This document shows, piece by piece, positions 1-64,000 of a stretch of DNA of 64,000 nt. Made by a program: the position numbers and the translations under genes. Source of the stretch: Acidobacteriota bacterium (lineage in GTDB: Bacteria > Acidobacteriota > Terriglobia > Terriglobales > Acidobacteriaceae); contig JACPYL010000025.1 in NCBI GenBank assembly GCA_016196065.1, positions 186,001-250,000 of the forward strand, read 5' to 3'. The notes under the pieces are model-generated. The model had not been told where the DNA came from. It saw nothing but the letters and a program-made list of their open reading frames with translations, and made no database searches. The stretch's first letter is position 1. Each line of letters begins with the position of its first letter.

Positions 1-528
1 AAAGGAGCCCGGAGAATCGGAAATCTGGTCGGGCGATCCTGCGATACCGGGGTTCAGGTAAATCAATTTCGTGTAGTCGCGTCCGTTGACGGGAATGTCT
101 TTGATGGTGTCGCTGGTCAAGGTTCCGCCTAGTTCCGCGGACGTGGTTTCCACTTGGGGCAACAAGTCGCCGGCGACTTCGACCTTCACGGAAACGTCTC
201 CGGTCTTCAACAGAGCGTCCACTCTGCGCTCGCCTCCGACGCCGACTTCCACGTTGTTCGCCACCGCGGTTTGAAAGCCACTCTGCGTCACACTCACGGA
301 GTAGGTTCCGATCGGCAATTCAGGGATGGCATAGCTGCCGTCGGCGCTGGTCGTCGTAGTGCGCTCCTGGCCTGTGCCTACGTTGCGAACTTTGACGGTG
401 GCTCCGGAGACAACCGCTCCCGAAGCATCGGTGACTGTGCCCAGAATCGTTCCACGAAACGTTTGGGCCATGAGGGTCGTCGCCGCCAGAATGACGAGTA
501 CGAAGATCGCTACCAGACGCAGTTTCAT
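1..528 (-). CDS. TonB-dependent receptor, Oar-like (N-terminal part, runs off the window)
   Basis: The reading frame is open from an ATG at 528 to the left edge, giving 176 residues. It begins with a signal peptide (residues 1-22, ending LMAQ) followed by a carboxypeptidase-regulatory-like beta-sandwich (about 24-110, with the typical GTVTDASGAVV and DGSYAIPELPIGTY stretches). The start of a plug-like domain follows (NGRDYTKLIYLNPG). This arrangement is that of Oar-type outer-membrane receptors, which are abundant in Acidobacteriota and thought to import polymers or export proteins. An AAGGAG lies upstream of the start. The substrate cannot be told, and the beta-barrel lies outside the window. 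Confidence 0.85.
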   Translation of the reverse strand, partial: MKLRLVAIFVLVILAATTLMAQTFRGTILGTVTDASGAVVSGATVKVRNVGTGQERTTTTSADGSYAIPELPIGTYSVSVTQSGFQTAVANNVEVGVGGERRVDALLKTGDVSVKVEVAGDLLPQVETTSAELGGTLTSDTIKDIPVNGRDYTKLIYLNPGIAGSPDQISDSPGSF

Positions 529-594
529 ATGCCTGCTTCTCCTTCACCGCAAGGTACTTACCTACCAGTCACAATCTTGAATTGAGAATGCGGA

Positions 595-600
595 ATTATA
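595..600 (-). promoter_or_regulatory. Possible -10 element for the TonB receptor gene
   Basis: A perfect TATAAT reads on the minus strand about 70 bases upstream of the start at 528. No good -35 hexamer lies 16-18 bases further upstream, so this is a weak call. The rest of 529-785 shows no gene. Confidence 0.3.
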
Positions 601-785
601 GACCGTACATGCACCTAAAATCATTGTCATGTTAATCATTTTATTGATCCGAGGAATAACGGCTCCCACCAAGCACAGGACTGGCGCCTCGAATAAGGAT
701 TGGCTGTCAAAACCTGAAAGGGAAAAATGAGGAGGCAGAAGCAGAATAATACCCATGCCGTCGCCTGGAATTACGAATCGAGACG

Positions 786-2465
786 CTAAAAACTAAATGC
801 CACGCCGCCGCGCACTGAGCGCGCTGATTGCACAAGATAGACGGTCCGCCCGTCATGGCCAATCACCGGCACATACCCTTGCGCCAGAAGATTGCGCAGG
901 TCGAGCAGCATTTCCATGTGTCCGGCAAGAAAGCCGACGGGAAGTGGCTGCCGCACGAAAACATTCAAGTAGGGATCAGCCTGTCCGGCCGACGCGTTGA
1001 ACAAATCGACCGGCGTCAGCGTCTGGCCGCTCGTCCAGCGATACGAGGTAATCCAGCGCGTCTTCGTGCGTGGAATGGTGCCGCTGAATTTCGCGGCAAT
1101 GGCGTGACGGCGCTGCGTGTGGATCCATTCGCGGGCGTCCTGCAATTCAACATCGGGACGGCTCAGGTCGAGGGCTCCACCGTAGGCGTAGTCCAGTGTC
1201 GCAGTCAGGTCGGCAAGCAGTTTGCGCTGCAAGACCAGACGCATACCGCTGGTTTCAAGTTCGCTGCCCTGGTAGTTGAATGTGCCTGAATACACATCCG
1301 GCAGTACGTCGCCTGACTCCGCGCTCAACTCGCCGACACCGGTCAGCACCGGATTCACGACGCGGTCGGAATAGAAAGCACCTTGCAGATTGGTCTTCCC
1401 CACGCGTTCCGAGACGGATACTTCCTGATGATGAGCCCTTTCAATCGCGGGCGCGAAACTCGAAATGCTCATGCGCGGCCCGGTTTCGGTGAAGTCCGAA
1501 GGTGACGAATCGAACCCCTTTTCCATCCGCGTATTCGGGATGGAGGTCGCGTACTGGTACTCCACCACCGTGTTCGGAGTCAGGTGCAGATCGACAGATC
1601 CGAACGGCTTGAACGAATTCACCCGCCCCATGAACTGGATGGTCTGCAGTTCGCTGCCAAACTTCAACTCCAGAACGTCGCCCAGCGTCATCCGGTCGGA
1701 GGTCTTGAGCGACAGCGCTTGCAGCGATGCTCCGCGCAGGTTATCGACATCGGGTGAAGTCAGCCGCCGCACCGTCAGCGACACGGTGGGCTCGAAGCCG
1801 CCGTTGAAACGATTCGAATAGGTCGTCCGGAGCACAGCCGCTGGCATGCCGCTCCCATAGCCGACATTACCGTTGAAACTCAAAGTTCCGGCCGAGGTCA
1901 GCGAGCGCTCGAGGGAAAACCCGGTGCTCATATCGGCACCGCCGCCGAAGCCATTCGACTCCGAACCGGCCATAAATACCAAAGAACCTTTGAGATCGCG
2001 ATCGCCACTATCCCCGGCAATTACAGTCGTCCCATCGGGGAGAATGCGCAGAATCGAGCGATTGGATACGGAACGCAGTGTCCACTTCCAATCGTCGTCA
2101 TCCGCAGGCCCGCGCAGCGGTCCCAACTGGATGGCTTCGAAAAGCGTGGTGAGCGTGACGTTGACCATCAACTTCCCGCCGGCGCGCAGGCCGACCTTTT
2201 CGCGCAACGCGGGAAGGAATGAAGGCGCGCTTACTTTGAGGTTGTAGGTGCCGGGCAGAAGACCTGAAATGGAGTAGAAGCCCCGGTCGTCCGTGAAGAC
2301 CCGTGAGCCAAGCATGGCCGTTCCAAGCAGTTCGACAGCAGCGCCCATCTGCGGTACTCCACCGGCATTGCGAACGTATCCCGAGATCGTGCCGGGCGTG
2401 GCTGCTGACCACGCTGGAAGCGCCAGGCCCATGACCACCATGAGAAACCCGAGCTTACGGAACAT
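786..2465 (-). CDS. Exported protein with carboxypeptidase-regulatory-like domain
   Basis: The product has 559 residues. The start is the ATG at 2465, chosen because GGGAGAG precedes it and a signal peptide begins there (MFRKLGFLMVVMGLALPAWS). Residues about 22-105 form a carboxypeptidase-regulatory-like fold (SGYVRNAGGVPQMGAAVEL, DDRGFYSISGLLPGTYNLKV). The remaining 450 residues are rich in alternating polar and hydrophobic strands and end in VAFSF, an aromatic C-terminal residue typical of outer-membrane beta-barrels. It lies 39 bases downstream of the GWxTD gene and is probably cotranscribed. It is shorter than Oar receptors and no TonB box was seen, so an outer-membrane porin-like or surface role is inferred. 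Confidence 0.75.
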   Translation of the reverse strand: MFRKLGFLMVVMGLALPAWSAATPGTISGYVRNAGGVPQMGAAVELLGTAMLGSRVFTDDRGFYSISGLLPGTYNLKVSAPSFLPALREKVGLRAGGKLMVNVTLTTLFEAIQLGPLRGPADDDDWKWTLRSVSNRSILRILPDGTTVIAGDSGDRDLKGSLVFMAGSESNGFGGGADMSTGFSLERSLTSAGTLSFNGNVGYGSGMPAAVLRTTYSNRFNGGFEPTVSLTVRRLTSPDVDNLRGASLQALSLKTSDRMTLGDVLELKFGSELQTIQFMGRVNSFKPFGSVDLHLTPNTVVEYQYATSIPNTRMEKGFDSSPSDFTETGPRMSISSFAPAIERAHHQEVSVSERVGKTNLQGAFYSDRVVNPVLTGVGELSAESGDVLPDVYSGTFNYQGSELETSGMRLVLQRKLLADLTATLDYAYGGALDLSRPDVELQDAREWIHTQRRHAIAAKFSGTIPRTKTRWITSYRWTSGQTLTPVDLFNASAGQADPYLNVFVRQPLPVGFLAGHMEMLLDLRNLLAQGYVPVIGHDGRTVYLVQSARSVRGGVAFSF

Positions 2466-2504
2466 ATCTCTCCCTACCACACTTGGAAAAACCAGGCGGC
2501 CAGT

Positions 2505-4226
2505 CTACTCCACGACAAAAGTTGCCGTTGGGTCGACAGTCTGCTTGGAAATGTTGTCGTTCACCTTGATCTCGATCTTATAAATACCGGGCTGCAAGTT
2601 CGCCGCTGCCAGGGTCTTCTGCAGCGTGACTTGCTCGCCGACATTGCCCATGGTTTCGGTCGATTCAACGGTGTGGATGACTGCCTTGTTGGCAGAGTCC
2701 GTCACGTTGTATTCGATCGTCGCCGAGGGCTTGTGCGTCTTCTCGTCAACCCCAAGATTGTAAACCTGCATCCAGAAATTCAGCTTCTGGTTACGCTTGA
2801 ACGAAATCGGCTTGCCATCCGAGGGAGCCACGCGGGGACGCACTTTCGTAGCGCCAATGACAAAGTTGCCGGTACCCACATTCTTGGCGGCGACAGGCTC
2901 CATCTGATCGGCCACGATCAGCGATGAGTTGCTCAGGCGGTCATCGCTGAAGTCAGGAACCGGAAGAGCTCGGCTCCATGTTCCCGTACGATCGCCGTTC
3001 ACGTCCTTTACCACGATATCCAGGCGATAACGTCCAGGCTTGAGCGGCAAGGCCTTCCAGTACACGGAAGAATTTTCCGCAGTGCGAGGCAGCAATTCAG
3101 CGGGGACATCGACCTGCACTGTGTCTTCGAACGTCTGGGCGATACGGCCCGTCAGCGTCGTCACGCGACCGAAAATATTCACGGTACCGCGTTCGATGCC
3201 TTCCTTGTTCTGGAACGTGACATCGCGATTCTTGATCTGCACAGTGACTGGGACAAGAACTGTGTCACTGGTTACTTTGACGAAGTCAGCGCGCACATCA
3301 AAGGGCATCGGGTTCAGCACAACTTTGTGCGTCACTAACTCGTTCTCGAGATCCTTGAACTTGATGGCAGGAGCCTTGCTCAACGCGGCGAACTGTTCCA
3401 GCCGATCAAACTGCTTGGTCTGAATATCTTTATTGAACGGCGACGTCCCAAGCCGCTCCATACCCCCGCCCGTAAAACGACTGGCCTTGCTGGACATTCC
3501 CATCTGTTCGTAGAGGGTAAGACCACCGTTCGGCGTATAGAGCAGGGCATCTTTTTCCGAGCGATCGATCGTCATGTGGTAGTCGCCGCACATGCAGGTA
3601 TCCACAAACTCGATGATCACTTCCTGTCCAATGCCTTCCAGGTAGCGATAGCGCCATTGTTCAAACGGGAAGGTGGAGGTAGAGCCGCCGCCTTCTTCCA
3701 TGGGACGCTCATACGTACCACCCGAAGGATGAGATTCAATCTCATCTGCCGGTCCGAACACGATGTACATGCGGCCGCGATCGGTCTTCCAGCCGGGGAT
3801 ACCAGCGGGAAAATGTTCGTTGGCGTAAGCGATACGCCGGTAGTGCTCTTCTTTGAATTCGTTTTCGGCAGTGTCCGGCGTTGGATCGCGGCGCTGCCAG
3901 AACGACTCGATGAAGTTCTCGCGCTCTTCATCGTTCGAAAGCTGTTTGAAAGCCGATCGTTCTTCGTCGGTGATGATCCAGGCTACGTCCTGGTCCAACC
4001 AGATCTTGTCGCGGTGGCTCAACTCTGCGCGCAGCGACTTGGAATTTTTCTTTTTCTCTTTTTGAGTCAGAGGGCGCTTGAGCGGATCGGTCTGGCCGTC
4101 GGGTGACGCCTGGGCATCCGCTTCACCTTTGTCCTTCTCCTGCGCAAAAGCAATGCTCCCCAACCCCAGTACAGCACCCACCATCAAAACAGCCAGAGAG
4201 CACCTGCGAAAACGTGCGGAAAGCAT
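2505..4226 (-). CDS. GWxTD domain-containing secreted protein
   Basis: The product has 573 residues from the ATG at 4226, where GAGGTAGG lies 8 bases upstream and a clear signal peptide starts (MLSARFRRCSLAVLMVGAVL, cleavage after AFAQ). A charged, Lys-rich linker follows, then the GWxTD region (about residues 60-210) with the signature GWKTDRGRMYIVFGPADE and an upstream WQRRDPTP motif. The C-terminal half looks like two beta-sandwich domains. The GWxTD family is found mainly in Acidobacteriota, Bacteroidota and related phyla, and its function is unknown. It is the first gene of a two-gene unit with the CarboxypepD_reg protein. Confidence 0.85.
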   Translation of the reverse strand: MLSARFRRCSLAVLMVGAVLGLGSIAFAQEKDKGEADAQASPDGQTDPLKRPLTQKEKKKNSKSLRAELSHRDKIWLDQDVAWIITDEERSAFKQLSNDEERENFIESFWQRRDPTPDTAENEFKEEHYRRIAYANEHFPAGIPGWKTDRGRMYIVFGPADEIESHPSGGTYERPMEEGGGSTSTFPFEQWRYRYLEGIGQEVIIEFVDTCMCGDYHMTIDRSEKDALLYTPNGGLTLYEQMGMSSKASRFTGGGMERLGTSPFNKDIQTKQFDRLEQFAALSKAPAIKFKDLENELVTHKVVLNPMPFDVRADFVKVTSDTVLVPVTVQIKNRDVTFQNKEGIERGTVNIFGRVTTLTGRIAQTFEDTVQVDVPAELLPRTAENSSVYWKALPLKPGRYRLDIVVKDVNGDRTGTWSRALPVPDFSDDRLSNSSLIVADQMEPVAAKNVGTGNFVIGATKVRPRVAPSDGKPISFKRNQKLNFWMQVYNLGVDEKTHKPSATIEYNVTDSANKAVIHTVESTETMGNVGEQVTLQKTLAAANLQPGIYKIEIKVNDNISKQTVDPTATFVVE

Positions 4227-4633
4227 AGACGGGCCTACCTCGCGAGAACAGCTATTGAGTGATTCTATGTTCATTGGATACATGAAGGCAAGCAAAAGTG
4301 GCCTGACAGAAAAGAATTCCTTAATGAAATCCTGACCCTAGATGCCTTAAGAATCCGTGACTTGCGGGCTTTCGCACGTCCGGGATGAAGACCCGGACTG
4401 TTCAGTTATGGTCAGGCTATAATGTTCGGTTGTTAGGTTTCCCTCTGGCGCGACAATTGAGCAGCAACAGCCAAGGCCTGCACCGGGAACTTTCTCCCTC
4501 GTAGGAACGTAACTGTTTACAGCGCAACGATTGCGGCCTTCGACATTCCCTTAACCGGGATATCGAGCAGGGGCAATCCGAGACGATAGGCAGAGTCGTC
4601 GCCGGCATTGAAAACCTGACCGCAGGACGGTTC
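4227..4633. other. Divergent intergenic region with a candidate promoter
   Basis: These 407 bases separate the GWxTD gene (minus) from the adaptor gene (plus) and hold no convincing gene. A perfect TATAAT at 4418-4423 (plus strand) may serve the adaptor-ATPase operon, though its -35 region (GGACTG) is poor. A small inverted repeat (GTCCGGG/ACCCGGAC) lies at about 4378-4398. Confidence 0.4.
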
Positions 4634-6019
4634 ATGAAGACTTGGAAAAAAGTACTGATCGGAATCGGCGTTGCGCTGGTTCTTGTGATCATCGTCAGTG
4701 TGACGGTGTACCAGAGCCGCAAGAATCTCGTCACCGTACAAACGGGCAAGGCGCAGAAGCAGAACCTGGCTTCGGTAGTAAGCGCCTCGGGCGAGATCAA
4801 ACCGAAGACCTACGTCAACATTGGCGCCAATGCCTTTGGCAAGATCGTCAAGCTCCATGTCAGGGAAGGCGACCACGTAAAGAAAGGCCAATTGCTGGCA
4901 CAACTGGAAAACGTGCAGTCGTCTGCTGACGTGAACGCGATGCGTGCGTCCGTGCAGGCTGCTGAAACCGATTCGGTTGCGTCCGACGCTGCGCTGAAGA
5001 CTGCGATGGCCGATCTCAACCGCGCCAAGTCCGACGCGGAGCGCGCCAAACTCGACTATGATCGTGCCACCGGCCTCTATCAGGACAAGCTCATCGCCAA
5101 GCAGGACTACGACGCCCGTAAAGCCACCTGGGAGCAGGCGGACGCGGGTATGGCTCAGGCGGTGGCTCGGATTGCCCAGGCAAAGGCGCAAAAGGATTCG
5201 GCCGAAAAGCGGATCACGCAAAATAGTGCGAACCTCACGCGCGTTTCCGACGTACTACGAAAGACGACTTACGAGGCTCCCTACGACGGGATTATTACCA
5301 ATCTCCCGGTACGGGAAGGCGAGACCGTAGTCATCGGAATTCAGAATTCGCCAGGCAGCACGCTGATGACGCTTGCGGACATGTCGGTGATTACTTCGGA
5401 GGTCAAGGTGGACGAGACTGATATCGTCAACGTGCACCTCGGCCAACCTGCTGAAGTCACCATCGACGCCATTCCCCGCAAGACTTTCCATGGCACAGTC
5501 ACCGAGATCGGCAACAATGCCATCGTCCGTTCAACCGGCGTGGCGACGTCGCAACAGAGTTCGACCAGCCAGGAAGCAAAAGATTTCAAAGTGGTCGTTA
5601 CCCTGAACGATCCACCGGCCGACCTGCGTCCCGGACTCTCCTCGACTGCAAAAATCACGACGGCGACTCGGCCGAGCGTGCTCAGCGTGCCGATCCAGGC
5701 GCTGACCGTTCGCAACCGCGCCGACCTGGAAAACAAAGCTGGCGAGAAAGGTTCGGTGAAGGCCGCAAGTGTGCCCACCGACGCATCCAAGGCAAAAGAC
5801 GAAGTGCAGGGCGTCTTCGTCATCCGGAATAAGAAAGCGGAGTTCGTACCGGTGGATACCGGGATCAGCGGAACAACCGATATCGAGGTCACCAAGGGGC
5901 TGCAAGAAAGCGACGAAGTCATCACGGGCAGTTACAAGGTGCTACGCACGTTGAAGCCGGGGACGACGGTCAAGGTCGATAACTCGGCTCCGAAGAAGGA
6001 AGTAGAAAGCAGTTCGTAA
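4634..6019 (+). CDS. Periplasmic adaptor subunit of an efflux system (MacA/HlyD family)
   Basis: The product has 461 residues. One N-terminal membrane anchor (about 7-26) is followed by a split biotinyl-lipoyl domain (GEIKPKTYVNIGANAFGKIV and, later, TTYEAPYDGIITNLPVREGE). Between the halves is a long alpha-helical coiled-coil hairpin (about 95-200), and beta-barrel and membrane-proximal domains come last. Adaptors of this family join an inner-membrane ABC permease or RND pump to an outer-membrane channel. AGGA precedes the ATG. The next gene is a MacB-type ATPase, so the pair fits a MacAB-like exporter, but no permease follows. Confidence 0.85.
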   Translation: MKTWKKVLIGIGVALVLVIIVSVTVYQSRKNLVTVQTGKAQKQNLASVVSASGEIKPKTYVNIGANAFGKIVKLHVREGDHVKKGQLLAQLENVQSSADVNAMRASVQAAETDSVASDAALKTAMADLNRAKSDAERAKLDYDRATGLYQDKLIAKQDYDARKATWEQADAGMAQAVARIAQAKAQKDSAEKRITQNSANLTRVSDVLRKTTYEAPYDGIITNLPVREGETVVIGIQNSPGSTLMTLADMSVITSEVKVDETDIVNVHLGQPAEVTIDAIPRKTFHGTVTEIGNNAIVRSTGVATSQQSSTSQEAKDFKVVVTLNDPPADLRPGLSSTAKITTATRPSVLSVPIQALTVRNRADLENKAGEKGSVKAASVPTDASKAKDEVQGVFVIRNKKAEFVPVDTGISGTTDIEVTKGLQESDEVITGSYKVLRTLKPGTTVKVDNSAPKKEVESSS

Positions 6020-6173
6020 GCGGGAGAGCGCGGCCTCGGCCGTGGCGAGCCCGAAGTGAATGTCAGGCGGGGCTTACGTCCCGGGTCGTTCTAACCTCTG
6101 CCGGTTTGGAACGTCCAACGCAAGAACGGCAAGAACGGAGCTAAGCGTGTCCGAGCCGGAACTGGAGAAAAAA

Positions 6174-6917
6174 ATGGCCACAGCAGAAGTCCTCCCGATC
6201 GATCGACTGGAAACCCGGTCGGCGCCCAACTCTGCCATGATCTCGACCATCGATCTGTGGAAGACCTATGACATGGGCTCGGAACAGCAGGTCCATGCTC
6301 TGCGCGGAATCAACCTGCGCATCCAGAGCAACGAATACGTGGCGATCATGGGTCCATCCGGCTCCGGCAAATCGACGCTGATGAACCTGATCGGCTGTCT
6401 CGACTCGCCCTCCAAGGGCCAGTACTGGCTGAATGGACAACAGGTCAGCGAACTGGACGACGACGAACTGGCACGCATCCGCAACAAAGAAATCGGATTC
6501 GTTTTCCAGACTTTTAACCTGCTGGCCCGTGCCACTGCTCTGCACAACGTCGAGTTGCCGTTGATCTATGCCGGCATCCCCTCTGAAGAGCGTGCCCAGC
6601 GTGCCAAGGCGGCATTGACTGCCGTTGGCATGGAATCCCGCATGAGCCACAAGCCCAACGAACTCTCCGGCGGACAACGCCAGCGCGTCGCGATTGCGCG
6701 TGCCCTGGTCAACAAGCCGTCGATCATCCTGGCTGACGAGCCTACCGGCAACCTCGACTCGCAGACGGGCACGGAAATCATGGCCGTCCTCGATCGTCTG
6801 CACTCGGAAGGCAACACGATCGTGCTGGTAACGCACGAACATGACATCGCTGAGTACGCGCATCGCGTGGTCTACATCAAGGACGGCGTGGTCGCGAAAG
6901 ACGAAGTGAAACGCTAG
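6174..6917 (+). CDS. ABC transporter ATP-binding protein, MacB/LolD type
   Basis: The product has 247 residues from the ATG at 6174. Walker A (GPSGSGKST), Q-loop (FQTFNLL), signature ([15 protein letters not shown]), Walker B ([12 protein letters not shown]) and H-loop (VTHE) are all intact, and the [15 protein letters not shown] stretch is typical of the MacB/LolD subfamily. A GTG at 6147 with GGAG 6 bases upstream is an equally plausible start that adds nine residues. It lies 150 bases after the adaptor gene and is followed by an intrinsic terminator. The permease it must energise is therefore encoded elsewhere, or the protein serves a paralogous FtsX-like permease. Confidence 0.88.
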
Positions 6918-6940
6918 CACACGGTTCGCAGTTCAGAAGA

Positions 6941-6965
6941 CGCCTGGCGAGAGCCAGGCGTTTTT
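6941..6965 (+). terminator. Intrinsic terminator after the adaptor-ATPase operon
   Basis: An 8-bp perfect stem (CGCCTGGC/GCCAGGCG) with a GAGA loop is followed by TTTTT. It lies 23 bases after the ATPase stop and between convergent genes. Confidence 0.85.
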
Positions 6966-6971
6966 GTTTGC

Positions 6972-7265
6972 CTACTTGAGAATCAAATCCGAATATTCCG
7001 GATGAGTCTTAACGTATCCCGCAACCGTCGGGCAGATCACATCAACCTTCTTGTGATTCTCCCGGGCCCACTCGAACGCAGTCCGCGCGAGCGACGATGA
7101 CAGGCCCTGACCACGCAGTGCTTCGGGCACCTCGGTGTGGCGAAGCTCCAGCACAGGCCCGGCAAGCGCATATTCCAGATAGGCCACCTGCCCGTTTTGC
7201 TCCAGTTCAAAGCGCCCAGTAGTGACCAACTCGGGAGCGGTGTTTTTTTTGCCGAACAACTTCAT
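6972..7265 (-). CDS. Small GNAT-fold N-acetyltransferase (YjdJ / Acetyltransf_CG type)
   Basis: The product has 97 residues, the full length for this minimal GNAT family. The acetyl-CoA pyrophosphate loop appears as RGQGLSSSLA, followed by a helix and the family-specific DVICPTVAGYVKTHPEY, with the conserved Cys-Pro and His-Pro-Glu-Tyr residues. The N-terminal strands (GRFELEQNGQVAYLEYAL) match the family. The substrate is unknown. It stands alone, convergent with the ABC ATPase gene. Confidence 0.85.
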   Translation of the reverse strand: MKLFGKKNTAPELVTTGRFELEQNGQVAYLEYALAGPVLELRHTEVPEALRGQGLSSSLARTAFEWARENHKKVDVICPTVAGYVKTHPEYSDLILK

Positions 7266-7374
7266 GGACTGGAATTATAGATTCAGGCTTCGGGAAAGGG
7301 ACGCAACAAAAGGGGACAATGCGGAGACCAACTCTCTCGCCCGGATGTGGGGATGAGAGCGCGACTGGCTCCAA

Positions 7375-8610
7375 CTACGGTTGCGGGGTTCCGCTGACTT
7401 TTTCGAGTTCCGGAGTGATCCGCGATTGCGCGGCGGACCTGGCCACGAAGAAATTGTGGTCGTAGAGGTTGCGGTAGATGCGTCCCGTAATCTCGGCTGC
7501 TTTGGGACCGTAGGTAGGACGGCCGCCACGCAGGAAGACCACCGTCACGATGCGGCCAATGTCGGTATTGGCGTAGGAAGCAAACCATCCGAAGCGCGTG
7601 CCGGCGTGCGAGCACGTGCCGGTCTTGCCGAGAATCGATTCTTCGCTGAAATTCAGACGTAGACTGCGGGCCGTGCCGTACTGGACCGCTCCAGCCATAC
7701 CGTCACTAATTTCCGGAATGACGTTGGCGATATCGAGATGACGCTTCACGCGCGGCTGAAAATCGGCAACGCCTTCGGGCGTATTTGGATGCTGTAAATA
7801 GTAGAGGGTGCCGCCATTGGCAATCGACGAAACGAGTGCGCCCAATTGCAGCGGAGTCATCGAAATGCCTTCGCCGAACGAGCACATCTTGCCAACTCCG
7901 CCCAGTTTGGACGAGATTTCCTCTTCCGGATAAGTACCGAGTTGCTCGCCGTCAATCTGATAGCCAGCCAGTTCACCGAGACCGAACTGGTGAGCGTAAT
8001 AGCTGATCTTGTCAAAACCAAGCTTGCGTCCGACTGCTTCAAAGTAAGGATTATTGGAATGCGCCAACGCCGAAGTGAGATTCATACGGCTGCGTCGGCC
8101 AAGACGGATTTCAGTTTCTTTATCGATGACACCTTCACTCAACGCTGCCAAGGCAGTCGTGAGCTTGATCGTGGAGCAGGGCTGCGCTCCACTGGAAAGT
8201 GCCAGTTTCTGATTGACCATGGCCAGGATGCGTCCACTGGTCGGTTCAATCGCCACGACGGTCCCATTCAAATTACCGAGCGCTTCAATGGCTGCCTGGC
8301 GCACAACGGGATCTTCACCGGCCGTGATGTCTCCATCCGCAGTACCGTTCGCGAATGAACTGGTGTAGAAGCGTTCAAAGTTGCGGCGGCGGCGATTGCG
8401 GGCAGCGCGGGTGCGGGGGCGTGGAGCGTGGCCTTTGGCAAGCGTTCGCATGCGACGCTTCGCGCGTTGACTTTCACTCACGGAAGGCGACTTACGCGTC
8501 GTCAGTGCGCGCGTATTCACGCTGGCGGCTACGCTGCTGAGTTCCAGCAGCACGACCAATCCTAAAACTATGGCAAGCCGGCTCGTCCAACCCCACAACT
8601 TCACTGGCAT
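7375..8610 (-). CDS. Penicillin-binding transpeptidase-domain protein
   Basis: The product has 411 residues from the ATG at 8610; a GTG at 8655 in the same frame is less likely. It has one N-terminal membrane anchor or signal (about 8-30), then a very basic linker (TTRKSPS to RTRAARNRRRRN), then a transpeptidase fold. All three active-site motifs are present: S-T-I-K (PCSTIKL), S-N-N (AHSNNPYFEA) and K-T-G (LGKTGTCSHAG), plus a SMTPLQLGALVSSIANGG helix typical of class B PBPs. There is no PASTA or dimerisation domain. Peptidoglycan cross-linking is likely; a class D beta-lactamase-like role is a lesser alternative. Confidence 0.8.
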   Translation of the reverse strand: MPVKLWGWTSRLAIVLGLVVLLELSSVAASVNTRALTTRKSPSVSESQRAKRRMRTLAKGHAPRPRTRAARNRRRRNFERFYTSSFANGTADGDITAGEDPVVRQAAIEALGNLNGTVVAIEPTSGRILAMVNQKLALSSGAQPCSTIKLTTALAALSEGVIDKETEIRLGRRSRMNLTSALAHSNNPYFEAVGRKLGFDKISYYAHQFGLGELAGYQIDGEQLGTYPEEEISSKLGGVGKMCSFGEGISMTPLQLGALVSSIANGGTLYYLQHPNTPEGVADFQPRVKRHLDIANVIPEISDGMAGAVQYGTARSLRLNFSEESILGKTGTCSHAGTRFGWFASYANTDIGRIVTVVFLRGGRPTYGPKAAEITGRIYRNLYDHNFFVARSAAQSRITPELEKVSGTPQP

Positions 8611-8701
8611 GACCCCTAAGGTGACTACCTTCAATAATTTATAAGATGCACGCACCGGGCCAAAGCTACAGGATTACCCTGAGGGCGTTTGCAACTGTCC
8701 G

Positions 8702-8730
8702 ATAATAGGGGACTTATGGGAAGAGCGCAA
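8702..8730 (-). promoter_or_regulatory. Sigma70-type promoter for the PBP-like gene
   Basis: On the minus strand TTGCGC (8725-8730) and TATTAT (8702-8707) are spaced by exactly 17 bases, placing a start site near 8695 and a leader of about 85 bases. It lies in the divergent gap 8611-9012, which otherwise holds no gene. A second weak pair (TTGCGC-17-TAATGG) on the plus strand near 8795-8830 could serve the DUF885 gene. Confidence 0.6.
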
Positions 8731-9012
8731 CGACTAACTGACGCGTCGTTCGTGAGAGCAATATTAGAATAAGTTGTTTTATATCTTAGGTTTAAACGTT
8801 TTTTGCGCAAGGTCAAACACTTTGGTAATGGCTCTGCGCTGTTACCTTACAAGACACCCCCTCGATAGGAAAGCTTTTGCACAGCCTGTCACAAACCGAA
8901 ATCCCCCCTCCGTGGCACCCGCCCAACACAAACTGTCACCTCATTTGAGATCGCACCATCGATCCGCGATTTTCTGATATTTTCGGTCGGCACCATTCAG
9001 GAGAAGTTCTTC

Positions 9013-10779
9013 ATGCGAACCCTGTCCTTATCGTTGATCGGAGTGCTTCTTGTCCTTTCTTCTCTCACCCAAGCGGCGGATCAGAATGTCGAGACGCGCC
9101 GCGTAGAACTCAATCGCCTTCTCGCTGACGAATGGGAATACACACTGCGTACGCAACCCGAACTCGCCACTCATGTCGGCGACAACCGCTACAACGATCG
9201 GCTGAGCGATTTTTCCGACAAGGCAATTGCCGAGGATCAGGAACATTCGCGTCAGTCGATCAAGCGTTTCGAAGCCATCGACACCACTGGCTTTCCCGAA
9301 CAGGAAAAGCTCAATCAGGCATTGATGGTGCGCAGCCTGCGCGAGAGCATCGAAGAAGCGCGCTTCAAATCGTGGGAGATGCCGGCCACGCAGTTTGGCG
9401 GCGTTCATCTGGGATACGCTTCCCTGCCCTTTGATTCACCCTTTCGCAACGTGAAGGACTACGGGGATTATTTGTCCCGCCTTCACCAGATTCCACGCGT
9501 GCTCGAACAAGCGACTGCTCACATGCGCGAAGGCCTGCGCGATCGTTTGATGCCGCCTAAATATCTGCTGGAAAAAGTATCCGTGCAGGCGCAGCAGATT
9601 GCGGACAGTCCGCTGGAGAAGAACCCGTTTACAGAACCGTTGCGAAAATTTCCCGACTCGATTACAGCGCAAGAACGGCAACGGCTCCGGACCGATCTGG
9701 AGAATTCCGTCAAGAACGAAGTCGCGCCCGCATATGCGAAGTTTGCAAAATTTGTGCGCGAAGAATATGCACCCCACGGGCGGCTCGATCCGGGCGTCTG
9801 GGCCTTGCCGGACGGAGAAGCGCGCTACCGTTTCGCGGTCCGCCATCAGACGACGACCGCCATGACGGCAGAACAGATTCATGACCTCGGATTGAAGAGC
9901 GTGACGGAGATTGAGGGCGAGATGCTGAAAATTGCCCGCACTCAGGGCTTTTCGGACTTGAAGTCCTTCAACGCTCACCTCAAACAAGATCCGAATGTTC
10001 GCGCCAAATCAGGGAAGCAACTGCTCGACCTCTACGCGCAATATCGGGATCAGATGTACGAGAAACTTCCGCAACTGTTTGGACGCCTTCCGAAAAACAA
10101 ACTCGCGGTTGTGCCGATGGAATCGTACCGGAGTGCCGACAGCGTTCCTGCCGACTATTCGACCGGTGCCGGCGACGGCTCGCGGCCGGGACGCATCAAC
10201 GTGAATGAATATGCGCCCGAGAAACGTTTGCTCCTCAATGTGGAAGCGATTGCGTATCACGAGGGCGTCCCGGGACATCACTTGCAGCTTTCGATTGCCC
10301 GAGAGTTGGAGGGCCTGCCGCCCTTCCGCAAATATGACCTCGACGTCAATGCCTTCAGCGAGGGATGGGCGTTCTACTCGGAACGTTTGGGCAAAGAAGT
10401 TGGCTTCTATCGCGAGCCATACAGCGACTACGGACGGCTGCAAAACGAAATGTGGCGCGCTGTGCGTTGGGTAGTCGATACCGGGGTCCATTCAAGACAC
10501 TGGACGCGCCAGCAGATGGTCGACTTCTTCCACGAACACACCGCCATGGACGACCAGAATATCGAAACCGAAGTCGATCGCTATATTGCGTGGCCAGGAC
10601 AAGCGTTGTCCTACAAGATGGGGCAGAGAAAAATTCTAGAGCTGCGCGAACGCGCACAACGGGATCTGGGAGCGAAATTTGACCTGCGCGCGTTTCATGA
10701 TGCTGTCCTCGATCAAGGTCCCTTGCCGCTCGACATCCTGGAAACAAAGATTGATGGATGGACTGCAGGACAAAAGTAG
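9013..10779 (+). CDS. DUF885 family exported peptidase-like protein
   Basis: The product has 588 residues. A signal peptide (residues 1-21, ending TQAAD) is preceded by CAGGAG at 8-9 bases. The helical DUF885 body contains the zinc-type motif AYHEGVPGHHLQ (about residue 415), a downstream FSEGWAFYSERLG with a candidate Glu ligand, and a C-terminal YKMGQRKILELRERA helix, all hallmarks of this family. DUF885 proteins resemble M3/M32-like metallopeptidases. The enzyme is probably periplasmic and its substrate is unknown. It is monocistronic, followed by an inverted repeat ending in a T-run. Confidence 0.85.
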   Translation: MRTLSLSLIGVLLVLSSLTQAADQNVETRRVELNRLLADEWEYTLRTQPELATHVGDNRYNDRLSDFSDKAIAEDQEHSRQSIKRFEAIDTTGFPEQEKLNQALMVRSLRESIEEARFKSWEMPATQFGGVHLGYASLPFDSPFRNVKDYGDYLSRLHQIPRVLEQATAHMREGLRDRLMPPKYLLEKVSVQAQQIADSPLEKNPFTEPLRKFPDSITAQERQRLRTDLENSVKNEVAPAYAKFAKFVREEYAPHGRLDPGVWALPDGEARYRFAVRHQTTTAMTAEQIHDLGLKSVTEIEGEMLKIARTQGFSDLKSFNAHLKQDPNVRAKSGKQLLDLYAQYRDQMYEKLPQLFGRLPKNKLAVVPMESYRSADSVPADYSTGAGDGSRPGRINVNEYAPEKRLLLNVEAIAYHEGVPGHHLQLSIARELEGLPPFRKYDLDVNAFSEGWAFYSERLGKEVGFYREPYSDYGRLQNEMWRAVRWVVDTGVHSRHWTRQQMVDFFHEHTAMDDQNIETEVDRYIAWPGQALSYKMGQRKILELRERAQRDLGAKFDLRAFHDAVLDQGPLPLDILETKIDGWTAGQK

Positions 10780-10784
10780 CAGGG

Positions 10785-10867
10785 CTCAGTTCTCAGTTCC
10801 CAGTTCCCGGTTCTCAGTAAGAACCAGCCGCACTGAGAACTGAGAACCAGGAACTGAGAACTTTTTT
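10785..10867 (+). terminator. Inverted GTTCTCAGT repeat ending in a T-run (terminator-like)
   Basis: Tandem copies of CTCAGTTCTCAGTTCC-like units at 10785-10818 face inverted copies (ACTGAGAACTGAGAACC) at 10832-10861, followed by six T residues at 10862-10867. The structure would form a long hairpin after the DUF885 gene and also abuts the stop of the convergent LysM gene. Related GGTTCTCAGT units occur at about 16490-16507. Confidence 0.6.
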
Positions 10868-11243
10868 ATGCGGCAGGAATCTTCAGTTCCATACCCGCTT
10901 TGATTTTGTCGGCATCGGCGAGGCCATTCGCTTTTACGATCTGCATGTATTTATTCGGGTCTCCGTAGAAGTGCTTGCTGATCTTGGAGAGATTGTCTCC
11001 GGGCTGAACGGTGTAGGTCTTTTCGCCTGGCTGCACCACGATTTCGTGGTTCAGATCCGCGAAACTCGGATCAACCGCCTTGATCGCATCCCACATCCGA
11101 TTCTTGCTGGCCTCGGAGTCTGCCACAACGCGAAGATGCAGCTTTTCGCCCTGCAGGTCGAGGGCTTCCACGCGTCCGTTTTCCTTTTGAATGGTATCCA
11201 ACACCGGCTGATATTTTTGACGTAGCTGATTCAGGTCTGCCAT
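10866..11243 (-). CDS. BON-LysM protein (YgaU/Kbp-like)
   Basis: The product has 125 residues. An N-terminal BON-like segment (about 20-70, GRVEALDLQGEKLHLRVVAD) precedes one LysM domain (about 76-123, YTVQPGDNLSKISKHFYGD to MELKIPAA). This is the architecture of E. coli YgaU (Kbp), a potassium-binding protein. There is no signal peptide, so it is probably cytoplasmic. The start is supported by AGGAGG 6-7 bases upstream. A peptidoglycan-binding role for the LysM domain is less likely without export. Confidence 0.85.
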   Translation of the reverse strand: MADLNQLRQKYQPVLDTIQKENGRVEALDLQGEKLHLRVVADSEASKNRMWDAIKAVDPSFADLNHEIVVQPGEKTYTVQPGDNLSKISKHFYGDPNKYMQIVKANGLADADKIKAGMELKIPAA

Positions 11244-11438
11244 ACGAGTTCCTCCTCAACGGATTTTTACGACGATGGTTCGAGACGAGGCGAACTAAAA
11301 CGTGGCGAATACGAAGTACAAAATTGACGGTAGCATACTGGTCCGGGAGATTCCAACTTGCTTGTACACAAACCGGAATCCAGCTCATAGAGAAAACTTC
11401 GCATCCTAGATTTCAGTGACTTGCAAAAGAGGAGATTT

Positions 11439-11750
11439 ATGAAAAACACGTGGCTCTCCATCGCTCTCGGCCTCCTGTTCGTATCTATGCTCCACGCCCA
11501 AAATGCACCCGAGAAAGTGGTTGCCGGCCATCCGTCCTCGGTCGAGGCACAGGAATTACGCGGCGATATCGACCGCCTAAAAGTGATTCTCAATCAGATG
11601 CGGACGAATCTGGCGTTCGTCCAAACTTCACAGACTCCGCTCAAGCACCAGTTCGAACTGGAGACCGATGCCTGGCAGGTGATCCTCGAGCAGATGGATC
11701 GGCGGCTGAAGCAGATGGAAGAGCGCAATCAGCCGGAGGCCGGTCACTAG
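11439..11750 (+). CDS. Small exported protein of unknown function
   Basis: The product has 103 residues from the ATG at 11439, with GAGGAG immediately upstream. It has a signal peptide (MKNTWLSIALGLLFVSMLHA) followed by a helical, Gln/Glu/Arg-rich mature part of about 80 residues (EAQELRGDIDRLKVILNQMR and a second helix ending KQMEERNQ) that looks like a helical hairpin or coiled coil. No family is recognised. It lies 80 bases upstream of the kinase gene on the same strand and may be cotranscribed with it. Confidence 0.7.
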   Translation: MKNTWLSIALGLLFVSMLHAQNAPEKVVAGHPSSVEAQELRGDIDRLKVILNQMRTNLAFVQTSQTPLKHQFELETDAWQVILEQMDRRLKQMEERNQPEAGH

Positions 11751-11829
11751 GGAGAGTGCTGCTTTCTTGCGGGGCGCATTGACGCTCTTCACCTTTCACC
11801 ACTACCATTCCCACAATCCCTGAGCCCCC

Positions 11830-14800
11830 ATGATCCCCCGGAATTTATCCCACTATCGCGTGCTGGAGAAGATCGGCAGCGGGGGGATGGGTGTCGTGTA
11901 CCGGGCACACGACGAAACGCTGGATCGCGACGTGGCGTTGAAAGTTCTGCCCACCGGGACGCTGACGGACGAGAATGCGCGACGGCGCTTCCGGCGCGAG
12001 GCTCTGTCGCTGGCCAAGCTGAATCACCCCCACATCGGTGGCATCTACGAGTTTGGCAACGAGGATGACGTCGATTTTCTGGTAATGGAACTGGTGTCCG
12101 GCGTGACCCTGGATGCGCGGCTGGCTGCCGGGGCGATGGACGATCACGAAGTTCTTCGCTATGGCTCGCAACTGGCCGACGGGCTTGAAGCAGCGCATCA
12201 GCAGGGCATACTGCATCGCGATCTGAAACCAAGCAACCTCCGAATCAACAAAGAAGGGCGCCTCAAGATCCTCGATTTCGGATTGGCCCAGTGGACCCGG
12301 GAGGAAGGCGATTCCGATCCAACCGCGACCAACGCAAAAGTAAGTGGCACGGTCGCGTACATGTCTCCCGAGCAGTTGCGCGGCAAGAGTGCGGATGTGC
12401 GCAGCGATATCTACGCCGTCGGGGCCGTTTTGTATGAAATGGCGACCGGCAAGCATCCGTATGCGGGGACTTCGGGACCGCAACTGATCGCGCAGATTCT
12501 CGACCAACCCCCTTCGCCGCCCACGTCGCGCAATCGCAAACTCTCGCCGGTCCTGGAAGCAATCATCCTTAAAGCATTGGATCGTGATCCGGACCGGCGC
12601 TACCAGTCCGCGCGAGAGATGCGGATCGATCTGGAACGACTAAGTAGCGGGTCGACGCGCATCGCGATTCAGAAGCGTGTGATGTGGCCTTGGATCGCGG
12701 CATGTGCGGTTCTGTTGGTCGCAGCATTGCTGATCTGGAATCCGGCGGACATCCGGGGACGGATGATGGGAATCCGCGGAGGATTGTCTCTCACTCATGG
12801 CCGCAAGTCGGTGGCGGTCGTAGGATTCCGCAACCTGTCGGGAAAGCCGGAGCAGGCATGGCTGTCAACCGCGCTTTCGGAAATGCTCAGCACGGAGTTG
12901 GCGAGCGGAGGGCAACTGCGCGCACTGCCGGGTGAGAACATCGCGCGCATGAAACTGGATTTGTTGCTGCCCGATGCGGAAAGCTACGCTCCTGACACGC
13001 TCGGCAGAATCCGAAAACACTCGGGCACAGACCTGGTCGTGCTGGGCTCGTACATGGCGATGGGCAACGAGGCGGGCAATCGCATTCGCATCGATTTCCA
13101 TCTACAGGATTCGGCGACGGGCGAAACCCTCGCCTCGGTATCCGAAACCGGCACGGAACCGGAACTGCTCGACCTGGTGGCCCGTACGGGAAGCCGCCTG
13201 CGAACCACGCTGGGGGTTCAGTCCGCTGCGGGAGGGCCTTCCGGAACACGCGCTTCCCTGCCCGCGACCAACGAAGCGGCCCGGTTATATGCAGAAGGCT
13301 TGTCAAAACTGCGCTTGTTCGAGGCGCGTGAGGCTCGGAGCCTGCTCGAAAAGTCGGTGGCGCTCGATCCCAAATTTGCGCTCAGTCATGCGGCGCTGTC
13401 GGAAGCGCTGGCGAGTCTCGGCTACGACCCACTGGCTCGGCAGGAAGCGCAACAAGCCTTTGATCTTTCGGCCAATCTTTCCAGGGACGAGCGCCTGACG
13501 ATCGAAGGACACCTGCGCGAGGCAACCCGCGAGTGGCCGAAGGCCGTGGAAATCTATCGCACGCTGTGGGGCTTCTTCCCCGACAACGTGGAATATGCGC
13601 TGCGGTTGGCAGCGGCACAGATTGCCGCCGGGCAGGGAAAAGATGCACTGGCAACCGTAGGGCAGATGCGCACGGGGACGGACGCTGCAAACGGCGATCC
13701 CCGCATCGATGTCGCAGAAGCCAGAGCGTATGACAGCCTGGGCAGCTTCAAAGAATCGCTCACGGCTGCCCAGACGGCAGGAAAGATCGGACAGGCTCAA
13801 GGGGCGCGGCTGGTGGTTGCTCAGTCCCGCCTTGCCGAGGGATGGGCGTGGGAGAGACTGGGCGATTTAGGAAAGTCGGCAGCTTCGTTTGCGGAAGCGC
13901 ACGACCTGTTTTCAGCGGCGGGCGACAAACGTGGAGCGGCTACTGCCACGCATCTCACGGGAGACGTTTTCTACGACCAGGGGAAATATGCGGAGGCGAA
14001 GCGGAACTATGAATCCGCACTAGTTACTTTTCGCGAGCTGGGCGACCAGAAAAATGCTTCGCGATCCCTGAACAATCTTGGGAACGTCGCCAACGATCTC
14101 GGGAATTTCCCCGAGGCAATGAACTACTACGAACAGACGCTGGCGATTGATCGTGACATCGGATCGAAGAGCGGAATGGCTGGGGCGCTAGGCAATATGG
14201 CCAATGTCCTCGAAAACATGAGCGACCTCGCAAACGCGCGGAAGAAGAACGAAGAGGGCCTGTCGATGTTCCGCGAGGTGGGCGACCAGCGCGGCGCAGC
14301 CAGCACGCTCGGCAATCTGGGAAACGTGCTGTTGGAAATGGGAGAACTCGGCCTGGCGCGGCAGAGGATCGAAGAAGGGTTGAACATCCAGAAGCAGACC
14401 GGGTACCGGCGCGGGCAGGCATATGGACTGAGAAACCTGGCCGACCTTCTCAACGAGATCGGAGAGCTGGCAGAAGGTCGCAAGGTGTCCGAGCAAGCGC
14501 TCGCTGTGCGGAAAGAACTCGGCGAGAACACGAACATTGCGGAATCGAAGTTTCAGCTGGCGTCGATTGCCCTGAATGAAGGACGAGCAAAAGACGCAGA
14601 GAGCTATCTGCGAGACGCGGTGGAGGCATTTCAGAAAGCCGATATGCAGGACAATCTGGTTTCAGGAAAGGCGCTTCTGGCAAGGAGTCTGCTGGCGGAG
14701 GGAAAGACCTCCGAGGCGGCTACGCTGGCGACAGAGGCTCTGCAACTGGCGAAGAAGCGGCCCATTCGGCCTCCACAGTTTGACGCGGGCTTGGCTATGG

Positions 14801-15048
14801 CAGCGGTGCAATCTGCCGAAGGAAAGTTCGCTGATGCGACGAATTCTGCGCAAGAGGTAGCGAGTGCAGCGACGCGTTACGGATATGTCGGGTATCAGAT
14901 GGAGGCTCGCCTGGCATTGGTGCAGGTGCTGGTGAAATCGGGGAAAGCTGGGCAGGCGCGTGGACTGGCTGCAGCATTGCAGAAAGACGCGCGGGCCAAG
15001 GGGTATGGCAGAGTTGAACGCGAGGCCGGCAAGCTGGCAGGTCACTAG
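11830..15048 (+). CDS. Transmembrane Ser/Thr protein kinase with C-terminal TPR array
   Basis: The product has 1072 residues. The N-terminal Hanks-type kinase (about 8-275) has a Gly-rich loop (GSGGMGVVY), the VAIK-type Lys in VALKVL, the catalytic HRDLKPSNLR, DFGLA, and SGTVAYMSPEQL in the activation segment. A single membrane helix lies at about 286-304. After it comes a TolB/CsgG-like region (KSVAVVGFRNLSGK). More than ten TPR-like repeats follow to the C-terminus, including a near-perfect run of NNLGNVANDLGNFPEA-type units. The TPR part is predicted periplasmic, acting as a sensor or scaffold. No good ribosome-binding site is seen. Such kinase-TPR fusions are common in Acidobacteriota. 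Confidence 0.9.
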   Translation: MIPRNLSHYRVLEKIGSGGMGVVYRAHDETLDRDVALKVLPTGTLTDENARRRFRREALSLAKLNHPHIGGIYEFGNEDDVDFLVMELVSGVTLDARLAAGAMDDHEVLRYGSQLADGLEAAHQQGILHRDLKPSNLRINKEGRLKILDFGLAQWTREEGDSDPTATNAKVSGTVAYMSPEQLRGKSADVRSDIYAVGAVLYEMATGKHPYAGTSGPQLIAQILDQPPSPPTSRNRKLSPVLEAIILKALDRDPDRRYQSAREMRIDLERLSSGSTRIAIQKRVMWPWIAACAVLLVAALLIWNPADIRGRMMGIRGGLSLTHGRKSVAVVGFRNLSGKPEQAWLSTALSEMLSTELASGGQLRALPGENIARMKLDLLLPDAESYAPDTLGRIRKHSGTDLVVLGSYMAMGNEAGNRIRIDFHLQDSATGETLASVSETGTEPELLDLVARTGSRLRTTLGVQSAAGGPSGTRASLPATNEAARLYAEGLSKLRLFEAREARSLLEKSVALDPKFALSHAALSEALASLGYDPLARQEAQQAFDLSANLSRDERLTIEGHLREATREWPKAVEIYRTLWGFFPDNVEYALRLAAAQIAAGQGKDALATVGQMRTGTDAANGDPRIDVAEARAYDSLGSFKESLTAAQTAGKIGQAQGARLVVAQSRLAEGWAWERLGDLGKSAASFAEAHDLFSAAGDKRGAATATHLTGDVFYDQGKYAEAKRNYESALVTFRELGDQKNASRSLNNLGNVANDLGNFPEAMNYYEQTLAIDRDIGSKSGMAGALGNMANVLENMSDLANARKKNEEGLSMFREVGDQRGAASTLGNLGNVLLEMGELGLARQRIEEGLNIQKQTGYRRGQAYGLRNLADLLNEIGELAEGRKVSEQALAVRKELGENTNIAESKFQLASIALNEGRAKDAESYLRDAVEAFQKADMQDNLVSGKALLARSLLAEGKTSEAATLATEALQLAKKRPIRPPQFDAGLAMAAVQSAEGKFADATNSAQEVASAATRYGYVGYQMEARLALVQVLVKSGKAGQARGLAAALQKDARAKGYGRVEREAGKLAGH

Positions 15049-15101
15049 AATCGGAGGCCGGAACTCAATCGTCTGCGGAAAAGTTCGCAGCGCGTAAATC
15101 A

Positions 15102-15156
15102 GGGGCTGAAGCCCCATTCAAAAGATAGGTCCGTATCGCAGCGGTAAACCGCTGCG
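15102..15156. repeat. Two adjacent hairpins between the kinase gene and ftsZ
   Basis: GGGGCT/AGCCCC (15102-15115) and CGCAGCGG/CCGCTGCG (15137-15156, loop TAAA) lie between convergent genes. Neither is followed by a T-run on either strand. They resemble dispersed REP-like units and may protect or terminate the 3' ends. Confidence 0.55.
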
Positions 15157-15206
15157 CCACCCAAAATCAGAGCCTCTCAGGAAACAGTGAAGCCGGCACA
15201 CACGAG

Positions 15207-16472
15207 CTACATTACATCATTGCGTTTGCGAAGGAATGCCGGCACATCAAGGTCGTCCGGCGTGTAGCTCGGCGGCGGGACACGCATGCTGTCGAGCGAA
15301 ATCACGTCCGCATGTTGCTGGCTCATCGCTACGGGTTCGGCCACTTCGAACGGCGCAGGCATGTCCGGCTCGAACGCAGGCTCCCGCTCCATCACTGGCT
15401 CCGGATCCATGGTCGGCTCGGGCGTGTACGAGCGCTCGTAGTGACGGGAAACGATCACTGGGTCGCTATTCTCGTGCATTCGCGGACGCCGCATTCCCGA
15501 TTCCTTGAAGCCGGTTGCGATCACGGTGATCTTGACGGCGTCTTTCATCTTTTCGTCGAGCACAGCTCCAAAGATAATGTTGGCGTCTTCGTGCGCTGCG
15601 CCTTGAATGATGGTGCAGGCCTGCTGCACCTCGGCCAGCTTCAGGGAACTCGATCCTGTGATGTTGATAAGGATCCCGCGTGCTCCGTCGATGGCTCCGG
15701 CTTCGAGCAACGGAGATGCAATGGCTCGTTGTGCGGCTTCCATGGTGCGGCGCTCGCCAGCAGCGGTCGCGGTGCCCATGACGGCGTATCCCATGCCCGC
15801 CATGATGGCCTTTACGTCGGCGAAATCGCGATTGATGATGCCGGGGATCGTGATGATGTCCGCGATGCCCTGCACGCCTTGACGCAGGATGTCGTCGGCC
15901 ACTCTGAACGATTCAAAGAAACCAGCATTCTCGGCGACGCCGAGCAACTTTTCGTTCGGGATGACGATGGTGGTGTCGATCGACTCCATCAGTTCGGAGA
16001 CGCCGCGTTCGGCTTGCTGCATGCGGCGTTTGCCTTCAAAGGCAAATGGCTTAGTGACGACCGCGACGGTCAGCGCGCCCATCTCGCTGGCTAGTGACGC
16101 GATGATCGGGGCTGCGCCGGTGCCCGTGCCGCCGCCGAGTCCGGCGGTCACGAAGATCATGTCGGCACCTTCGAGGGCTTCGATGATCTTGTCGGAATCT
16201 TCGAGCGCGGCTTTGCGTCCGATTTCAGGATTGGCTCCGGCGCCGAGGCCGTTAGTCAGTTTCACGCCGAGTTGGATCTTGATTCCGGCGCGGGACATCC
16301 GCAGCGCCTGCAGATCGGTGTTGGCGGCGATGAATTCGATGTTCTCCATGCCGGAATCGATCATGCGGTTGACGGCATTGTTGCCGCCGCCGCCGACGCC
16401 GATCACTTTGATGCGGGCGTCGTTGCGGAATTCTTCGTTGAAGCTGATGCGGAGTCCGTTGTCGTCTTGCAT
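15207..16472 (-). CDS. ftsZ: Cell division protein FtsZ
   Basis: The product has 421 residues. It is the tubulin-like GTPase that forms the Z-ring. The tubulin signature [10 protein letters not shown] lies at 113-122, with the N-terminal [13 protein letters not shown] nucleotide loop and the T7-loop region [14 protein letters not shown]. An acidic, Met/Pro/Glu-rich linker of about 70 residues leads to the C-terminal [14 protein letters not shown] peptide that binds FtsA and other anchors. GAGGTG lies 6 bases before the ATG. It is the last gene of the dcw cluster, 99 bases after ftsA. The spacer contains GGTTCTCAGT repeats. Confidence 0.98.
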
Positions 16473-16571
16473 GATTCACCTCTTGAATTCGGTTCTCGGT
16501 TCTCAGTCCAGATCAAAAGCTTGCCGAGCTTTGCTCGGCTGGACGGGTCAAAGACCTGTCCCTACACGGCC

Positions 16572-17792
16572 CTACGCGCCTTTTTTGGCGAACATCGCTT
16601 TCATGCGCGAACTCCAGCCGCCGTCCTGAAGACCGCGCGCTATGCGCGCCCGGTGGCCGTAGTACACCATGCCTAGTGCCGTGGAGAATTCTGGTTCCGC
16701 CAACAGCGCCGGCATTTTTGCCATCGGTGTCGGCCATGCCAGTCGCGCGGACTTTCGCAGAACAGACTCGGCCACGTCCAGAATTCCGGGAAGGCGCGAG
16801 GCGCCCCCGCTCAGCACGAATCCGGCGATGCAGTGATCGAGAACGCCGGCTTGGCGGAGGTTTTCGCGCAACATTTCAAAGAGTTCGTAGGCGCGGGGTT
16901 CCAGGATTTCTCCTACCATGCGCTGGGACATCAGGCGGGAGGGGCGATCACCCACCGACGGCACCTCGACTTCGTTACCTTCTGGAATCAGCGTCGCGAC
17001 CGCATTGCCAAAATTTCTCTTGAGCGTTTCTGCTTCCGCGAGCCCGGTACACATGCCGACGGAAAGATCGCTCGTGAAGTGATCGCCACCAACTGGAATT
17101 ACCGCAGTGTGGGCGACCGCGCCTTGCTGAAAGACGATCAAATCGCAGGAGCCCGCTCCCATGTCGGCGAGACAGATACCAAGTTCCCGTTCGTCGGCGC
17201 GCAGCACGGAGTCAGCGCAGGCGAGCGGTTCGAATACCGTGTCGTCGACATGTACGCCTGCTTTGTTAACCGCCGTAATCACATTCTGGGTGGCGTTGGA
17301 GGCGCCGGTCACGATGTGCACGCGCACTTCAAGGCGCGTCGCCATCATGCCGGTTGGATCCTGCACGCCGGGCTGGTCGTCGAGGATGAACTCCTGCGGC
17401 AGCAAGTGAAGAATCTCGCGGTCGGCGGGCAGCGGCATCGTGCGAGCCTTGTCGACGGCCTGGCGGATGTCGTCACGCGCAATTTCCCGCGAGCGAGCAC
17501 CGAACGTGATGCCGCCGTGACTGTTCATGCCGCGGATATGCGCTCCCGCAACTCCTACCAGGGCGTGTTCGACGGCGATTCCGGCTACGTCTTCGGCATT
17601 CTCCACCGCTTTCTGGATGCTGCCTACTGCCTTATCCAACTCGCTGATCACGCCTTTGCGCATGCCGCGGGATTCGCTGATCCCGTGTCCGCGATAGCGG
17701 AGGCCGTGTTCGCCGACCTCGGCGACCAGAACGCAGGTCTTGGCGCTGCCGACATCAATGGCGGTCACAAAATTGGGAGGCTGACTGGGCAT
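16572..17792 (-). CDS. ftsA: Cell division protein FtsA
   Basis: The product has 406 residues. It is an actin-like ATPase that tethers FtsZ to the membrane. The N-terminal phosphate-1 motif is AIDVGSAKTCVLVAEVG, the 1C region contains HALVGVAGAHIRGMNSHG, phosphate-2 is LADMGAGSCDLIVFQ, and the adenosine motif is GFVLSGGASRLPGI. The C-terminus (WSSRMKAMFAKKGA) is an amphipathic membrane-targeting helix. The gene starts two bases after the ftsQ stop, so the two are translationally coupled. Confidence 0.97.
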   Translation of the reverse strand: MPSQPPNFVTAIDVGSAKTCVLVAEVGEHGLRYRGHGISESRGMRKGVISELDKAVGSIQKAVENAEDVAGIAVEHALVGVAGAHIRGMNSHGGITFGARSREIARDDIRQAVDKARTMPLPADREILHLLPQEFILDDQPGVQDPTGMMATRLEVRVHIVTGASNATQNVITAVNKAGVHVDDTVFEPLACADSVLRADERELGICLADMGAGSCDLIVFQQGAVAHTAVIPVGGDHFTSDLSVGMCTGLAEAETLKRNFGNAVATLIPEGNEVEVPSVGDRPSRLMSQRMVGEILEPRAYELFEMLRENLRQAGVLDHCIAGFVLSGGASRLPGILDVAESVLRKSARLAWPTPMAKMPALLAEPEFSTALGMVYYGHRARIARGLQDGGWSSRMKAMFAKKGA

Positions 17793-17794
17793 GA

Positions 17795-19201
17795 TTATCG
17801 CGGGTTAGGCGAGGCCTCCTTGGGAATGCCGGCGCTTGGCTTCTTTTGTCCGGTGCTGGCGGCTGATGGCAACGCGGCCGATTGCACTGGTTTCGGCGAT
17901 GCGACTGGTGATGGTCCAACGCTCGGAGCCGTCTTTGCTTTTGCCGAGGGAGCCGAGGACACAGATTTCGCGCCCTTGTTCGAATCTACGATCGGCTTTT
18001 TGGCGGAAGCCGCGATCACCTTGTTGGCTGCAGATTGCGCGTGAGCGTTCTTGGGAGCGGGCGAGTGCTTCCCTTTTGCCTTGACTGCAGCGCGATGCGT
18101 CACCGCTCTTGCAGGGACTTTCGCTGCGACTTTGGACGGCTTCTTCGGCGGTCCGTAGGGGACCGGATGCGTTGCATACTTCTCGTAGTTGACGATCGCC
18201 CCATTCTTGACTCCGGCAGACATCGCCGCCTTCGCGGCAGCGAGCGTCAGTGCCGCCGGACGCCGTATCCCTTCGAGATCCGGGTTCACGATAATCTGGC
18301 CGTCATAGCGCAGATCGACCGACTCCAGTTTGTCGAACTTCTGCCGCCACTGCTGCACGTTCGTGACATAGGTCTTGTAGCGCTGCAAGTAATTCTCTGA
18401 ACCCAGATGCACCAGCACTTCTCCGCTGGGATCGGCAGCAACCACTTTCACATCTTCCGGATCGGTGAGGTCGACTTCACTCAGTTCGCGGGAATAGCTC
18501 GCGCCACCGGAGTCGAGTTGCTGCACCAGGTCGTTGTAGTTCTTCATGCGGGCGGAGCGCGTCGAGAGAGGCTCACCGGAATTCATGCCAGCAATTACCG
18601 GGAACGAATATTTCTTCTTGGCGTTCGGCGCCAGTTCCATGAGCGTGCCCCCTGCATCGATCAGGGAGATGCGCGACCCGATGCGCGCAAAGGCAACTGG
18701 CGTGCGTTCGTGGATTTCCACACCCAGGCGATTAGGCACGAAACGCATCACGCTGGCTGATTCCACCCACGGGATCTGTTCGAGCTCGGCTTTGCGTTCC
18801 ATCAGTGGGACCGAGAAGATGTTGCGGCCAATTTCGCCACCCATCACTTCCATCACCTTACTTTTCGTGACATCCTGCGTCCCGGAAACTTCAATCTGGT
18901 CGCTGGAATTGATGCGGAATCGCCAAGAGTGTTTGAGGTAGCTTCTGACCGACTCTTCTACTCCTGTGAGAATCCCGAGAACAAAAACGGCGAGAAGTAC
19001 CCACTTCAGTCGATTGGCAGTTTGTTTCGGAAGAGTACTTCGGCGTGCCGAGACTCGTTTTTGTCCGCGGAGGAATGGAGATTCCTGCTCCGCTTCGAGA
19101 TCCATTAGACGCGAGTCGTCGAACGACTCACGCTCAGGAGCCTGGCTGGGAAGAGGATACAACTCTTCTTGGACGATAGTGGAACTGGATTTCCGCGCCA
19201 C
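17795..19201 (-). CDS. ftsQ: Cell division protein FtsQ with long basic C-terminal tail
   Basis: The product has 468 residues (GTG start), against about 270 for typical FtsQ. After a cytoplasmic acidic and basic N-terminus (1-64) there is one membrane helix (about 65-82). A POTRA domain (about 98-170, SSDQIEVSGTQDVTKSKV) and the beta-domain follow (EIHERTPVAFARIGSRISLI to IIVNPDLEGIRRPAALTLAA). The last 120 or so residues are a Lys/Ala/Pro/Ser-rich low-complexity tail with no recognisable fold. FtsQ scaffolds the divisome in the periplasm. The tail is predicted periplasmic and could bind polyanions or peptidoglycan (inference). Confidence 0.93.
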   Translation of the reverse strand: MARKSSSTIVQEELYPLPSQAPERESFDDSRLMDLEAEQESPFLRGQKRVSARRSTLPKQTANRLKWVLLAVFVLGILTGVEESVRSYLKHSWRFRINSSDQIEVSGTQDVTKSKVMEVMGGEIGRNIFSVPLMERKAELEQIPWVESASVMRFVPNRLGVEIHERTPVAFARIGSRISLIDAGGTLMELAPNAKKKYSFPVIAGMNSGEPLSTRSARMKNYNDLVQQLDSGGASYSRELSEVDLTDPEDVKVVAADPSGEVLVHLGSENYLQRYKTYVTNVQQWRQKFDKLESVDLRYDGQIIVNPDLEGIRRPAALTLAAAKAAMSAGVKNGAIVNYEKYATHPVPYGPPKKPSKVAAKVPARAVTHRAAVKAKGKHSPAPKNAHAQSAANKVIAASAKKPIVDSNKGAKSVSSAPSAKAKTAPSVGPSPVASPKPVQSAALPSAASTGQKKPSAGIPKEASPNPR

Positions 19202-19248
19202 TCGTTCGTTTAATTGTCGACAGAAAACCGCTGAGCGAGATCATCTTA

Positions 19249-19277
19249 ACTTTATTTCGCGAATTGAGACAGTGCAA
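19249..19277 (-). promoter_or_regulatory. Candidate promoter for ftsQ-ftsA-ftsZ
   Basis: On the minus strand TTGCAC (19272-19277) and TAAAGT (19249-19254) are 17 bases apart, about 50 bases upstream of the ftsQ start, inside the 208-base gap after the coiled-coil ORF. Internal promoters before ftsQAZ are common in dcw clusters. Confidence 0.45.
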
Positions 19278-19409
19278 AGTTGGGAGCAGGCTGTGGAAAT
19301 TTTGAGTGGAACGGACCTGGTCGTCTGTAAGACTAACCGTCGTCCGTCCTTCGCTGTTCGCGAGTGGCCGTCCAGGATTCGCTGGGGTGGGATTCCTGCC
19401 CAACAAACT

Positions 19410-19928
19410 CTACTGAGTATCGACCTGAGGATCGTCAACATCCACACCCACTACTACCTCGGGGCCGCTATTGACCGTCACGCGGGTACCGGTGTGAGGA
19501 CAGAATACGAAGTGCTGAGTGTTGACGTTGCTGAACTTGAAGCGGGTCCGCTGTAAGACGCGGAGCTTTTTCACTTGGGATCGATCCATCACAAGTTGAA
19601 CGCGGTCCAGTTTTTGCTGGATACGGTCCATATTCGCCTGACGGAGCGCCATGGCGCGCTCGACCTCGGCCTGATGTTCCGCCAGCACTCGCTCGACTTC
19701 CGCCTGCTGGAGGGCCGAGAATGAGTCGGAGGATGGGAGATCCTGCTGCCCGATCAAAAGTTTAGCGACGGCCAGCGTCTGCTCAGCCTTGGTCGCGACC
19801 TGGCACAGGACCCCTTCGGCGCGGCCCACAACTCGATTGGCCAGTGGCAGATTGCCAAGGCGATATTCACTGTTCAAGGCCAAGGCGAAGATTCCGAGGG
19901 CGATCCAATAGAGGGCTTTGCTGTTCAT
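19410..19928 (-). CDS. Membrane-anchored coiled-coil protein of unknown function in the dcw cluster
   Basis: The product has 172 residues from the ATG at 19928, with AAGGTGGGAG upstream. An N-terminal hydrophobic helix (about 5-20, ALYWIALGIFALALN) is followed by a region ending in a strongly heptad-like helix (about 75-118: repeats of QAEVERVLAEHQ and RAMALRQANMDRIQQ) and a short C-terminal domain with strands (VFCPHTGTRVTVNSGPEVVV). No family is recognised. It occupies the murC-ftsQ junction where murB and ddl usually sit. A single-pass membrane protein with an extracytoplasmic coiled coil, perhaps a divisome accessory, is inferred. Confidence 0.7.
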   Translation of the reverse strand: MNSKALYWIALGIFALALNSEYRLGNLPLANRVVGRAEGVLCQVATKAEQTLAVAKLLIGQQDLPSSDSFSALQQAEVERVLAEHQAEVERAMALRQANMDRIQQKLDRVQLVMDRSQVKKLRVLQRTRFKFSNVNTQHFVFCPHTGTRVTVNSGPEVVVGVDVDDPQVDTQ

Positions 19929-19987
19929 AACGTGCGCTCCCACCTTATTTGCGTTGGACGGACGGGGTGAAAAAAGGTCAACAGACA

Positions 19988-20088
19988 GTCGTTGGTCGTT
20001 CGTCGCTCGTCGTTAGGCGGTCGTCGCGGGGACCGAACAGGGCGCAAACTCCAAGGTTGCCAACGACTAACGACCGTCGACCAACGAC
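19988..20088. repeat. GTCGTTGGTCGT-type inverted repeat running into the end of murC
   Basis: Units of GTCGTTGGTCGTTCGTCG at 19988-20026 face inverted units (CAACGACTAACGACCGTCG) at 20061-20088. The stop and last codons of murC (Ser-Leu-Val-Asp-Gly-Arg) are built from the right arm. The same unit occurs inside rsmH at 34222-34288. Confidence 0.75.
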
Positions 20089-21476
20089 TTCTTCTCGAGG
20101 CGCTCCAGAATAATCGGGCCAAGCTGGGAGACGTTTCCGGCTCCCAGGGTCAGAATCATGTCCCCGGGCTGGGCCAGGGCAGCAATGGCAGCCGAGGCAT
20201 CGACAAAAGACGCCACGTGCAGGGCGTCCCGGTTGCCCTTTTCGGTGATGTGACGGGCGAGGGCTTCCGCCGTCACTCCTGGGATGGGCTTTTCGCTAGC
20301 GGCATAGATGTCGAGGACGAAAATCGAGTCGGCATCGGCGAATGCGGTACCGAAATCTTCCATCAAATCGCGGGTTCGGGTATAGCGGTGAGGCTGGAAG
20401 ATGACGTGGACACGGTTAAACCCGCATTGCCTGGCGGCCGCGAGCGTGGCTCGAATCTCCGTGGGATGGTGTCCGTAGTCGTCGATCACGGTGACGCCAG
20501 CGGCCTGCCCTCGCAGTTGAAAGCGGCGGTCGACGCCGCGGAATTGGTCGAGGCCGGAGCGAATCTGGTCGGGCGGAACATCGAGGGCGGTTCCTACCGC
20601 GATGGCGGCCGTCGCATTCAGCACGTTGTGGAGACCGGGAACGTGCAGGGTGAATTCACCGAGGTCTTTCTCCTTGTAAGCAACGTGAAATTGTGTGCGC
20701 GGAACTCGTCCACCCGGCGCAGTGCCAGTGCTGGTGACGCGAATCAGAAAGTCGGAGCCGAGCGCGGTGCCGTAGGTCATCACCCGGCGGTGAACTCTGG
20801 GCAGAAGGCGTTCGAGAATGGGATCGTCATTGCAGCCCACGACCAATCCGTAGAACGGAACTTTCTCCATGAATTCGAGGAACGTCCGCCGGACGTCGCG
20901 CATGTCGCGGTAGCAGTCCATATGTTCGCGATCGATGTTGGTCACGACCGAGACGATCGGCGAAAGCTTGAGAAATGACCGGTCGCTTTCGTCGGCTTCG
21001 GCCACCAGGTATTGCGATTTGCCAAGGCGGGCATTCGAGCCCAGAGCGTCGACGCGCCCTCCGACGACGACCGTGGGGTCGAGGCCACCGGCGGCAAGAA
21101 CGGCAGCAACCATTGAGGTGGTAGTTGTCTTTCCATGCATGCCGGCGATGGCAATCCCGTACTTCAGGCGCATCAGTTCGGCCAGCATCTCCGCGCGCGG
21201 AATAACTGGGACATGCAGACGGCGTGCCTCTGTGACTTCGGGATTGTCAGCGGTCACGGCCGAACTGGTGACGACGACGTCCACGTTCGCGACGTTCGTG
21301 GCGGCGTGGCCGTCATAGGTGGTCGCACCCAGGCTTGCGAGACGCTGGGTTACGGCGGTCGTCTTCAGGTCAGAGCCTGAAATCTTGTAGCCAAGGTTCA
21401 GCAAGACTTCGGCAATGCCGCTCATGCCGATGCCGCCGATGCCTACGAAATGGATGCGCTGAATCTTGGCGAACAT
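20067..21476 (-). CDS. murC: UDP-N-acetylmuramate-L-alanine ligase MurC
   Basis: The product has 469 residues, the full length for the family. It adds L-Ala to UDP-MurNAc in the cytoplasm. The N-terminal Rossmann-like motif is HFVGIGGIGMSGIAEVL, the ATP P-loop is GMHGKTTTTSMVAAVL, and the central domain has EADESDRSFL and TNIDREHMDCY. The C-terminal domain carries VIDDYGHHPTEI and FQPHRYTRTRDL. The last six residues are encoded by a dispersed repeat. It follows murG in the transcription order. Confidence 0.97.
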   Translation of the reverse strand: MFAKIQRIHFVGIGGIGMSGIAEVLLNLGYKISGSDLKTTAVTQRLASLGATTYDGHAATNVANVDVVVTSSAVTADNPEVTEARRLHVPVIPRAEMLAELMRLKYGIAIAGMHGKTTTTSMVAAVLAAGGLDPTVVVGGRVDALGSNARLGKSQYLVAEADESDRSFLKLSPIVSVVTNIDREHMDCYRDMRDVRRTFLEFMEKVPFYGLVVGCNDDPILERLLPRVHRRVMTYGTALGSDFLIRVTSTGTAPGGRVPRTQFHVAYKEKDLGEFTLHVPGLHNVLNATAAIAVGTALDVPPDQIRSGLDQFRGVDRRFQLRGQAAGVTVIDDYGHHPTEIRATLAAARQCGFNRVHVIFQPHRYTRTRDLMEDFGTAFADADSIFVLDIYAASEKPIPGVTAEALARHITEKGNRDALHVASFVDASAAIAALAQPGDMILTLGAGNVSQLGPIILERLEKKSLVDGR

Positions 21477-21610
21477 GAAGGGTGATGATAATGCATTTCA
21501 GGGGGCAAGGCTGCGAGCTTCGAGCTACGGGCTGCGAGCCACCAGCCTATTGCGTCCCCAGAAGGTTGTCCTAAGCTCGAAGCTTCACTCAGGATTGCGG
21601 CACGAAGCTT

Positions 21611-21679
21611 AACCACAGAGGTCACAGAGGACACGGAGGAAATCTGGGTTCCTCCGTGTCCTCTGTGATCTCCGTGGTT
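21611..21679. repeat. CACAGAG-type inverted repeat between murG and murC
   Basis: Two 30-base arms (21611-21640 and 21650-21679) are inverted copies with two mismatches. They are built from CCACAGAGGTCACAGAGG-like units and separated by a 9-base loop. The repeat sits just after the murG stop. Confidence 0.8.
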
Positions 21680-21686
21680 CAAGCTC

Positions 21687-22751
21687 TTATTCGCGAGCGA
21701 TAAGACCCTCGACCATCGCAGCGATTTCTTCGACCGCCTTGGGATGCGCGAGCGACTTCGCAGCCTCCGACATGTTCTGGAGCCGGCGCGGATCGCCGAT
21801 CACGGCCGCGATCGTATCGACCAGATACGCTGCTTCCAAATTCGATTCTTCGACGACAATTGCAGCCCCGGCCTTTTCTAAAGCCCGGGCATTTACATTC
21901 TGATGGTCGTCCGCAGCGCGGGGGAATGGCACAAAGATGGCCGCTTTACCCGCTGCCGCGATCTCGGCCACGGTGCTCGCTCCCGAGCGGCAGACGAGCA
22001 GGTCGGCGCGCGCAAACGTCCCCGGCATGTCGTCGATAAATTTGTGGACTTCCCCAAGCGCGCCCGCCTTCTCATAGGCCGCCAAGACCATTTCGTAGTC
22101 GCGCTGGCCGGTCTGATGAATGATGTGGAGGCCCGGGATTCTCTCGCGCAGTCCGGGCAACGATTCGATCATCGCCTGATTAATGGCGCGTGCACCCTGG
22201 CTTCCTCCAAAAACGAGCAGAGTTGGCGCGCCGCCGACTTTTGTCGGGATGCTAAAGAATGCTTCGCGCACCGGAACACCGGTCACTTTGCAGCGCGGAA
22301 AGTATTCACAGGTTTCTTCAAAGTGCACCGCTGCCACCGTCACCCAGCGCGCCACCATGCGGTTGGCAAATCCCGGGACAACGTTTGGCTCGAAAGCCAG
22401 CGTCGGAATGCGCCGTCGGATCGCAGCGAACATAGCGGGGCCGGAGGCGTATCCGCCAACGCCGATCACGACGTCGGGATCGAAGTCATTGAGCATGCGT
22501 CCGGCAACCCAGAGGGCGCGGGGCAGGTCAAACATGGTCCGGGCACGGGTCATCAAGCTGACGTTCTTGAGCGCGCCGACTTTGATCAGTTCGAGCGGGA
22601 ATCCGGCTTGCGGGACGAGGCGTGTCTCAATGCCGCGCGCCGTGCCGATAAAGAGCACTTCGGCAGCGAACTGCTTTTTGAGTTGATGAGCGATGGCGAG
22701 GGCGGGGATCACATGTCCCCCGGTGCCGCCACCTGCGATGACGATGCGCAT
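21687..22751 (-). CDS. murG: UDP-GlcNAc transferase MurG (lipid II synthesis)
   Basis: The product has 354 residues from the ATG at 22751; a TTG at 22772 would add seven residues. This GT-B glycosyltransferase converts lipid I to lipid II at the inner membrane. The N-terminal glycine loop [15 protein letters not shown], the second G-loop [15 protein letters not shown], the third [14 protein letters not shown], and the C-terminal donor-binding [23 protein letters not shown] are all present. It lies between ftsW and murC with inverted repeats on both sides. Confidence 0.97.
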
Positions 22752-22777
22752 GGAATCTACAGCCAATACCAAAACCT

Positions 22778-22860
22778 ACCACAGAGTCACAGAGTCACAG
22801 AGAAAACCTTAATTTGTTTTTGTTTTTCTCTGTGACTCTGTGTCTCTGTGTCTCTGTGGT
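22778..22860. repeat. CACAGAGTCACAGAG inverted repeat between ftsW and murG
   Basis: Tandem CACAGAGT units at 22778-22806 face an inverted tandem array (CTCTGTGACTCTGTGTCTCTG) at 22823-22860. It belongs to the same family as 21611-21679. Degenerate single-arm copies occur at about 23990, 25423 and 29613. Confidence 0.8.
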
Positions 22861-22886
22861 GAATGTTTTTGGCAGGTTGCTGGATG

Positions 22887-23978
22887 CTATTCGGCCTGTT
22901 TGGTGATATTCAGCAGCACGCCTACGCAGGCTAGAGTCACGAACAACGAAGATCCTCCATAGGACACAAACGGTAGCGGGATGCCTTTGGTAGGCATCAA
23001 GCCCAGCACTACGCTGATGTTGATGAAGGCTTGCAGGACGATCATGCTGGTGATGCCGACGGCGAGGAAGCGTCCGAAGTTGTCTTGCGTGCGAAGGGCG
23101 GCGCGGGTTCCTCTCCAGAGGAAGATGGCGAACAGGACTACGACGGTGAGCGCGCCCAGCAGGCCGAGTTCTTCCGCGGTTACGGCGAAGATGAAATCGG
23201 TGTGCGGCTCGGGGAGATAGAAAAGCTTCTGCTTGCCTTCCATCAGGCCCAGGCCAGTAACGCCGCCGGTGGAGACGGCGATCAGGGATTGGATCATGTG
23301 GAAGCCACGCCCCTGCGGGTCGGAGTAGGGATTCAGAAAAGCCATGATGCGATCTTTTCTGTAGGCGACATGAAAGATCAGGAAATAGAGAGGCACGATT
23401 GCAGCGGCGAATGCGTATCCAAAATAGCGCAACCGAATGCCTGCTACGAACAGCATGCACGCGGTGATGCCGGCGCAAGCGATCGACGTCCCGAGATCGG
23501 GCTGAAAAACGATCAGTCCAAGAAAAATAGTAGTCGGCGCGACAGCGGGAAGAAGCGTGTTACGCCAGTCGTCCATCGCCTTGGTTTTGTTTTCGAGAAA
23601 CCAGGCAAGGAAGAAAATGAGCGTGGGCTTGGCGAGTTCCGACGGCTGAAAGGAAAGCGGACCGAGGCGGAACCAGCGATGCGTGCCGTGCGTGCGGTCC
23701 AGAAAAAAGACGGAGATCAGAAGCAGCGTCGTAAATCCCAGCATCACGAACACAAACGCAGGATGCTTGAGTCGCTTGTAGTCGATCCTCATGGCGACCA
23801 GCATCGCCGCCAGTCCGGCAACGGCCCAAATCAACTGCTTGAACAGAAATTCGTAGGCTGATCCGTAGCGCTCTTTGGCCATGACGGCCGAAGCGCTAAA
23901 AACCATCACCAAGCCGATAAAAACGAGGATCGCGGTAACGGTAAACATCCAGCGATCGACACTGACACGCTTTGCCAT
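22887..23978 (-). CDS. ftsW: Lipid II polymerase FtsW (SEDS family)
   Basis: The product has 363 residues with about ten membrane helices. FtsW polymerises lipid II into septal glycan together with FtsI. SEDS landmarks include the first helix after SVDRWMFTVTAILVFIGLVMVFSASAV, the loop WFRLGPLSFQPSELAKPTLI, QPDLGTSIACAG, and the C-terminal GIPLPFVSYGGSSLFVTL. It lies 68 bases after murD. That gap carries a degenerate CACCACGGAG repeat arm. Confidence 0.96.
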   Translation of the reverse strand: MAKRVSVDRWMFTVTAILVFIGLVMVFSASAVMAKERYGSAYEFLFKQLIWAVAGLAAMLVAMRIDYKRLKHPAFVFVMLGFTTLLLISVFFLDRTHGTHRWFRLGPLSFQPSELAKPTLIFFLAWFLENKTKAMDDWRNTLLPAVAPTTIFLGLIVFQPDLGTSIACAGITACMLFVAGIRLRYFGYAFAAAIVPLYFLIFHVAYRKDRIMAFLNPYSDPQGRGFHMIQSLIAVSTGGVTGLGLMEGKQKLFYLPEPHTDFIFAVTAEELGLLGALTVVVLFAIFLWRGTRAALRTQDNFGRFLAVGITSMIVLQAFINISVVLGLMPTKGIPLPFVSYGGSSLFVTLACVGVLLNITKQAE

Positions 23979-24046
23979 GGAAATTCATTTCACCACGGAG
24001 GGTGAGGGGCGGCCAGATCCTTGACGGGAGTATTTCGGGCGGGTGA

Positions 24047-25414
24047 TTACTTTCTTGGTTCGCGTGCCGCCAGAGCCTGCACGGCTCCTTTGAAAACCTG
24101 CCCACGGTGTTCATAGTTCCGGAACTGGTCGAAGCTGGCACAGGCAGGAGCAAGCAGGACAACGTCACCGGCGGTAGCCGACTCACTGGCCTGGCGAACC
24201 GCGGCATCGAGCGTTTGTGAGGCCACGATTTCAGTAGTCCCGGCGATCTGCTCCTCGATCTTGGCGGCGGCAGCGCCGATCGTGTACACACGCTTCACCC
24301 GCGCTCGCAGTAGATCGTTGAGAACAGAGTAATCGCTGCCCTTGTCCTTGCCCCCAAGAATCAGGTGGATATTCGCTGGGAAGGATTCGAGCGCCTTGAT
24401 GGTGGCATCGACGTTGGTTGCCTTGGAATCGTTGTAGTAGTCGACTCCGGCAACTTGAGCGACAAACTCCAGGCGGTGTTCAACGGCTTTGAAGTTCCGG
24501 ACGGCTTCACGAATCTGCGTGGGCTGGCATCCGACCAGCATGCCGATGGAGACTCCGGCGAGGACGTTTTCCAGATTGTGCGCACCCTTGAGGGGGATTT
24601 CCGAGAGTTGCATGATCTCGCGCTCGCCTTTGTCGTCGCGAAAATAAATATTGCCGCCACGGACGGATGCGCCTCTCGTTACTTCTTTCTTGCGGCTAAA
24701 CCAGAACACCTGCGCGTGGGAACGGCCCGCGAGTCCGGCAGTGGTCGGGTCGTCTGCGTTGAGAATTACAAAATCCTCGGGCCGCTGATTCTCAAAGATG
24801 CGCGCTTTGGCGTTGACGTAGTTCGTAAACGTCTTATGACGATCGAGGTGGTCCGGCGTGATGTTGAGGATGACGGCAATCCGTGGCCGGAAAGTGACGA
24901 TAGTCTCCAGCTGAAAGCTCGATACTTCGAGAACGGTCCAAGTGTCCGGCTTTGCGCGGTCTGCAAAGGTGATAGCGGGCGTTCCGATGTTGCCGCCGAC
25001 CAGAGCGTTGAATTTCCCGGCCGCGATGATTTCTCCGGCCAGAGTGGTGGTAGTCGTCTTCCCGTTCGCGCCGGTGATCGCGACGATGGGTCCAGGAAGA
25101 AACTGCGAGGCGAGCTCGATTTCGCCGATCACCGCCTCGCCCAGTGCCCTCGCCTGCTCGAGTTGAGGGGCATCAACGGGCACGCCGGGACTGACCACAA
25201 TCAGGTCTTGTCCGCGAAAAGTGCGGTCGCCATGGCCTCCCGTCTCGACGGTGATGCCTTGATCCAGCAAGAGCAGGATCTCTTCACGCAGCTCGGCTTC
25301 CGGCTTAGAGTCGGAAACAGTGACGCGAGCACCGTGCGACTTCAGAAAAAGCGCCGACGCCACGCCCGACTTGCCGAGGCCCACCACCAGTACGCGCTTG
25401 TCTTTCAAGTCCAT
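24047..25414 (-). CDS. murD: UDP-N-acetylmuramoylalanine-D-glutamate ligase MurD
   Basis: The product has 455 residues. It adds D-Glu to UDP-MurNAc-L-Ala in the cytoplasm. It has the N-terminal VLVVGLGKSGVASALFLKSHG, the P-loop GANGKTTTTTLAGEII, a central LEVSSFQLETI and NITPDHLDRHKTF, and a C-terminal YYNDSKATNVDATIKAL with LGGKDKGSDYS. The length is normal. It lies 70 bases after mraY in the cluster. Confidence 0.97.
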   Translation of the reverse strand: MDLKDKRVLVVGLGKSGVASALFLKSHGARVTVSDSKPEAELREEILLLLDQGITVETGGHGDRTFRGQDLIVVSPGVPVDAPQLEQARALGEAVIGEIELASQFLPGPIVAITGANGKTTTTTLAGEIIAAGKFNALVGGNIGTPAITFADRAKPDTWTVLEVSSFQLETIVTFRPRIAVILNITPDHLDRHKTFTNYVNAKARIFENQRPEDFVILNADDPTTAGLAGRSHAQVFWFSRKKEVTRGASVRGGNIYFRDDKGEREIMQLSEIPLKGAHNLENVLAGVSIGMLVGCQPTQIREAVRNFKAVEHRLEFVAQVAGVDYYNDSKATNVDATIKALESFPANIHLILGGKDKGSDYSVLNDLLRARVKRVYTIGAAAAKIEEQIAGTTEIVASQTLDAAVRQASESATAGDVVLLAPACASFDQFRNYEHRGQVFKGAVQALAAREPRK

Positions 25415-25484
25415 CGAACCTTTTCACCGCCGAGACGCAGAGACACCAAACTCTTCTCTACTATCTGCGGCTTTCCGGTCGAAA

Positions 25485-26618
25485 CTATCTCAATTTTAGT
25501 GTCGTCAACGCGAACAACGCGAACACGAGTGACGCGATCCAGAAGCGCACAATCACTTTCGATTCCGACCATCCCAGTAATTCGAAATGGTGATGAATCG
25601 GCGCCATCTTGAAAACCCGCTTCTTTCTTAATTTATACGACCCGACCTGAATGATGACGGACAGCGCTTCAATGACGAAAATTCCGCCGATGAAGGGTAG
25701 CAGCAATTCCTGCTTGATCATCACGGCGACGGTTCCAATCGCACCGCCCAACGCGAGAGAGCCGACGTCTCCCATGAAAACTTCAGCGGGATGCGCGTTA
25801 TACCAGAGAAACCCAATGGAAGCGCCGACCATCGCGCCACAGAAGATCGTAAGCTCGCCGATTTGCGGCATGCGTTGCAGTTCGAGATAGGTGGCGAAGG
25901 TCGCGTGACCGCTGACGTAGGTGAGAACTGCCAGGGCGCCCGCGGCAATTACTGTGCACCCGATGGCTAGGCCGTCCAACCCGTCAGTCAGGTTCACAGC
26001 GTTGCTGGAGCCGACGATAACAATCACGACAAAGAATACGAATGGCAAAAACGCGAGCGGCCACATCTGGGGATGAGCCGCCCACTTCTCAATGACAAGG
26101 TCCGGGTGAAACTGCTTGAAAAACGGCACCACCAGGCGGGTGGAATACATTCCGCGATGTTGCAAAGCAATCAGTGCGACCGCGATGAGAGTGCTGGCCC
26201 CGATCTGCAGACTGAACTTGGCGCGGGCGGTAAGGCCGAGATTGCGGCGATGCACGACTTTCAGATAGTCATCAGCGAAACCGATTGCGGCGAAGGCTGT
26301 CGTGGAGAGCACGGCCATCCAGACAAACGGATTGCTGAGATCAGCCCACAGCAGGGTCGGCACAATAATACTGATGGTAATCAGCAATCCGCCCATGGTC
26401 GGCGTGCCGGCCTTCTTCTGGTGCGCCTGCGGACCTTCCTCACGGATGTATTGTCCGATCTGAAATTCACGCAGCCGACGAATGATGATCGGGCCGACGA
26501 TCAATCCGGTGAAGAGCGCGGTCAAACTGGCAAAGGCGGTGCGGAAAGTGAGGTAACGGAAAATGCGGAACGGCGGAAAATAATGGAACAGCTTCGAATA
26601 TAAGAGCCAATAAAGCAA
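25485..26618 (-). CDS. mraY: Phospho-N-acetylmuramoyl-pentapeptide transferase MraY
   Basis: The product has 377 residues with about ten membrane helices. It makes lipid I by moving phospho-MurNAc-pentapeptide to undecaprenyl phosphate. The family motifs KKAGTPTMGG, GFADDYLKV (catalytic Asp pair), NAVNLTDGLDGLA and FMGDVGSLALGG are present, as is the C-terminal APIHHHFELLGWSE. The start appears to be TTG at 26618 with GGAGG 4 bases upstream. murF ends 27 bases before. Confidence 0.96.
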   Translation of the reverse strand: MLYWLLYSKLFHYFPPFRIFRYLTFRTAFASLTALFTGLIVGPIIIRRLREFQIGQYIREEGPQAHQKKAGTPTMGGLLITISIIVPTLLWADLSNPFVWMAVLSTTAFAAIGFADDYLKVVHRRNLGLTARAKFSLQIGASTLIAVALIALQHRGMYSTRLVVPFFKQFHPDLVIEKWAAHPQMWPLAFLPFVFFVVIVIVGSSNAVNLTDGLDGLAIGCTVIAAGALAVLTYVSGHATFATYLELQRMPQIGELTIFCGAMVGASIGFLWYNAHPAEVFMGDVGSLALGGAIGTVAVMIKQELLLPFIGGIFVIEALSVIIQVGSYKLRKKRVFKMAPIHHHFELLGWSESKVIVRFWIASLVFALFALTTLKLR

Positions 26619-26645
26619 TCCGCCTCCAGAACCAGTGGTTAGTGG

Positions 26646-28049
26646 CTAGTGGTCAGTGGCTAGTTTCCCATTCGCCGCATGGCCAGTCTTCGTTTGCCAG
26701 GTATCAAGAGCCTTTTCCAGTTTTACTCCGCGCGATGCTTTCAGCAAAACGACATCCCCATCACGAGTCGCGCGCGCGAGCCAATCGCCCGCTTCTTCTG
26801 GTGTGGCAACAAATTCAGCTTTCATTCCGGCTTCGAGAGCGGCGTCCACCATCGGCTTTGCCAATCCGCGAACACCGACGAGAAAGTCTATCTTCTTCTC
26901 CGCGACGTGGCGGCCACACTCACGATGCAGTTGCTCGCCGGTCGCACCGAGTTCCAACATTTCTCCTGCAACAACAATTCGCTTGCGAGCAGGCAGCGCA
27001 GCCAGTGTGTCGACCGCAGCCATCAACGCCTTCGGACTGGAATTGTAGCAATCGTTGAGCACGGTGATGTTACCCAGTTGGACGACCTGTCCTCGCTTGT
27101 CAGCGGGCTCGAGTTGAGGAAGGGCGGTCGCAATCTCGGAGGGTGTGATGCCATGCTCCAGAGCTACTGCGGCGGCCGCGAGCACGTTGTAGACATTGTG
27201 GGTTCCCAGAAGCGGGCTACGGACCGACTGGCGGAGTTCCTTGGCGATGAGGTCGAAGCGCGTGCCCTCCGATCCCAGACTCTCGATATTTTCGGCACGA
27301 ACGTTCGCCGTGGACTTCATCCCGAACAGGATGACTTTGCCCTTGAAGTCGCGGCCGAACTGGCTGACATACTGGTCGTCGCCATTCAGCACCGCAACCC
27401 CACCGTGCGGCAGGGCTTCGATCAATTCATATTTGGCGCGCGCGATGCCTGCCACTGAGTCGAAAAATTCCAGATGCACCGGACCGACAACCGTCACGAC
27501 GCCTTCATTGGGCTGGGCGATCCGAGCAAGAGTAGCGATTTCGCCGGCGTGCGACATCCCCATCTCGATCACGGCCAGATCGTATTCCGGCTCCAACGTG
27601 AGCAAGCCAAGCGGCAGTCCAAAATGATTGTTGAAGTTTCCTTTCGTCTTATGGACGCGGTATCGCGTCGACAATAAGTGCGCGATCGCTTCTTTCGTGG
27701 TGGTCTTGCCCATCGAACCGGTAATCCCGATGGCAGGCTTGCCCCACAATTTGCGAACCGCAGTGGCGAGAGTCTGCAGGGCAACAAGAGTCTCGTCAAC
27801 CGCCAGCAGACTCTCCTTCTTGGGATAACGCGAGAGTTGATCCTTGCTGACGACCGCGCCGACCGCGCCTCTGATCAAGGACTGCTCGACGAAATCATGC
27901 CCATCGAAACGATCTCCCTTGACCGCAAAAAAGAGTTCGCCGCTCTGTACGGTTCGAGAATCGATGGAATATCCCTGGGCAAGCGCACGCCCATCGTAAT
28001 CGCCGGCGGCGCCGGTAAATTCAGCGATTCGGGAGAGTGGTAGTTTCAT
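26646..28049 (-). CDS. murF: UDP-MurNAc-tripeptide D-alanyl-D-alanine ligase MurF
   Basis: The product has 467 residues. It adds D-Ala-D-Ala to the tripeptide precursor. It shows IDSRTVQSGELFFAVKGDRFDGHDF, the P-loop GITGSMGKTTTKEAIAHLL, NFNNHFGLPLGLL, and NDCYNSSPKALMAAVDTL in the C-terminal domain. The ATG overlaps the murE stop by four bases (ATGA), so the two are translationally coupled. Confidence 0.97.
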   Translation of the reverse strand: MKLPLSRIAEFTGAAGDYDGRALAQGYSIDSRTVQSGELFFAVKGDRFDGHDFVEQSLIRGAVGAVVSKDQLSRYPKKESLLAVDETLVALQTLATAVRKLWGKPAIGITGSMGKTTTKEAIAHLLSTRYRVHKTKGNFNNHFGLPLGLLTLEPEYDLAVIEMGMSHAGEIATLARIAQPNEGVVTVVGPVHLEFFDSVAGIARAKYELIEALPHGGVAVLNGDDQYVSQFGRDFKGKVILFGMKSTANVRAENIESLGSEGTRFDLIAKELRQSVRSPLLGTHNVYNVLAAAAVALEHGITPSEIATALPQLEPADKRGQVVQLGNITVLNDCYNSSPKALMAAVDTLAALPARKRIVVAGEMLELGATGEQLHRECGRHVAEKKIDFLVGVRGLAKPMVDAALEAGMKAEFVATPEEAGDWLARATRDGDVVLLKASRGVKLEKALDTWQTKTGHAANGKLATDH

Positions 28050-29569
28050 GCGGTCTTCCCGGCGCCGGCGTGAGCCGCTTCGCAGTCGTAGCCAGCCGTT
28101 TTCAGACTCTCGCGCGCGACTTCAACGTCATCGAAGGGGATACTTCCTTCTCGGGTCACCTGCACCTTTTCATGTCCCTTGCCGGCGAGCAGCACGATGT
28201 CGCCCGGCCCCGCCTGTTGCAGGGCAATGCCTATCGCTTTCCGCCGATCAGGTTCCAGCGTATATTTTGCGCCTGATTTCTGCAGGCCCACGAGCGCATC
28301 GTTGATGATCGCAACCGGATCTTCGGAACGAGGATTGTCGGAGGTCAGCACTACAAAGTCACTGCCCGTGCCAGCGGCCTCGCCCATCAGGGGACGCTTG
28401 GCCCGATCGCGGTCGCCGCCGCAACCAAATAACGTGATGACTTTTCCTTTGAGTCCCGCACGGACGACGAAATCGCGGGCTAATGCAGTCAGGTTCCGGA
28501 GCGCATCATCGGTGTGCGCGTAATCAACCGCAACCGTAAAAGGCTGCCCGCAATCCACCCGCTCAAAGCGCCCAGGAACGCGTGCCAGATCGAAAATTCC
28601 TTTGGTGATCGCTTCGCCAGAACAATCGCGCGCGTACGCAGCCGCCGATGCCGCCAGAATGTTGTAGACGTTCACCTGCCCAATCATGGGCGACCACATC
28701 GCGAGACTACCCAGCGGAGATACCATCTGAAAGCGTGTTCCGCGTCCAGTAATCTCGATCGACTCGGCGTGAAAGTCTCCGGCGGCCAGGCCGTAGGAGA
28801 GCGCCACCGAACTACTCTTCTTGCTCAGCGCGTGCAACTGTCGGCCATACTCATCATCGATGTTGAGGACGGCTGCCCGCGGCGGCGCGGTACCGCAACC
28901 TTCAAACAGGATCTGCTTGGCACGGAAATATTCTTCCATCGTGCCGTGATAGTCGAGGTGGTCGCGCGTCAGGTTCGTGAAGGCCGCCACATCAAAGGGG
29001 ATCGCAAAAACACGTTGTTGCTCAAGCGCGTGCGACGATACCTCCATCACCGATTCCGTCACGCCCTGTGCGAGGCCCTCTGCCAGGAGTCGATTCAACT
29101 CGAGTGATTCGGGCGTGGTGTGGGGCGCGGGCAGCACTTTCCCTGCGACGTGATATTCAATCGTTCCAACCAACGCGGTTTTACGTCCTGCGGCACGAAG
29201 AATCGATTCCAGCAGAAACGCAGTTGTGCTCTTTCCATTTGTGCCGGTGATTCCTGTATTCGCGATCCGTTCCGCGGGGCGGTGATAGAAATTTGCACTG
29301 AGGCGGCCCAGCGCCCTGCGGCCATGCGGCACCTGAGCCCATGCAACTCCGGGACGTGGAGTTTCTGTGGTGGAATCCGTGACCACCGCCACCGCGCCAG
29401 CAGCGATGGCTTGGTCGATGAATCGATTGCCATCGCTGGTCTCACCCTTCATGGCGAGAAAGACCTTGCCGGGGCCAACACACCGGGAATCGTATTCCAC
29501 GCCGGTGATCGACGGATTACCGCTCTGGGAGAGCACTTCCGCTCCCTCGATCAGTTGTTGGAAGGTCAT
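28046..29569 (-). CDS. murE: UDP-MurNAc-L-Ala-D-Glu ligase MurE (third-residue ligase)
   Basis: The product has 507 residues. It adds the third residue of the stem peptide. It has YDSRCVGPGKVFLAMKGETSDGNRFI, the P-loop GITGTNGKSTTAFLLESIL, and MEVSSHALEQQRVFAIPFDVAAFTN. The amino-acid specificity motif reads SDNPRSEDPVAI, which is the DNPR form associated with meso-diaminopimelate, so DAP-type peptidoglycan is expected. The end overlaps murF by four bases. Confidence 0.97.
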   Translation of the reverse strand: MTFQQLIEGAEVLSQSGNPSITGVEYDSRCVGPGKVFLAMKGETSDGNRFIDQAIAAGAVAVVTDSTTETPRPGVAWAQVPHGRRALGRLSANFYHRPAERIANTGITGTNGKSTTAFLLESILRAAGRKTALVGTIEYHVAGKVLPAPHTTPESLELNRLLAEGLAQGVTESVMEVSSHALEQQRVFAIPFDVAAFTNLTRDHLDYHGTMEEYFRAKQILFEGCGTAPPRAAVLNIDDEYGRQLHALSKKSSSVALSYGLAAGDFHAESIEITGRGTRFQMVSPLGSLAMWSPMIGQVNVYNILAASAAAYARDCSGEAITKGIFDLARVPGRFERVDCGQPFTVAVDYAHTDDALRNLTALARDFVVRAGLKGKVITLFGCGGDRDRAKRPLMGEAAGTGSDFVVLTSDNPRSEDPVAIINDALVGLQKSGAKYTLEPDRRKAIGIALQQAGPGDIVLLAGKGHEKVQVTREGSIPFDDVEVARESLKTAGYDCEAAHAGAGKTA

Positions 29570-29668
29570 TGGATGGGATTATAAATACTCGCTACACGGG
29601 CGATGAAACAATCCACCACGGAGTCACCGAGGCACAGAGAAATGCTCGTGGCTGTTCGGCGGCATCGG

Positions 29669-30451
29669 TTACCAGGTGTACTGCAAGTCATCTTGGAATT
29701 GCCCAGTTGCAACCATGTTGCGAAGCTGATCCAAGCTCTCTGCGGATCGAGAACCAGCGCCGCCCCAAAGGAATTGCATGTTGTTCTTCGTGTCAACCTT
29801 GAACAGGAGCAAGCAGTAACCGTGCCCTATTCCACCCACCTCGTAGTGGACAAACCATTCGTCACCTCGGACTCCCGCAAAAACGAGACGCCTATGCGGC
29901 AGGCTTGCGTCAATAATGACGTCCGCAACCTGAAATTTCTGCCCGGGATTAGCCAGCGCAAACGCGGGCTGACCGGTTATCTGGGCAAATGCCTCCTTCA
30001 CGGAGGCAGGCATGTCGGCCGTCTTCGTGACAACCGTGAACAAGCCGTCGAGGATGTGCTGTTTGTCGGCTGGTGACAACTGCTTGCGGAACTCTTGGCC
30101 GGTTGGAAGGCAGACCTTAACGCTCCTGTCCGACCATTTCTTTGTTTCGGAATCGTATGTGTCGGATTCGCCCAACGTTGTTCCATACCACGCGATGTAA
30201 GTGTTACCCGTGGTCTTGCAGTAACAGGGACAATTCTCGTCCTTCTCTACCCCAGCCTCTGACAAAGAATTTGGAAGGCGTCCATTTGTTCGTTTGAACT
30301 CTTCAACTTTCGAGACGACTGCGTTGCCCAGGTCCCGCTTCGACGGTCCGCAACTATTTGCTGCCAAGACAAACACTAGTGCAAACAGATAGACCGAAGC
30401 GTTTGAACTCGATCGCCCGAAGATTACATGAATTGATCTCGGAGGAGTCAT
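29669..30451 (-). CDS. Lipoprotein-like protein of unknown function between ftsI and murE
   Basis: The product has 260 residues. An N-terminal hydrophobic stretch (about 19-33, SVYLFALVFVLAANSC) ends in a possible lipidation Cys. A segment resembling type IV pilin or pseudopilin bodies follows (VVSKVEEFKRTNGRLPNSLSEAGV, then CPCYC). The C-terminal half is beta-rich (VIIDASLPHRRLVFAGVRGDEW). No family is recognised. The ATG overlaps the ftsI stop by four bases (ATGA), yet the region is visibly more A/T-rich (about 50% GC in sampled lines) than neighbouring dcw genes (about 60%), suggesting a later insertion. A 99-base gap separates it from murE. Confidence 0.7.
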   Translation of the reverse strand: MTPPRSIHVIFGRSSSNASVYLFALVFVLAANSCGPSKRDLGNAVVSKVEEFKRTNGRLPNSLSEAGVEKDENCPCYCKTTGNTYIAWYGTTLGESDTYDSETKKWSDRSVKVCLPTGQEFRKQLSPADKQHILDGLFTVVTKTADMPASVKEAFAQITGQPAFALANPGQKFQVADVIIDASLPHRRLVFAGVRGDEWFVHYEVGGIGHGYCLLLFKVDTKNNMQFLWGGAGSRSAESLDQLRNMVATGQFQDDLQYTW

Positions 30452-32613
30452 CTCCCAAATCGCACCATCACCCTCGACCCCGCGGCTACCTTGGCGCCGG
30501 GCACAGGCGCCTGCTCGCGTGCCGTTCCGCTACCTATCGCGTCGAGATCGAGGCCAGCATCTTGTGCGGTTTCGACCGCCGCACGAACATTCTTCCCGAG
30601 AAATGAAGGCACCTCGATACCACCCTCTTCCACATCCAGTACTAGTGTTCCGTTCGTCGGCAATTTCTGTTCAGGCGCCGGCGCGGTGTTCGCAGTTCCC
30701 GCCGATGGACTTATGGGAGCGGCCGGTACTTTCTGCCTCCTCGTGGCAGGTACTACTTGTGCCGCAATCATCGCTGACTTCGACTGTGCAGGATCAGGCG
30801 CCGTTTCGCCAGCAGCATCGGCCAAGTCGAGAGTAGACCCGAGATGATCGGGCGAAGCTTCGTCGAGATCTTTGTCCGGAACGTTGCGACGCGCGAGCAA
30901 TACCTGGCGGCTGGCCGGTATTTCAACGTCATGGGGAACGTGCAGGTATTCCAGGACCTGCTGCGTCACGCGCTGGAAGACGGGAGCGGAGATTTGGCCG
31001 CCCTGGTGCAGCCCTACGGCAGAATCGAGAATCACGGCTACAGAGATCTTGGGATCGTTAACCGGGGCAAATCCAGCAAAGGATGCAACGTATTTAGTCT
31101 TGGAGTAGGAGTGCGTCCCGGGGTCGACTTTTTGCCCGGTGCCGGTCTTGCCAGCGGAACTGTAACCTTCGAGGATGGCCTTGCGTCCGGTCCCATGCAG
31201 CACAACGCCTTGCAGCATCTGCCGCATTTGGGCGGCGGTGAGGGACGATATCACGCGCCGGTTTCCAGTGGATTGGAACGAGATGGTCTGGGGCGTGGCT
31301 TGCGGCCCGACTGTACCCGCTACGATTCTGGGCGCGGTCCAGACTCCGTCATTGGCGATGGTCGAGATCAAAGCAATCAACTGCAGGGGAGAGATGCCGA
31401 TCTCCTGTCCCATCGAGATTGCCCCGATGGAAACCTTCGACCAGCGGTCCACTGGTTTCGTCATCCCCCTAGTTTCGCCGGGAAGCTCGATGCCGGTCTG
31501 CTGTCCGAAGCCGAAGGCGCGAATGTATTTGTATAAGCGGTCATCTCCGAGGCGAAGTGCGACCTTGATCGCGCCAACGTTACTCGACTCGGCGATGATG
31601 TCGGATACCGACAACACGCCGTGTTGTTTGCTATCGCGGATGCGCAGGCCGTTGATGACGATGGCACCTGCCCGGCAATCGAAAAGCTCGTCAGGATGAG
31701 TGACCTTTTCTTCCAGCCCGGCAGAAATGGTGACGATCTTGAACGCGGACCCGGGCTCGTAAATGTCGCTCACGGCGCGGTCTTTCAGAGCCTCGATCGT
31801 GATTTCCTTGCGCAGGTTGGGATTGAATGTGGGGCGGTTTGCCAGCGCGAGGATCTCGCCGGTATGCGGATTCTGCACAATCACGGTGCCAGCCGCTGCG
31901 TGAGTATCCTCCATCGCCTTTTCCAGTTCGCGTTCCGCGATGTACTGGATGTTCTGATCGACCGTCAGGACGACGTTATTTCCCGCTTCGGGCTGCTTCT
32001 CGACGCTGGAGAACCATTTGTTGTGGGCGTCAACGGAGATCATGAGCCGGCCAGGCTTGCCTTGCAGTTCGGTGTTAAATTGCCGCTCCAGCCCGCTGAG
32101 GCCCTGATCGTCGGTTCCCACGTATCCCAGCATCTGTGCGCCCAGTTCACGCTTGGGATAGAAACGCTTGGGCTCCTTCTGAAAATGGATGCCTTGCAGG
32201 TTCATTCCCTTGATGCGCTCGATAACGTCGGCGTCAGCCTTGCGGGCGACCCAGCAAAATGTTTTGGGAGCCCGGCAGTCGGCCAGCAAGACGCGGGGAT
32301 CAACTCGGGTGATTCGGGCAATCAGGCTGATGGTGTTGGCGAGATCGGGAATCTCGCTGGGGACTGCAAATGCAGAGTCCACCTGGATCGACATCGCCAG
32401 CTCGCGCCCAGCGCGGTCAAAGATAATGCCGCGTTTCGGTGAGAGATCAAAACTGCGCTGCTGCTGATGTTGCGCCCGCTGCTCGAAATCTCCGTAGCGG
32501 AAGACCTGAAGATAGACCAGGCGAACGCAGATCGCCACCAGCCACAAACAGAGGAGTCCGGTTAGGGCGTAGAGCCTGAACTTGGCGGTGGTAGAAGTTT
32601 TTTCCGCGGCCAC
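30448..32613 (-). CDS. ftsI: Septal peptidoglycan transpeptidase FtsI (PBP3) with PASTA domain
   Basis: The product has 721 residues (GTG start with AGGA upstream). It has one membrane helix (about 14-33) and a PBP dimerisation region (RGIIFDRAGRELAMSI). The transpeptidase active-site motifs are SAFK (EPGSAFKIVTISAG), SSN (AESSNVGAIKVALR) and KTG (SAGKTGTGQKVD). A Pro/Ala-rich linker leads to a single C-terminal PASTA domain (last 60 residues, EVPSFLGKNVRAAVETAQDAG). A C-terminal PASTA is usual in Gram-positive PBPs and also seen in Acidobacteriota. It cross-links septal peptidoglycan with FtsW. Confidence 0.95.
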   Translation of the reverse strand: MAAEKTSTTAKFRLYALTGLLCLWLVAICVRLVYLQVFRYGDFEQRAQHQQQRSFDLSPKRGIIFDRAGRELAMSIQVDSAFAVPSEIPDLANTISLIARITRVDPRVLLADCRAPKTFCWVARKADADVIERIKGMNLQGIHFQKEPKRFYPKRELGAQMLGYVGTDDQGLSGLERQFNTELQGKPGRLMISVDAHNKWFSSVEKQPEAGNNVVLTVDQNIQYIAERELEKAMEDTHAAAGTVIVQNPHTGEILALANRPTFNPNLRKEITIEALKDRAVSDIYEPGSAFKIVTISAGLEEKVTHPDELFDCRAGAIVINGLRIRDSKQHGVLSVSDIIAESSNVGAIKVALRLGDDRLYKYIRAFGFGQQTGIELPGETRGMTKPVDRWSKVSIGAISMGQEIGISPLQLIALISTIANDGVWTAPRIVAGTVGPQATPQTISFQSTGNRRVISSLTAAQMRQMLQGVVLHGTGRKAILEGYSSAGKTGTGQKVDPGTHSYSKTKYVASFAGFAPVNDPKISVAVILDSAVGLHQGGQISAPVFQRVTQQVLEYLHVPHDVEIPASRQVLLARRNVPDKDLDEASPDHLGSTLDLADAAGETAPDPAQSKSAMIAAQVVPATRRQKVPAAPISPSAGTANTAPAPEQKLPTNGTLVLDVEEGGIEVPSFLGKNVRAAVETAQDAGLDLDAIGSGTAREQAPVPGAKVAAGSRVMVRFGR

Positions 32614-32633
32614 TGCTGTTTCCTAGATAGCTT

Positions 32634-32750
32634 CGGCGGCCCTGTCTGGGAGCCGCCGTTTAGCAACCCCTGAAGGGGCTGGGTCATTAGAACGTCTGCG
32701 TCATCGCTCACGCGATGCCCTGATCAACCGGACGGACAAGAGCGTCCGTC
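32634..32750. repeat. Four consecutive hairpins between ftsL and ftsI
   Basis: The hairpins are CGGCGGC/GCCGCCG (32634-32658), CCCC/GGGG (32667-32678), CATCGC/GCGATG (32702-32717) and GACGGAC/GTCCGTC (32731-32750). None has a T-run. The cluster fills nearly the whole gap, so the dcw message would be strongly folded here. They resemble REP-like intergenic units. Confidence 0.65.
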
Positions 32751-32756
32751 TTACAC

Positions 32757-33215
32757 TTACCTTGCCGAAACGACCGAGACCGGCGTCATGCTCGCCATGA
32801 CCGGCGCACTCGTGTCCGCGTTGCCATCCAGCTGCATGACTTGTCCTGGCTGCGGAGACTGTAGTCCCAATTTACGAGCCATAACGTCGATACGCCCGGG
32901 GTCGCGTAGCGATGCATCTTCCAGTCGCAGTGCCCGGTTCATTTCCACTAAACCGTCGCGTTGCGTGCGCAGCGCTTCGATCTGGTAGCCGTATTCGATG
33001 GCGCGGAAGTGCTGCAGGGCATAACCCATGACCAACGCGAACAGAATGCACAGGGCGATGCCGAACTGCTTCATCTCGCGCCCGCGCCGCGGATCTTCCA
33101 CCTTCACGAGACGTGAGTTGTCGATGGTCTTGCGGAAATAAATTTCCGGCGTTCCCAGCCAGCAGGATTTCCGCTGGCGCGCATTTACATTGCTCATTGC
33201 CATCGCTGCACTCAT
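32757..33215 (-). CDS. ftsL: Cell division protein FtsL
   Basis: The product has 152 residues. A cytoplasmic basic N-terminus of about 48 residues, one membrane helix (about 50-66, QFGIALCILFALVMGYA) and a leucine-zipper-like periplasmic helix (about 70-115, IEYGYQIEALRTQRDGLVEMN) give the bitopic FtsL topology. The conserved C-terminal ARKLGLQSPQPGQVM is typical of FtsL/DivIC-like proteins. It forms a complex with FtsB and FtsQ that activates FtsWI. In-frame ATGs at 33203 and 33197 are alternative starts. It begins four bases after the stop of a small upstream ORF. Confidence 0.88.
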   Translation of the reverse strand: MSAAMAMSNVNARQRKSCWLGTPEIYFRKTIDNSRLVKVEDPRRGREMKQFGIALCILFALVMGYALQHFRAIEYGYQIEALRTQRDGLVEMNRALRLEDASLRDPGRIDVMARKLGLQSPQPGQVMQLDGNADTSAPVMASMTPVSVVSAR

Positions 33216-33219
33216 GTTT

Positions 33220-33390
33220 TTATGCCACTCCGCGAAGCTCGTTGTCGAAGCCTACGCCGTCCTGAACGGATACAAACCAGGGTTCCATTTCCGCCATCAA
33301 CTCCGCATCCGCTTGCGCCTGCATTTGTGTTCTCAATTCAGCGCGTTCGACGGTTGCGATCAGATCTTCGATTAAGGTTCCAGTCAGCAT
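33220..33390 (-). CDS. Small ORF between rsmH and ftsL, unknown function
   Basis: The product has 56 residues from the ATG at 33390. It is acidic and helical (LIEDLIATVERAELRTQMQA, then LMAEMEPWFVSVQ). Its stop lies four bases before the ftsL ATG, as in a coupled operon. The same frame stays open upstream to a TTG at 33603, overlapping the end of rsmH. That extension reads NCRTPRCGDCKACRVKDSV, a possible zinc-knuckle, so the true product could be up to 127 residues. No family is recognised. Confidence 0.5.
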   Translation of the reverse strand: MLTGTLIEDLIATVERAELRTQMQAQADAELMAEMEPWFVSVQDGVGFDNELRGVA

Positions 33391-33547
33391 TTCTTTTTCC
33401 AGTTTTGTTTCCGGACTCGGCCTTGTTTTATTTTCTTTGTGGCCGATTCGGAAATACTCCACCACAGAATCTTTGACCCGGCACGCCTTGCAGTCACCGC
33501 ACCGGGGAGTCCGGCAGTTTCTCCGGACGAACTCAAACTTGTTGGCG

Positions 33548-34537
33548 CTATATCCTCTCTGCCACGCGCATTTTTGCGCTGCGGGAGCGCGGATTGCGCT
33601 CAATTTCTTCTTCAGATGCTGTCAGCGGCTTCTTGGTTAGCAAACGAAAGTACTCGTCTTTGCCGCCGCGCAATGCATCTTTTACGATCCGATCTTCGAG
33701 CGAGTGAAAGCTGATCACGACCAGCCTTCCGCCCGGCTTCAGCACCCTGGGAACAGCCTCCAGTAGTGCCTTCAGATCGTCCAGTTCACGGTTTACGAAT
33801 ATTCGGAGAGCTTGAAAAGTTCTGGTCGCCGGATGAATCCGCTCATGTTTCATTGACCGGGCCGCGGCTGATACCACGTCGACTAGTTGCTTCGTCGTCG
33901 ATATCGGCCGCGACCGGACAATGGCTCTGGCGATTCTCCGCGACCTCCTTTCCTCACCGAATTCGTAAATCACATCGGCAAGCTCGCGCTCGTCGAGGTG
34001 GTTTACCACTTGTTCGGCGGTGTCGCCCGACATGGTGTTCATCCTCATGTCAAGGGGTCCATCCGCCTGAAAGCTAAATCCGCGCGTTGCGTCTCCCAGT
34101 TGCAGACTGCTCACGCCTAAGTCCGCCATCAGGCCGTTTAAGGAGTTGGGAGCGATTCGCTCACCGACCTCCGCAAACGATCCATGAATCAGCGTCACTG
34201 TCGGCCAGTCGGAATCTTGCTGTTGGTCGTTAGTCGTTGGTCGCTCGGGAACCGATTCCCCAACGACCAACGACTGACGACCAACGACTGGCGCGAGCCT
34301 TATCCGCGCCGCACTCAGCGCTGCCGGATCCTTATCGAAGCCAATCAAATGTCCCGCTGCGCCGAGGCGTTTTGCGATTTCCAAACTGTGCCCGCCCAGG
34401 CCCACCGTGGCATCCAAAAAGGTTCGGCCCCGCTGTATGGCTAAAAAATCGATCGCTTCTTTTAAAAGAACCGGAACGTGTCCAACCGCTCCACGTCCAT
34501 CCCGCTCGGGGATGTCTTGTCCAAAATCCGTTTCCAC
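33548..34537 (-). CDS. rsmH: 16S rRNA (cytosine(1402)-N(4))-methyltransferase RsmH
   Basis: The product has 329 residues, GTG start. It methylates C1402 of 16S rRNA using SAM. It has HVPVLLKEAIDFL, the SAM motif FLDATVGLGGHSLEI, GFDKDPAAL, and the C-terminal RTFQALRIFVNRELDDL and GGRLVVISFHSLEDRIVK. Residues 84-106 lie in place of a short loop between the SAM motifs and IHGSFAEV. They are encoded by a dispersed inverted repeat and are Gln/Asp/Arg-rich. The start overlaps the mraZ stop (TAGTG). Formerly named MraW. Confidence 0.95.
   Translation of the reverse strand: METDFGQDIPERDGRGAVGHVPVLLKEAIDFLAIQRGRTFLDATVGLGGHSLEIAKRLGAAGHLIGFDKDPAALSAARIRLAPVVGRQSLVVGESVPERPTTNDQQQDSDWPTVTLIHGSFAEVGERIAPNSLNGLMADLGVSSLQLGDATRGFSFQADGPLDMRMNTMSGDTAEQVVNHLDERELADVIYEFGEERRSRRIARAIVRSRPISTTKQLVDVVSAAARSMKHERIHPATRTFQALRIFVNRELDDLKALLEAVPRVLKPGGRLVVISFHSLEDRIVKDALRGGKDEYFRLLTKKPLTASEEEIERNPRSRSAKMRVAERI
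34222..34288. repeat. Inverted repeat inserted in frame within rsmH
   Basis: GTTGGTCGTTAGTCGTTGGT (34222-34243) faces inverted CAACGACCAACGACTGACGA units (34261-34288) around a short CTCGGGAACCGATTCC core. It is the same unit as the repeat at 19988-20088. Here it is translated as RsmH residues 84-106. Confidence 0.8.
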
Positions 34538-34977
34538 TAGATGCCCAATTCGTCGAGCGTCTTGGTGTCATCATCCGTGAAGGCCTGCTCCTCAATTTCC
34601 TTGCGGAACGCTTCCATGTTCCGGACCTCCAGGTAGGTCAGATTGCCGAGCACTGCTACTTCACCGCGTACCTGCGCCGACTCACGCAGGATCTGCGGGA
34701 TCAGCAGGCGCCCCTGCCCGTCCATCTCTACGACCTGCCCGTAATAATTCGTGCGATTGAGAAATTTCTTCTTCGTCGGATTGAAAGTGGATAGCGACGC
34801 CAGCTTCTGCTCGATCCGCTCCCATTCCTCGAAGGGATACACCTGAGCAACAGTCCCATCGAGACTGGTGATGTAAAATTTCTGCGCATATTTCTCGTCG
34901 ATCACCCGCTTGAATTCCGACGGGACCTTCAAACGTCCCTTTTCGTCGACTCGAGTTGGGTGATTTCCGCGAAACAT
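34537..34977 (-). CDS. mraZ: Transcriptional regulator MraZ
   Basis: The product has 146 residues with two AbrB-like SpoVT halves: residues about 1-50 (FRGNHPTRVDEKGRLKVPSE) and about 75-120 (VVEMDGQGRLLIPQILRE). Both carry the DxKGR/DGQGR motif. MraZ binds direct repeats at its own promoter and controls the dcw operon. It is the first gene of the cluster. Candidate MraZ boxes lie upstream at 35159-35182. A weak AGGA precedes the ATG. Confidence 0.96.
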   Translation of the reverse strand: MFRGNHPTRVDEKGRLKVPSEFKRVIDEKYAQKFYITSLDGTVAQVYPFEEWERIEQKLASLSTFNPTKKKFLNRTNYYGQVVEMDGQGRLLIPQILRESAQVRGEVAVLGNLTYLEVRNMEAFRKEIEEQAFTDDDTKTLDELGI

Positions 34978-35158
34978 GGGTCCTGCTTGTTCTTGGGCTT
35001 CGGTGTCTGGTTACCGCTACCGCAACAACGAGGGAGGTCAAACACGCTACAAAAGCAGTGGATTCCGATGCGTTGGGCCTGTTTTCGGGGGTGTCAGTCA
35101 CTAAAACCACTGGCGCCTCACTGGGATACTGATTTGCCCACGCACTCTCTCGTTCAAT

Positions 35159-35182
35159 CCACTTTCTACCACTTTTGTCCAC
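35159..35182 (-). promoter_or_regulatory. Three MraZ-box-like direct repeats
   Basis: On the minus strand GTGG occurs at 35179-35182, 35169-35172 and 35159-35162, an exact 10-base period. Two of the three are preceded by AAA, giving AAAGTGG. MraZ proteins are known to bind GTG/TGGG-containing boxes in direct repeat upstream of mraZ. The boxes overlap the expected start site just downstream of the -10, a position suited to autorepression. Confidence 0.75.
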
Positions 35183-35210
35183 ATCCTACGCCTAACTGCC
35201 TTATTGTCAA
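35183..35210 (-). promoter_or_regulatory. Sigma70-type promoter of the dcw operon
   Basis: A perfect -35 TTGACA (35205-35210) and a -10 TAGGAT (35183-35188) are spaced by 16 bases on the minus strand, giving a start near 35176 and a 5' leader of about 200 bases before mraZ. No gene is seen in 35211-35491 between this and the divergent promoter. Confidence 0.75.
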
Positions 35211-35491
35211 CAAGAAAGTTTCAGCTTGAGACGCACGTAAGTGCCTGCGAGGCCAAACCGCTAGAGTTTGTAGTTGATTAAGTCGGTGACCACTAGGGGT
35301 GGGGTTTACGACTGTGGTTCTGGAAAAGCTATGTGCCTTGATGCGAGTGGTTTGGGCCGCTTCTCCTGTGGAAATTCCTTAATGTCGGGCGCTGTCACTC
35401 GGTTCCGGCGACTAGCTAGTGGCTCGAAGCCAGAAGCTCGTAGCCAATTACGAAATTAATGGCGTCGTTTTGACGAATCGAAACATCTGAT

Positions 35492-35521
35492 TTGACACAT
35501 GCTTCCCGATCTCCATAGAAT
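35492..35521 (+). promoter_or_regulatory. Sigma70-type promoter of the sulfur-assimilation operon
   Basis: TTGACA (35492-35497) and TAGAAT (35516-35521) are spaced by 18 bases on the plus strand. The start site would be near 35528, producing a leader of about 185 bases that contains the leader peptide and terminator described next. Confidence 0.7.
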
Positions 35522-35558
35522 CCGGTTCACGATGTCACGGCATTCCTCTATCTCAAGC

Positions 35559-35612
35559 ATGTGTTGTTGTTGCGTCATGGTGTCTTCTGGCGCAGGGGGA
35601 TTGCTGACTTAA
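35559..35612 (+). CDS. Cysteine-rich leader peptide (attenuator uORF)
   Basis: The 17-codon frame ATG TGT TGT TGT TGC ... TAA encodes MCCCCVMVSSGAGGLLT. Four consecutive Cys codons directly after the start, upstream of a terminator and a sulfite-reductase operon, are what an amino-acid-sensing attenuator for cysteine would need. No Shine-Dalgarno sequence is evident before the ATG and the predicted start site is about 30 bases upstream, so initiation efficiency is uncertain. Poly-cysteine leader ORFs controlling sulfur genes are known in mycobacteria, where they are leaderless. This one is in an unrelated lineage. Confidence 0.75.
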   Translation: MCCCCVMVSSGAGGLLT

Positions 35613-35682
35613 TCTAGATTCAAAATCGGCATACATAAACCCACCGCCAGCGAGGCTTAGCTGGCGGTGGGTTTTTCTTTTT
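35571..35682 (+). promoter_or_regulatory. Transcription attenuator: competing hairpins 1:2, 2:3 and 3:4
   Basis: Segment 1 (35571-35577, the last Cys codon onward) can pair with 35588-35594 (7 bp including one G-U). Segment 2 (35587-35597, CTGGCGCAGGG) can instead pair with 35640-35650 in segment 3: six pairs CTGGCG/CGCCAG, a 2x2 internal loop, then GGG/CCC. Segments 3 and 4 form the terminator stem. A ribosome stalled on the Cys codons would cover segment 1, free segment 2 and block the terminator. A ribosome reaching the stop at 35612 would cover segment 2 and let the terminator form. Confidence 0.75.
35638..35682 (+). terminator. Intrinsic terminator in the leader of the sulfite reductase operon
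   Basis: A perfect 14-bp stem (35638-35651 with 35660-35673, core CCCACCGCCAGC) with an 8-base loop is followed by TTTTT, C, TTTTT ending at 35682. It lies only 31 bases before the reductase ATG and downstream of its promoter, so it must act conditionally. Confidence 0.92.
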
Positions 35683-35713
35683 GCCGAAATCGCGGAAATA
35701 TCCGGCGGAGAAC

Positions 35714-37411
35714 ATGGCGACCAAAGAAACCAAAGCGCAACGCGTAGAACGATTGAAGAGGGAAAAGAATCCGTGGGAAGCCCTCGAAGAGATTCGCGGA
35801 TTCGCCCGGGTGGGCTTCCCGGCCATTCCACCCGAATGGCTCGGAACCTACATGCGCTGGTGGGGCGTCTATACCCAGGGCGATGGGGCCGGCGTCCTCG
35901 GCGGTGCGAATGGCGAGGGCAAGGCGCTTCCCTACTTCATGGTGCGGATTCGCATCCCGAACGGCATTTTGCGTTCGAGCCAGTTGCGTGCCATCGCCGA
36001 TCTGTCACGACGCTTTGGACGAGGCGTTGCCGACATCACTGTCCGGCAGAATTTCCAGTTGCACTGGGTAACTCCGGAAGCGTTGCCAGAAGTGCTGGAA
36101 ACTCTGCAGCAGCAGGGCCTGACCACGCTTGGCGCGTGCGGTGACGTAATCCGCAACATTACCGGCTGCCCAGTTGCCGGGCTGGATGCCGATGAAATCT
36201 GCGATCCATCGCCATTGGCGCTCGAAGCATCGCGACTGCTGGCCGGCAACGCTGAGTTCTACAACCTTCCGCGCAAATTCAAAGTTTCGCTGACCGGGTG
36301 CCGCGACTGGTGCTCGTATCCCGAAATCAACGACGTAGGGCTGACGGCAGTCACGCGGCAGTTTCGCGGGCAGACTGAGACAGGCTTTTCCTTGCGAGTT
36401 GCGGGCGGCCTGTCTACCGATCCGCACCTGGCGGTTCGCCTCAATGCGTTTGTACGATGGAACCAGGTCATCGATACGATTCGCGGCGTTGCAGAACTCT
36501 TCCGCACTGCCGACGGCTTACGCGAACACCGCGAACGGGCGCGACTGAAATTCCTATTTCTGCGCGAAGGTTGGACGGCCGAGACTTTTCAAACAGAACT
36601 GGAACGCGTCGTTGGCTTTAAGTTCGATCCTGCGGAGCAGGAACTTGCGCCGCACGATATCTATCGCGACCACATCGGGATTCATCCGCAGAAACAGGAA
36701 GGCCTGTCGTTCGTGGGTGCAGCAGTAGTCCGCGGACGGGTCAGTGCGGATCAGTTGCAGGCCGTCGCCGAACTTTCTGAACGGTTTGGCTCAGGCGACC
36801 TGCGCACCACCGTGATGCAGAACCTGCTGGTCGTGAACGTTCCCCACCACAATACTTCATCGCTGGCGAAGGAATTGACCGATCTCGGATTTCCAGTACA
36901 GGCTTCGCCCTTCGTCCGGGGAGCGATCGCGTGCAGTGGAACCGAATTCTGCAAACTGGCAATTACCGAGACGAAAGGATTCTCACGCTGGCTGACCGAA
37001 GAACTCGACGACCGACTGCCGGGATTCGATCAGGAACTGAAGCTCCACGTCACCGGCTGCCCCAACAGTTGCGGGCAACATTGGATTGCCGACATCGGCC
37101 TCGAAGGAAAGAAGATCAAATCAAACGGTGCGCTCGTTGACGCCTACTACTTCTGCCTGGGCGGATCGGTAGGCGCGTTGCAATCCATTGCACGTCCCGT
37201 TGGATATCGCTGCTCGGCGCAGGAAGTTCCGGAGGCTATTGAGCGGTTGCTGCGGCAATATCGCGTTACACGCGAGCCGGGAGAAAATCTGCGCCGCTAT
37301 TTTGCGCGGCACAGCAACGAAGAACTTCGACAATTTCTGGCCGGACAGCAAGTCGACCCCGTAGAGCGGGATTTGCCGGCCGCTGCGGCGCCGCACACGG
37401 TGGAAGGTTAA
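35714..37411 (+). CDS. Ferredoxin-type sulfite/nitrite reductase (siroheme and [4Fe-4S])
   Basis: The product has 565 residues from the ATG at 35714, with GGAG just upstream. It has two ferredoxin-like and two siroheme half-domains. The cluster ligands are Cys 407 and 413 (CSGTEFC) and Cys 449 and 453 (GCPNSCGQHW). The N-terminal half contains ITVRQNFQLHWV, and the first repeat has GCRDWCSYPEI. It catalyses six-electron reduction of sulfite to sulfide (or nitrite to ammonia) in the cytoplasm. Next to siroheme genes and cysH, and behind a Cys leader peptide, sulfite is the likely substrate. Confidence 0.92.
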   Translation: MATKETKAQRVERLKREKNPWEALEEIRGFARVGFPAIPPEWLGTYMRWWGVYTQGDGAGVLGGANGEGKALPYFMVRIRIPNGILRSSQLRAIADLSRRFGRGVADITVRQNFQLHWVTPEALPEVLETLQQQGLTTLGACGDVIRNITGCPVAGLDADEICDPSPLALEASRLLAGNAEFYNLPRKFKVSLTGCRDWCSYPEINDVGLTAVTRQFRGQTETGFSLRVAGGLSTDPHLAVRLNAFVRWNQVIDTIRGVAELFRTADGLREHRERARLKFLFLREGWTAETFQTELERVVGFKFDPAEQELAPHDIYRDHIGIHPQKQEGLSFVGAAVVRGRVSADQLQAVAELSERFGSGDLRTTVMQNLLVVNVPHHNTSSLAKELTDLGFPVQASPFVRGAIACSGTEFCKLAITETKGFSRWLTEELDDRLPGFDQELKLHVTGCPNSCGQHWIADIGLEGKKIKSNGALVDAYYFCLGGSVGALQSIARPVGYRCSAQEVPEAIERLLRQYRVTREPGENLRRYFARHSNEELRQFLAGQQVDPVERDLPAAAAPHTVEG

Positions 37412-37414
37412 GGA

Positions 37415-38047
37415 ATGAGCAACGCATCTCTATTTCCGATGTTCCTCAAGCTTGAGGGACGCACCTGCCTGGTCCTGGGAGCAGGCAGCGTTGGGGAGCA
37501 GAAGATTCGCAGCCTGTTTGAGTGCGGAGCGCATATCTGCGTCGTCGCAACCTGGGCCACAGGCGCGGTGAAACAGTGGGCACAGCAACAGAAGCTGACA
37601 TTGATCGAGCGTGAATACGAACCTGGCGATCTTGACGATGCATACCTGGTGATTGCAGCTACCTCGGACGTTGCCGTGAACCATGCCATCTACCGTGAAG
37701 CACAGGCGCGTGGAATCCTGTGCAACGTAGTCGACGATCCGCCGTATTGCGACTTCTACTATGGCGCGCTGGTCCGTCGCGGACACCTGCAGATCTCAAT
37801 CTCCACCAATGGCCTGAGTCCCGCGCTCGCGCAACGGATCCGCAAACAATTCGAGGAAGACTTTCCACCGGTCTATGGGCAGTGGCTGGAAGAACTGGGC
37901 TGCAAGCGGGAAGCGTTGTTCCGCGCGGGAGGAGATCCGGAGGAGCGGAAGCAAACCCTACACCGGCTGGCAACGCACGAAGCGTTCTTGGAATTTGAGA
38001 GCAGTCAACTTACATCGATCTCTGAATCAGGAAAGGAAGTTTTGTGA
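37415..38047 (+). CDS. Precorrin-2 dehydrogenase / sirohydrochlorin ferrochelatase (CysG N-domain, Met8 type)
   Basis: The product has 210 residues. It has an NAD-binding Rossmann motif VLGAGSVGEQKIRSLFECG, the family-typical LVIAATSDVAVNHAIYREA, CNVVDDPPYCDFYYGALVRRGHLQISISTNGLSPALA, and a helical C-terminus. It oxidises precorrin-2 and inserts iron to make siroheme, the cofactor of the reductase encoded just upstream. The gene starts three bases after the reductase stop and overlaps cobA by four bases. Confidence 0.92.
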   Translation: MSNASLFPMFLKLEGRTCLVLGAGSVGEQKIRSLFECGAHICVVATWATGAVKQWAQQQKLTLIEREYEPGDLDDAYLVIAATSDVAVNHAIYREAQARGILCNVVDDPPYCDFYYGALVRRGHLQISISTNGLSPALAQRIRKQFEEDFPPVYGQWLEELGCKREALFRAGGDPEERKQTLHRLATHEAFLEFESSQLTSISESGKEVL

Positions 38048-38838
38048 AGGGAAAAGTCTATCTGGTTGGAGCGGGCCCCGGCGATCCGGAGTTGCTCACG
38101 CTCAAAGCATTGCGGTTGCTGCGTCAAGCGGACGCAGTCCTGCACGACGATCTAGTATCGCCTGAGATCCTGACACTCGTATCCAGAAATGCCCAACTTC
38201 ACGACGTGGGGAAGCGCGCCGGAAGGAAGAGCACGCATCAGGAAGAAATCCATTTTCTGATGATTGAACTCGCCCGGCAGGGACTTCAGGTCGTGCGCTT
38301 GAAGGGTGGCGATCCGCTGGTGTTCGGGCGCGCCGGAGAAGAAATGCAGGCGCTTCGACGCGCCGGGATCGAATTTGAAGTCGTGCCCGGCGTAACGTCG
38401 GCATTGGCAGCCGCGGCTTCGGTGGAGATTCCGCTAACGCTTCGCAAGACAGCTTCCTCGTTGCTGATCATGACCGGACAATTCGCCGACGACCGCGACG
38501 TTCCCGATTTGCGCCCGCTCATCGCGTCCGGCACGACGATCGCTTTGTATATGCCGGGATCGAATCCGCGAGCAACGGTCGAACAACTAGGCGCTGCGGG
38601 AATTCCGGTGCATACGCCTTGCGCCCTGATTTCACGAGCCAGTACGAAGGCACAACGAACCACAGTGACGACGCTCGAAAAACTGCCCTCCATCGGCGGG
38701 CATGCCAAGCCTGCTCTGCTGATTCTGGGTGACGTGGTTCGGCTCGCGAAACGTCAGCCGAATGTGTTCGAGACTCTTGGCTCGGAATTGATGCCAGCAC
38801 TCTCTGCTCCGGAACGCGCGGAGGCCAACCGTGCCTGA
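38044..38838 (+). CDS. cobA: Uroporphyrinogen-III C-methyltransferase
   Basis: The product has 264 residues, GTG start overlapping the previous stop (GTGA). SUMT motifs are VYLVGAGPGDPELLTLKAL, DDLVSPEIL, VVRLKGGDPLVFGRAGEE, GVTSALAAAASVEIPLTLR and ALYMPG. It makes precorrin-2 from uroporphyrinogen III with SAM, the first step to siroheme, complementing the preceding dehydrogenase/chelatase. Together they replace a fused CysG. Confidence 0.95.
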   Translation: MKGKVYLVGAGPGDPELLTLKALRLLRQADAVLHDDLVSPEILTLVSRNAQLHDVGKRAGRKSTHQEEIHFLMIELARQGLQVVRLKGGDPLVFGRAGEEMQALRRAGIEFEVVPGVTSALAAAASVEIPLTLRKTASSLLIMTGQFADDRDVPDLRPLIASGTTIALYMPGSNPRATVEQLGAAGIPVHTPCALISRASTKAQRTTVTTLEKLPSIGGHAKPALLILGDVVRLAKRQPNVFETLGSELMPALSAPERAEANRA

Positions 38839-39556
38839 TTTGAGCTGGTTGACCGTGACGCAGGCATTTGCCGAATCGTGGGGGGCCGAAGAAATCCTCG
38901 ATTGGGCGTTGCATCGCTTCGACGGCCAGATCGCGATGGCATCCGGCTTTGGCCCGGAAGGACTCACCCTCATTGACATGGCCGCCCGCCTGCGTCCGGA
39001 TATCCGTGTCTTCACAATCGACACCGGCGTACTGTTTCCGGAAACCTACGATCTCATGAAAAAGATCGAGCAACGGTACGGCATTCAAGTAGAACGAGTG
39101 CAGCCGAAGCTCAGCATCGAAGGGCAGGAACGCGAGCACGGCGCGGCACTCTGGCTCCGCACACCCGATCGTTGCTGCTACATGCGCAAGGTCGAGCCGT
39201 TGCGGGCGAAGCTTTCTACGCTTGGCGCATGGATCGCTGCCATTCGTCGCGACCAGACGCCCGACCGTGCGCACGCACAGAAAATCGAGTGGGACACCAA
39301 GTTCGGACTGGTAAAGATCAATCCACTCTGCGATTGGACCAACGATATGGTGTGGGATTACATCCGCGATAACGATATCCCATATAACCCGCTGCACGAC
39401 GAGGGATATCCGAGCATTGGCTGCGCTCCTTGCACGCGCCCGGTTGCAATCGGGGAAGACCCGCGCGCCGGCCGTTGGGCGGGATTCGCCAAGACCGAAT
39501 GCGGATTGCATCAACGTGTTCCGCTGCTGGGGGCGCTACCAGTAATTCAGGAGTAG
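38831..39556 (+). CDS. cysH: Phosphoadenylyl/adenylyl-sulfate reductase CysH
   Basis: The product has 241 residues, GTG start, overlapping cobA by 8 bases. The PP-loop-like ASGFGPEGLTLIDM, TIDTGVLFPETY and AIRRDQTPDRAHA are present. Cys 115-116 (RCCYMRK) and Cys 198 and 201 (GCAPC) form the [4Fe-4S] site found in APS-preferring reductases. The redox-active Cys 224 lies in TECGLH. It reduces APS to sulfite, feeding the reductase. It is the last gene of the operon; sulfate adenylyltransferase genes are not in the window. Confidence 0.94.
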   Translation: MPDLSWLTVTQAFAESWGAEEILDWALHRFDGQIAMASGFGPEGLTLIDMAARLRPDIRVFTIDTGVLFPETYDLMKKIEQRYGIQVERVQPKLSIEGQEREHGAALWLRTPDRCCYMRKVEPLRAKLSTLGAWIAAIRRDQTPDRAHAQKIEWDTKFGLVKINPLCDWTNDMVWDYIRDNDIPYNPLHDEGYPSIGCAPCTRPVAIGEDPRAGRWAGFAKTECGLHQRVPLLGALPVIQE

Positions 39557-39563
39557 CAAAGTC

Positions 39564-40520
39564 TCATGCAATGCCGGCCCGCTGCCGCACGTCCTGCGAA
39601 ATATTTGCGCCGCTGACGAGCAGCACGGTAGACCCGCTGCGCACAGGGCTGGCGAGGAATGCCGCGGTGGCAGCAGCTCCGGCGGGCTCGGCGATGATTT
39701 TTTCTTCTTCATACAAGTAGCGGATTGCTCCCAACATCTGCTCTTCGCTGACCAGTACGACGTCATCCACGAGTTCGCGGATCATCGCCACGTTTTCCGC
39801 CTCCGGAGTCCGCGTCGCAAGGCCGTCAGCGCACGTATCGCAAGTATCTGTCGGAACAACGATTCCCTGCTTCCATGAAAGATAGTAGGAAGGCGCACGC
39901 TCGGCCTGCACGCCCACGATTCTCACTTCCGAAATAAGTTGTTTCGCAGCCGCAGCCAGACCGCGGATCAAGGCCGTGTCTCCCATCGGAACGTAAATCG
40001 TGGCAGCCTGCGGAACTTGTTGCGCGATCTCAAAACCGATCGTCGCAGGTCCGGCCGGCAGGTCTGGATCGGTCGCATCGTTCAGGAAATAGACGCCAGG
40101 ACGGCGCGAGTATTCGGCGGCGTCCTGGAAAGCTTGAGCAAGGTCCCCGGCACCAGTTTCGACAATCTTCGCGCTGATGTCACGGATTTTGCCGCGTTTA
40201 ACCGGATTCGGATTCGCAGGCAGAAAGATCGTTGCCGGCACGCCCAGGACCTTGGCAGCATAAGCGACCGCCGCGCCGTGGTTTCCGGTGCTCGACGCCG
40301 TTACTTCTGTGATCTTTCTCCGCTTGAGATTGGTCGCCAGCGCATAGATTGCACCGCGCGGCTTGAACGATCCCGTTGGTAGTTCGATTTCCAGTTTCAG
40401 GTAAACCGGTGAGCCATCGCGCGCAAGCGAAGGTGCAGAGACGGTTCTCGTCACCGGCAGAAATGGCGCGAGCAATTCTGCAGCATGGCGTATTGTGGGA
40501 AGGTCGGGTCTAAACAGCAT
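39564..40520 (-). CDS. PLP-dependent threonine/serine dehydratase family enzyme
   Basis: The product has 318 residues. This fold-type II PLP enzyme carries the Lys Schiff-base motif PTGSFKPRGA, the substrate loop SSTGNHGAAVAYAA, the phosphate-binding GDTALIRGLAAA and the C-terminal AEPAGAAATAAFLA. Its length without a regulatory ACT domain matches catabolic threonine/serine dehydratases or threo-hydroxyaspartate ammonia-lyase; the exact substrate cannot be decided. It is convergent with cysH, 7 bases apart. Confidence 0.88.
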   Translation of the reverse strand: MLFRPDLPTIRHAAELLAPFLPVTRTVSAPSLARDGSPVYLKLEIELPTGSFKPRGAIYALATNLKRRKITEVTASSTGNHGAAVAYAAKVLGVPATIFLPANPNPVKRGKIRDISAKIVETGAGDLAQAFQDAAEYSRRPGVYFLNDATDPDLPAGPATIGFEIAQQVPQAATIYVPMGDTALIRGLAAAAKQLISEVRIVGVQAERAPSYYLSWKQGIVVPTDTCDTCADGLATRTPEAENVAMIRELVDDVVLVSEEQMLGAIRYLYEEEKIIAEPAGAAATAAFLASPVRSGSTVLLVSGANISQDVRQRAGIA

Positions 40521-40594
40521 TTTGCGAATGTAAACGCAGGCATGAATTCGAGCAATGTTTTATCCGTGTTCAAGCTTCCGAGCCTGAGAGGACC

Positions 40595-41095
40595 ATGGCA
40601 TACACCGCAGCTTTCGAGCAATGGATTCCGCTTCCGTTGGAACGCATATTCGATTTCTTTGGCAATCCGGAGAACCTGCCTCGCATCATGCCACCGTGGA
40701 TGCAAGTGCGAGTCGACCAGAGCGTATTGGTGCAGCCCCCCGATGCGCCCATGGATAAGAGATTTGCAGGAACTGGATCAGTGGTCACTGTATCTTTTCG
40801 TCCATTTCCACTTCTCCCGTTTCGCGTGCGGTCGGAAGCAAAGATCGTCAGTTTTGCGATGAATCATTTTTTTGAGGATGCGCACTCTGATCCGCTCTTT
40901 AAGAGCTGGAACCATCGCCACGAGTTCGTAGCTCAGGACCGGAACCATGTGGGAGGGACGATTGCTCGCGATGTCATTACGTACGAACTCAGATTCGGGC
41001 TGCTCTCGCCGGTTGTGAATCTGCTCTTCGTCGCACCACAGATGCGACGCACGTTCGAGTACCGGCAGCAAGCGGTCGAGCGCCTTCTCGCCTGA
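40595..41095 (+). CDS. SRPBCC (START-like) family protein
   Basis: The product has 166 residues, with AGAGGA before the ATG. The pattern FEQWIPLPLERIFDFFGNPENLPRIMPPWM, a central DDLC-free sheet (VVTVSFRPFPLLPFRVRSEA), and a long C-terminal helix ending FEYRQQAVERLL fit the ligand-binding helix-grip fold. This type is often annotated as cyclase/dehydrase or CDP-paratose-epimerase-linked. It is divergent from the dehydratase gene. The ligand is unknown. Confidence 0.8.
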   Translation: MAYTAAFEQWIPLPLERIFDFFGNPENLPRIMPPWMQVRVDQSVLVQPPDAPMDKRFAGTGSVVTVSFRPFPLLPFRVRSEAKIVSFAMNHFFEDAHSDPLFKSWNHRHEFVAQDRNHVGGTIARDVITYELRFGLLSPVVNLLFVAPQMRRTFEYRQQAVERLLA

Positions 41096-41181
41096 GGCAG
41101 GTGCGTACAAGGTAAGTCACAAAATCCGCGCATCAGAGTACACTTGTGCCGACTTGACGCACGTTTACGAAAGGACACCAA

Positions 41182-41607
41182 ATGAAGATGAATACAAGTC
41201 GGATATGGCTTGGCGGCATTGCCGGGGGCGTCGTGTGGTCGATCTGGAGTTACCTGATCGGGATGAAACTCGCACCGTTTTATGTGGCAGAGCAAGCCAA
41301 GGGCTTTCTCCTGCCGCAACCTCGGTATCCTTTGTTTATCGCCCAATGGCTGTTGCTCACCCTTGTGATATCGATCCTCGCGGCACATCTGTATGCCTGG
41401 AGCCGGGCAAGTGCGGGCGCCGGACCGAGAACCGCGCTCCGGATCGGAATGATCGTCGGATTCTTTGCCGGAGTGCCGAGTAACTTCGCGCAGGCGGCAT
41501 GGTCCCCGGTCAGTCGATTCCTTCCCTTGGGATGGATGCTTGATTTATGGGGCGGCGCGATCCTGGCGACGCTGGTCGCAGGTTGGCTCTACAAAGAGAA
41601 AGCGTAA
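41182..41607 (+). CDS. Four-helix inner-membrane protein of unknown function
   Basis: The product has 141 residues with four predicted membrane helices (about 8-28, 52-72, 85-102, 112-135). Gly-rich helix faces (WLGGIAGGVVWSIWSYLIG) and a conserved-looking PSNFAQAAW loop are visible. No family is recognised with confidence. An AAAGGAC lies before the ATG. It stands alone after the SRPBCC gene. Confidence 0.7.
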   Translation: MKMNTSRIWLGGIAGGVVWSIWSYLIGMKLAPFYVAEQAKGFLLPQPRYPLFIAQWLLLTLVISILAAHLYAWSRASAGAGPRTALRIGMIVGFFAGVPSNFAQAAWSPVSRFLPLGWMLDLWGGAILATLVAGWLYKEKA

Positions 41608-41686
41608 CGCTGGAATCTCTGCGATGGGCTGTTGATTGCCAAAGACAAAATCCTTAATCATCTCCAGCCCATCGCCAATCATTTTT

Positions 41687-42022
41687 CTAACGGGACGGTT
41701 CGACAAATACAGCCGTTCCGTATGCCAATACTTCCGTGACGCCCTGCATCACTTCGGTTGCATCATAGCGCGCGCCTACCACGGCGTTACCGCCCATTTC
41801 CGCTGCGTGTTGCAGCATCAGGTCGAAGGCTTCCGAGCGCGTCTTCTCGCACAGGTTCGTCAGAAGAGTGATATTTCCGCCGACCAGGGTCTGGAGCCCG
41901 GCGCCGATGGTACCGAAAATAGAGCGCGACCGAACCACGATGCCGCGGACCACCCCGAGCGTGCGTGTGACGCGATATCCATCCAGTTCGAACTGCGTTG
42001 TCACCATGTTGTGCGCGACCAT
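41687..42022 (-). CDS. YbjQ/UPF0145 family protein
   Basis: The product has 111 residues. The family core is intact: [42 protein letters not shown], a helix with [26 protein letters not shown], and the final strand [11 protein letters not shown]. These proteins form pentameric rings of dodecin-like fold; their function is unknown and a heavy-metal-binding role has been suggested by annotation only. It is followed on the same strand by no close gene. Confidence 0.9.
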
Positions 42023-42069
42023 TCGGCCTCCTGCGGAATTTATAGAGATGGATTGCTAAGGCAAACTCT

Positions 42070-42249
42070 TTATTCCAGTTCCGCACTCATCATAAACTCG
42101 CCGTCCTCCCGATTCCAAGTAACCAGGAGCACGTTCGGCTTGCAGCAAACCTGACAGTCTTCCACGTAGCGCTGGCGGGAACCGGCAGAAGTATCAATTG
42201 TCGTCTCGTTCCACTCGCCACAGCTCGCGCATTGATAGCCGGACAACAT
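42070..42249 (-). CDS. CPXCG-motif cysteine-rich small protein
   Basis: The product has 59 residues and is easily missed. Two CxxC-type pairs are seen: QCASCGEWNET near the start and EDCQVCCKPNVLLV in the middle, matching the small CPXCG Cys-rich family (zinc-ribbon-like). It begins MLSGYQCASCG and ends MMSAELE. A GGAG lies just before the ATG. It is divergent from the M24 peptidase gene. Its function is unknown. Confidence 0.85.
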   Translation of the reverse strand: MLSGYQCASCGEWNETTIDTSAGSRQRYVEDCQVCCKPNVLLVTWNREDGEFMMSAELE

Positions 42250-42332
42250 GCTCCGATTCTAAAGTGTTCTCCGGGTCCGCTGCCGCACGGGACTTCTCTA
42301 TAATGGGTGCGCTCTTTACCCGGAGGCTTCTA

Positions 42333-43625
42333 TTGTTCTCGCGACGCCGATTCCTGCAAACCGGTTCCGTGGCTGCTGTGGCCGCTACCTCTGTTGCACT
42401 TCCCACCCTCGCCCGCGCAGGAGAGTCGCAAAAATCTCTTCCTCCTGTAATCGGTCAACTCAAGTCGTTACGGGGAGAAGCCACTCCCATCTCCGTTGCC
42501 GAGCGACAGGAACGACAGGAGAAGGCTCGCCGCTTAATGCAGGAGAATAATCTCTCCGCGATTCTGCTGACCGAAGGTACGTCTCTCAATTATTTTGCGG
42601 TCATACGCTGGTGGGGGGGCGAGCGCCTGTTCGCCATGGTCATGCCTGCCAAGGGTGAGTCCTTTTATGTTTGCCCTGCATTCGAGGAAGGCCGAGCACG
42701 CGAACAGATCTCCAAATCGCCGGATGGCGATAACGCAGATGTCCGCATCTGGCAGGAAGATGAGAGTCCCTACGAACGGGTTGCGCAGGGCTTGGCCGAT
42801 CGCGGGATCGCCGGCGGCACCGTGGGCCTGGAAGAGACCGTCAAGTTCGTGTTCGCTGATAACCTTCGAAAAGCAGCGTCCGCCGCCTCATTTGCCAGTG
42901 CAATTCCAGTCACCTCCGGGTGCAGGATGGTCAAAAGCCCGCATGAACTGGCGTTGATGCGACTGGCGTCGAAGGTCACGTTGATGGCCTACGAGGCTAC
43001 CTACCGGTCCATGAAGCCGGGAATGACGCAGCATGATGTCGAGGACCTGGTGGAAGCGGCGCATAGCCAGTTAGGCTTTGAGGGTTCAGCGGACGCGCAG
43101 GTTGGAGAGTTCTCCGCATTCCCGCATGGATCCGTTACTCCTCAGGTAATCCGCGAAGGGACAATCGTTCTTATGGATGGAGGCTGCAAGGTAGAGGGAT
43201 ACTCTTCGGACATCACGCGTACGTTTGTGCTCGGCAAAGCCAGCGACAAGATGAAGCAGGTGTTCGATATCGTGCATCGCGCGCAGAGTGCCGCTCTCGC
43301 GGCCGCCAAGCCAGGAGCGGAATGCGGGTCCGTGGATGCTGCCGCGCGCAAAGTCATTGTCGACGCCGGCTACGGTCCCGATTACAAATATTTCAAGCAC
43401 CGCGTCGGCCATGGCATGGGCATGGACGGCCACGAATGGCCTTACCTGGTGCGCGGCAATGCCACCAAACTCCAACCCAATATGACATTCAGCGACGAAC
43501 CCGGAGTCTACATTCGTGGAGAATTCGGCGTCCGGCTGGAGGACGACATGTACATCACGGAGAATGGAGCCGATCTGTTTACGCCGCAGAGCCTGTCGCT
43601 GGAGAATCCGTTCGGGAAGGGCTAG
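42333..43625 (+). CDS. Tat-exported Xaa-Pro peptidase (M24 family)
   Basis: The product has 430 residues if the start is the TTG at 42333, chosen because GGAGG lies 6 bases upstream and the product then begins MFSRRRFLQTG, a canonical twin-arginine signal. An ATG at 42303 lacks a ribosome-binding site. An N-terminal creatinase-like domain is followed by the pita-bread catalytic domain with metal ligands in DGGCKVEGYSSDIT (two Asp), GHGMGMDGHEWP (His), FSDEPGVYI (Glu) and RLEDDMYI (Glu). It probably cleaves Xaa-Pro peptides in the periplasm. Confidence 0.88.
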   Translation: MFSRRRFLQTGSVAAVAATSVALPTLARAGESQKSLPPVIGQLKSLRGEATPISVAERQERQEKARRLMQENNLSAILLTEGTSLNYFAVIRWWGGERLFAMVMPAKGESFYVCPAFEEGRAREQISKSPDGDNADVRIWQEDESPYERVAQGLADRGIAGGTVGLEETVKFVFADNLRKAASAASFASAIPVTSGCRMVKSPHELALMRLASKVTLMAYEATYRSMKPGMTQHDVEDLVEAAHSQLGFEGSADAQVGEFSAFPHGSVTPQVIREGTIVLMDGGCKVEGYSSDITRTFVLGKASDKMKQVFDIVHRAQSAALAAAKPGAECGSVDAAARKVIVDAGYGPDYKYFKHRVGHGMGMDGHEWPYLVRGNATKLQPNMTFSDEPGVYIRGEFGVRLEDDMYITENGADLFTPQSLSLENPFGKG

Positions 43626-43665
43626 AGGGCGTGAGGAGACACGCTACTTCAAGTTCTTTCTAAAT

Positions 43666-43745
43666 AACTGTCATCCCGAGCGAAGCGAGGGATCTGCATC
43701 TTCCCGGCGAACTGCAGATCCCTCGCTTCGCTCGGGATGACAGTT
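43666..43745. repeat. 33-bp perfect inverted repeat of the TCATCCCGAGCGAAGCGAGG family
   Basis: Left arm 43666-43698 and right arm 43713-43745 are perfect inverted copies with a 14-base loop. This element is widespread in bacterial and metagenomic sequence, often mistranslated as a PERSEG-containing peptide. It lies between convergent genes and may also act in transcription termination. Confidence 0.9.
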
Positions 43746-43761
43746 CTTTAGAGTGGATTCT

Positions 43762-44211
43762 CTACTTGAGCGGCACGCTGTAGTGGGAAGCGATGACCTG
43801 CCAATTGCCGCCGACTTTCATCCACACATCGGTCAAACGATCGTGGTATTCATAGGGCTTGCCGTTGGATTTTCCTCGCTCATGGTAAGCCCCGGTCACG
43901 ACGGCGATGTTGCCGTGCATTCGAACTTTCAGGTCTGATATTTCGGCCACATCGACGTGAACCGAAGCGTCCGCGGTGTGGCTGATGTATCCAGACTTAC
44001 TGTAGGTGTTGCCGTCTTCCACCGTGATGACAAAGTCGTCCGCGAGCATGGAAGACAGCATGTCAATCTGGTGGTTCTTGTAGGACTCGGTCCACTTTTC
44101 TTCGAGTTTGCGGATCGTGGCAGCGCTGTCGGCTTTCTCTTGCGCAGCCACACTGGTAAGAAAGCACGCCAACAGAGACAGCATCAGGGTACAACCCACG
44201 CGAATGCGCAT
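43762..44211 (-). CDS. Exported NTF2-like (SnoaL/DUF4440) protein
   Basis: The product has 149 residues. A signal peptide (1-23, ending SVAAQ) is followed by a cone-shaped NTF2-like domain: helix IRKLEEKWTESYKNHQIDMLSSML, strand DFVITVEDGNTYSKSGYI, and terminal strands NIAVVTGAYHERG and DRLTDVWMKVGGNWQVIASHYS. This is a typical DUF4440 member, with a possible small-molecule-binding or hydrolase-like role. Confidence 0.88.
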   Translation of the reverse strand: MRIRVGCTLMLSLLACFLTSVAAQEKADSAATIRKLEEKWTESYKNHQIDMLSSMLADDFVITVEDGNTYSKSGYISHTADASVHVDVAEISDLKVRMHGNIAVVTGAYHERGKSNGKPYEYHDRLTDVWMKVGGNWQVIASHYSVPLK

Positions 44212-44305
44212 GGATCTATGTCACACAATTCCTAACGCCTCGACAAGTTCCTTGTCTGGAACTCGGTGGACGTTGGAGCCGCCGCCAAGATGCCCCGGCT
44301 GCGTT

Positions 44306-45565
44306 CTACCGCGTCACCGGTTCCGGACGTCGTCCCGCCAACTGGCTCCGAATCGCCACCGACAGCCGCCGGATACCCTCGCGAATCTTGTCCGGTTCCG
44401 CATTCGAGAAGTTCAGACGGAAGTGGCGGCGTCCTTCGGCGGCAAAACCGTTTCCGCTGTAGAAAGAATCACCCGGAACGAACGCGACATTTTCCTTGAG
44501 GGCTGCTTCGAATAGCAGATGGCTATCCATGCCTTCCGGCAAGGTTACCCACAGAAACAGGCCGCCTTGCGGATGAGTCCAGCTCACCTCAGGAGGGAAG
44601 TATTCCTGTAATGCTTCGAGCATCACGTTACGGCGTTCGCCGTAGACTTTGCGGATCAACTTGATGTGCTCGTCGAGGAAATTGTCGTGCGCCACTTCAT
44701 GGGCGACCATCTGAGTGAACGTCGAAGTGTGCAGGTCGGCACCTTGCTTGATCTGGACCAGCTTCGCGATCACATCCGCCGGCGCCACCATCCAACCGAG
44801 ACGGAGTCCAGGCGCGAGCGTCTTCGAAAAAGTGCTTAAGTAGATGACGTTGCCGGTGGTATAGCCGTCGTCTCCGCTTACATTCTGTCGATCGAGCACG
44901 ATCAGCGGAGTCAGATGCTCGCCCTCATAGCGCAGCTGACCATAAGGATCGTCTTCGACAATCGGGATACCATAGCGTTCCGACAACAGTACCAACTCGT
45001 GGCGCCGGCCCTCGGCGAGCGTGGTGCCTCCCGGATTCTGAAAGTTGGGCAGCACGTACATGAATTTTGGGCCGAGACGTAGCGAAGCTTCCAGTTGATT
45101 CGTTCGCAGGCCATCATGATCGCTGGGCACCGAAATGTATTCCGCGCCATAGACGTTGAAGGCCTGGAGCGCGCCCAGATAGGTCGGGGCTTCGACCAGC
45201 ACGCGGTCGCCGGAGTTAATCAGCAGCTTGCCAATCAGATCAAGGGCTTGTTGCGAACCGGACGTGATCAGCACGTTTTCGGGTTTGGCTTTGACCCCAT
45301 AGCGAGTCGTATGCCGCGCGATCATTTCGCGCAACGGTTCGTAGCCTTCGGTCGCACCATATTGCAGCGCTTCACTTCCCCGGGTCTCGAGCACCTTGGT
45401 GCAGGCCTCTTGAAACCTCTTGGTGGGGAACACTTCGGGAGCGGGAAGGCCTCCGGCAAAGGAAATGATTTTCGGGTTTTGCGTGACTTTCAAAAGCTCA
45501 CGGATCGCCGAACTCTTGATGTTGCGGGTGCGCTGCGCGTAGCGGGAAGTCCATGCAGTGGACAT
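44306..45565 (-). CDS. PLP-dependent aminotransferase, 2-aminoadipate/MocR-like class I
   Basis: The product has 419 residues, with GGGAGG upstream. It has the N-terminal IISFAGGLPAPEVFPTKRF, LQYGATEGYEPLREMIA, PLP-binding ITSGSQQALDLIGKLL, LPNFQNPGGTTL, VEDDPYGQLRYEG and the Schiff-base Lys in YLSTFSKTLAPGLRLGWM. It resembles 2-aminoadipate aminotransferase (LysN) and valine-pyruvate-type enzymes; the substrate is not resolved. There is no HTH domain. It has its own promoter region with a 12-base palindrome. Confidence 0.9.
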   Translation of the reverse strand: MSTAWTSRYAQRTRNIKSSAIRELLKVTQNPKIISFAGGLPAPEVFPTKRFQEACTKVLETRGSEALQYGATEGYEPLREMIARHTTRYGVKAKPENVLITSGSQQALDLIGKLLINSGDRVLVEAPTYLGALQAFNVYGAEYISVPSDHDGLRTNQLEASLRLGPKFMYVLPNFQNPGGTTLAEGRRHELVLLSERYGIPIVEDDPYGQLRYEGEHLTPLIVLDRQNVSGDDGYTTGNVIYLSTFSKTLAPGLRLGWMVAPADVIAKLVQIKQGADLHTSTFTQMVAHEVAHDNFLDEHIKLIRKVYGERRNVMLEALQEYFPPEVSWTHPQGGLFLWVTLPEGMDSHLLFEAALKENVAFVPGDSFYSGNGFAAEGRRHFRLNFSNAEPDKIREGIRRLSVAIRSQLAGRRPEPVTR

Positions 45566-45587
45566 CGGTATCCTCCCAACACCTTAG

Positions 45588-45599
45588 TTTACTAGTAAA
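45588..45599. promoter_or_regulatory. 12-base palindrome upstream of the aminotransferase gene
   Basis: A perfect TTTACTAGTAAA palindrome lies about 23 bases before the ATG, overlapping the expected leader. It could be an operator. No cognate regulator is evident. Confidence 0.35.
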
Positions 45600-45698
45600 T
45601 ATCAGGGGATACAGTGACGGAATAACTGTCCAAAGTGACTTAGATCACCAACTGGAACCGCGTGGCTGTTACCTGTCGTACCGTTCGAGGTGTCGTTT

Positions 45699-47126
45699 CT
45701 ATACCATCCATTGCTTCATACCCCGAAGGAGCGAATCAGGGGCTTCCGCGTCCAGTTCCACCAGGCCGTCATGGTAGGTTCGCGAATAGATGCGCGCGCG
45801 GGCCTCGAGCTGCGACAACGCCTTGCCTTCCTCCTGCGGGATCCGCAAACGTACGCGAGCCGGGCGATCTTCCTCGAGCATGTCATCGATACGATCGAGC
45901 AAAGTTCCCAATCCGATTCCCTTAACAGCAGACACATGGACTGTGTGTTCGTCATCTCGCAGGGATTCGCGCTGCTTCGGCAGAAGTAAGTCAACTTTGT
46001 TCATCACGTGGAGCCGCGGTTTCTTATCGGCTTCGAGTTCCTTGAGGACACTCTCAACCTGGGCGTCCTGTTCGGCAGAGATGGGGCTGTTCGCATCCGA
46101 CACATGCAGAATCAGAGTAGCGCGCTGTACCTCTTCGAGGGTGGCGCGAAAAGCCGACACCAGCGTGTGCGGCAATTGGCGAATGAAGCCTACGGTGTCG
46201 GAGAACAGTACTTTGCGCTTCGTGGGAAGCGTCACGCCACGAATCGTTGGATCGAGCGTAGCAAACATGCGCGATGAGGCAACCACGTCCGACTTAGTAA
46301 GCACATTAAACAAAGTGGACTTACCGGCATTCGTATATCCAACCAGTGCGATGGTAGCGACCGGAACCGATTCCCGCCGCTGGCGCTGCTGGGCGCGGAT
46401 GCGGCGCACGTCCTCGAGTTGTTGCTTGACGTGCCGCACGCGCCGGTAAATCTTCCGCTTATCGGTCTCCAGTTGTGTTTCGCCAGGGCCGCGGGTACCG
46501 ATGCCGCCGCCAAGTTGCGACATTTCGATGCCACGTCCGGCCAGTCGTGGAAGCATGTATTCCAACTGGGCCAACTCAACCTGCAACTGACCTTCACGCG
46601 TGCGCGCATGCTTCGCAAAAATGTCGAGGATCAGTTGCGTTCGATCGATAACGCGTGTGTTCACGATCCGTTCGATGTTTCGTTGCTGCGATGGAGAGAG
46701 ATCGTGATCGAAAAGGATCACGTCGGCAGAAACCGACGCAGCCGCTCCCGCAATTTCTTCCAGCTTTCCCTTGCCGACGAGCGTAGCGGGCTCCGGGCGG
46801 TCGCGATGCTGTGTGAATTCTCCTGTGATTTGCGCGCCCGCGCTGACCGCCAGGCTGCGGAGTTCGTCCAGAGAGTCTTCCCAATTGAACTCGGGAGAAT
46901 CCGCGGGCAAGCTCGAGGGATCTGAGTTCGCAGCTTGATCGCGGGCCGCCTGCGCTCCCGGCGTGATCGCCGCAGCGCTTACCTTTCCAGCGCCGCGACC
47001 CCGCGTGCGGAATTCAACCCCCACCAGGAAGGCGCGCTCCTGCTTCTCGGAAGGGTTCACAACCGGCTTCGCTGCGCCCCGGGTGGGGCGGTCAGCCAGC
47101 CTGGATTCATCTCGTCGCAGACTCAC
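45699..47126 (-). CDS. hflX: GTPase HflX
   Basis: The product has 475 residues (GTG start, AAGGA upstream). It is a ribosome-associated GTPase that splits stalled or hibernating ribosomes. The N-terminal HflX domain contains [16 protein letters not shown] and [18 protein letters not shown]. The G domain has G1 [16 protein letters not shown]3 [13 protein letters not shown] and G4 NKVDLL. The N-terminal 60 residues are longer and Ala-rich. It lies immediately after hfq, the same order as in enterobacteria. Confidence 0.95.
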
Positions 47127-47127
47127 T

Positions 47128-47427
47128 TCATCCTTCAGTGCCGGACGCCGCGTTGGAGGCGGACGTGTCCGGTGTCGCCGCGACGGCCGGTTTTGGTTCA
47201 GCGTGACTATGAACAGGCCGCGCCATCACGACCGTGGAGATGGCGTGCTTGAAGATCAGCTGTTCCTGATTCCCGGTTTCCAGTACGACGGAATATTTAT
47301 CGAACGACCGGATTCGCCCTGTCAGCTTGACTCCACTGACTAGATAAATGGTGATGTTATGCCGCTCCTTGCGGGCGGTGTTGAGGAAAGAATCCTGAAT
47401 GTTCTGCTGCGCCGGCTTGGTTTCCAT
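47128..47427 (-). CDS. hfq: RNA chaperone Hfq
   Basis: The product has 99 residues from the ATG at 47427, with AAGGAG 8 bases upstream. It has the Sm1 region ([25 protein letters not shown]), the Sm2 KHAISTVV motif and the proximal-face Gln8. The C-terminal tail (about 72-99) is Ala/Pro/Thr-rich and disordered. Hfq hexamers match small RNAs with mRNAs. hflX begins right at its end. Confidence 0.95.
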
Positions 47428-47628
47428 CTGCCGATCTCCTTCGTTCGAGTTAGATGCTGCGCCGCTTTTACTCGGGGAGGGCAATCGGCAGCAGCCTCTT
47501 TCGTGCTGAGTCCTACAATACGGCTTGAGACGCCGCTTTTCAACCGCCTGTCCCAACCCTCTGTTCATCGGCCATTTGCGTTTTACAGGCTGCGGTCTAC
47601 AATCGTCAGTTCCAGATAGGAGACCTGC

Positions 47629-48357
47629 GTGATCGACGTCACCCTTCCCCCCGATTCCAAGACTAACTTCCTGATGCTGTTTCGCTGGCTCCATTTCATC
47701 GCGGGCATAGCCTGGATCGGATTCCTGTATTTCTTCAACCTGGTCAACGTTTCATTCATGAAAGAGTTGGACCCGGCAACCAAGGGCAAAGTCTTCCCTC
47801 CCCTCATGACTCGCACCTTGTGGTGGTTTCGCTGGGGATCGTTCGTCACCGTGCTCACCGGCTTGGCAATTTGGGGCAGTATCGTCGCTTCCGACGCCCG
47901 CTATGGTGGTGCGACCTCGGGAGGCGCCATGAGGACCTTCTTCGGGATCTGGACGGCGGTGTGGGCTCTCATGTATGCCTGCGTCATTCCAGGCAAGGGT
48001 CCGCTCAACAAGGGTCCGGTGCTGGCGGTGGTGTACACGATCATCGTGCTGCTCGCGAGCTGGCTCTTCCTCCGTTTCAACAATCACGGATGGGAAGGCA
48101 ATCGTCTGCTGGCAATCGGAATCGGCGGCGGCATCGGATGGGTGATGATGCTCAATGTCTGGGGCGTCGTCTGGCGGGTCCAAAAGAAGATCATTCGATG
48201 GACACAAGACCAGGCTAGCAACGGCACGCCCATGCCGGACAAAGCTGCCTATCTTTCGAGGCAGGCATTTCTCGTGGCACGCGCGAATTTCGTGCTCTCG
48301 TTCCCGATGCTCTTTCTGATGGGGGCGGCCAGTCACTATCCGATGTTCTTGAAATAG
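47629..48357 (+). CDS. Membrane protein of the urate-oxidase N-terminal (PuuD-like) family
   Basis: The product has 242 residues, GTG start with AGGAG 6 bases upstream, and about six membrane helices. It has [23 protein letters not shown] with the conserved His, [25 protein letters not shown], and a C-terminal [27 protein letters not shown]. This matches the membrane half of bacterial urate hydroxylase PuuD, but the cytochrome c half is absent. Its 3' end overlaps the convergent AraC gene by 22 bases. Confidence 0.8.
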
Positions 48358-49220
48358 CTCGAGGATTGTTCGGCCGGGCGGAGCTGCTTCTGGCCCCAAA
48401 ACATTTCGCGAAATTTTGCCGGGCTGACCGCGGTCACTCGACGGAACGTACGCGTAAAGTGGCTTTGATCCGCAAATCCGAGTGCCATGCTGATTTCGGC
48501 AATCGAGACTTCAGGCACTCGCATCCGCTCGCATGCCGCCCGCACTCGCAAGCGATGCACGTGCTCCCCGATTCCCTCGCCAACGTATTTCCGGAAGACA
48601 CGGGAAAGATGTACAGGATGAACGCCCGCTTCGCGGCTTAGATCGTCCAGCGTAAGACGCTCGGCATACTGCACGGCCAGCTTGTCGATGATCCGGTTGA
48701 GCCATGCGGGGCGGTGCGACTTGCCATCGGCCGGAATACGGGCCGTGGCAGCCATGAGTTCGGCCAGCAGGCTCTCGACGGAAAGCTCGTCGGGGCTCTT
48801 GCTACCGTTCACTTCCCGGAAGAGCTTCATTCCGAGCCAGAGCAGTTCTCCCCCCTTCGTATCATCACGCGCAATATCTAGGGAAGCGGAACAATCCGCC
48901 AGCCGGGTTCGCCAGCTGGGCCAGATTTCAATCTCAAAAAAGCGCGCTCCCGAAGGGCCGACCTCATCCTGGTGCGGAACCCCTCCCGGACGAAAATGTA
49001 CTGTAAACGGCCGGAATTGACGGTCTTCCCGACCGTAACGCTCTCCGTACGAGCCTTCCATCAGCACGGCGAAAAAAGAAAGCTCATGAGCGTGCGAGGG
49101 CAATTTTCTGGGCGAGGTGTGCCGCAGGTCTGTGAAAATGGCATCGCATTGCTCATGCCGGCTCTGCACTGCGCCATAGAAGTTACCTGCGCCCAGAGCC
49201 TGTCCGCCCGCCTGTGCCAT
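48336..49220 (-). CDS. AraC-family transcriptional regulator
   Basis: The product has 294 residues. An N-terminal cupin-like sensor (about 35-130, LPSHAHELSFFAVLMEGSY and RPGGVPHQDEVGPSG) precedes two C-terminal helix-turn-helix units (LTLDDLSREAGVHPVHLSRVFRKYVG and SIAEISMALGFADQSHFTRTFRRVTAVSPAKFRE). The inducer is unknown. It is divergent from the cytochrome P460 gene, the most likely target by position. Confidence 0.9.
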   Translation of the reverse strand: MAQAGGQALGAGNFYGAVQSRHEQCDAIFTDLRHTSPRKLPSHAHELSFFAVLMEGSYGERYGREDRQFRPFTVHFRPGGVPHQDEVGPSGARFFEIEIWPSWRTRLADCSASLDIARDDTKGGELLWLGMKLFREVNGSKSPDELSVESLLAELMAATARIPADGKSHRPAWLNRIIDKLAVQYAERLTLDDLSREAGVHPVHLSRVFRKYVGEGIGEHVHRLRVRAACERMRVPEVSIAEISMALGFADQSHFTRTFRRVTAVSPAKFREMFWGQKQLRPAEQSSSYFKNIG

Positions 49221-49325
49221 GCATGCTCCTCACGTTGAAAGGTTGTCTTTGTTCTAGACGCCGCCCTACCGACTTCGTTAGCTTGGAACGCAACACTCGT
49301 GATTCTCTATTTGGAGGAGTTTCAA

Positions 49326-49943
49326 ATGTTACGTTTCTGGCTGCTGATTGGCGTCGCCACTCTGCTATTCGCTCTGACCGGATCCAAGGCTCCGGCGAGT
49401 GCGCAATCGTCCCCGAAAAATTCCACCGCTCCTGTCTATACGGCAGACGGCAAGCTGGTGTTCCCTCCGAATTATAGGGAATGGATTTATCTGACCACGG
49501 GGCTCGACATGGACTACAGTCCCACCGTCAACCTGGCCGAACACTCCATGTTCGATAACGTCTTCGTTAACCCCGAGGCATACAAGGTGTTCGTCGCAAC
49601 CGGAAAATGGCCGGACAAGACGATCTTCGTCCTCGAAGGTCGAGTTGCGGGCAGCAAAGGCTCCATCAACAAGGGCGGTCACTATCAGACCACCGAAATC
49701 ATGTCGCGTTCGATCCACATGAAAGACGAATCGCGCGGCGGATGGGCATTCTACGGTTTCGGCGATGGCCCGAATGGCGACCACATTCCTCAGACCGCAG
49801 TCTGCTACTCCTGTCATGCTGATCACGGGGCGGTCGATACGACGTTCGTGCAGTTCTATCCAACGTTGCTGGATATCGCGAAGCAGAAGGGGACGTTCAG
49901 CGCCGCATATTTGAAAGAACAAGCCGCAGCGGAAAAAAAGTAG
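49326..49943 (+). CDS. Cytochrome P460 family protein
   Basis: The product has 205 residues from the ATG at 49326, with GGAGGAG about 8 bases upstream. It has a signal peptide (about 1-25) and a P460 fold: PNYREWIYLTTGLDMDYSP, NVFVNPEAYKVFVATGKWPDKT, and the single heme-binding CYSCH near residue 162. Family members use a cross-linked heme c to oxidise hydroxylamine or detoxify nitric oxide. The cross-linking Lys cannot be assigned from sequence alone. The product is periplasmic. Confidence 0.88.
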   Translation: MLRFWLLIGVATLLFALTGSKAPASAQSSPKNSTAPVYTADGKLVFPPNYREWIYLTTGLDMDYSPTVNLAEHSMFDNVFVNPEAYKVFVATGKWPDKTIFVLEGRVAGSKGSINKGGHYQTTEIMSRSIHMKDESRGGWAFYGFGDGPNGDHIPQTAVCYSCHADHGAVDTTFVQFYPTLLDIAKQKGTFSAAYLKEQAAAEKK

Positions 49944-49948
49944 TTGTA

Positions 49949-50022
49949 GAGACGGGGCTTGCCCCGTCTCGGCCGCCCACGGCACGGATGCTGCCATCAG
50001 AGACGCGGCAAGCCGCGTCTCT
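49949..50022. repeat. Two hairpins between cytochrome P460 and the AP-superfamily gene
   Basis: GAGACGGGGC/GCCCCGTCTC (49949-49970) and AGAGACGCGGC/GCCGCGTCTCT (49999-50022) are related inverted units in a convergent gap. Neither has a T-run. They belong to a common dispersed repeat type. Confidence 0.65.
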
Positions 50023-50036
50023 GCGGCGGGTTCTCG

Positions 50037-52172
50037 TTAGCCCGCGAGGTTCCAGGCTTTGCCGTCAAAGTGCGAGGGCAGCGGCAATCCAAACAGCGTG
50101 AGAATCGTGGGAGCCACGTCCGCGATATGCGGCTTGTCTTCCACGAACTTGTGGCTGGAAAATAGAACACCGGGCACGAGCCGCGGATCGATACAGTGAT
50201 CGCCGCTCCAGGCCTTGAGATTGTCTTCAAAAACCTGACCCGTCACTTTTCCCAGCACCGAATCCCATGACGCACGATATCCTGCGCCGTAACCGACCAG
50301 TAGATCGGGGGCGTTCTCGCTGTACGGGCCGGTGTACACGTTGTCGGTAATGAACACGCCCGTAATTCCAACAGCGCCCGAGTCGGGATCTTTCAATCCG
50401 TTCAGTTTTTGCTGGAGTTCTTTCTTCAATGCGTCCGCTTCGGCCGGATCGACGATACCCTGCTTCTCACGGCCCTTCAGGTTGAGATACAAGCCGTTCA
50501 GCCCCATGGTGTACGCACGAGTCTTCGACCAATCGACGTCTTCGAACCAATCGCCGCTCTCCGTCTTCACACCCTTGAGGGCAAGGTATCCGTTCTGATG
50601 GAGCCATGCGTTCAGGTTCATACAACGCGCAAACGACTTGAAACCATGATCGGAGATGACGAGTAGCAGCGTGTCATCATCGATTTTCTCCATCACGCGG
50701 CCAATCAACTTATCCATCTTCTGGTAAAGCTCGGGAATGACTTGTGGACGATCCCCCTGGGGGACGTCGCGTGCCGCCGGATGATCCAGGTCAAGATAGC
50801 GCCAGAACATATGCTGAATGCGGTCGGTGGTGTCGAACACGCATGTACAGAGTCCCTGCTGCGTCTTTTCGAGTGCATCAAACAACATGCGCTCGCGGTC
50901 CTCGTGATTGGAATAGCACTGCGCGAGGAACGCATCGTCGTCGAGCACGTGTTCGTTCAGAGCCCACGTATCTTCCGCAAGTCCCAGCGTTGCGTACGGT
51001 CCGAATAGTTTCGCGAGATAGATGGAGTACGTCACCGGGTGCGAGATGGGAAGGTCAGGGTGTCCGGGATCGATGTTCACCGGTGAAACGTAGACTTCGA
51101 CTTCGGGCGACACTTCTTTCAGATAGAAGCGGCAGATGCCGTGTGCGTTGAAACCCAGGCCAGCTTTGAATTCGACCGTCGTCCAGTCAGAGTATTCGCC
51201 GACCTTCAGCGTGAATTTTTCTGAGCCGACCACAAATCGAGCCTGCTGGGCAGAGGCGTCCGGCCGCACTTCGAACTTGAAGCGCATTTCATGGCCGGCG
51301 GTTTCGGCGATCGGATTATCCGGACCCGGAACGTAGGAATGACAGACTCCGTTGCGGCGCTCCATCGGCACGCGCACGCCGCCTTCGCGAAATTTGTCGT
51401 CAGACATGCGTGTCGTGCACAGACAAAAAGTCCCTTGACTGCCTTTCAGATCCGGAACGCACATCCCTGAAAGCAGAACTCCAGAAAATTTCTCCGGCGG
51501 AAACGTCACCGGTACGCGAATCACGGAACTAAATATCCCCGCTTTCCCCAGCCAGTGCCAGAAAGGAGTTCCCTTCCTCATGTTCTTGATCTCGGTCTTG
51601 CCGAACGGAATGGAATATTTTCCGATTTTGATTTGACGCGTCGGTCCTTTGATTTCAGCCGATGACAAGAACGGCAGGTAGTTACTGGTGTCGCGCGCCA
51701 GAAAATCGTAGATGTTGTGTTTCCCCGGATTCACTCCCGTCATGAACGTTGACCATGCCACGGGCGAAATCGCCGGGAAGGTGGTGCGCAGTTTTGTGAA
51801 TGTACCCTTCCCTTTCAACTTTGCAAGATTGGGTAGCTTGCCTTCGTTCATGAAGCGATCAGCCAGTTCCGGATCCATGCCGTCAAATCCCAGGATCACG
51901 GCGCGCTTGAACTTGGCTTTGCCGAACGCATTGCGATTGCGAATCTTCCGGAACAACTGGCGCACGGGCCAGGTCATCAAGGCGTAAAGAGAATACAGAA
52001 ACGCAACAAAGATCGCCCAGAACGACGACAACACGGCAAAACCCGCGCCCGGACCGGCGTACGCATTCGCCATGCACGGGAGGAGCACCACGGCCAGAAC
52101 CAGAAATAAGCGATGCCGCATTTGAGGTCGTCGCACGCGGACGAGGACGTCCGCGCCACACAGTCTGCTCAT
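50037..52172 (-). CDS. Alkaline-phosphatase-superfamily phosphodiesterase/pyrophosphatase-like protein, membrane anchored
   Basis: The product has 711 residues if the start is the ATG at 52172, which overlaps the previous stop (ATGA). An ATG at 52121 gives a cleaner signal peptide (MRHRLFLVLAVVLLPCMANA). A further membrane helix lies at about 45-70. The catalytic fold has metal motifs VILGFDGMDPE, TTDRIQHMFWRYLD, VISDHGFKSF and SGDHC, with the nucleophile region ISPVAWSTFMTGVNPGKHNI. It is probably a periplasmic phosphohydrolase. It is the last gene of a four-gene operon with another such enzyme. Confidence 0.85.
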   Translation of the reverse strand: MSRLCGADVLVRVRRPQMRHRLFLVLAVVLLPCMANAYAGPGAGFAVLSSFWAIFVAFLYSLYALMTWPVRQLFRKIRNRNAFGKAKFKRAVILGFDGMDPELADRFMNEGKLPNLAKLKGKGTFTKLRTTFPAISPVAWSTFMTGVNPGKHNIYDFLARDTSNYLPFLSSAEIKGPTRQIKIGKYSIPFGKTEIKNMRKGTPFWHWLGKAGIFSSVIRVPVTFPPEKFSGVLLSGMCVPDLKGSQGTFCLCTTRMSDDKFREGGVRVPMERRNGVCHSYVPGPDNPIAETAGHEMRFKFEVRPDASAQQARFVVGSEKFTLKVGEYSDWTTVEFKAGLGFNAHGICRFYLKEVSPEVEVYVSPVNIDPGHPDLPISHPVTYSIYLAKLFGPYATLGLAEDTWALNEHVLDDDAFLAQCYSNHEDRERMLFDALEKTQQGLCTCVFDTTDRIQHMFWRYLDLDHPAARDVPQGDRPQVIPELYQKMDKLIGRVMEKIDDDTLLLVISDHGFKSFARCMNLNAWLHQNGYLALKGVKTESGDWFEDVDWSKTRAYTMGLNGLYLNLKGREKQGIVDPAEADALKKELQQKLNGLKDPDSGAVGITGVFITDNVYTGPYSENAPDLLVGYGAGYRASWDSVLGKVTGQVFEDNLKAWSGDHCIDPRLVPGVLFSSHKFVEDKPHIADVAPTILTLFGLPLPSHFDGKAWNLAG

Positions 52173-52954
52173 ACTTTGATCCCCAGAAGTTCTTTGAAGA
52201 TGAATCCGGCGATCATCGAAAGGATGAAGAAAAGCCAGATCCAGTTGATCTCGTATCCCGCGAGGTCAATGTTGCGCTCGGGATAGTCGATGGCGATCGA
52301 GTCGACAGGACTGTTGTCCGGCAACGCGGATTCGGTCGAACTGAAAACTCGTTCCCAGAATTGTCCGCGAAGACGCACGGGCGACACACGCACCAGCTCC
52401 GGCGATACGTGGAGCGACTTGCTCACCGTCTGACCGGAGGCTGTGAGCTTCACATCATAGGTGCCATCTTTGCTGGCCGCCAGGCGCCAAATGATTTCGT
52501 TCGCTGCCGAAGCGTGGACGGGGGGCGCGGTCATCGTAACTTCCGGCGGCAGTTCGAGAGAGACATCGCTCAGAATGTCGGCGTTGCTTACGTGGACAGT
52601 CAACAGAAACGGCGCGTTCGCTGGAATGCCGGTCGTTCCCAGATAGCGGTCCAGTTGAACGATCAAAAATGTAATTGGGATGATGACGTAGAGCAGCGGC
52701 ATGAACGCCAGTTTCAGATAGCGCCCCGTGCCGCGCAGGATGCGGCCGTAGGATCCCATCACTACGTGGATCTGATCCTGAAACAGCCGCACCGCGAGCA
52801 GGTGCGCCTTCAACTGGTCTTTCGCGATCCCAATCGCTTTTTGATCCGAGGTGTAGCCGAACAGCACGATCATCACCAATCCGATAACGATCGAGAACTC
52901 GACGACGATCGCGAGTGGGCTGGTCAGCCAGTTAAGCGCGAGGACCGCGGCCAT
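52169..52954 (-). CDS. Membrane protein of unknown function in the AP-superfamily operon
   Basis: The product has 261 residues from the ATG at 52954; a TTG at 52975, two bases after the previous stop, is an alternative. It has two N-terminal helices (about 8-35 and 82-103), an extracytoplasmic beta-sandwich-like region of about 110 residues (HVSNADILSDVSLELPPEV, VHASAANEIIWRL), and a C-terminal helix (WIWLFFILSMIAGFIF). No family is recognised. Its stop overlaps the ATG of the AP-superfamily gene. A partner or anchor for that enzyme is inferred. Confidence 0.7.
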   Translation of the reverse strand: MAAVLALNWLTSPLAIVVEFSIVIGLVMIVLFGYTSDQKAIGIAKDQLKAHLLAVRLFQDQIHVVMGSYGRILRGTGRYLKLAFMPLLYVIIPITFLIVQLDRYLGTTGIPANAPFLLTVHVSNADILSDVSLELPPEVTMTAPPVHASAANEIIWRLAASKDGTYDVKLTASGQTVSKSLHVSPELVRVSPVRLRGQFWERVFSSTESALPDNSPVDSIAIDYPERNIDLAGYEINWIWLFFILSMIAGFIFKELLGIKV

Positions 52955-52976
52955 GGATTGGAGAAGAGTGATCAAG

Positions 52977-53183
52977 CTACTCGATGTACCCCAGGCCGCG
53001 CAGGCGTTTCTGCACATCTTCCTTGGAGGTGTTGCTTTCCTCGGGCGGCATGATTTTTTTGATTTCTTTTTCCAGCATGTGAATCACGAATTCGTCGACT
53101 GATTCGTAGCCGGCGATGTCGGAGCACTGTTTCACTTTTTCCAGCAACTCGCCTTCGATCTTTACCTTGTGTGAACCGAACAT
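52977..53183 (-). CDS. Small ribbon-helix-helix-like protein
   Basis: The product has 68 residues from the ATG at 53183, with GGAGG 4-5 bases upstream. HKVKIEGELLEKVKQCSDIAG then SVDEFVIHMLEKEIKKI gives a strand and two helices like CopG/Arc RHH proteins. The Glu/Lys-rich C-terminus ends RLRGLGYIE, a tail also seen in TPR or sulfatase-linked proteins (LGYV). It sits between two AP-superfamily genes. DNA binding is possible but unproven. Confidence 0.65.
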   Translation of the reverse strand: MFGSHKVKIEGELLEKVKQCSDIAGYESVDEFVIHMLEKEIKKIMPPEESNTSKEDVQKRLRGLGYIE

Positions 53184-53255
53184 TGATCCTCCGTACAAAA
53201 CCCGTGTCGATTGGCACCGCTAAACGCGCCCCGCGAATAAAGCAAGATCTACGAT

Positions 53256-55226
53256 TCAGCGTGCGCCAAAGACCGATTGCCCCTTCATCTCCGGCCTTTT
53301 CGCGATTCCGAATTCGGCAAGAATCGTCGGCGTGATGTCGGTCAGTGCTGGGTCCAGTGCATCAATCTTACGATTGCTCAAAAGCACGCCCGGCACTTTC
53401 GTATAGTCCATGCAGTGGTCACCGCTCCACGGATTCGAATTGTCCTCGAAGATGTCTGGCGGAAACGCGCCCAGGATTGTCTTCCATCCTGCGCGATAGC
53501 CGCGGTTGTATCCGACAAGCGCATCGGGACCGGAGCTAGCGTACTGCCCCTGATAAACTTCGCTCGCCAGATCCACGCGTGTGATCGCCTGCGAACTGTC
53601 TTTTGGATCTCGAACATCAGTCAATTTCTGCCGGATTTCCCGCAACAAAGCATCCGCCTTCGCGTTCTCGACAATACCCTCGCGCTCGCGTCCACGGATA
53701 TTCGCATACAGGCCGTTGAGTCCGAGGCCATAGGCTCGCGTATGGCTCCAGTCGACCTCAGCAAAAGGCTCGTTCGGATCTGCCGACGCACCGTCTTTCA
53801 ACGCGATGTAGCCGTTCTGCAGCAACCATGTATTTAGATTGAATGACCGCCGGTAGGGCGCGAAGCCATGATCGGAGAGGACGAGGAGAGTCGTATCACT
53901 GTCAATCTTGGCCAGTACTTCTCCAAGCACCTGGTCGATCTGTTTGTAAAAGTCTTCCAGCGCCGTTCCGTACTGCGTCGCCAAAGCTGCGTCGTAGGCG
54001 GGATGCGACGGGTCCGTGTGCCGCCACATCATATGCGCATTTAGATCGAGACTCGAAAAATAGAAGAAGAACAAACCCTGGTGAAACTTCGGGAACTCCG
54101 CGTCAAACGCGCGCCGATGTTCGGCCAAAACCGTTCGTGATTGCTCGAGAAATTCTTTATCGTCGAGCACTCCGTCGGACAGCGCCTTGGTATCTTCCGC
54201 AATTCCCTGCGTGTGATACTCGCCAATTTCCTTGGCCAGGTCTTTTGAATAACTGGACGGCGTCGAAATCGGCAGCGCCGGATTGGCGGGATCAATATTG
54301 ATCGGCGAAACGTAGAGCTGGAATCTTGGATGTGCTTGCTTAAGGAAAAACCGGCAGATACCCCTCACTTTGCCGATGATTGGCATCAGTTGAAATTCAA
54401 CGGGCGTCCAACCGCTCCACTCGCCTTCCTTCAAAACAAAACGCTGGTTCTGAAAAGAAATGCGCGCCACCGGTTCCAGCGGATCGACGTCCACCGTGAA
54501 CGACTCGGTTGCGGCCGGCGAATCCTTGCGGAAACTATTCGCCGGACCCATCAGACTGCTCGCAACGTGATTGTTCTGCACTTCGACTTGGATGACTTCT
54601 CCGCCTTCAACCGCACCTGCAACCGCAGTTGCATCGTCGGTGTAAAACGTGAAAGTGCCGTACGTGCCCCGCAGATCAGGCGTTCCCATGCCAGAAAGAG
54701 TCTTCCCCTTCGCGCTGATGGGAGGAAAATTTGCCGGGATGCGATAGACGGAGTTCGTAATTCCGTGGTCGTCTAGAATTTCCCAGAACGCTTTGCCTTG
54801 TCGAAGTTGCTCCGCGCTTCCCGACCCTAGCGGAACGACCCAATTGCCGATGTGCCAGCTGTGCTTCGGGCCCTCCACCTTCGAAGTCGAAAAGAAGAGC
54901 TGGAAGTTCTTCGGGTCGCGGTGGATGAAATCGAAAATTCCGTGACCTCCGGCATTCATCCCGGTGATCAGGTTCGACCACGCCACCGGGCTCTGCGGTG
55001 GAATGCTGGTCGTCAACTTACGGAACGATCCTTGTTGCGCCAGGCGGGAGAAGTTCGGCATCTTGCCTTCTGCCATGAACTTGGTCAGAAGATCAGGATC
55101 CATCCCATCGATCCCAAGGATGACGAGTTTCTTGCCGCTCGCCGCTCCACCCTGGGCGCGCTGGCAGGAAAGAAATAGAACGGGCAGCATTGCACAAACC
55201 AACAGCGCGCACACGCTTCCCCGCAT
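53256..55226 (-). CDS. Alkaline-phosphatase-superfamily hydrolase, probable lipoprotein
   Basis: The product has 656 residues from the ATG at 55226; a GTG at 55250 is an alternative. The signal region ends VLFLSCQ, a likely lipidation Cys. Metal motifs VILGIDGMDPD, LDLNAHMMWRHTD, VLSDHGFAPY and SGDHC are present. In the nucleophile region (QSPVAWSNLITGMNAGGHGI) Asn occupies the position that is Thr in the neighbouring paralog, leaving the preceding Ser as the only hydroxyl. It is about 35% similar by eye to the 50-52 kb paralog. First gene of the operon. Confidence 0.82.
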   Translation of the reverse strand: MRGSVCALLVCAMLPVLFLSCQRAQGGAASGKKLVILGIDGMDPDLLTKFMAEGKMPNFSRLAQQGSFRKLTTSIPPQSPVAWSNLITGMNAGGHGIFDFIHRDPKNFQLFFSTSKVEGPKHSWHIGNWVVPLGSGSAEQLRQGKAFWEILDDHGITNSVYRIPANFPPISAKGKTLSGMGTPDLRGTYGTFTFYTDDATAVAGAVEGGEVIQVEVQNNHVASSLMGPANSFRKDSPAATESFTVDVDPLEPVARISFQNQRFVLKEGEWSGWTPVEFQLMPIIGKVRGICRFFLKQAHPRFQLYVSPINIDPANPALPISTPSSYSKDLAKEIGEYHTQGIAEDTKALSDGVLDDKEFLEQSRTVLAEHRRAFDAEFPKFHQGLFFFYFSSLDLNAHMMWRHTDPSHPAYDAALATQYGTALEDFYKQIDQVLGEVLAKIDSDTTLLVLSDHGFAPYRRSFNLNTWLLQNGYIALKDGASADPNEPFAEVDWSHTRAYGLGLNGLYANIRGREREGIVENAKADALLREIRQKLTDVRDPKDSSQAITRVDLASEVYQGQYASSGPDALVGYNRGYRAGWKTILGAFPPDIFEDNSNPWSGDHCMDYTKVPGVLLSNRKIDALDPALTDITPTILAEFGIAKRPEMKGQSVFGAR

Positions 55227-55487
55227 TGTCTTGTTCTGCAGCACTCTCACGCTCAGTGGTCCACTTTCACCGGATCGTACCGACTCGACAGTTGGCAGCC
55301 AAGAATACGATATCCCCGGGGTGATGAGGGATGGGACAGCCAGATCAACAGGTTACCAAATTGTCACCTGCACGGGACCAGACGTCAAGCCAGAAGCACG
55401 CTTCGAAAGAGGCGCTATCAGGGCAGTTTTGGCGGATTCCGGTCGTCCCCCTTTGCGCCACGCAACCTAGGAATTACACTCAATTTC

Positions 55488-57200
55488 ATGGTTCGAGGAA
55501 TCATCCTACGGAAAACCCTGCTATCCCTGGGCCTTCTTCTTAGCAGCACATTTTTAGCTGCTGCCGCCAAGCCTAACCTGATCCTGGTCACTCTCGACTC
55601 AACCCGCGCGGACCGCATGGGTTTTCTGGGGGCGAAGCCGGGAATCACTCCTAACCTTGACCGCCTGGCGAGTACCAGCCTGGTCTTTGAGCACGCCTAC
55701 GCACAGGCCCCGGGGACGGTTGTGTCGCACGCCACGATCCTTTCTGGGGCTTATCCGCAGGCCACCAGCATGAGTGAGATTGGGGGTTCTCTACCCGCGG
55801 CATTGCCCTATCTTCCAGACCTGCTGAAGGCGCAGGGATACCACACCGCAGCCTTCGTGGGATCCATTCAACTCGATCCGCGCAATGGTTTGGCGCAAGG
55901 ATTCGATCGCGGATTCCAGACTTACGAGGCTGGATTTCGTCCCCCAATCGGGGGAGACGCCAAGCCGGCGGTCACGACACGTTCGGCTGGGCTAGTTGTC
56001 AGCAGCGCCCTTGCTTGGATCACACGCAATGCCCAGGGACCGATGTTGGTCTGGATCCATCTAAGCGATCCCCAGACCGCGTCCCCTTCGTATGGCGCAG
56101 CCATCACTGCCACCGATACGGCAATTGGCAAGCTATTGACAGGACTGAAGCAGCAGAAGCTTGATGCCAACACTGCCGTGCTGGTGGTAGCGGATCACGG
56201 CGAGAGCCTGGGAGCTCATGGCGAAGATGGCCATGGCGTTTTCCTGTACGACGAGACGATCCACGTCCCACTGCTGTTGAAGCTCGCCGAAGCGCAGCCG
56301 ACAACCAAACGCATCGCGGCCAAAGTTCGGCTGGTGGATATTGCGCCGACTTTGCTGGAAGTAGCAGGCATTCCGGTCCCATCGCAGATGCAGGGACAAT
56401 CACTTTTACGAATCGCCAAAGCCAGCACGAGCGCCGACCAGCCTGTCTATTCGCGCAGCGACTTGCCGTCGCGCGGATTCGGCTGGAGTCCGCTTGAGTC
56501 GTGGCGAGCAGGAAAATTTCTTTACGTCCGGGCGCCCAAGCCTGAACTCTATGATCTGACTGCCGATCCCGACGCGACCCGCAATCTGGCGCAGAGTTCC
56601 AAAGCCACTCTCGACACGCTGGCTGGACAGCTCGACAACTTCGACCGGCGTTTCAGCGGCGATGCAGGCAAATCGTCGAATGCACAACTCAACTCCGCCG
56701 AAATGCAAAAGCTCGCGTCGCTCGGTTATGTCGGATTGCAGAAGTCATCCGGCTCGTCAGCGGCCGTAATTGGCACCGACCCCAAGGACAAGATCGCCAC
56801 CGCGAACAAGATCGCGGACGCGGCGATTGCATTCGATCAAGGTAAAGGCGACCGCGCTATCGCGGCTCTCACCCCTCTCATTTCCTCCGACCCTGGACTG
56901 TATCTGGCGGAGTACACGCTGGGCGCAGCCCTCGCCCAAAAAGGACAGCATGCCGAAGCCGTAAAGCATCTCCACAAGGCGATCGAACTCCAGCCTGATT
57001 CAGCCTGGGCACACTACCGGATGGGCGCCAGCCTCGTAAAGACCGGCGATTTCAAGACCGCAGCCGTCCATCTGGAGATCGCAGCAGAACGCTTGCCAGG
57101 ATTCAGTCCTGCGCACGTCGCGTTAGCGGAAGCCTATGAGAAGTTGGGGCGAGCAGAGGACGCAAAGCGAGAAAAGCTCCGCTCGGGACCCGCTCACTAG
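55488..57200 (+). CDS. Sulfatase-fold exported protein with TPR tail
   Basis: The product has 570 residues. It has a signal peptide (about 1-25), then a sulfatase-like domain: NLILVTLDSTRADRMGFLG, HATILSGAYPQ, VADHGESLGAHGEDGHG, and HVPLLLKLAEAQ. The formylglycine signature C/S-x-P-x-R is absent: the site reads TVVSHATILSG. About residues 420-565 form three to four TPR units (AVKHLHKAIELQPDSAWAHY). A phosphohydrolase or transferase activity is more likely than sulfate-ester hydrolysis (inference). It is convergent with a close paralog. Confidence 0.82.
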   Translation: MVRGIILRKTLLSLGLLLSSTFLAAAAKPNLILVTLDSTRADRMGFLGAKPGITPNLDRLASTSLVFEHAYAQAPGTVVSHATILSGAYPQATSMSEIGGSLPAALPYLPDLLKAQGYHTAAFVGSIQLDPRNGLAQGFDRGFQTYEAGFRPPIGGDAKPAVTTRSAGLVVSSALAWITRNAQGPMLVWIHLSDPQTASPSYGAAITATDTAIGKLLTGLKQQKLDANTAVLVVADHGESLGAHGEDGHGVFLYDETIHVPLLLKLAEAQPTTKRIAAKVRLVDIAPTLLEVAGIPVPSQMQGQSLLRIAKASTSADQPVYSRSDLPSRGFGWSPLESWRAGKFLYVRAPKPELYDLTADPDATRNLAQSSKATLDTLAGQLDNFDRRFSGDAGKSSNAQLNSAEMQKLASLGYVGLQKSSGSSAAVIGTDPKDKIATANKIADAAIAFDQGKGDRAIAALTPLISSDPGLYLAEYTLGAALAQKGQHAEAVKHLHKAIELQPDSAWAHYRMGASLVKTGDFKTAAVHLEIAAERLPGFSPAHVALAEAYEKLGRAEDAKREKLRSGPAH

Positions 57201-57228
57201 TTGCCAAGAAATCTTTGGGGTGTCACTG

Positions 57229-59292
57229 CTATTTGGACGATGGCTTTGCCGCCGATTTCAGGCGCTCCGCTTCTTGATGTTCGCGTTCGGCGTTGGCCCT
57301 CTGACCTAGCCGCGCGTACGCGTCCGATAGAAACATGTGAGGATTCGGGTCGTTGGGCTGTAGTCTCGCAGCCTTCTTGAGGGGTACAAGTCCCTGGGAA
57401 GGTTTATCCTGCAAGACCAGCATGCGTCCGAAGACAAGGTTCGCGCGAAAGTCGTCGGGAGTAATTTTCAGCACTGCTTCAAGTTCTCGACGCGAGTCGT
57501 CCATCCGTCCGACTTGTCCGTAGGCGGCAGCCAACGAAAAGTGCAAGGCGCCCCACTTGGGTGATTTTTGGACTGCAGCCTCAAAATGGGGTATCGAACC
57601 AACCCAGTCCCCGGTGGCAGACAGTGCTAAGCCCAGTTCGTACTGCGGCATCAATACGTCGGGGCGCATTTCCACTGCTTTCCTCAGAACGGGAACAGCC
57701 TGATCGTAATCCTTGAGCCAGCTGTATGCCGTACCGAGTTGCATGTAGGCCATGGGGATACCGGGATCCGTGGTTAAAACCTTCTGCAAGCGTGTGATGG
57801 CTTCCTCGTATTGATTGTTTTCAATGTTCAGAATGGCATCATGCAGCAGGTTAACGGTTCCAATCTTATCTTTGGGATCGGCTCCGGTGTCTTGAATCCC
57901 AGCCCCTACCTTCACGTCGTCATCCACCTGGGACGCAACATATCCGAGAGCGTTCAGCTTCTCTTGGGCTTCGGGATCGGGCGCCACTTTGGGTGCGTTC
58001 GTGGTGCTGGCCGTCTTTTTCCGAAATTCGATCGTCTTCTGAGTCAGCGTGTCCGTAATAGCCTTGGCGGTGTCAGAGAGATTACGTTCAGCCTGCGGAT
58101 CGGTGGACTGGTCGTACAACTCCTTGCGTGGGGCGTCGACAAAAAGATATTTGCCAGTACGCAGAGCGTGCACAGAGCTAAATCCGAAGGCCTTCCTTGG
58201 ATAGAGCGTTTCCGCGAAAGCAGGGCGATCGGCTTCTGACAGTCCTGGATCGCCAGGATGAGCTTTCATCGCCGCGAGGAGCGAGGTACCTTGAATCGAG
58301 CCGGGAACGGGTATGGCCAATGCCTGGAGAATGGTCGGAGTTACATCCACCAGAGACGCCCGGTTTTCAAGTTGCTTGCCTGCCGACGCGTTCCCGGGCA
58401 ATTTCATGACGAGCGGTACATGGATGGTTTCGTCGTAAAGAAAAACACCATGAGCCGTTTCGCCGTGATCTCCCAGGGATTCGCCGTGATCGGCCATCAC
58501 GGAAATCAGAGTGTCTTTGTAGAGGCCCTTCGAGCGCAGTGACTCCAGAAATTTTCCAACCACCGAATCTACGTAGGCAATCTCGCCATCGTAAGCAGCA
58601 TCGGCGTACTTGGTCTTAAAAGGCTCCGGCGGATCGTAGGGATCGTGCGCATCGTAAAAATGGAGCCAGAGGAAGAAGGAGCCGGGACGCTGCTTGGCCA
58701 GCCAACTCTGTGCGCGCGCAACGACTTCCTCTGCTCGACGCTCGATGCTCTGATAGCGATCCTCTCGCGGACGGCGGCGGTGAAACCCAGCATCGTAAAC
58801 GTCAAACCCGCGGTCAAAGCCGGGCGCTGACCCTTGAATCGGATCGAGAATCACCGAAGACACGAACGCTGCTGTTCGATAGCCACGGGCATGGAGGATG
58901 TCGGGTAAGTACGGAATGTCCTTACCGAGGCGCGATCCAAAATCATCCACATGGTTGAACTGGGGATAGGTGCCAGTCAGGATGGTCGCGTGCGAAGGCG
59001 GAGTCAGAGGGACGTGAGAATACGCCCGCGTGAAGACAACTCCATCTTTGGCCAGGAGGTCAAGATTCGGAGTCAGGCCGCGCTTTGATCCAAGAAAATC
59101 CATCCGGTCGGCTCGGACGGTATCGAGTGTGATGAGGATAACGTTGTTGGACTGCGCCTTCGAGCGAGCTGTTGACTGGGTGCCAGGCTTGGTTTTCTGA
59201 CTCTGACCTGGGAGTGACGCTTTAGGCTGTTGGGCCGCAGCGACCCAGTACGTTAGAAAAACAAGAACTAAAGCCCGTTGCAGAAGCCGCAT
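57229..59292 (-). CDS. Sulfatase-fold exported protein with longer TPR tail
   Basis: The product has 687 residues from the ATG at 59292, with a signal peptide (MRLLQRALVLVFLTYWVAAA). The sulfatase-like domain has NVILITLDTVRADRMDFLG, TPPSHATILTGTYPQFNHVD, MADHGESLGDHGETAHGVFLYDE and HVPLVMKL. The expected formylglycine Cys/Ser position is Thr (TPPSH), as in Thr-nucleophile phosphotransferases of the superfamily. About residues 500-680 are five or so TPR repeats. The paralog at 55.5 kb shares the same layout. Confidence 0.85.
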   Translation of the reverse strand: MRLLQRALVLVFLTYWVAAAQQPKASLPGQSQKTKPGTQSTARSKAQSNNVILITLDTVRADRMDFLGSKRGLTPNLDLLAKDGVVFTRAYSHVPLTPPSHATILTGTYPQFNHVDDFGSRLGKDIPYLPDILHARGYRTAAFVSSVILDPIQGSAPGFDRGFDVYDAGFHRRRPREDRYQSIERRAEEVVARAQSWLAKQRPGSFFLWLHFYDAHDPYDPPEPFKTKYADAAYDGEIAYVDSVVGKFLESLRSKGLYKDTLISVMADHGESLGDHGETAHGVFLYDETIHVPLVMKLPGNASAGKQLENRASLVDVTPTILQALAIPVPGSIQGTSLLAAMKAHPGDPGLSEADRPAFAETLYPRKAFGFSSVHALRTGKYLFVDAPRKELYDQSTDPQAERNLSDTAKAITDTLTQKTIEFRKKTASTTNAPKVAPDPEAQEKLNALGYVASQVDDDVKVGAGIQDTGADPKDKIGTVNLLHDAILNIENNQYEEAITRLQKVLTTDPGIPMAYMQLGTAYSWLKDYDQAVPVLRKAVEMRPDVLMPQYELGLALSATGDWVGSIPHFEAAVQKSPKWGALHFSLAAAYGQVGRMDDSRRELEAVLKITPDDFRANLVFGRMLVLQDKPSQGLVPLKKAARLQPNDPNPHMFLSDAYARLGQRANAEREHQEAERLKSAAKPSSK

Positions 59293-59346
59293 AGGATAAC
59301 AAAATTCTACACGCACGCAATCCATCGTGGCGAATCGTGAAGGAGC

Positions 59347-59377
59347 AAAAAAAATAGGCCGGCCTTTCGGCCGGCCT
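59347..59377 (-). terminator. Intrinsic terminator of the TonB-dependent receptor gene
   Basis: On the minus strand a 9-bp perfect stem (AGGCCGGCC/GGCCGGCCT) with a GAAA tetraloop is followed by TA and eight T residues. It lies 27 bases after the receptor stop. Confidence 0.92.
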
Positions 59378-59403
59378 TAAAGAACTGACAGCTCCTGCTG
59401 TGG

Positions 59404-62400
59404 CTAGAAATCGAACCGCAGCGCGAGCTGTGTGACTCTCGGATTGGCAACGGTAGCCGTGGAGGCACCGAATGAACCCGACGTAATGTTCCCGACCGGA
59501 ACCGCGAAATTCGCTCGGTTCAGGAGGTTGAAGAAGTTCGCCTGGAACTGAAGAGCCGTGCGTTCCGTGATCTTGAACTTCTTGGCAAAACTCATGTCAA
59601 TGTTCTGGAAGTTAGGTCCATACAGAGTATTGCGACCTGTCTGTCCGGTGCCAGGGCCTTCACACCAGAGACCATCGTTGACGCTCGCAGGACATTGAAG
59701 GTCGACACCCGGAACAAAGGACTGGTTAATACCACGGAGTCTTCCGAACTTCGTAGTATCGAAATATCCAGCAGCGGGGCTTGCTCCCGTGAGCACACTA
59801 GTGATGGACCCCGTACCGTTGTAGGCCAGGCGATCGTTGCTGGTGCCATTCTTGTTCGCGTCGTTGCTGCTGTTCGTGGAGAACAGGGAGAACGGAACGC
59901 CGGATTGCAGAGAGACGATAGCCGAAGTTGACCATCCGCTCAGCCATCGATTGCCCTTGAAGATAGGCAGTTCATAGCTGTAGCTGAGGACAAACCGGTG
60001 CTTCACGTCGAAGTCGGCTGGCCCGCGATCAAGACCGATGTTGCCGCTATCGGTCGGGTTCAGAGTCTGTCCACGAGGCGTAAACGCATCGCTGATTTCG
60101 TCGATGGCCTTCGACCAGGTGTAGTTGGCGTTGAACTGCAAGCCGTTCGAAAAGCGTTTGGTCAAAGTCGTCTGCAAAGCATTGTAGTTAGAGTTGAAAC
60201 CATTCGTGCGCAGGTTGATGTTGCCGACGGATGGGTTGGGCCGCAGACTGTCGGTTTGCAGACCAGCCGTGCGTCCGGGATAGGTATTCAAGTTGGCGAT
60301 GCCAACCAACTTACGTCCCCAGGTTCCGACGTAGTTCGTGTCCAAAACCAGGTTCCTTGCAAGCTCGTACTGGAAACCGAAGTTGGTTTGCTCGTAGTAC
60401 GCCGTCTTCAGATTCTGGTCGATCGCGCGTGGATTCGGCGTATTCAAATTGCTGCCGAACAGCGCCTGGGCGCCAAACGGGACGGTATAGGCACCCGGAA
60501 GCGATTGAGCGCTCTGGAAGAAGATGGTGGCTACCGAGAATTTAGGCGGATTGAACCGGAGGTTCTCGAAGATGTTGTTGTACATCCGGTCATACGCAAT
60601 GCCGAAGCCGCCACGAATTACAAATTTCTGTTTTCCAAAAGCGTCCCAGGCAAAACCAATTCGAGGAGAAAAGTTGTTGAGATCTTTTTTCCAGATCTCA
60701 CTGTCTTTGATCTGGAACGTTGAGGTTGCAAATCCGGCGTACACCGGGTTGTTAAGCGGAAAGAACTGGTTCTCACTGTCGGTTACGATCGGAGTAGCCT
60801 TCGACCCAGTAAAGAGGTTCGAGTCCAGACCCTTTTGGAAGTTGTGCGGGGGCCCAAAGTAGTCCCAGCGTACTCCCAGGTTCAATGTCAGACGCGGCGT
60901 AACGCGCCAGTCATCCTGTACGTAAGCCGCGAGTTCGTTGGCCCGGAAACCACGGTAGTAAATGGGACGAGTCGCAGGATTCTTGGTGGGATCAATGGAA
61001 GCCTGTGCATAGAACCACGAACCGTAATAGGTATAACCGAAAACCGACTGATCAACATCCCCACCGAACTTACCGTCGGTCAAGATGTCTTCCACACCGT
61101 AGGGCAGGAAGAACCCATTGAACTGTGTGAAGAAGCTCGAGCCGTTCCGGGTCCGGTCGTAGCTGGCGCCGATCTTGATATTGTGTTTGCCTTTGGTAAC
61201 CGAGAGGTCGTCCTTGTACTGAAACTCGTTCTCGGTAAAGAACTGCGGAAGTCCGCTGCTGTTGCCGTAGGCGCCCGCATAAGGGTCAAACGCAGTGACG
61301 ATCGAAGGCACTCCAGCGGCGCTAGAAGCAGCATCGCCGGGGAAGTTCGCGGTGTGACGGGTATATGCAACCCGGGCCTGGTTCAAGATGGTCGGACTGA
61401 ACGTGTGCGACCAGGTTATTCCCGCATTCATCGCGCGCGCATGGTTGGGAAGCGGCAATCCAAAAGTGGAGTCACCACCGTTCCATTGCGTAACGGAATC
61501 AGCATTGTCATACAGATAGGTGCCGGTAAGACTGTCGTTGGTTCCGAGTTTGTGATCGACTTTCGTTGTGTAGCGAGACTGGTTGAGAGTAAACGCCTGG
61601 GGAACATTGATGTTGCCGAAAACATGGACCGGATACTGGATGCCAGCGGTATAAGCTCCGCCTCCGAAGAAGTCCTGCTCGGTAAAGGTGCAATTAGAAC
61701 TGGAGCCGCAAACCGGCACGCCCTGCGGTGCAAGGTTGGTGCTGTAGATGGGTCCCAGCGTCGACGAATCCGCAAATCCATCCGGGCAGGTTTCGCCCGT
61801 AAACTGCATGCAGACGCCGCCCGGATCGCTCTCCATGAACGTCTGGAATTGGCCATTGTTTACGAAATCAATGAAATCCTGCGTCAACACGTGGCCGCTG
61901 AGTGGTGAAGCACTGCGGTCCCGACGGAACTCCGTGGTGAAGAAGAAGAACGTCTTGTCCTTGATGATCGGTCCGCCAAAGGAACCGCCAAATTGGTTAC
62001 GGACCAGTGAGTCCTTGATGCCCGCGGCGTTCGAGAAGAAACTGTTGGCCGCAAGAGCCTGGACGCGGTTGTATTCAAACAACGAACCGTGCCACTGGTT
62101 GCTACCGCCCTTGAGTACCGTGTCGGTTACGAATCCGCCGGCCTTGCCATATTCCGCGGAGAAGTTGTGCTCAATTACGCGATATTCTTCGATCGCGTCA
62201 GGCGAAATGGTGGTATTCGCTCCACCGGTGTTTGCAGCGATCGATCCGCCGCCGCCGAGACCCTGATCGTTGTTATCGAAGCCTTCCACTAAGTAATTGC
62301 CGGTACCGCTGCGCGTGCCGTTGACGGCTGCGCCGCGGTCGGTACCACCATTGTTCGCGTTCAAAGCGACGTTGCCCTGAACTGCGCCGGCCAGCAGCGT

Positions 62401-62886
62401 GACGAAGCTGTTCTGGTCGCGCGTTTCGAGCGGCATCGATTGCCAGACCCGGCGGTCAATTAGACCGGACAGCGAAGACTCCTGCGTCTGCACTTGCTGC
62501 ACGCCAGCCTCGACTGTCACCTGCTCGGTGGCCGCTCCTAATTCCATTCTTGCGTCGTTCGTCGTCACGACACCAACCGAGACCACAACGTTCTGAACCT
62601 TGACGGACTTGAAGCCTTTTGCCGCAAGTTCCAGAGTGTAGCTTCCGGGCGCGACAGCGGCGAATCGATAGTTTCCGGTTGCGGTTGTCGTTGCGCTCCG
62701 GGTGTCGCCGGTGGAAGCGTTGGCTAGCTTAACTTGTGCGCCAGAGATGACGGCGCCCGATGGGTCGGTCACTTGACCGGCAAGTTCACCCTGACCACCT
62801 TGGGCCAGAAGGGTTCCCGCGCAAAAGGCGAGAACAAAAAACGCGGTGAAGAATCGAACTAGCATTGAACGAAAGGCAGATTCCAT
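59404..62886 (-). CDS. TonB-dependent receptor, Oar-like, with carboxypeptidase-regulatory domain
   Basis: The product has 1160 residues from the ATG at 62886, with CAGGAG upstream. A signal peptide (about 1-29, ending LLAQG) is followed by a carboxypeptidase-regulatory-like domain (about 32-115, GELAGQVTDPSGAVISGAQVKL). A plug domain follows (about 125-230, RDQNSFVTLLAGAVQGN, DAIEEYRVIEHNFSAEYG). The large outer-membrane beta-barrel ends in LALRFDF with the terminal Phe used for BamA recognition. It closely resembles the 5' gene at 1-528. The substrate is unknown. It is monocistronic. Confidence 0.93.
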   Translation of the reverse strand: MESAFRSMLVRFFTAFFVLAFCAGTLLAQGGQGELAGQVTDPSGAVISGAQVKLANASTGDTRSATTTATGNYRFAAVAPGSYTLELAAKGFKSVKVQNVVVSVGVVTTNDARMELGAATEQVTVEAGVQQVQTQESSLSGLIDRRVWQSMPLETRDQNSFVTLLAGAVQGNVALNANNGGTDRGAAVNGTRSGTGNYLVEGFDNNDQGLGGGGSIAANTGGANTTISPDAIEEYRVIEHNFSAEYGKAGGFVTDTVLKGGSNQWHGSLFEYNRVQALAANSFFSNAAGIKDSLVRNQFGGSFGGPIIKDKTFFFFTTEFRRDRSASPLSGHVLTQDFIDFVNNGQFQTFMESDPGGVCMQFTGETCPDGFADSSTLGPIYSTNLAPQGVPVCGSSSNCTFTEQDFFGGGAYTAGIQYPVHVFGNINVPQAFTLNQSRYTTKVDHKLGTNDSLTGTYLYDNADSVTQWNGGDSTFGLPLPNHARAMNAGITWSHTFSPTILNQARVAYTRHTANFPGDAASSAAGVPSIVTAFDPYAGAYGNSSGLPQFFTENEFQYKDDLSVTKGKHNIKIGASYDRTRNGSSFFTQFNGFFLPYGVEDILTDGKFGGDVDQSVFGYTYYGSWFYAQASIDPTKNPATRPIYYRGFRANELAAYVQDDWRVTPRLTLNLGVRWDYFGPPHNFQKGLDSNLFTGSKATPIVTDSENQFFPLNNPVYAGFATSTFQIKDSEIWKKDLNNFSPRIGFAWDAFGKQKFVIRGGFGIAYDRMYNNIFENLRFNPPKFSVATIFFQSAQSLPGAYTVPFGAQALFGSNLNTPNPRAIDQNLKTAYYEQTNFGFQYELARNLVLDTNYVGTWGRKLVGIANLNTYPGRTAGLQTDSLRPNPSVGNINLRTNGFNSNYNALQTTLTKRFSNGLQFNANYTWSKAIDEISDAFTPRGQTLNPTDSGNIGLDRGPADFDVKHRFVLSYSYELPIFKGNRWLSGWSTSAIVSLQSGVPFSLFSTNSSNDANKNGTSNDRLAYNGTGSITSVLTGASPAAGYFDTTKFGRLRGINQSFVPGVDLQCPASVNDGLWCEGPGTGQTGRNTLYGPNFQNIDMSFAKKFKITERTALQFQANFFNLLNRANFAVPVGNITSGSFGASTATVANPRVTQLALRFDF

Positions 62887-63052
62887 GGGAACGTCTCCTG
62901 GAAAAAAATGTTTCAATCGGTTAAGGATTGCTACTTAGGGCCATAGATACGCTGCACGCACTCGTATCCCATCCTAAAGACTTTGCAACCTGCTCTTAAC
63001 AGCAACTCACATTCCAAAATAGACAGCGTGCAACCACTTCATTATGTGTAGT

Positions 63053-63081
63053 TTGCAATAACATAACACAGAAAATACAAT
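63053..63081 (+). promoter_or_regulatory. Sigma70-type promoter for the DUF309 gene
   Basis: TTGCAA (63053-63058) and TACAAT (63076-63081) are spaced by exactly 17 bases, about 95 bases before the ATG, in an A/T-rich divergent gap (62887-63175) that otherwise contains no gene. Confidence 0.65.
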
Positions 63082-63175
63082 TTCATGGAGAGTCCAGTAT
63101 GGCCGCAATATGGAATTTGGTATTAGTCGGCGTGATTCCCCCCTCCGGGCACCACTCTCGGTATAGTTCTTGAAC

Positions 63176-63553
63176 ATGCAGGATTTCTGGGGAGACAGTC
63201 TCAATCTTTTCAATTCCGCTCGCTTTTTCGAAGCGCATGAAGCACTCGAGGACCTTTGGCGAGAAGCACCTCGCTCTGCGCCCAGGCGACGGCATCTGCA
63301 GGGGCTGGTTCAGCTCGCAGTCGCGTTCCATCACCATTCAACCGGAAATCTCGTAGGCGCCAGTTCTGTGCTAGAGCGCGCCCTCAACAATCTAGAAGAA
63401 GGAGAGCGGTCTTTTCCGGAACTGGATTTCTCACAGTTACGGCCAGAACTCAATCTCTGGATTCGGTGCATGAACGAAGATCTGCGCAATCCGGAAGCGG
63501 CACTCTCCTTCCCTCCGCTTCCTCAGTTGGTGCTTCGCGAGAAGTCGCAGTAG
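63176..63553 (+). CDS. DUF309 domain protein
   Basis: The product has 125 residues from the ATG at 63176. It is all-helical, with the family signature FNSARFFEAHEALEDLWREAP, followed by HLQGLVQLAVAFHHHSTGNLVGASSVLERA and an acidic C-terminus. DUF309 proteins are small and of unknown biochemical function. It lies 24 bases before the aminotransferase start on the same strand, so the two may be cotranscribed. Confidence 0.88.
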   Translation: MQDFWGDSLNLFNSARFFEAHEALEDLWREAPRSAPRRRHLQGLVQLAVAFHHHSTGNLVGASSVLERALNNLEEGERSFPELDFSQLRPELNLWIRCMNEDLRNPEAALSFPPLPQLVLREKSQ

Positions 63554-63577
63554 AGCCTCCTGCTAGAATCGGGCACA

Positions 63578-64000
63578 GTGAAATCCAATTCTCCAGTAAC
63601 AAGAGTCGCCCACGCATCGGTGCCGCTGCTCGACTTGCGCCGTCAATATGAAGGGCTGCGCGAGGAAATGCTGGCGGCGATCGCCCGGGTATGCGACTCG
63701 CAGACTTTCATTCTGGGACCCGAGGTTGAGGCACTGGAGCGCGAGATCGCTGCTCTGGCCGGCGCTGCCGACGCGGTTGGGTGCGCTTCCGGAACAGAGG
63801 CACTCTGGTTGGCTCTGGTCGCGGCGGGCGTAAAGCCGGGAGATTTGGTCCTCACTACCGCGTTCAGTTTTTTTGCTTCCGCCAGTTCGATTGTCCGCGC
63901 GGGAGCCACTCCGGTCTTTGTGGACGTCGATGCGGCCACGCTGAATCTTGATCCCACACAAGTCGCGCGGCGATTACAAAGTATTGGTGGCAAGCATGTG
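63578..64000 (+). CDS. DegT/DnrJ/EryC1/StrS aminotransferase (N-terminal part, runs off the window)
   Basis: The frame is open from a GTG at 63578 to the right edge (141 residues). It begins VPLLDLRRQYEGLREEMLAAI, then DSQTFILGPEVEALEREIAAL, CASGTEALWLALVAAGVKPGD and TTAFSFFASASSIVRAGATPVFVDVD. These are the N-terminal PLP-fold motifs of sugar-nucleotide aminotransferases for cell-surface or O-antigen sugars. The catalytic Lys lies beyond the window. No strong ribosome-binding site precedes the GTG. Confidence 0.88.
   Translation, partial: MKSNSPVTRVAHASVPLLDLRRQYEGLREEMLAAIARVCDSQTFILGPEVEALEREIAALAGAADAVGCASGTEALWLALVAAGVKPGDLVLTTAFSFFASASSIVRAGATPVFVDVDAATLNLDPTQVARRLQSIGGKHV

Follow-up and report, generated by a model that had tools for sequence, protein, structure and literature searches.

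A very probable cysteine-sensing leader-peptide attenuator before a sulfate-assimilation operon in an acidobacterium

We analyzed a stretch of 64,000 nucleotides of acidobacterial DNA (the window), which covers positions 186001 to 250000 of contig C25 in a source genome of 5.5 Mb and 29 contigs. In front of a sulfate-assimilation operon in this window lies what is, judging from its sequence and that of its relatives, very probably a ribosome-mediated transcription attenuator that would gauge charged Cys-tRNA. The promoter, the leader open reading frame (ORF), the pairing segments, and the genes that follow are located as listed here.

35492 to 35521, plus strand: sigma-70-type promoter, TTGACA-N18-TAGAAT, with 11 of 12 consensus matches; kept in the relative L163.
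35532 to 35612, plus strand: leader ORF as proposed here, MSRHSSISSMCCCCVMVSSGAGGLLT and stop, probably leaderless, from the spacing between its ATG and the -10 element; similar in relatives.
35559 to 35561, plus strand: ATG named in an earlier reading, here an internal Met codon; not conserved in L163.
35562 to 35573, plus strand: putative sensor, the consecutive Cys codons TGT TGT TGT TGC, from the sequence and from Cys clusters in relatives.
35571 to 35577, plus strand: segment 1, which pairs with 35588 to 35594; 7 to 8 pairs also in G093, L163, L164, and L165.
35587 to 35597, plus strand: segment 2 (CTGGCG and GGG), the 5' side of the antiterminator, from fold and alignment.
35602 to 35607, plus strand: 5' strand of the inner antiterminator stem, TGCTGA, just 5' of the leader stop codon, from the fold and counted in the alignment.
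35626 to 35631, plus strand: 3' strand of the inner antiterminator stem, TCGGCA, from the fold and counted in the alignment.
35640 to 35650, plus strand: segment 3, common to antiterminator and terminator, from fold and alignment.
35637 to 35674, plus strand: intrinsic terminator hairpin, segments 3 and 4, from fold and covariation.
35675 to 35682, plus strand: T-rich terminator tract, from the sequence.
35714 to 37411, plus strand: nitrite/sulfite reductase family protein, the first gene of the operon, with NIR_SIR domains and all NCBIfam models below their cut-offs.
37415 to 38047, plus strand: siroheme synthase N-terminal type (precorrin-2 dehydrogenase), TIGR01470 above cut-off.
38044 to 38838, plus strand: uroporphyrinogen-III C-methyltransferase (CobA), TIGR01469 and NF004790 above cut-off.
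38831 to 39556, plus strand: CysH, a phosphoadenylyl- or adenylyl-sulfate reductase, NF002537, TIGR00434, and TIGR02055 above cut-off.

An earlier sequence-only reading of this DNA had proposed the promoter, which was confirmed, and a short poly-Cys ORF, which lay where that reading had put it, with ATG 35559 followed by TGT TGT TGT TGC and a stop codon TAA at 35610 to 35612. Twelve sense codons lie downstream of the Cys run. As the leader start, ATG 35559 (17 codons) was rejected in favor of ATG 35532, which is in frame with it, gives 26 codons, and stands 10 bases past the end of the -10 element. In an alignment with five near relatives, ATG 35559 was missing in L163, the named record that matches best, and ATG 35532 was kept in four (L163, L164, L165, and L167) and lost in L166. 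ATG 35532 is thus the likelier leader start on the sequence evidence. Because the -10 element ends 10 bases before it, the leader mRNA is probably leaderless, which would explain the absent Shine-Dalgarno sequence; that absence, noted in the earlier reading as its weak point, ceases to be a weakness if the leader is leaderless from 35532.

This spacing was common among the leaders. We used a promoter rule that asked for at least 8 of 12 consensus matches and allowed a spacing of 4 to 13 bases. Of 164 leader records (drawn from two overlapping sets, with duplicates kept), 107 had a -10 element that ended 6 to 13 bases upstream of an in-frame ATG, compared to 41 of 1959 other ATGs in the same regions; 101 of the 107 were spaced by 6 to 11 bases. 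Leaderless genes averaged 13.3% in three Acidobacteria genomes, as given in the available part of PMC3160421. The leader peptide had no NCBIfam match.

The terminator of the window (35637 to 35674) has 15 pairs and an 8-base loop and is followed by TTCTTTTT; its folding energy of -31.2 kcal/mol (z, -7.3) was reached by 0 of 200 shuffles. The antiterminator was the minimum-energy fold of 35585 to 35652 (-19.5 kcal/mol; z, -2.1; reached by 7 of 200 shuffles) and joins 35587-35592 to 35645-35650 and 35595-35597 to 35640-35642, with an inner stem between 35602-35607 and 35626-35631. Segment 1 pairs with segment 2 in the fold of 35562 to 35598 (-10.9 kcal/mol; z, -2.2; reached by 4 of 200 shuffles). 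The terminator and all three alternative pairings were therefore found in the window folds at the positions first suggested, and the antiterminator stood as drawn, except that its inner stem had been missed. In the window alone, the terminator is far beyond chance, and the two alternative pairings are only moderately so; that the antiterminator excludes the terminator and would be freed by a stalled ribosome is indicated by folding and covariation.

From this anatomy we infer where transcription starts, that the ribosome stalls, and that the operon responds to cysteine. Transcription would start on ATG 35532 or a few bases from it, and a 70S ribosome would initiate on the leaderless mRNA. When Cys-tRNA is scarce, the ribosome would stall on 35562 to 35573 and cover segment 1, leaving segment 2 free to pair, together with the inner stem, with segment 3; the terminator would then not form, and the sulfate-assimilation genes would be transcribed. 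When Cys-tRNA is plentiful, the ribosome would reach the stop codon at 35610 and mask the inner stem and part of segment 2, so that segments 3 and 4 would pair and transcription would end in the T tract near 35682. Without a translation start, pairing 1:2 would hide segment 2, giving termination by default.

The reductase gene has a GGAG at 35707 to 35710, 3 bases before its ATG and outside the terminator hairpin. This gene had been called a sulfite reductase, a name that the operon context supports (the N-terminal part of CysG, CobA, and CysH) but that the NCBIfam scores of the enzyme, below cut-off, do not; because CysH and siroheme genes are present in the operon, sulfite is the likely substrate. 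The four Cys codons thus precede CysH and siroheme genes, as a codon run for the end product of the operon. The best matches of the reductase among named records were labelled Acidobacteria gp1, Acidobacteriales, Terriglobia, Terriglobales, Acidobacteriaceae, and Candidatus Sulfotelmatobacter. Upstream, the window holds a divergent cell-division cluster on the minus strand (30448 to 34977; MraZ-like, RsmH-like, and FtsI-like, named by eye), with a promoter-like site at 35210 to 35183 on the same strand.

We looked for the Cys leader before related reductases in 200 genomes of the family. A reductase match was present in 131 of them, including the genome of the window, at 136 places, and 130 of these places were examined; the six left out (G137, G167, G053, G154, and the second places of G135 and G104) mostly start or end within the gene. 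Under a strict rule (roughly three Cys in a stretch of four codons, or four in alternation), a Cys-cluster leader was found at 98 of the 130 loci, among them the window and every one of the 29 best-scoring relatives, and this conservation suggests that a short ORF between promoter and first gene is translated. The same rule gave 9 of 130 on the reverse complement and a mean of 2.0 of 130 in mononucleotide shuffles; since these controls are above zero, a few of the 98 leaders may be chance. The other 32 loci comprised 10 with another ORF ending just upstream, 15 with a leader under a relaxed rule (which found 8 of 130 on the reverse complement), and 7 with neither, so that 17 of 130 loci had no Cys leader even under the relaxed rule, 10 of them being those where another ORF ends just upstream. 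Among named records, a set that overlaps the 130, a Cys leader preceded 69 of 79 reductase loci; L242 was left out for want of upstream sequence, and the ten misses include L186, whose record reaches just 62 bases upstream. Among relatives, the peptide was highly variable in its N-terminal part. Of 164 leaders, 163 were separated from the gene by a hairpin with a T tract (-31.2 to -7.2 kcal/mol), a count made with no shuffled control. The Cys codons and the pairing of 35587 to 35597, on whose conservation in relatives the sequence-only reading had staked its case, were both conserved. Three records labelled Methylomirabilota (L227, L230, and L235) carry reductases that are 63 to 66% identical and have no Cys leader under the strict rule; we read these as mislabelled bins or transfer.

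To describe covariation, 81 leaders were aligned. It is important to note that these were chosen by a GCCAG- or ACCGCC-type word in the terminator arm, and that CTGG, CTGAC, or CCGGC close to the stop codon of the leader served to locate segment 2. The conservation of CTGGC and its pairing with GCCAG are thus partly built in, and the covariation evidence therefore rests on the other pairs. In the antiterminator, 79.0% of cells were paired, compared to 31 to 44% when the strands were slid by 1 to 3 columns. Double-change cells numbered 43, against 22.5 in shuffles (0 of 500 as high), and pairs with a double change numbered 11, against 7.1; further pair types (24 against 23.6) were not above the shuffles. 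Some antiterminator pairs failed often among the 81 (36:65 in 72, 9:99 in 38, 10:98 in 26, and 16:92 in 21), and pair 10:98 occurred as U-A in 46, A-U in 8, and G-C in 1. For the terminator, 92.9% of cells were paired and double-change cells numbered 46, against 11.2 in shuffles. Both pairings covary in relatives, as had been proposed for checking; related sequences can surpass shuffles of this kind without structure.

Further comparisons addressed the segments separately. The clade of the window reads CTGGC as (t)CT-GGC, the clade of L066, L073, and L076 reads it as CTG-GC, and this difference in codon frame suggests that the RNA itself, and not the peptide alone, is under constraint. Against synonymous recoding, pairing 2:3 was beyond the mean in 107 of 142 leaders and among the best 5% in 32, with an average of -14.1 compared to -12.1 kcal/mol. 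When leaders were crossed with the terminator arms of other genomes, the result was weak (mean rank, 0.40), perhaps because the terminator arms are so alike. A protector hairpin between segments 1 and 2 was better than the shuffle mean in 74 of 81 leaders and among the best 5% in 28, L166 not being one of the 74; in 44 leaders the segment 1 arm stopped short of the first Cys codon, and in 37, the window among them, it ended inside or past that codon. In two members of a different family of the phylum, L319 and L320, the four segments were found by eye to have changed together, to CCGG, around an MCCC run (the variant lies around 1400 to 1640), compared to an aligned core with CTGG in segments 2 and 4 and CCAG in segment 3 and roughly half of the segments 1. 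Downstream, L319 encodes a CysM-like cysteine synthase and a JAB-domain protein, and L320 has similar-looking ORFs.

We then modelled a ribosome stalled on the second Cys codon, with segment 4 not yet made, using dinucleotide shuffles as the control; this model is independent of the GCCAG- and CTGG-type selection words. On average, the fraction of the 5' terminator arm predicted to pair upstream was 0.626 in the stalled state, compared to 0.465 in shuffles and 0.195 with the ribosome at the stop codon. The value exceeded the leader's own shuffle mean in 126 of 142 unique leaders, and at least half of the arm was paired in 120 of 142 when stalled, in 51 by shuffle means, and in 3 with the ribosome at the stop codon. 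The window itself gave 0.60 (0.56 in shuffles), and the relative L166 fell below its shuffles (0.35 compared to 0.40).

The same RNA frame was also found before other genes. A covariance model, R1, which begins shortly before segment 2, ends with the T tract, and leaves out the codon run, matched at E of ≤0.001 in 86 of 200 family genomes and in 19 of 396 phylum genomes, 8 of the latter outside the family (two of these, L319 and L320, were looked at). In the genome of the window, R1 hit nothing at E of ≤1 besides this locus and the palindrome on its opposite strand, among the 150 first-look candidates scored out of 1144; the wider regulon is thus seen in relatives and not in this organism. We took 40 further family hits, chosen by eye, of which L304 was the reductase again. 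By leader type, assigned by eye on composition with no null, the other 39 comprised 22 Cys leaders, 16 rich in Thr, Met, or Ile, and 1 branched-chain leader; L302 and L312 were typed from the first of two inspections only.

Scans of the downstream genes, in which the scanned gene was not always the first one and from which L280 and L284 were left out, showed that the codon type fits the pathway in most of the related leaders scanned. The Thr/Met/Ile-rich group is as follows.

L274 to L282, L288, L290, L293, L299, L305, L307, and L309: Thr/Met/Ile-rich leaders in the same RNA frame; 15 of 16 scanned (without L280).

All 15 of the scanned Thr/Met-type leaders precede aspartokinase (13) or homoserine dehydrogenase (2), and the single branched-chain-rich leader, GVLLLIGVSVVLLI in L306 (minus strand, about 4550 to 4740), precedes ilvD at 2749 to 4554. 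Among the Cys-type leaders, 15 of 21 scanned had a sulfur or cysteine gene downstream: a siroheme enzyme or CobA in 6, family 2A encapsulin or its cysteine desulfurase in 5, cysK in 2, cysD in 1, and a sulfate transporter in 1. The remaining 6 had a carbonic anhydrase-like protein (1, in L300), FadL-like outer-membrane proteins (2), or no telling match (3). The encapsulin or desulfurase genes follow Cys leaders in L289, L291, L295, L297, and L302, with a rhodanese as the first gene in L289 and L295, the two where it was scanned; this arrangement suggests that the encapsulin sulfur compartment is under cysteine control. The FadL/TodX-like proteins behind the Cys leaders of L298 and L313 possibly take up sulfur compounds. 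By the promoter rule, 13 of 39 R1 loci with a usable ORF (L304 in, L312 out) looked leaderless, a smaller share than in the reductase set.

Over the relatives, the comparative tests named in the sequence-only reading support attenuation. The anatomy, its conservation and covariation, and the matching of codons to pathways are all seen in the sequences compared. The selection effects and misses described above leave the odds of an attenuator unaffected, as they do not bear on the stall model, the outgroup leaders, or the swapping of sensor codons. We consider it fairly probable that much of the amino acid biosynthesis of Terriglobia-type acidobacteria (cysteine and sulfur uptake, the aspartate family, and the branched chain), including the encapsulin/cysteine desulfurase operon, is under one shared attenuator frame, often leaderless, that varies in its sensor codons alone, a lineage-specific counterpart of T-box or SAM-riboswitch regulons.

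Other explanations of the locus were weighed against this one. Cys-rich peptides can bind metals, and a Cys-rich small protein for redox or metal sensing could stand in front of an unrelated terminator that is constitutive or controlled by a protein. This is very unlikely, as Thr or branched-chain runs occupy the same RNA frame ahead of matching genes, the peptide differs greatly in its N-terminal part, and segment 2 is read in different codon frames. Riboswitches and T-boxes govern sulfur or cysteine genes in other bacteria, and one of these could stand before the operon. Across the whole window, however, no Rfam family attained its gathering score, and a search of 35450 to 35760 against Rfam at E up to 5 gave only mir-30 and rnk_pseudo, both below their gathering scores, so that no T-box or SAM riboswitch model matched and we give this explanation almost no weight. 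Hardly any weight is due either to a chance meeting of a TGT repeat and a lone terminator: TGYTGYTGYTGY does occur 54 times in the genome, compared to 43 for the reversed pattern, but the locus counts (98 of 130 and 69 of 79) already contradict chance, as do the controls and the covariation.

Slightly more credible than any of these, and still improbable, is a leader that acts on downstream translation. Leaderless poly-Cys ORFs of Mycobacterium smegmatis are said to govern translation downstream, in the available parts of PMC13236596 and PMC9031893. That type has no recognised intrinsic terminator, whereas here a hairpin and T tract precede the gene in 163 of 164 leaders and covary in the 81 aligned, the terminator of the window has a folding energy of -31.2 kcal/mol, and the GGAG of the reductase lies outside the hairpin. 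Transcription attenuation is thus the reading that we retain.

The classical attenuators of the thr, ilv, his, and trp operons of Proteobacteria combine a leader peptide, regulatory codons, and a terminator. Streptomyces lividans has leaderless Leu, Trp, and Ilv leaders, of which some are followed by Rho-independent terminators, and these resemble the present, probably leaderless element in leader peptide, regulatory codons, and terminator (PMC8079986, available part). Compared to the Proteobacteria and Streptomyces systems, the element described here would sense cysteine, belongs to an acidobacterial host, and uses one RNA frame with swapped codon runs. Cys leaders themselves are already known in Actinobacteria, and leaderless ones in mycobacteria, there without a recognised terminator in the parts of the sources available. 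Seliverstov (2005) described short ORFs with Cys runs upstream of cys or cbs genes in Actinobacteria, with no conserved terminators (PMC1262725, available part); these are alike in having runs of Cys codons within short upstream ORFs, but in Actinobacteria the Cys codons are close to the stop codon and terminator hairpins are reportedly absent, whereas here there is a terminator and 12 sense codons follow the run.

In mycobacteria, leaderless Cys-rich ORFs were reported by Shell (2015; PMC4633059, available part) and by Canestrari (2020), the latter as described in the available parts of the citing papers PMC13236596, PMC9031893, and PMC9094748, and the mechanism is termed translation attenuation in PMC13236596. 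These poly-Cys ORFs resemble the present leader, which by its promoter spacing is probably leaderless too, in being short, with contiguous Cys codons at the head of an operon and with ribosome speed on those codons as the proposed sensor. They are, in contrast, described as acting on translation, with no conserved terminator hairpin (Seliverstov 2005; PMC1262725, available part), as far as Canestrari (2020) is represented by the citing descriptions; here a terminator and an antiterminator occur, in another phylum. Earlier predictions do cover Acidobacteria. Premature terminators were predicted by Naville and Gautheret (2010), with almost none of the acidobacterial attenuators having an associated function (PMC2965389), and Korolev (2016) counted short leader genes, with leaders near the gene start and cysteine unmentioned (PMC4833913), each in the available part of the paper. 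Among the matches listed by our literature search, which covered the literature in part and mostly open papers, there was no worked-out Cys or other leader-peptide attenuator in Acidobacteria.

If the reading is true, cysteine-specific transcription attenuation by a full set of terminator and antiterminator would exist beyond Actinobacteria, in a phylum that is common in soil and little studied. Because the shared structure can be searched by a covariance model, the amino acid regulons of uncultured acidobacteria would become predictable from sequence. Moreover, the codon run would give a direct hint at the signal of an operon of unknown role, such as that of the FadL-like outer-membrane proteins behind Cys leaders.
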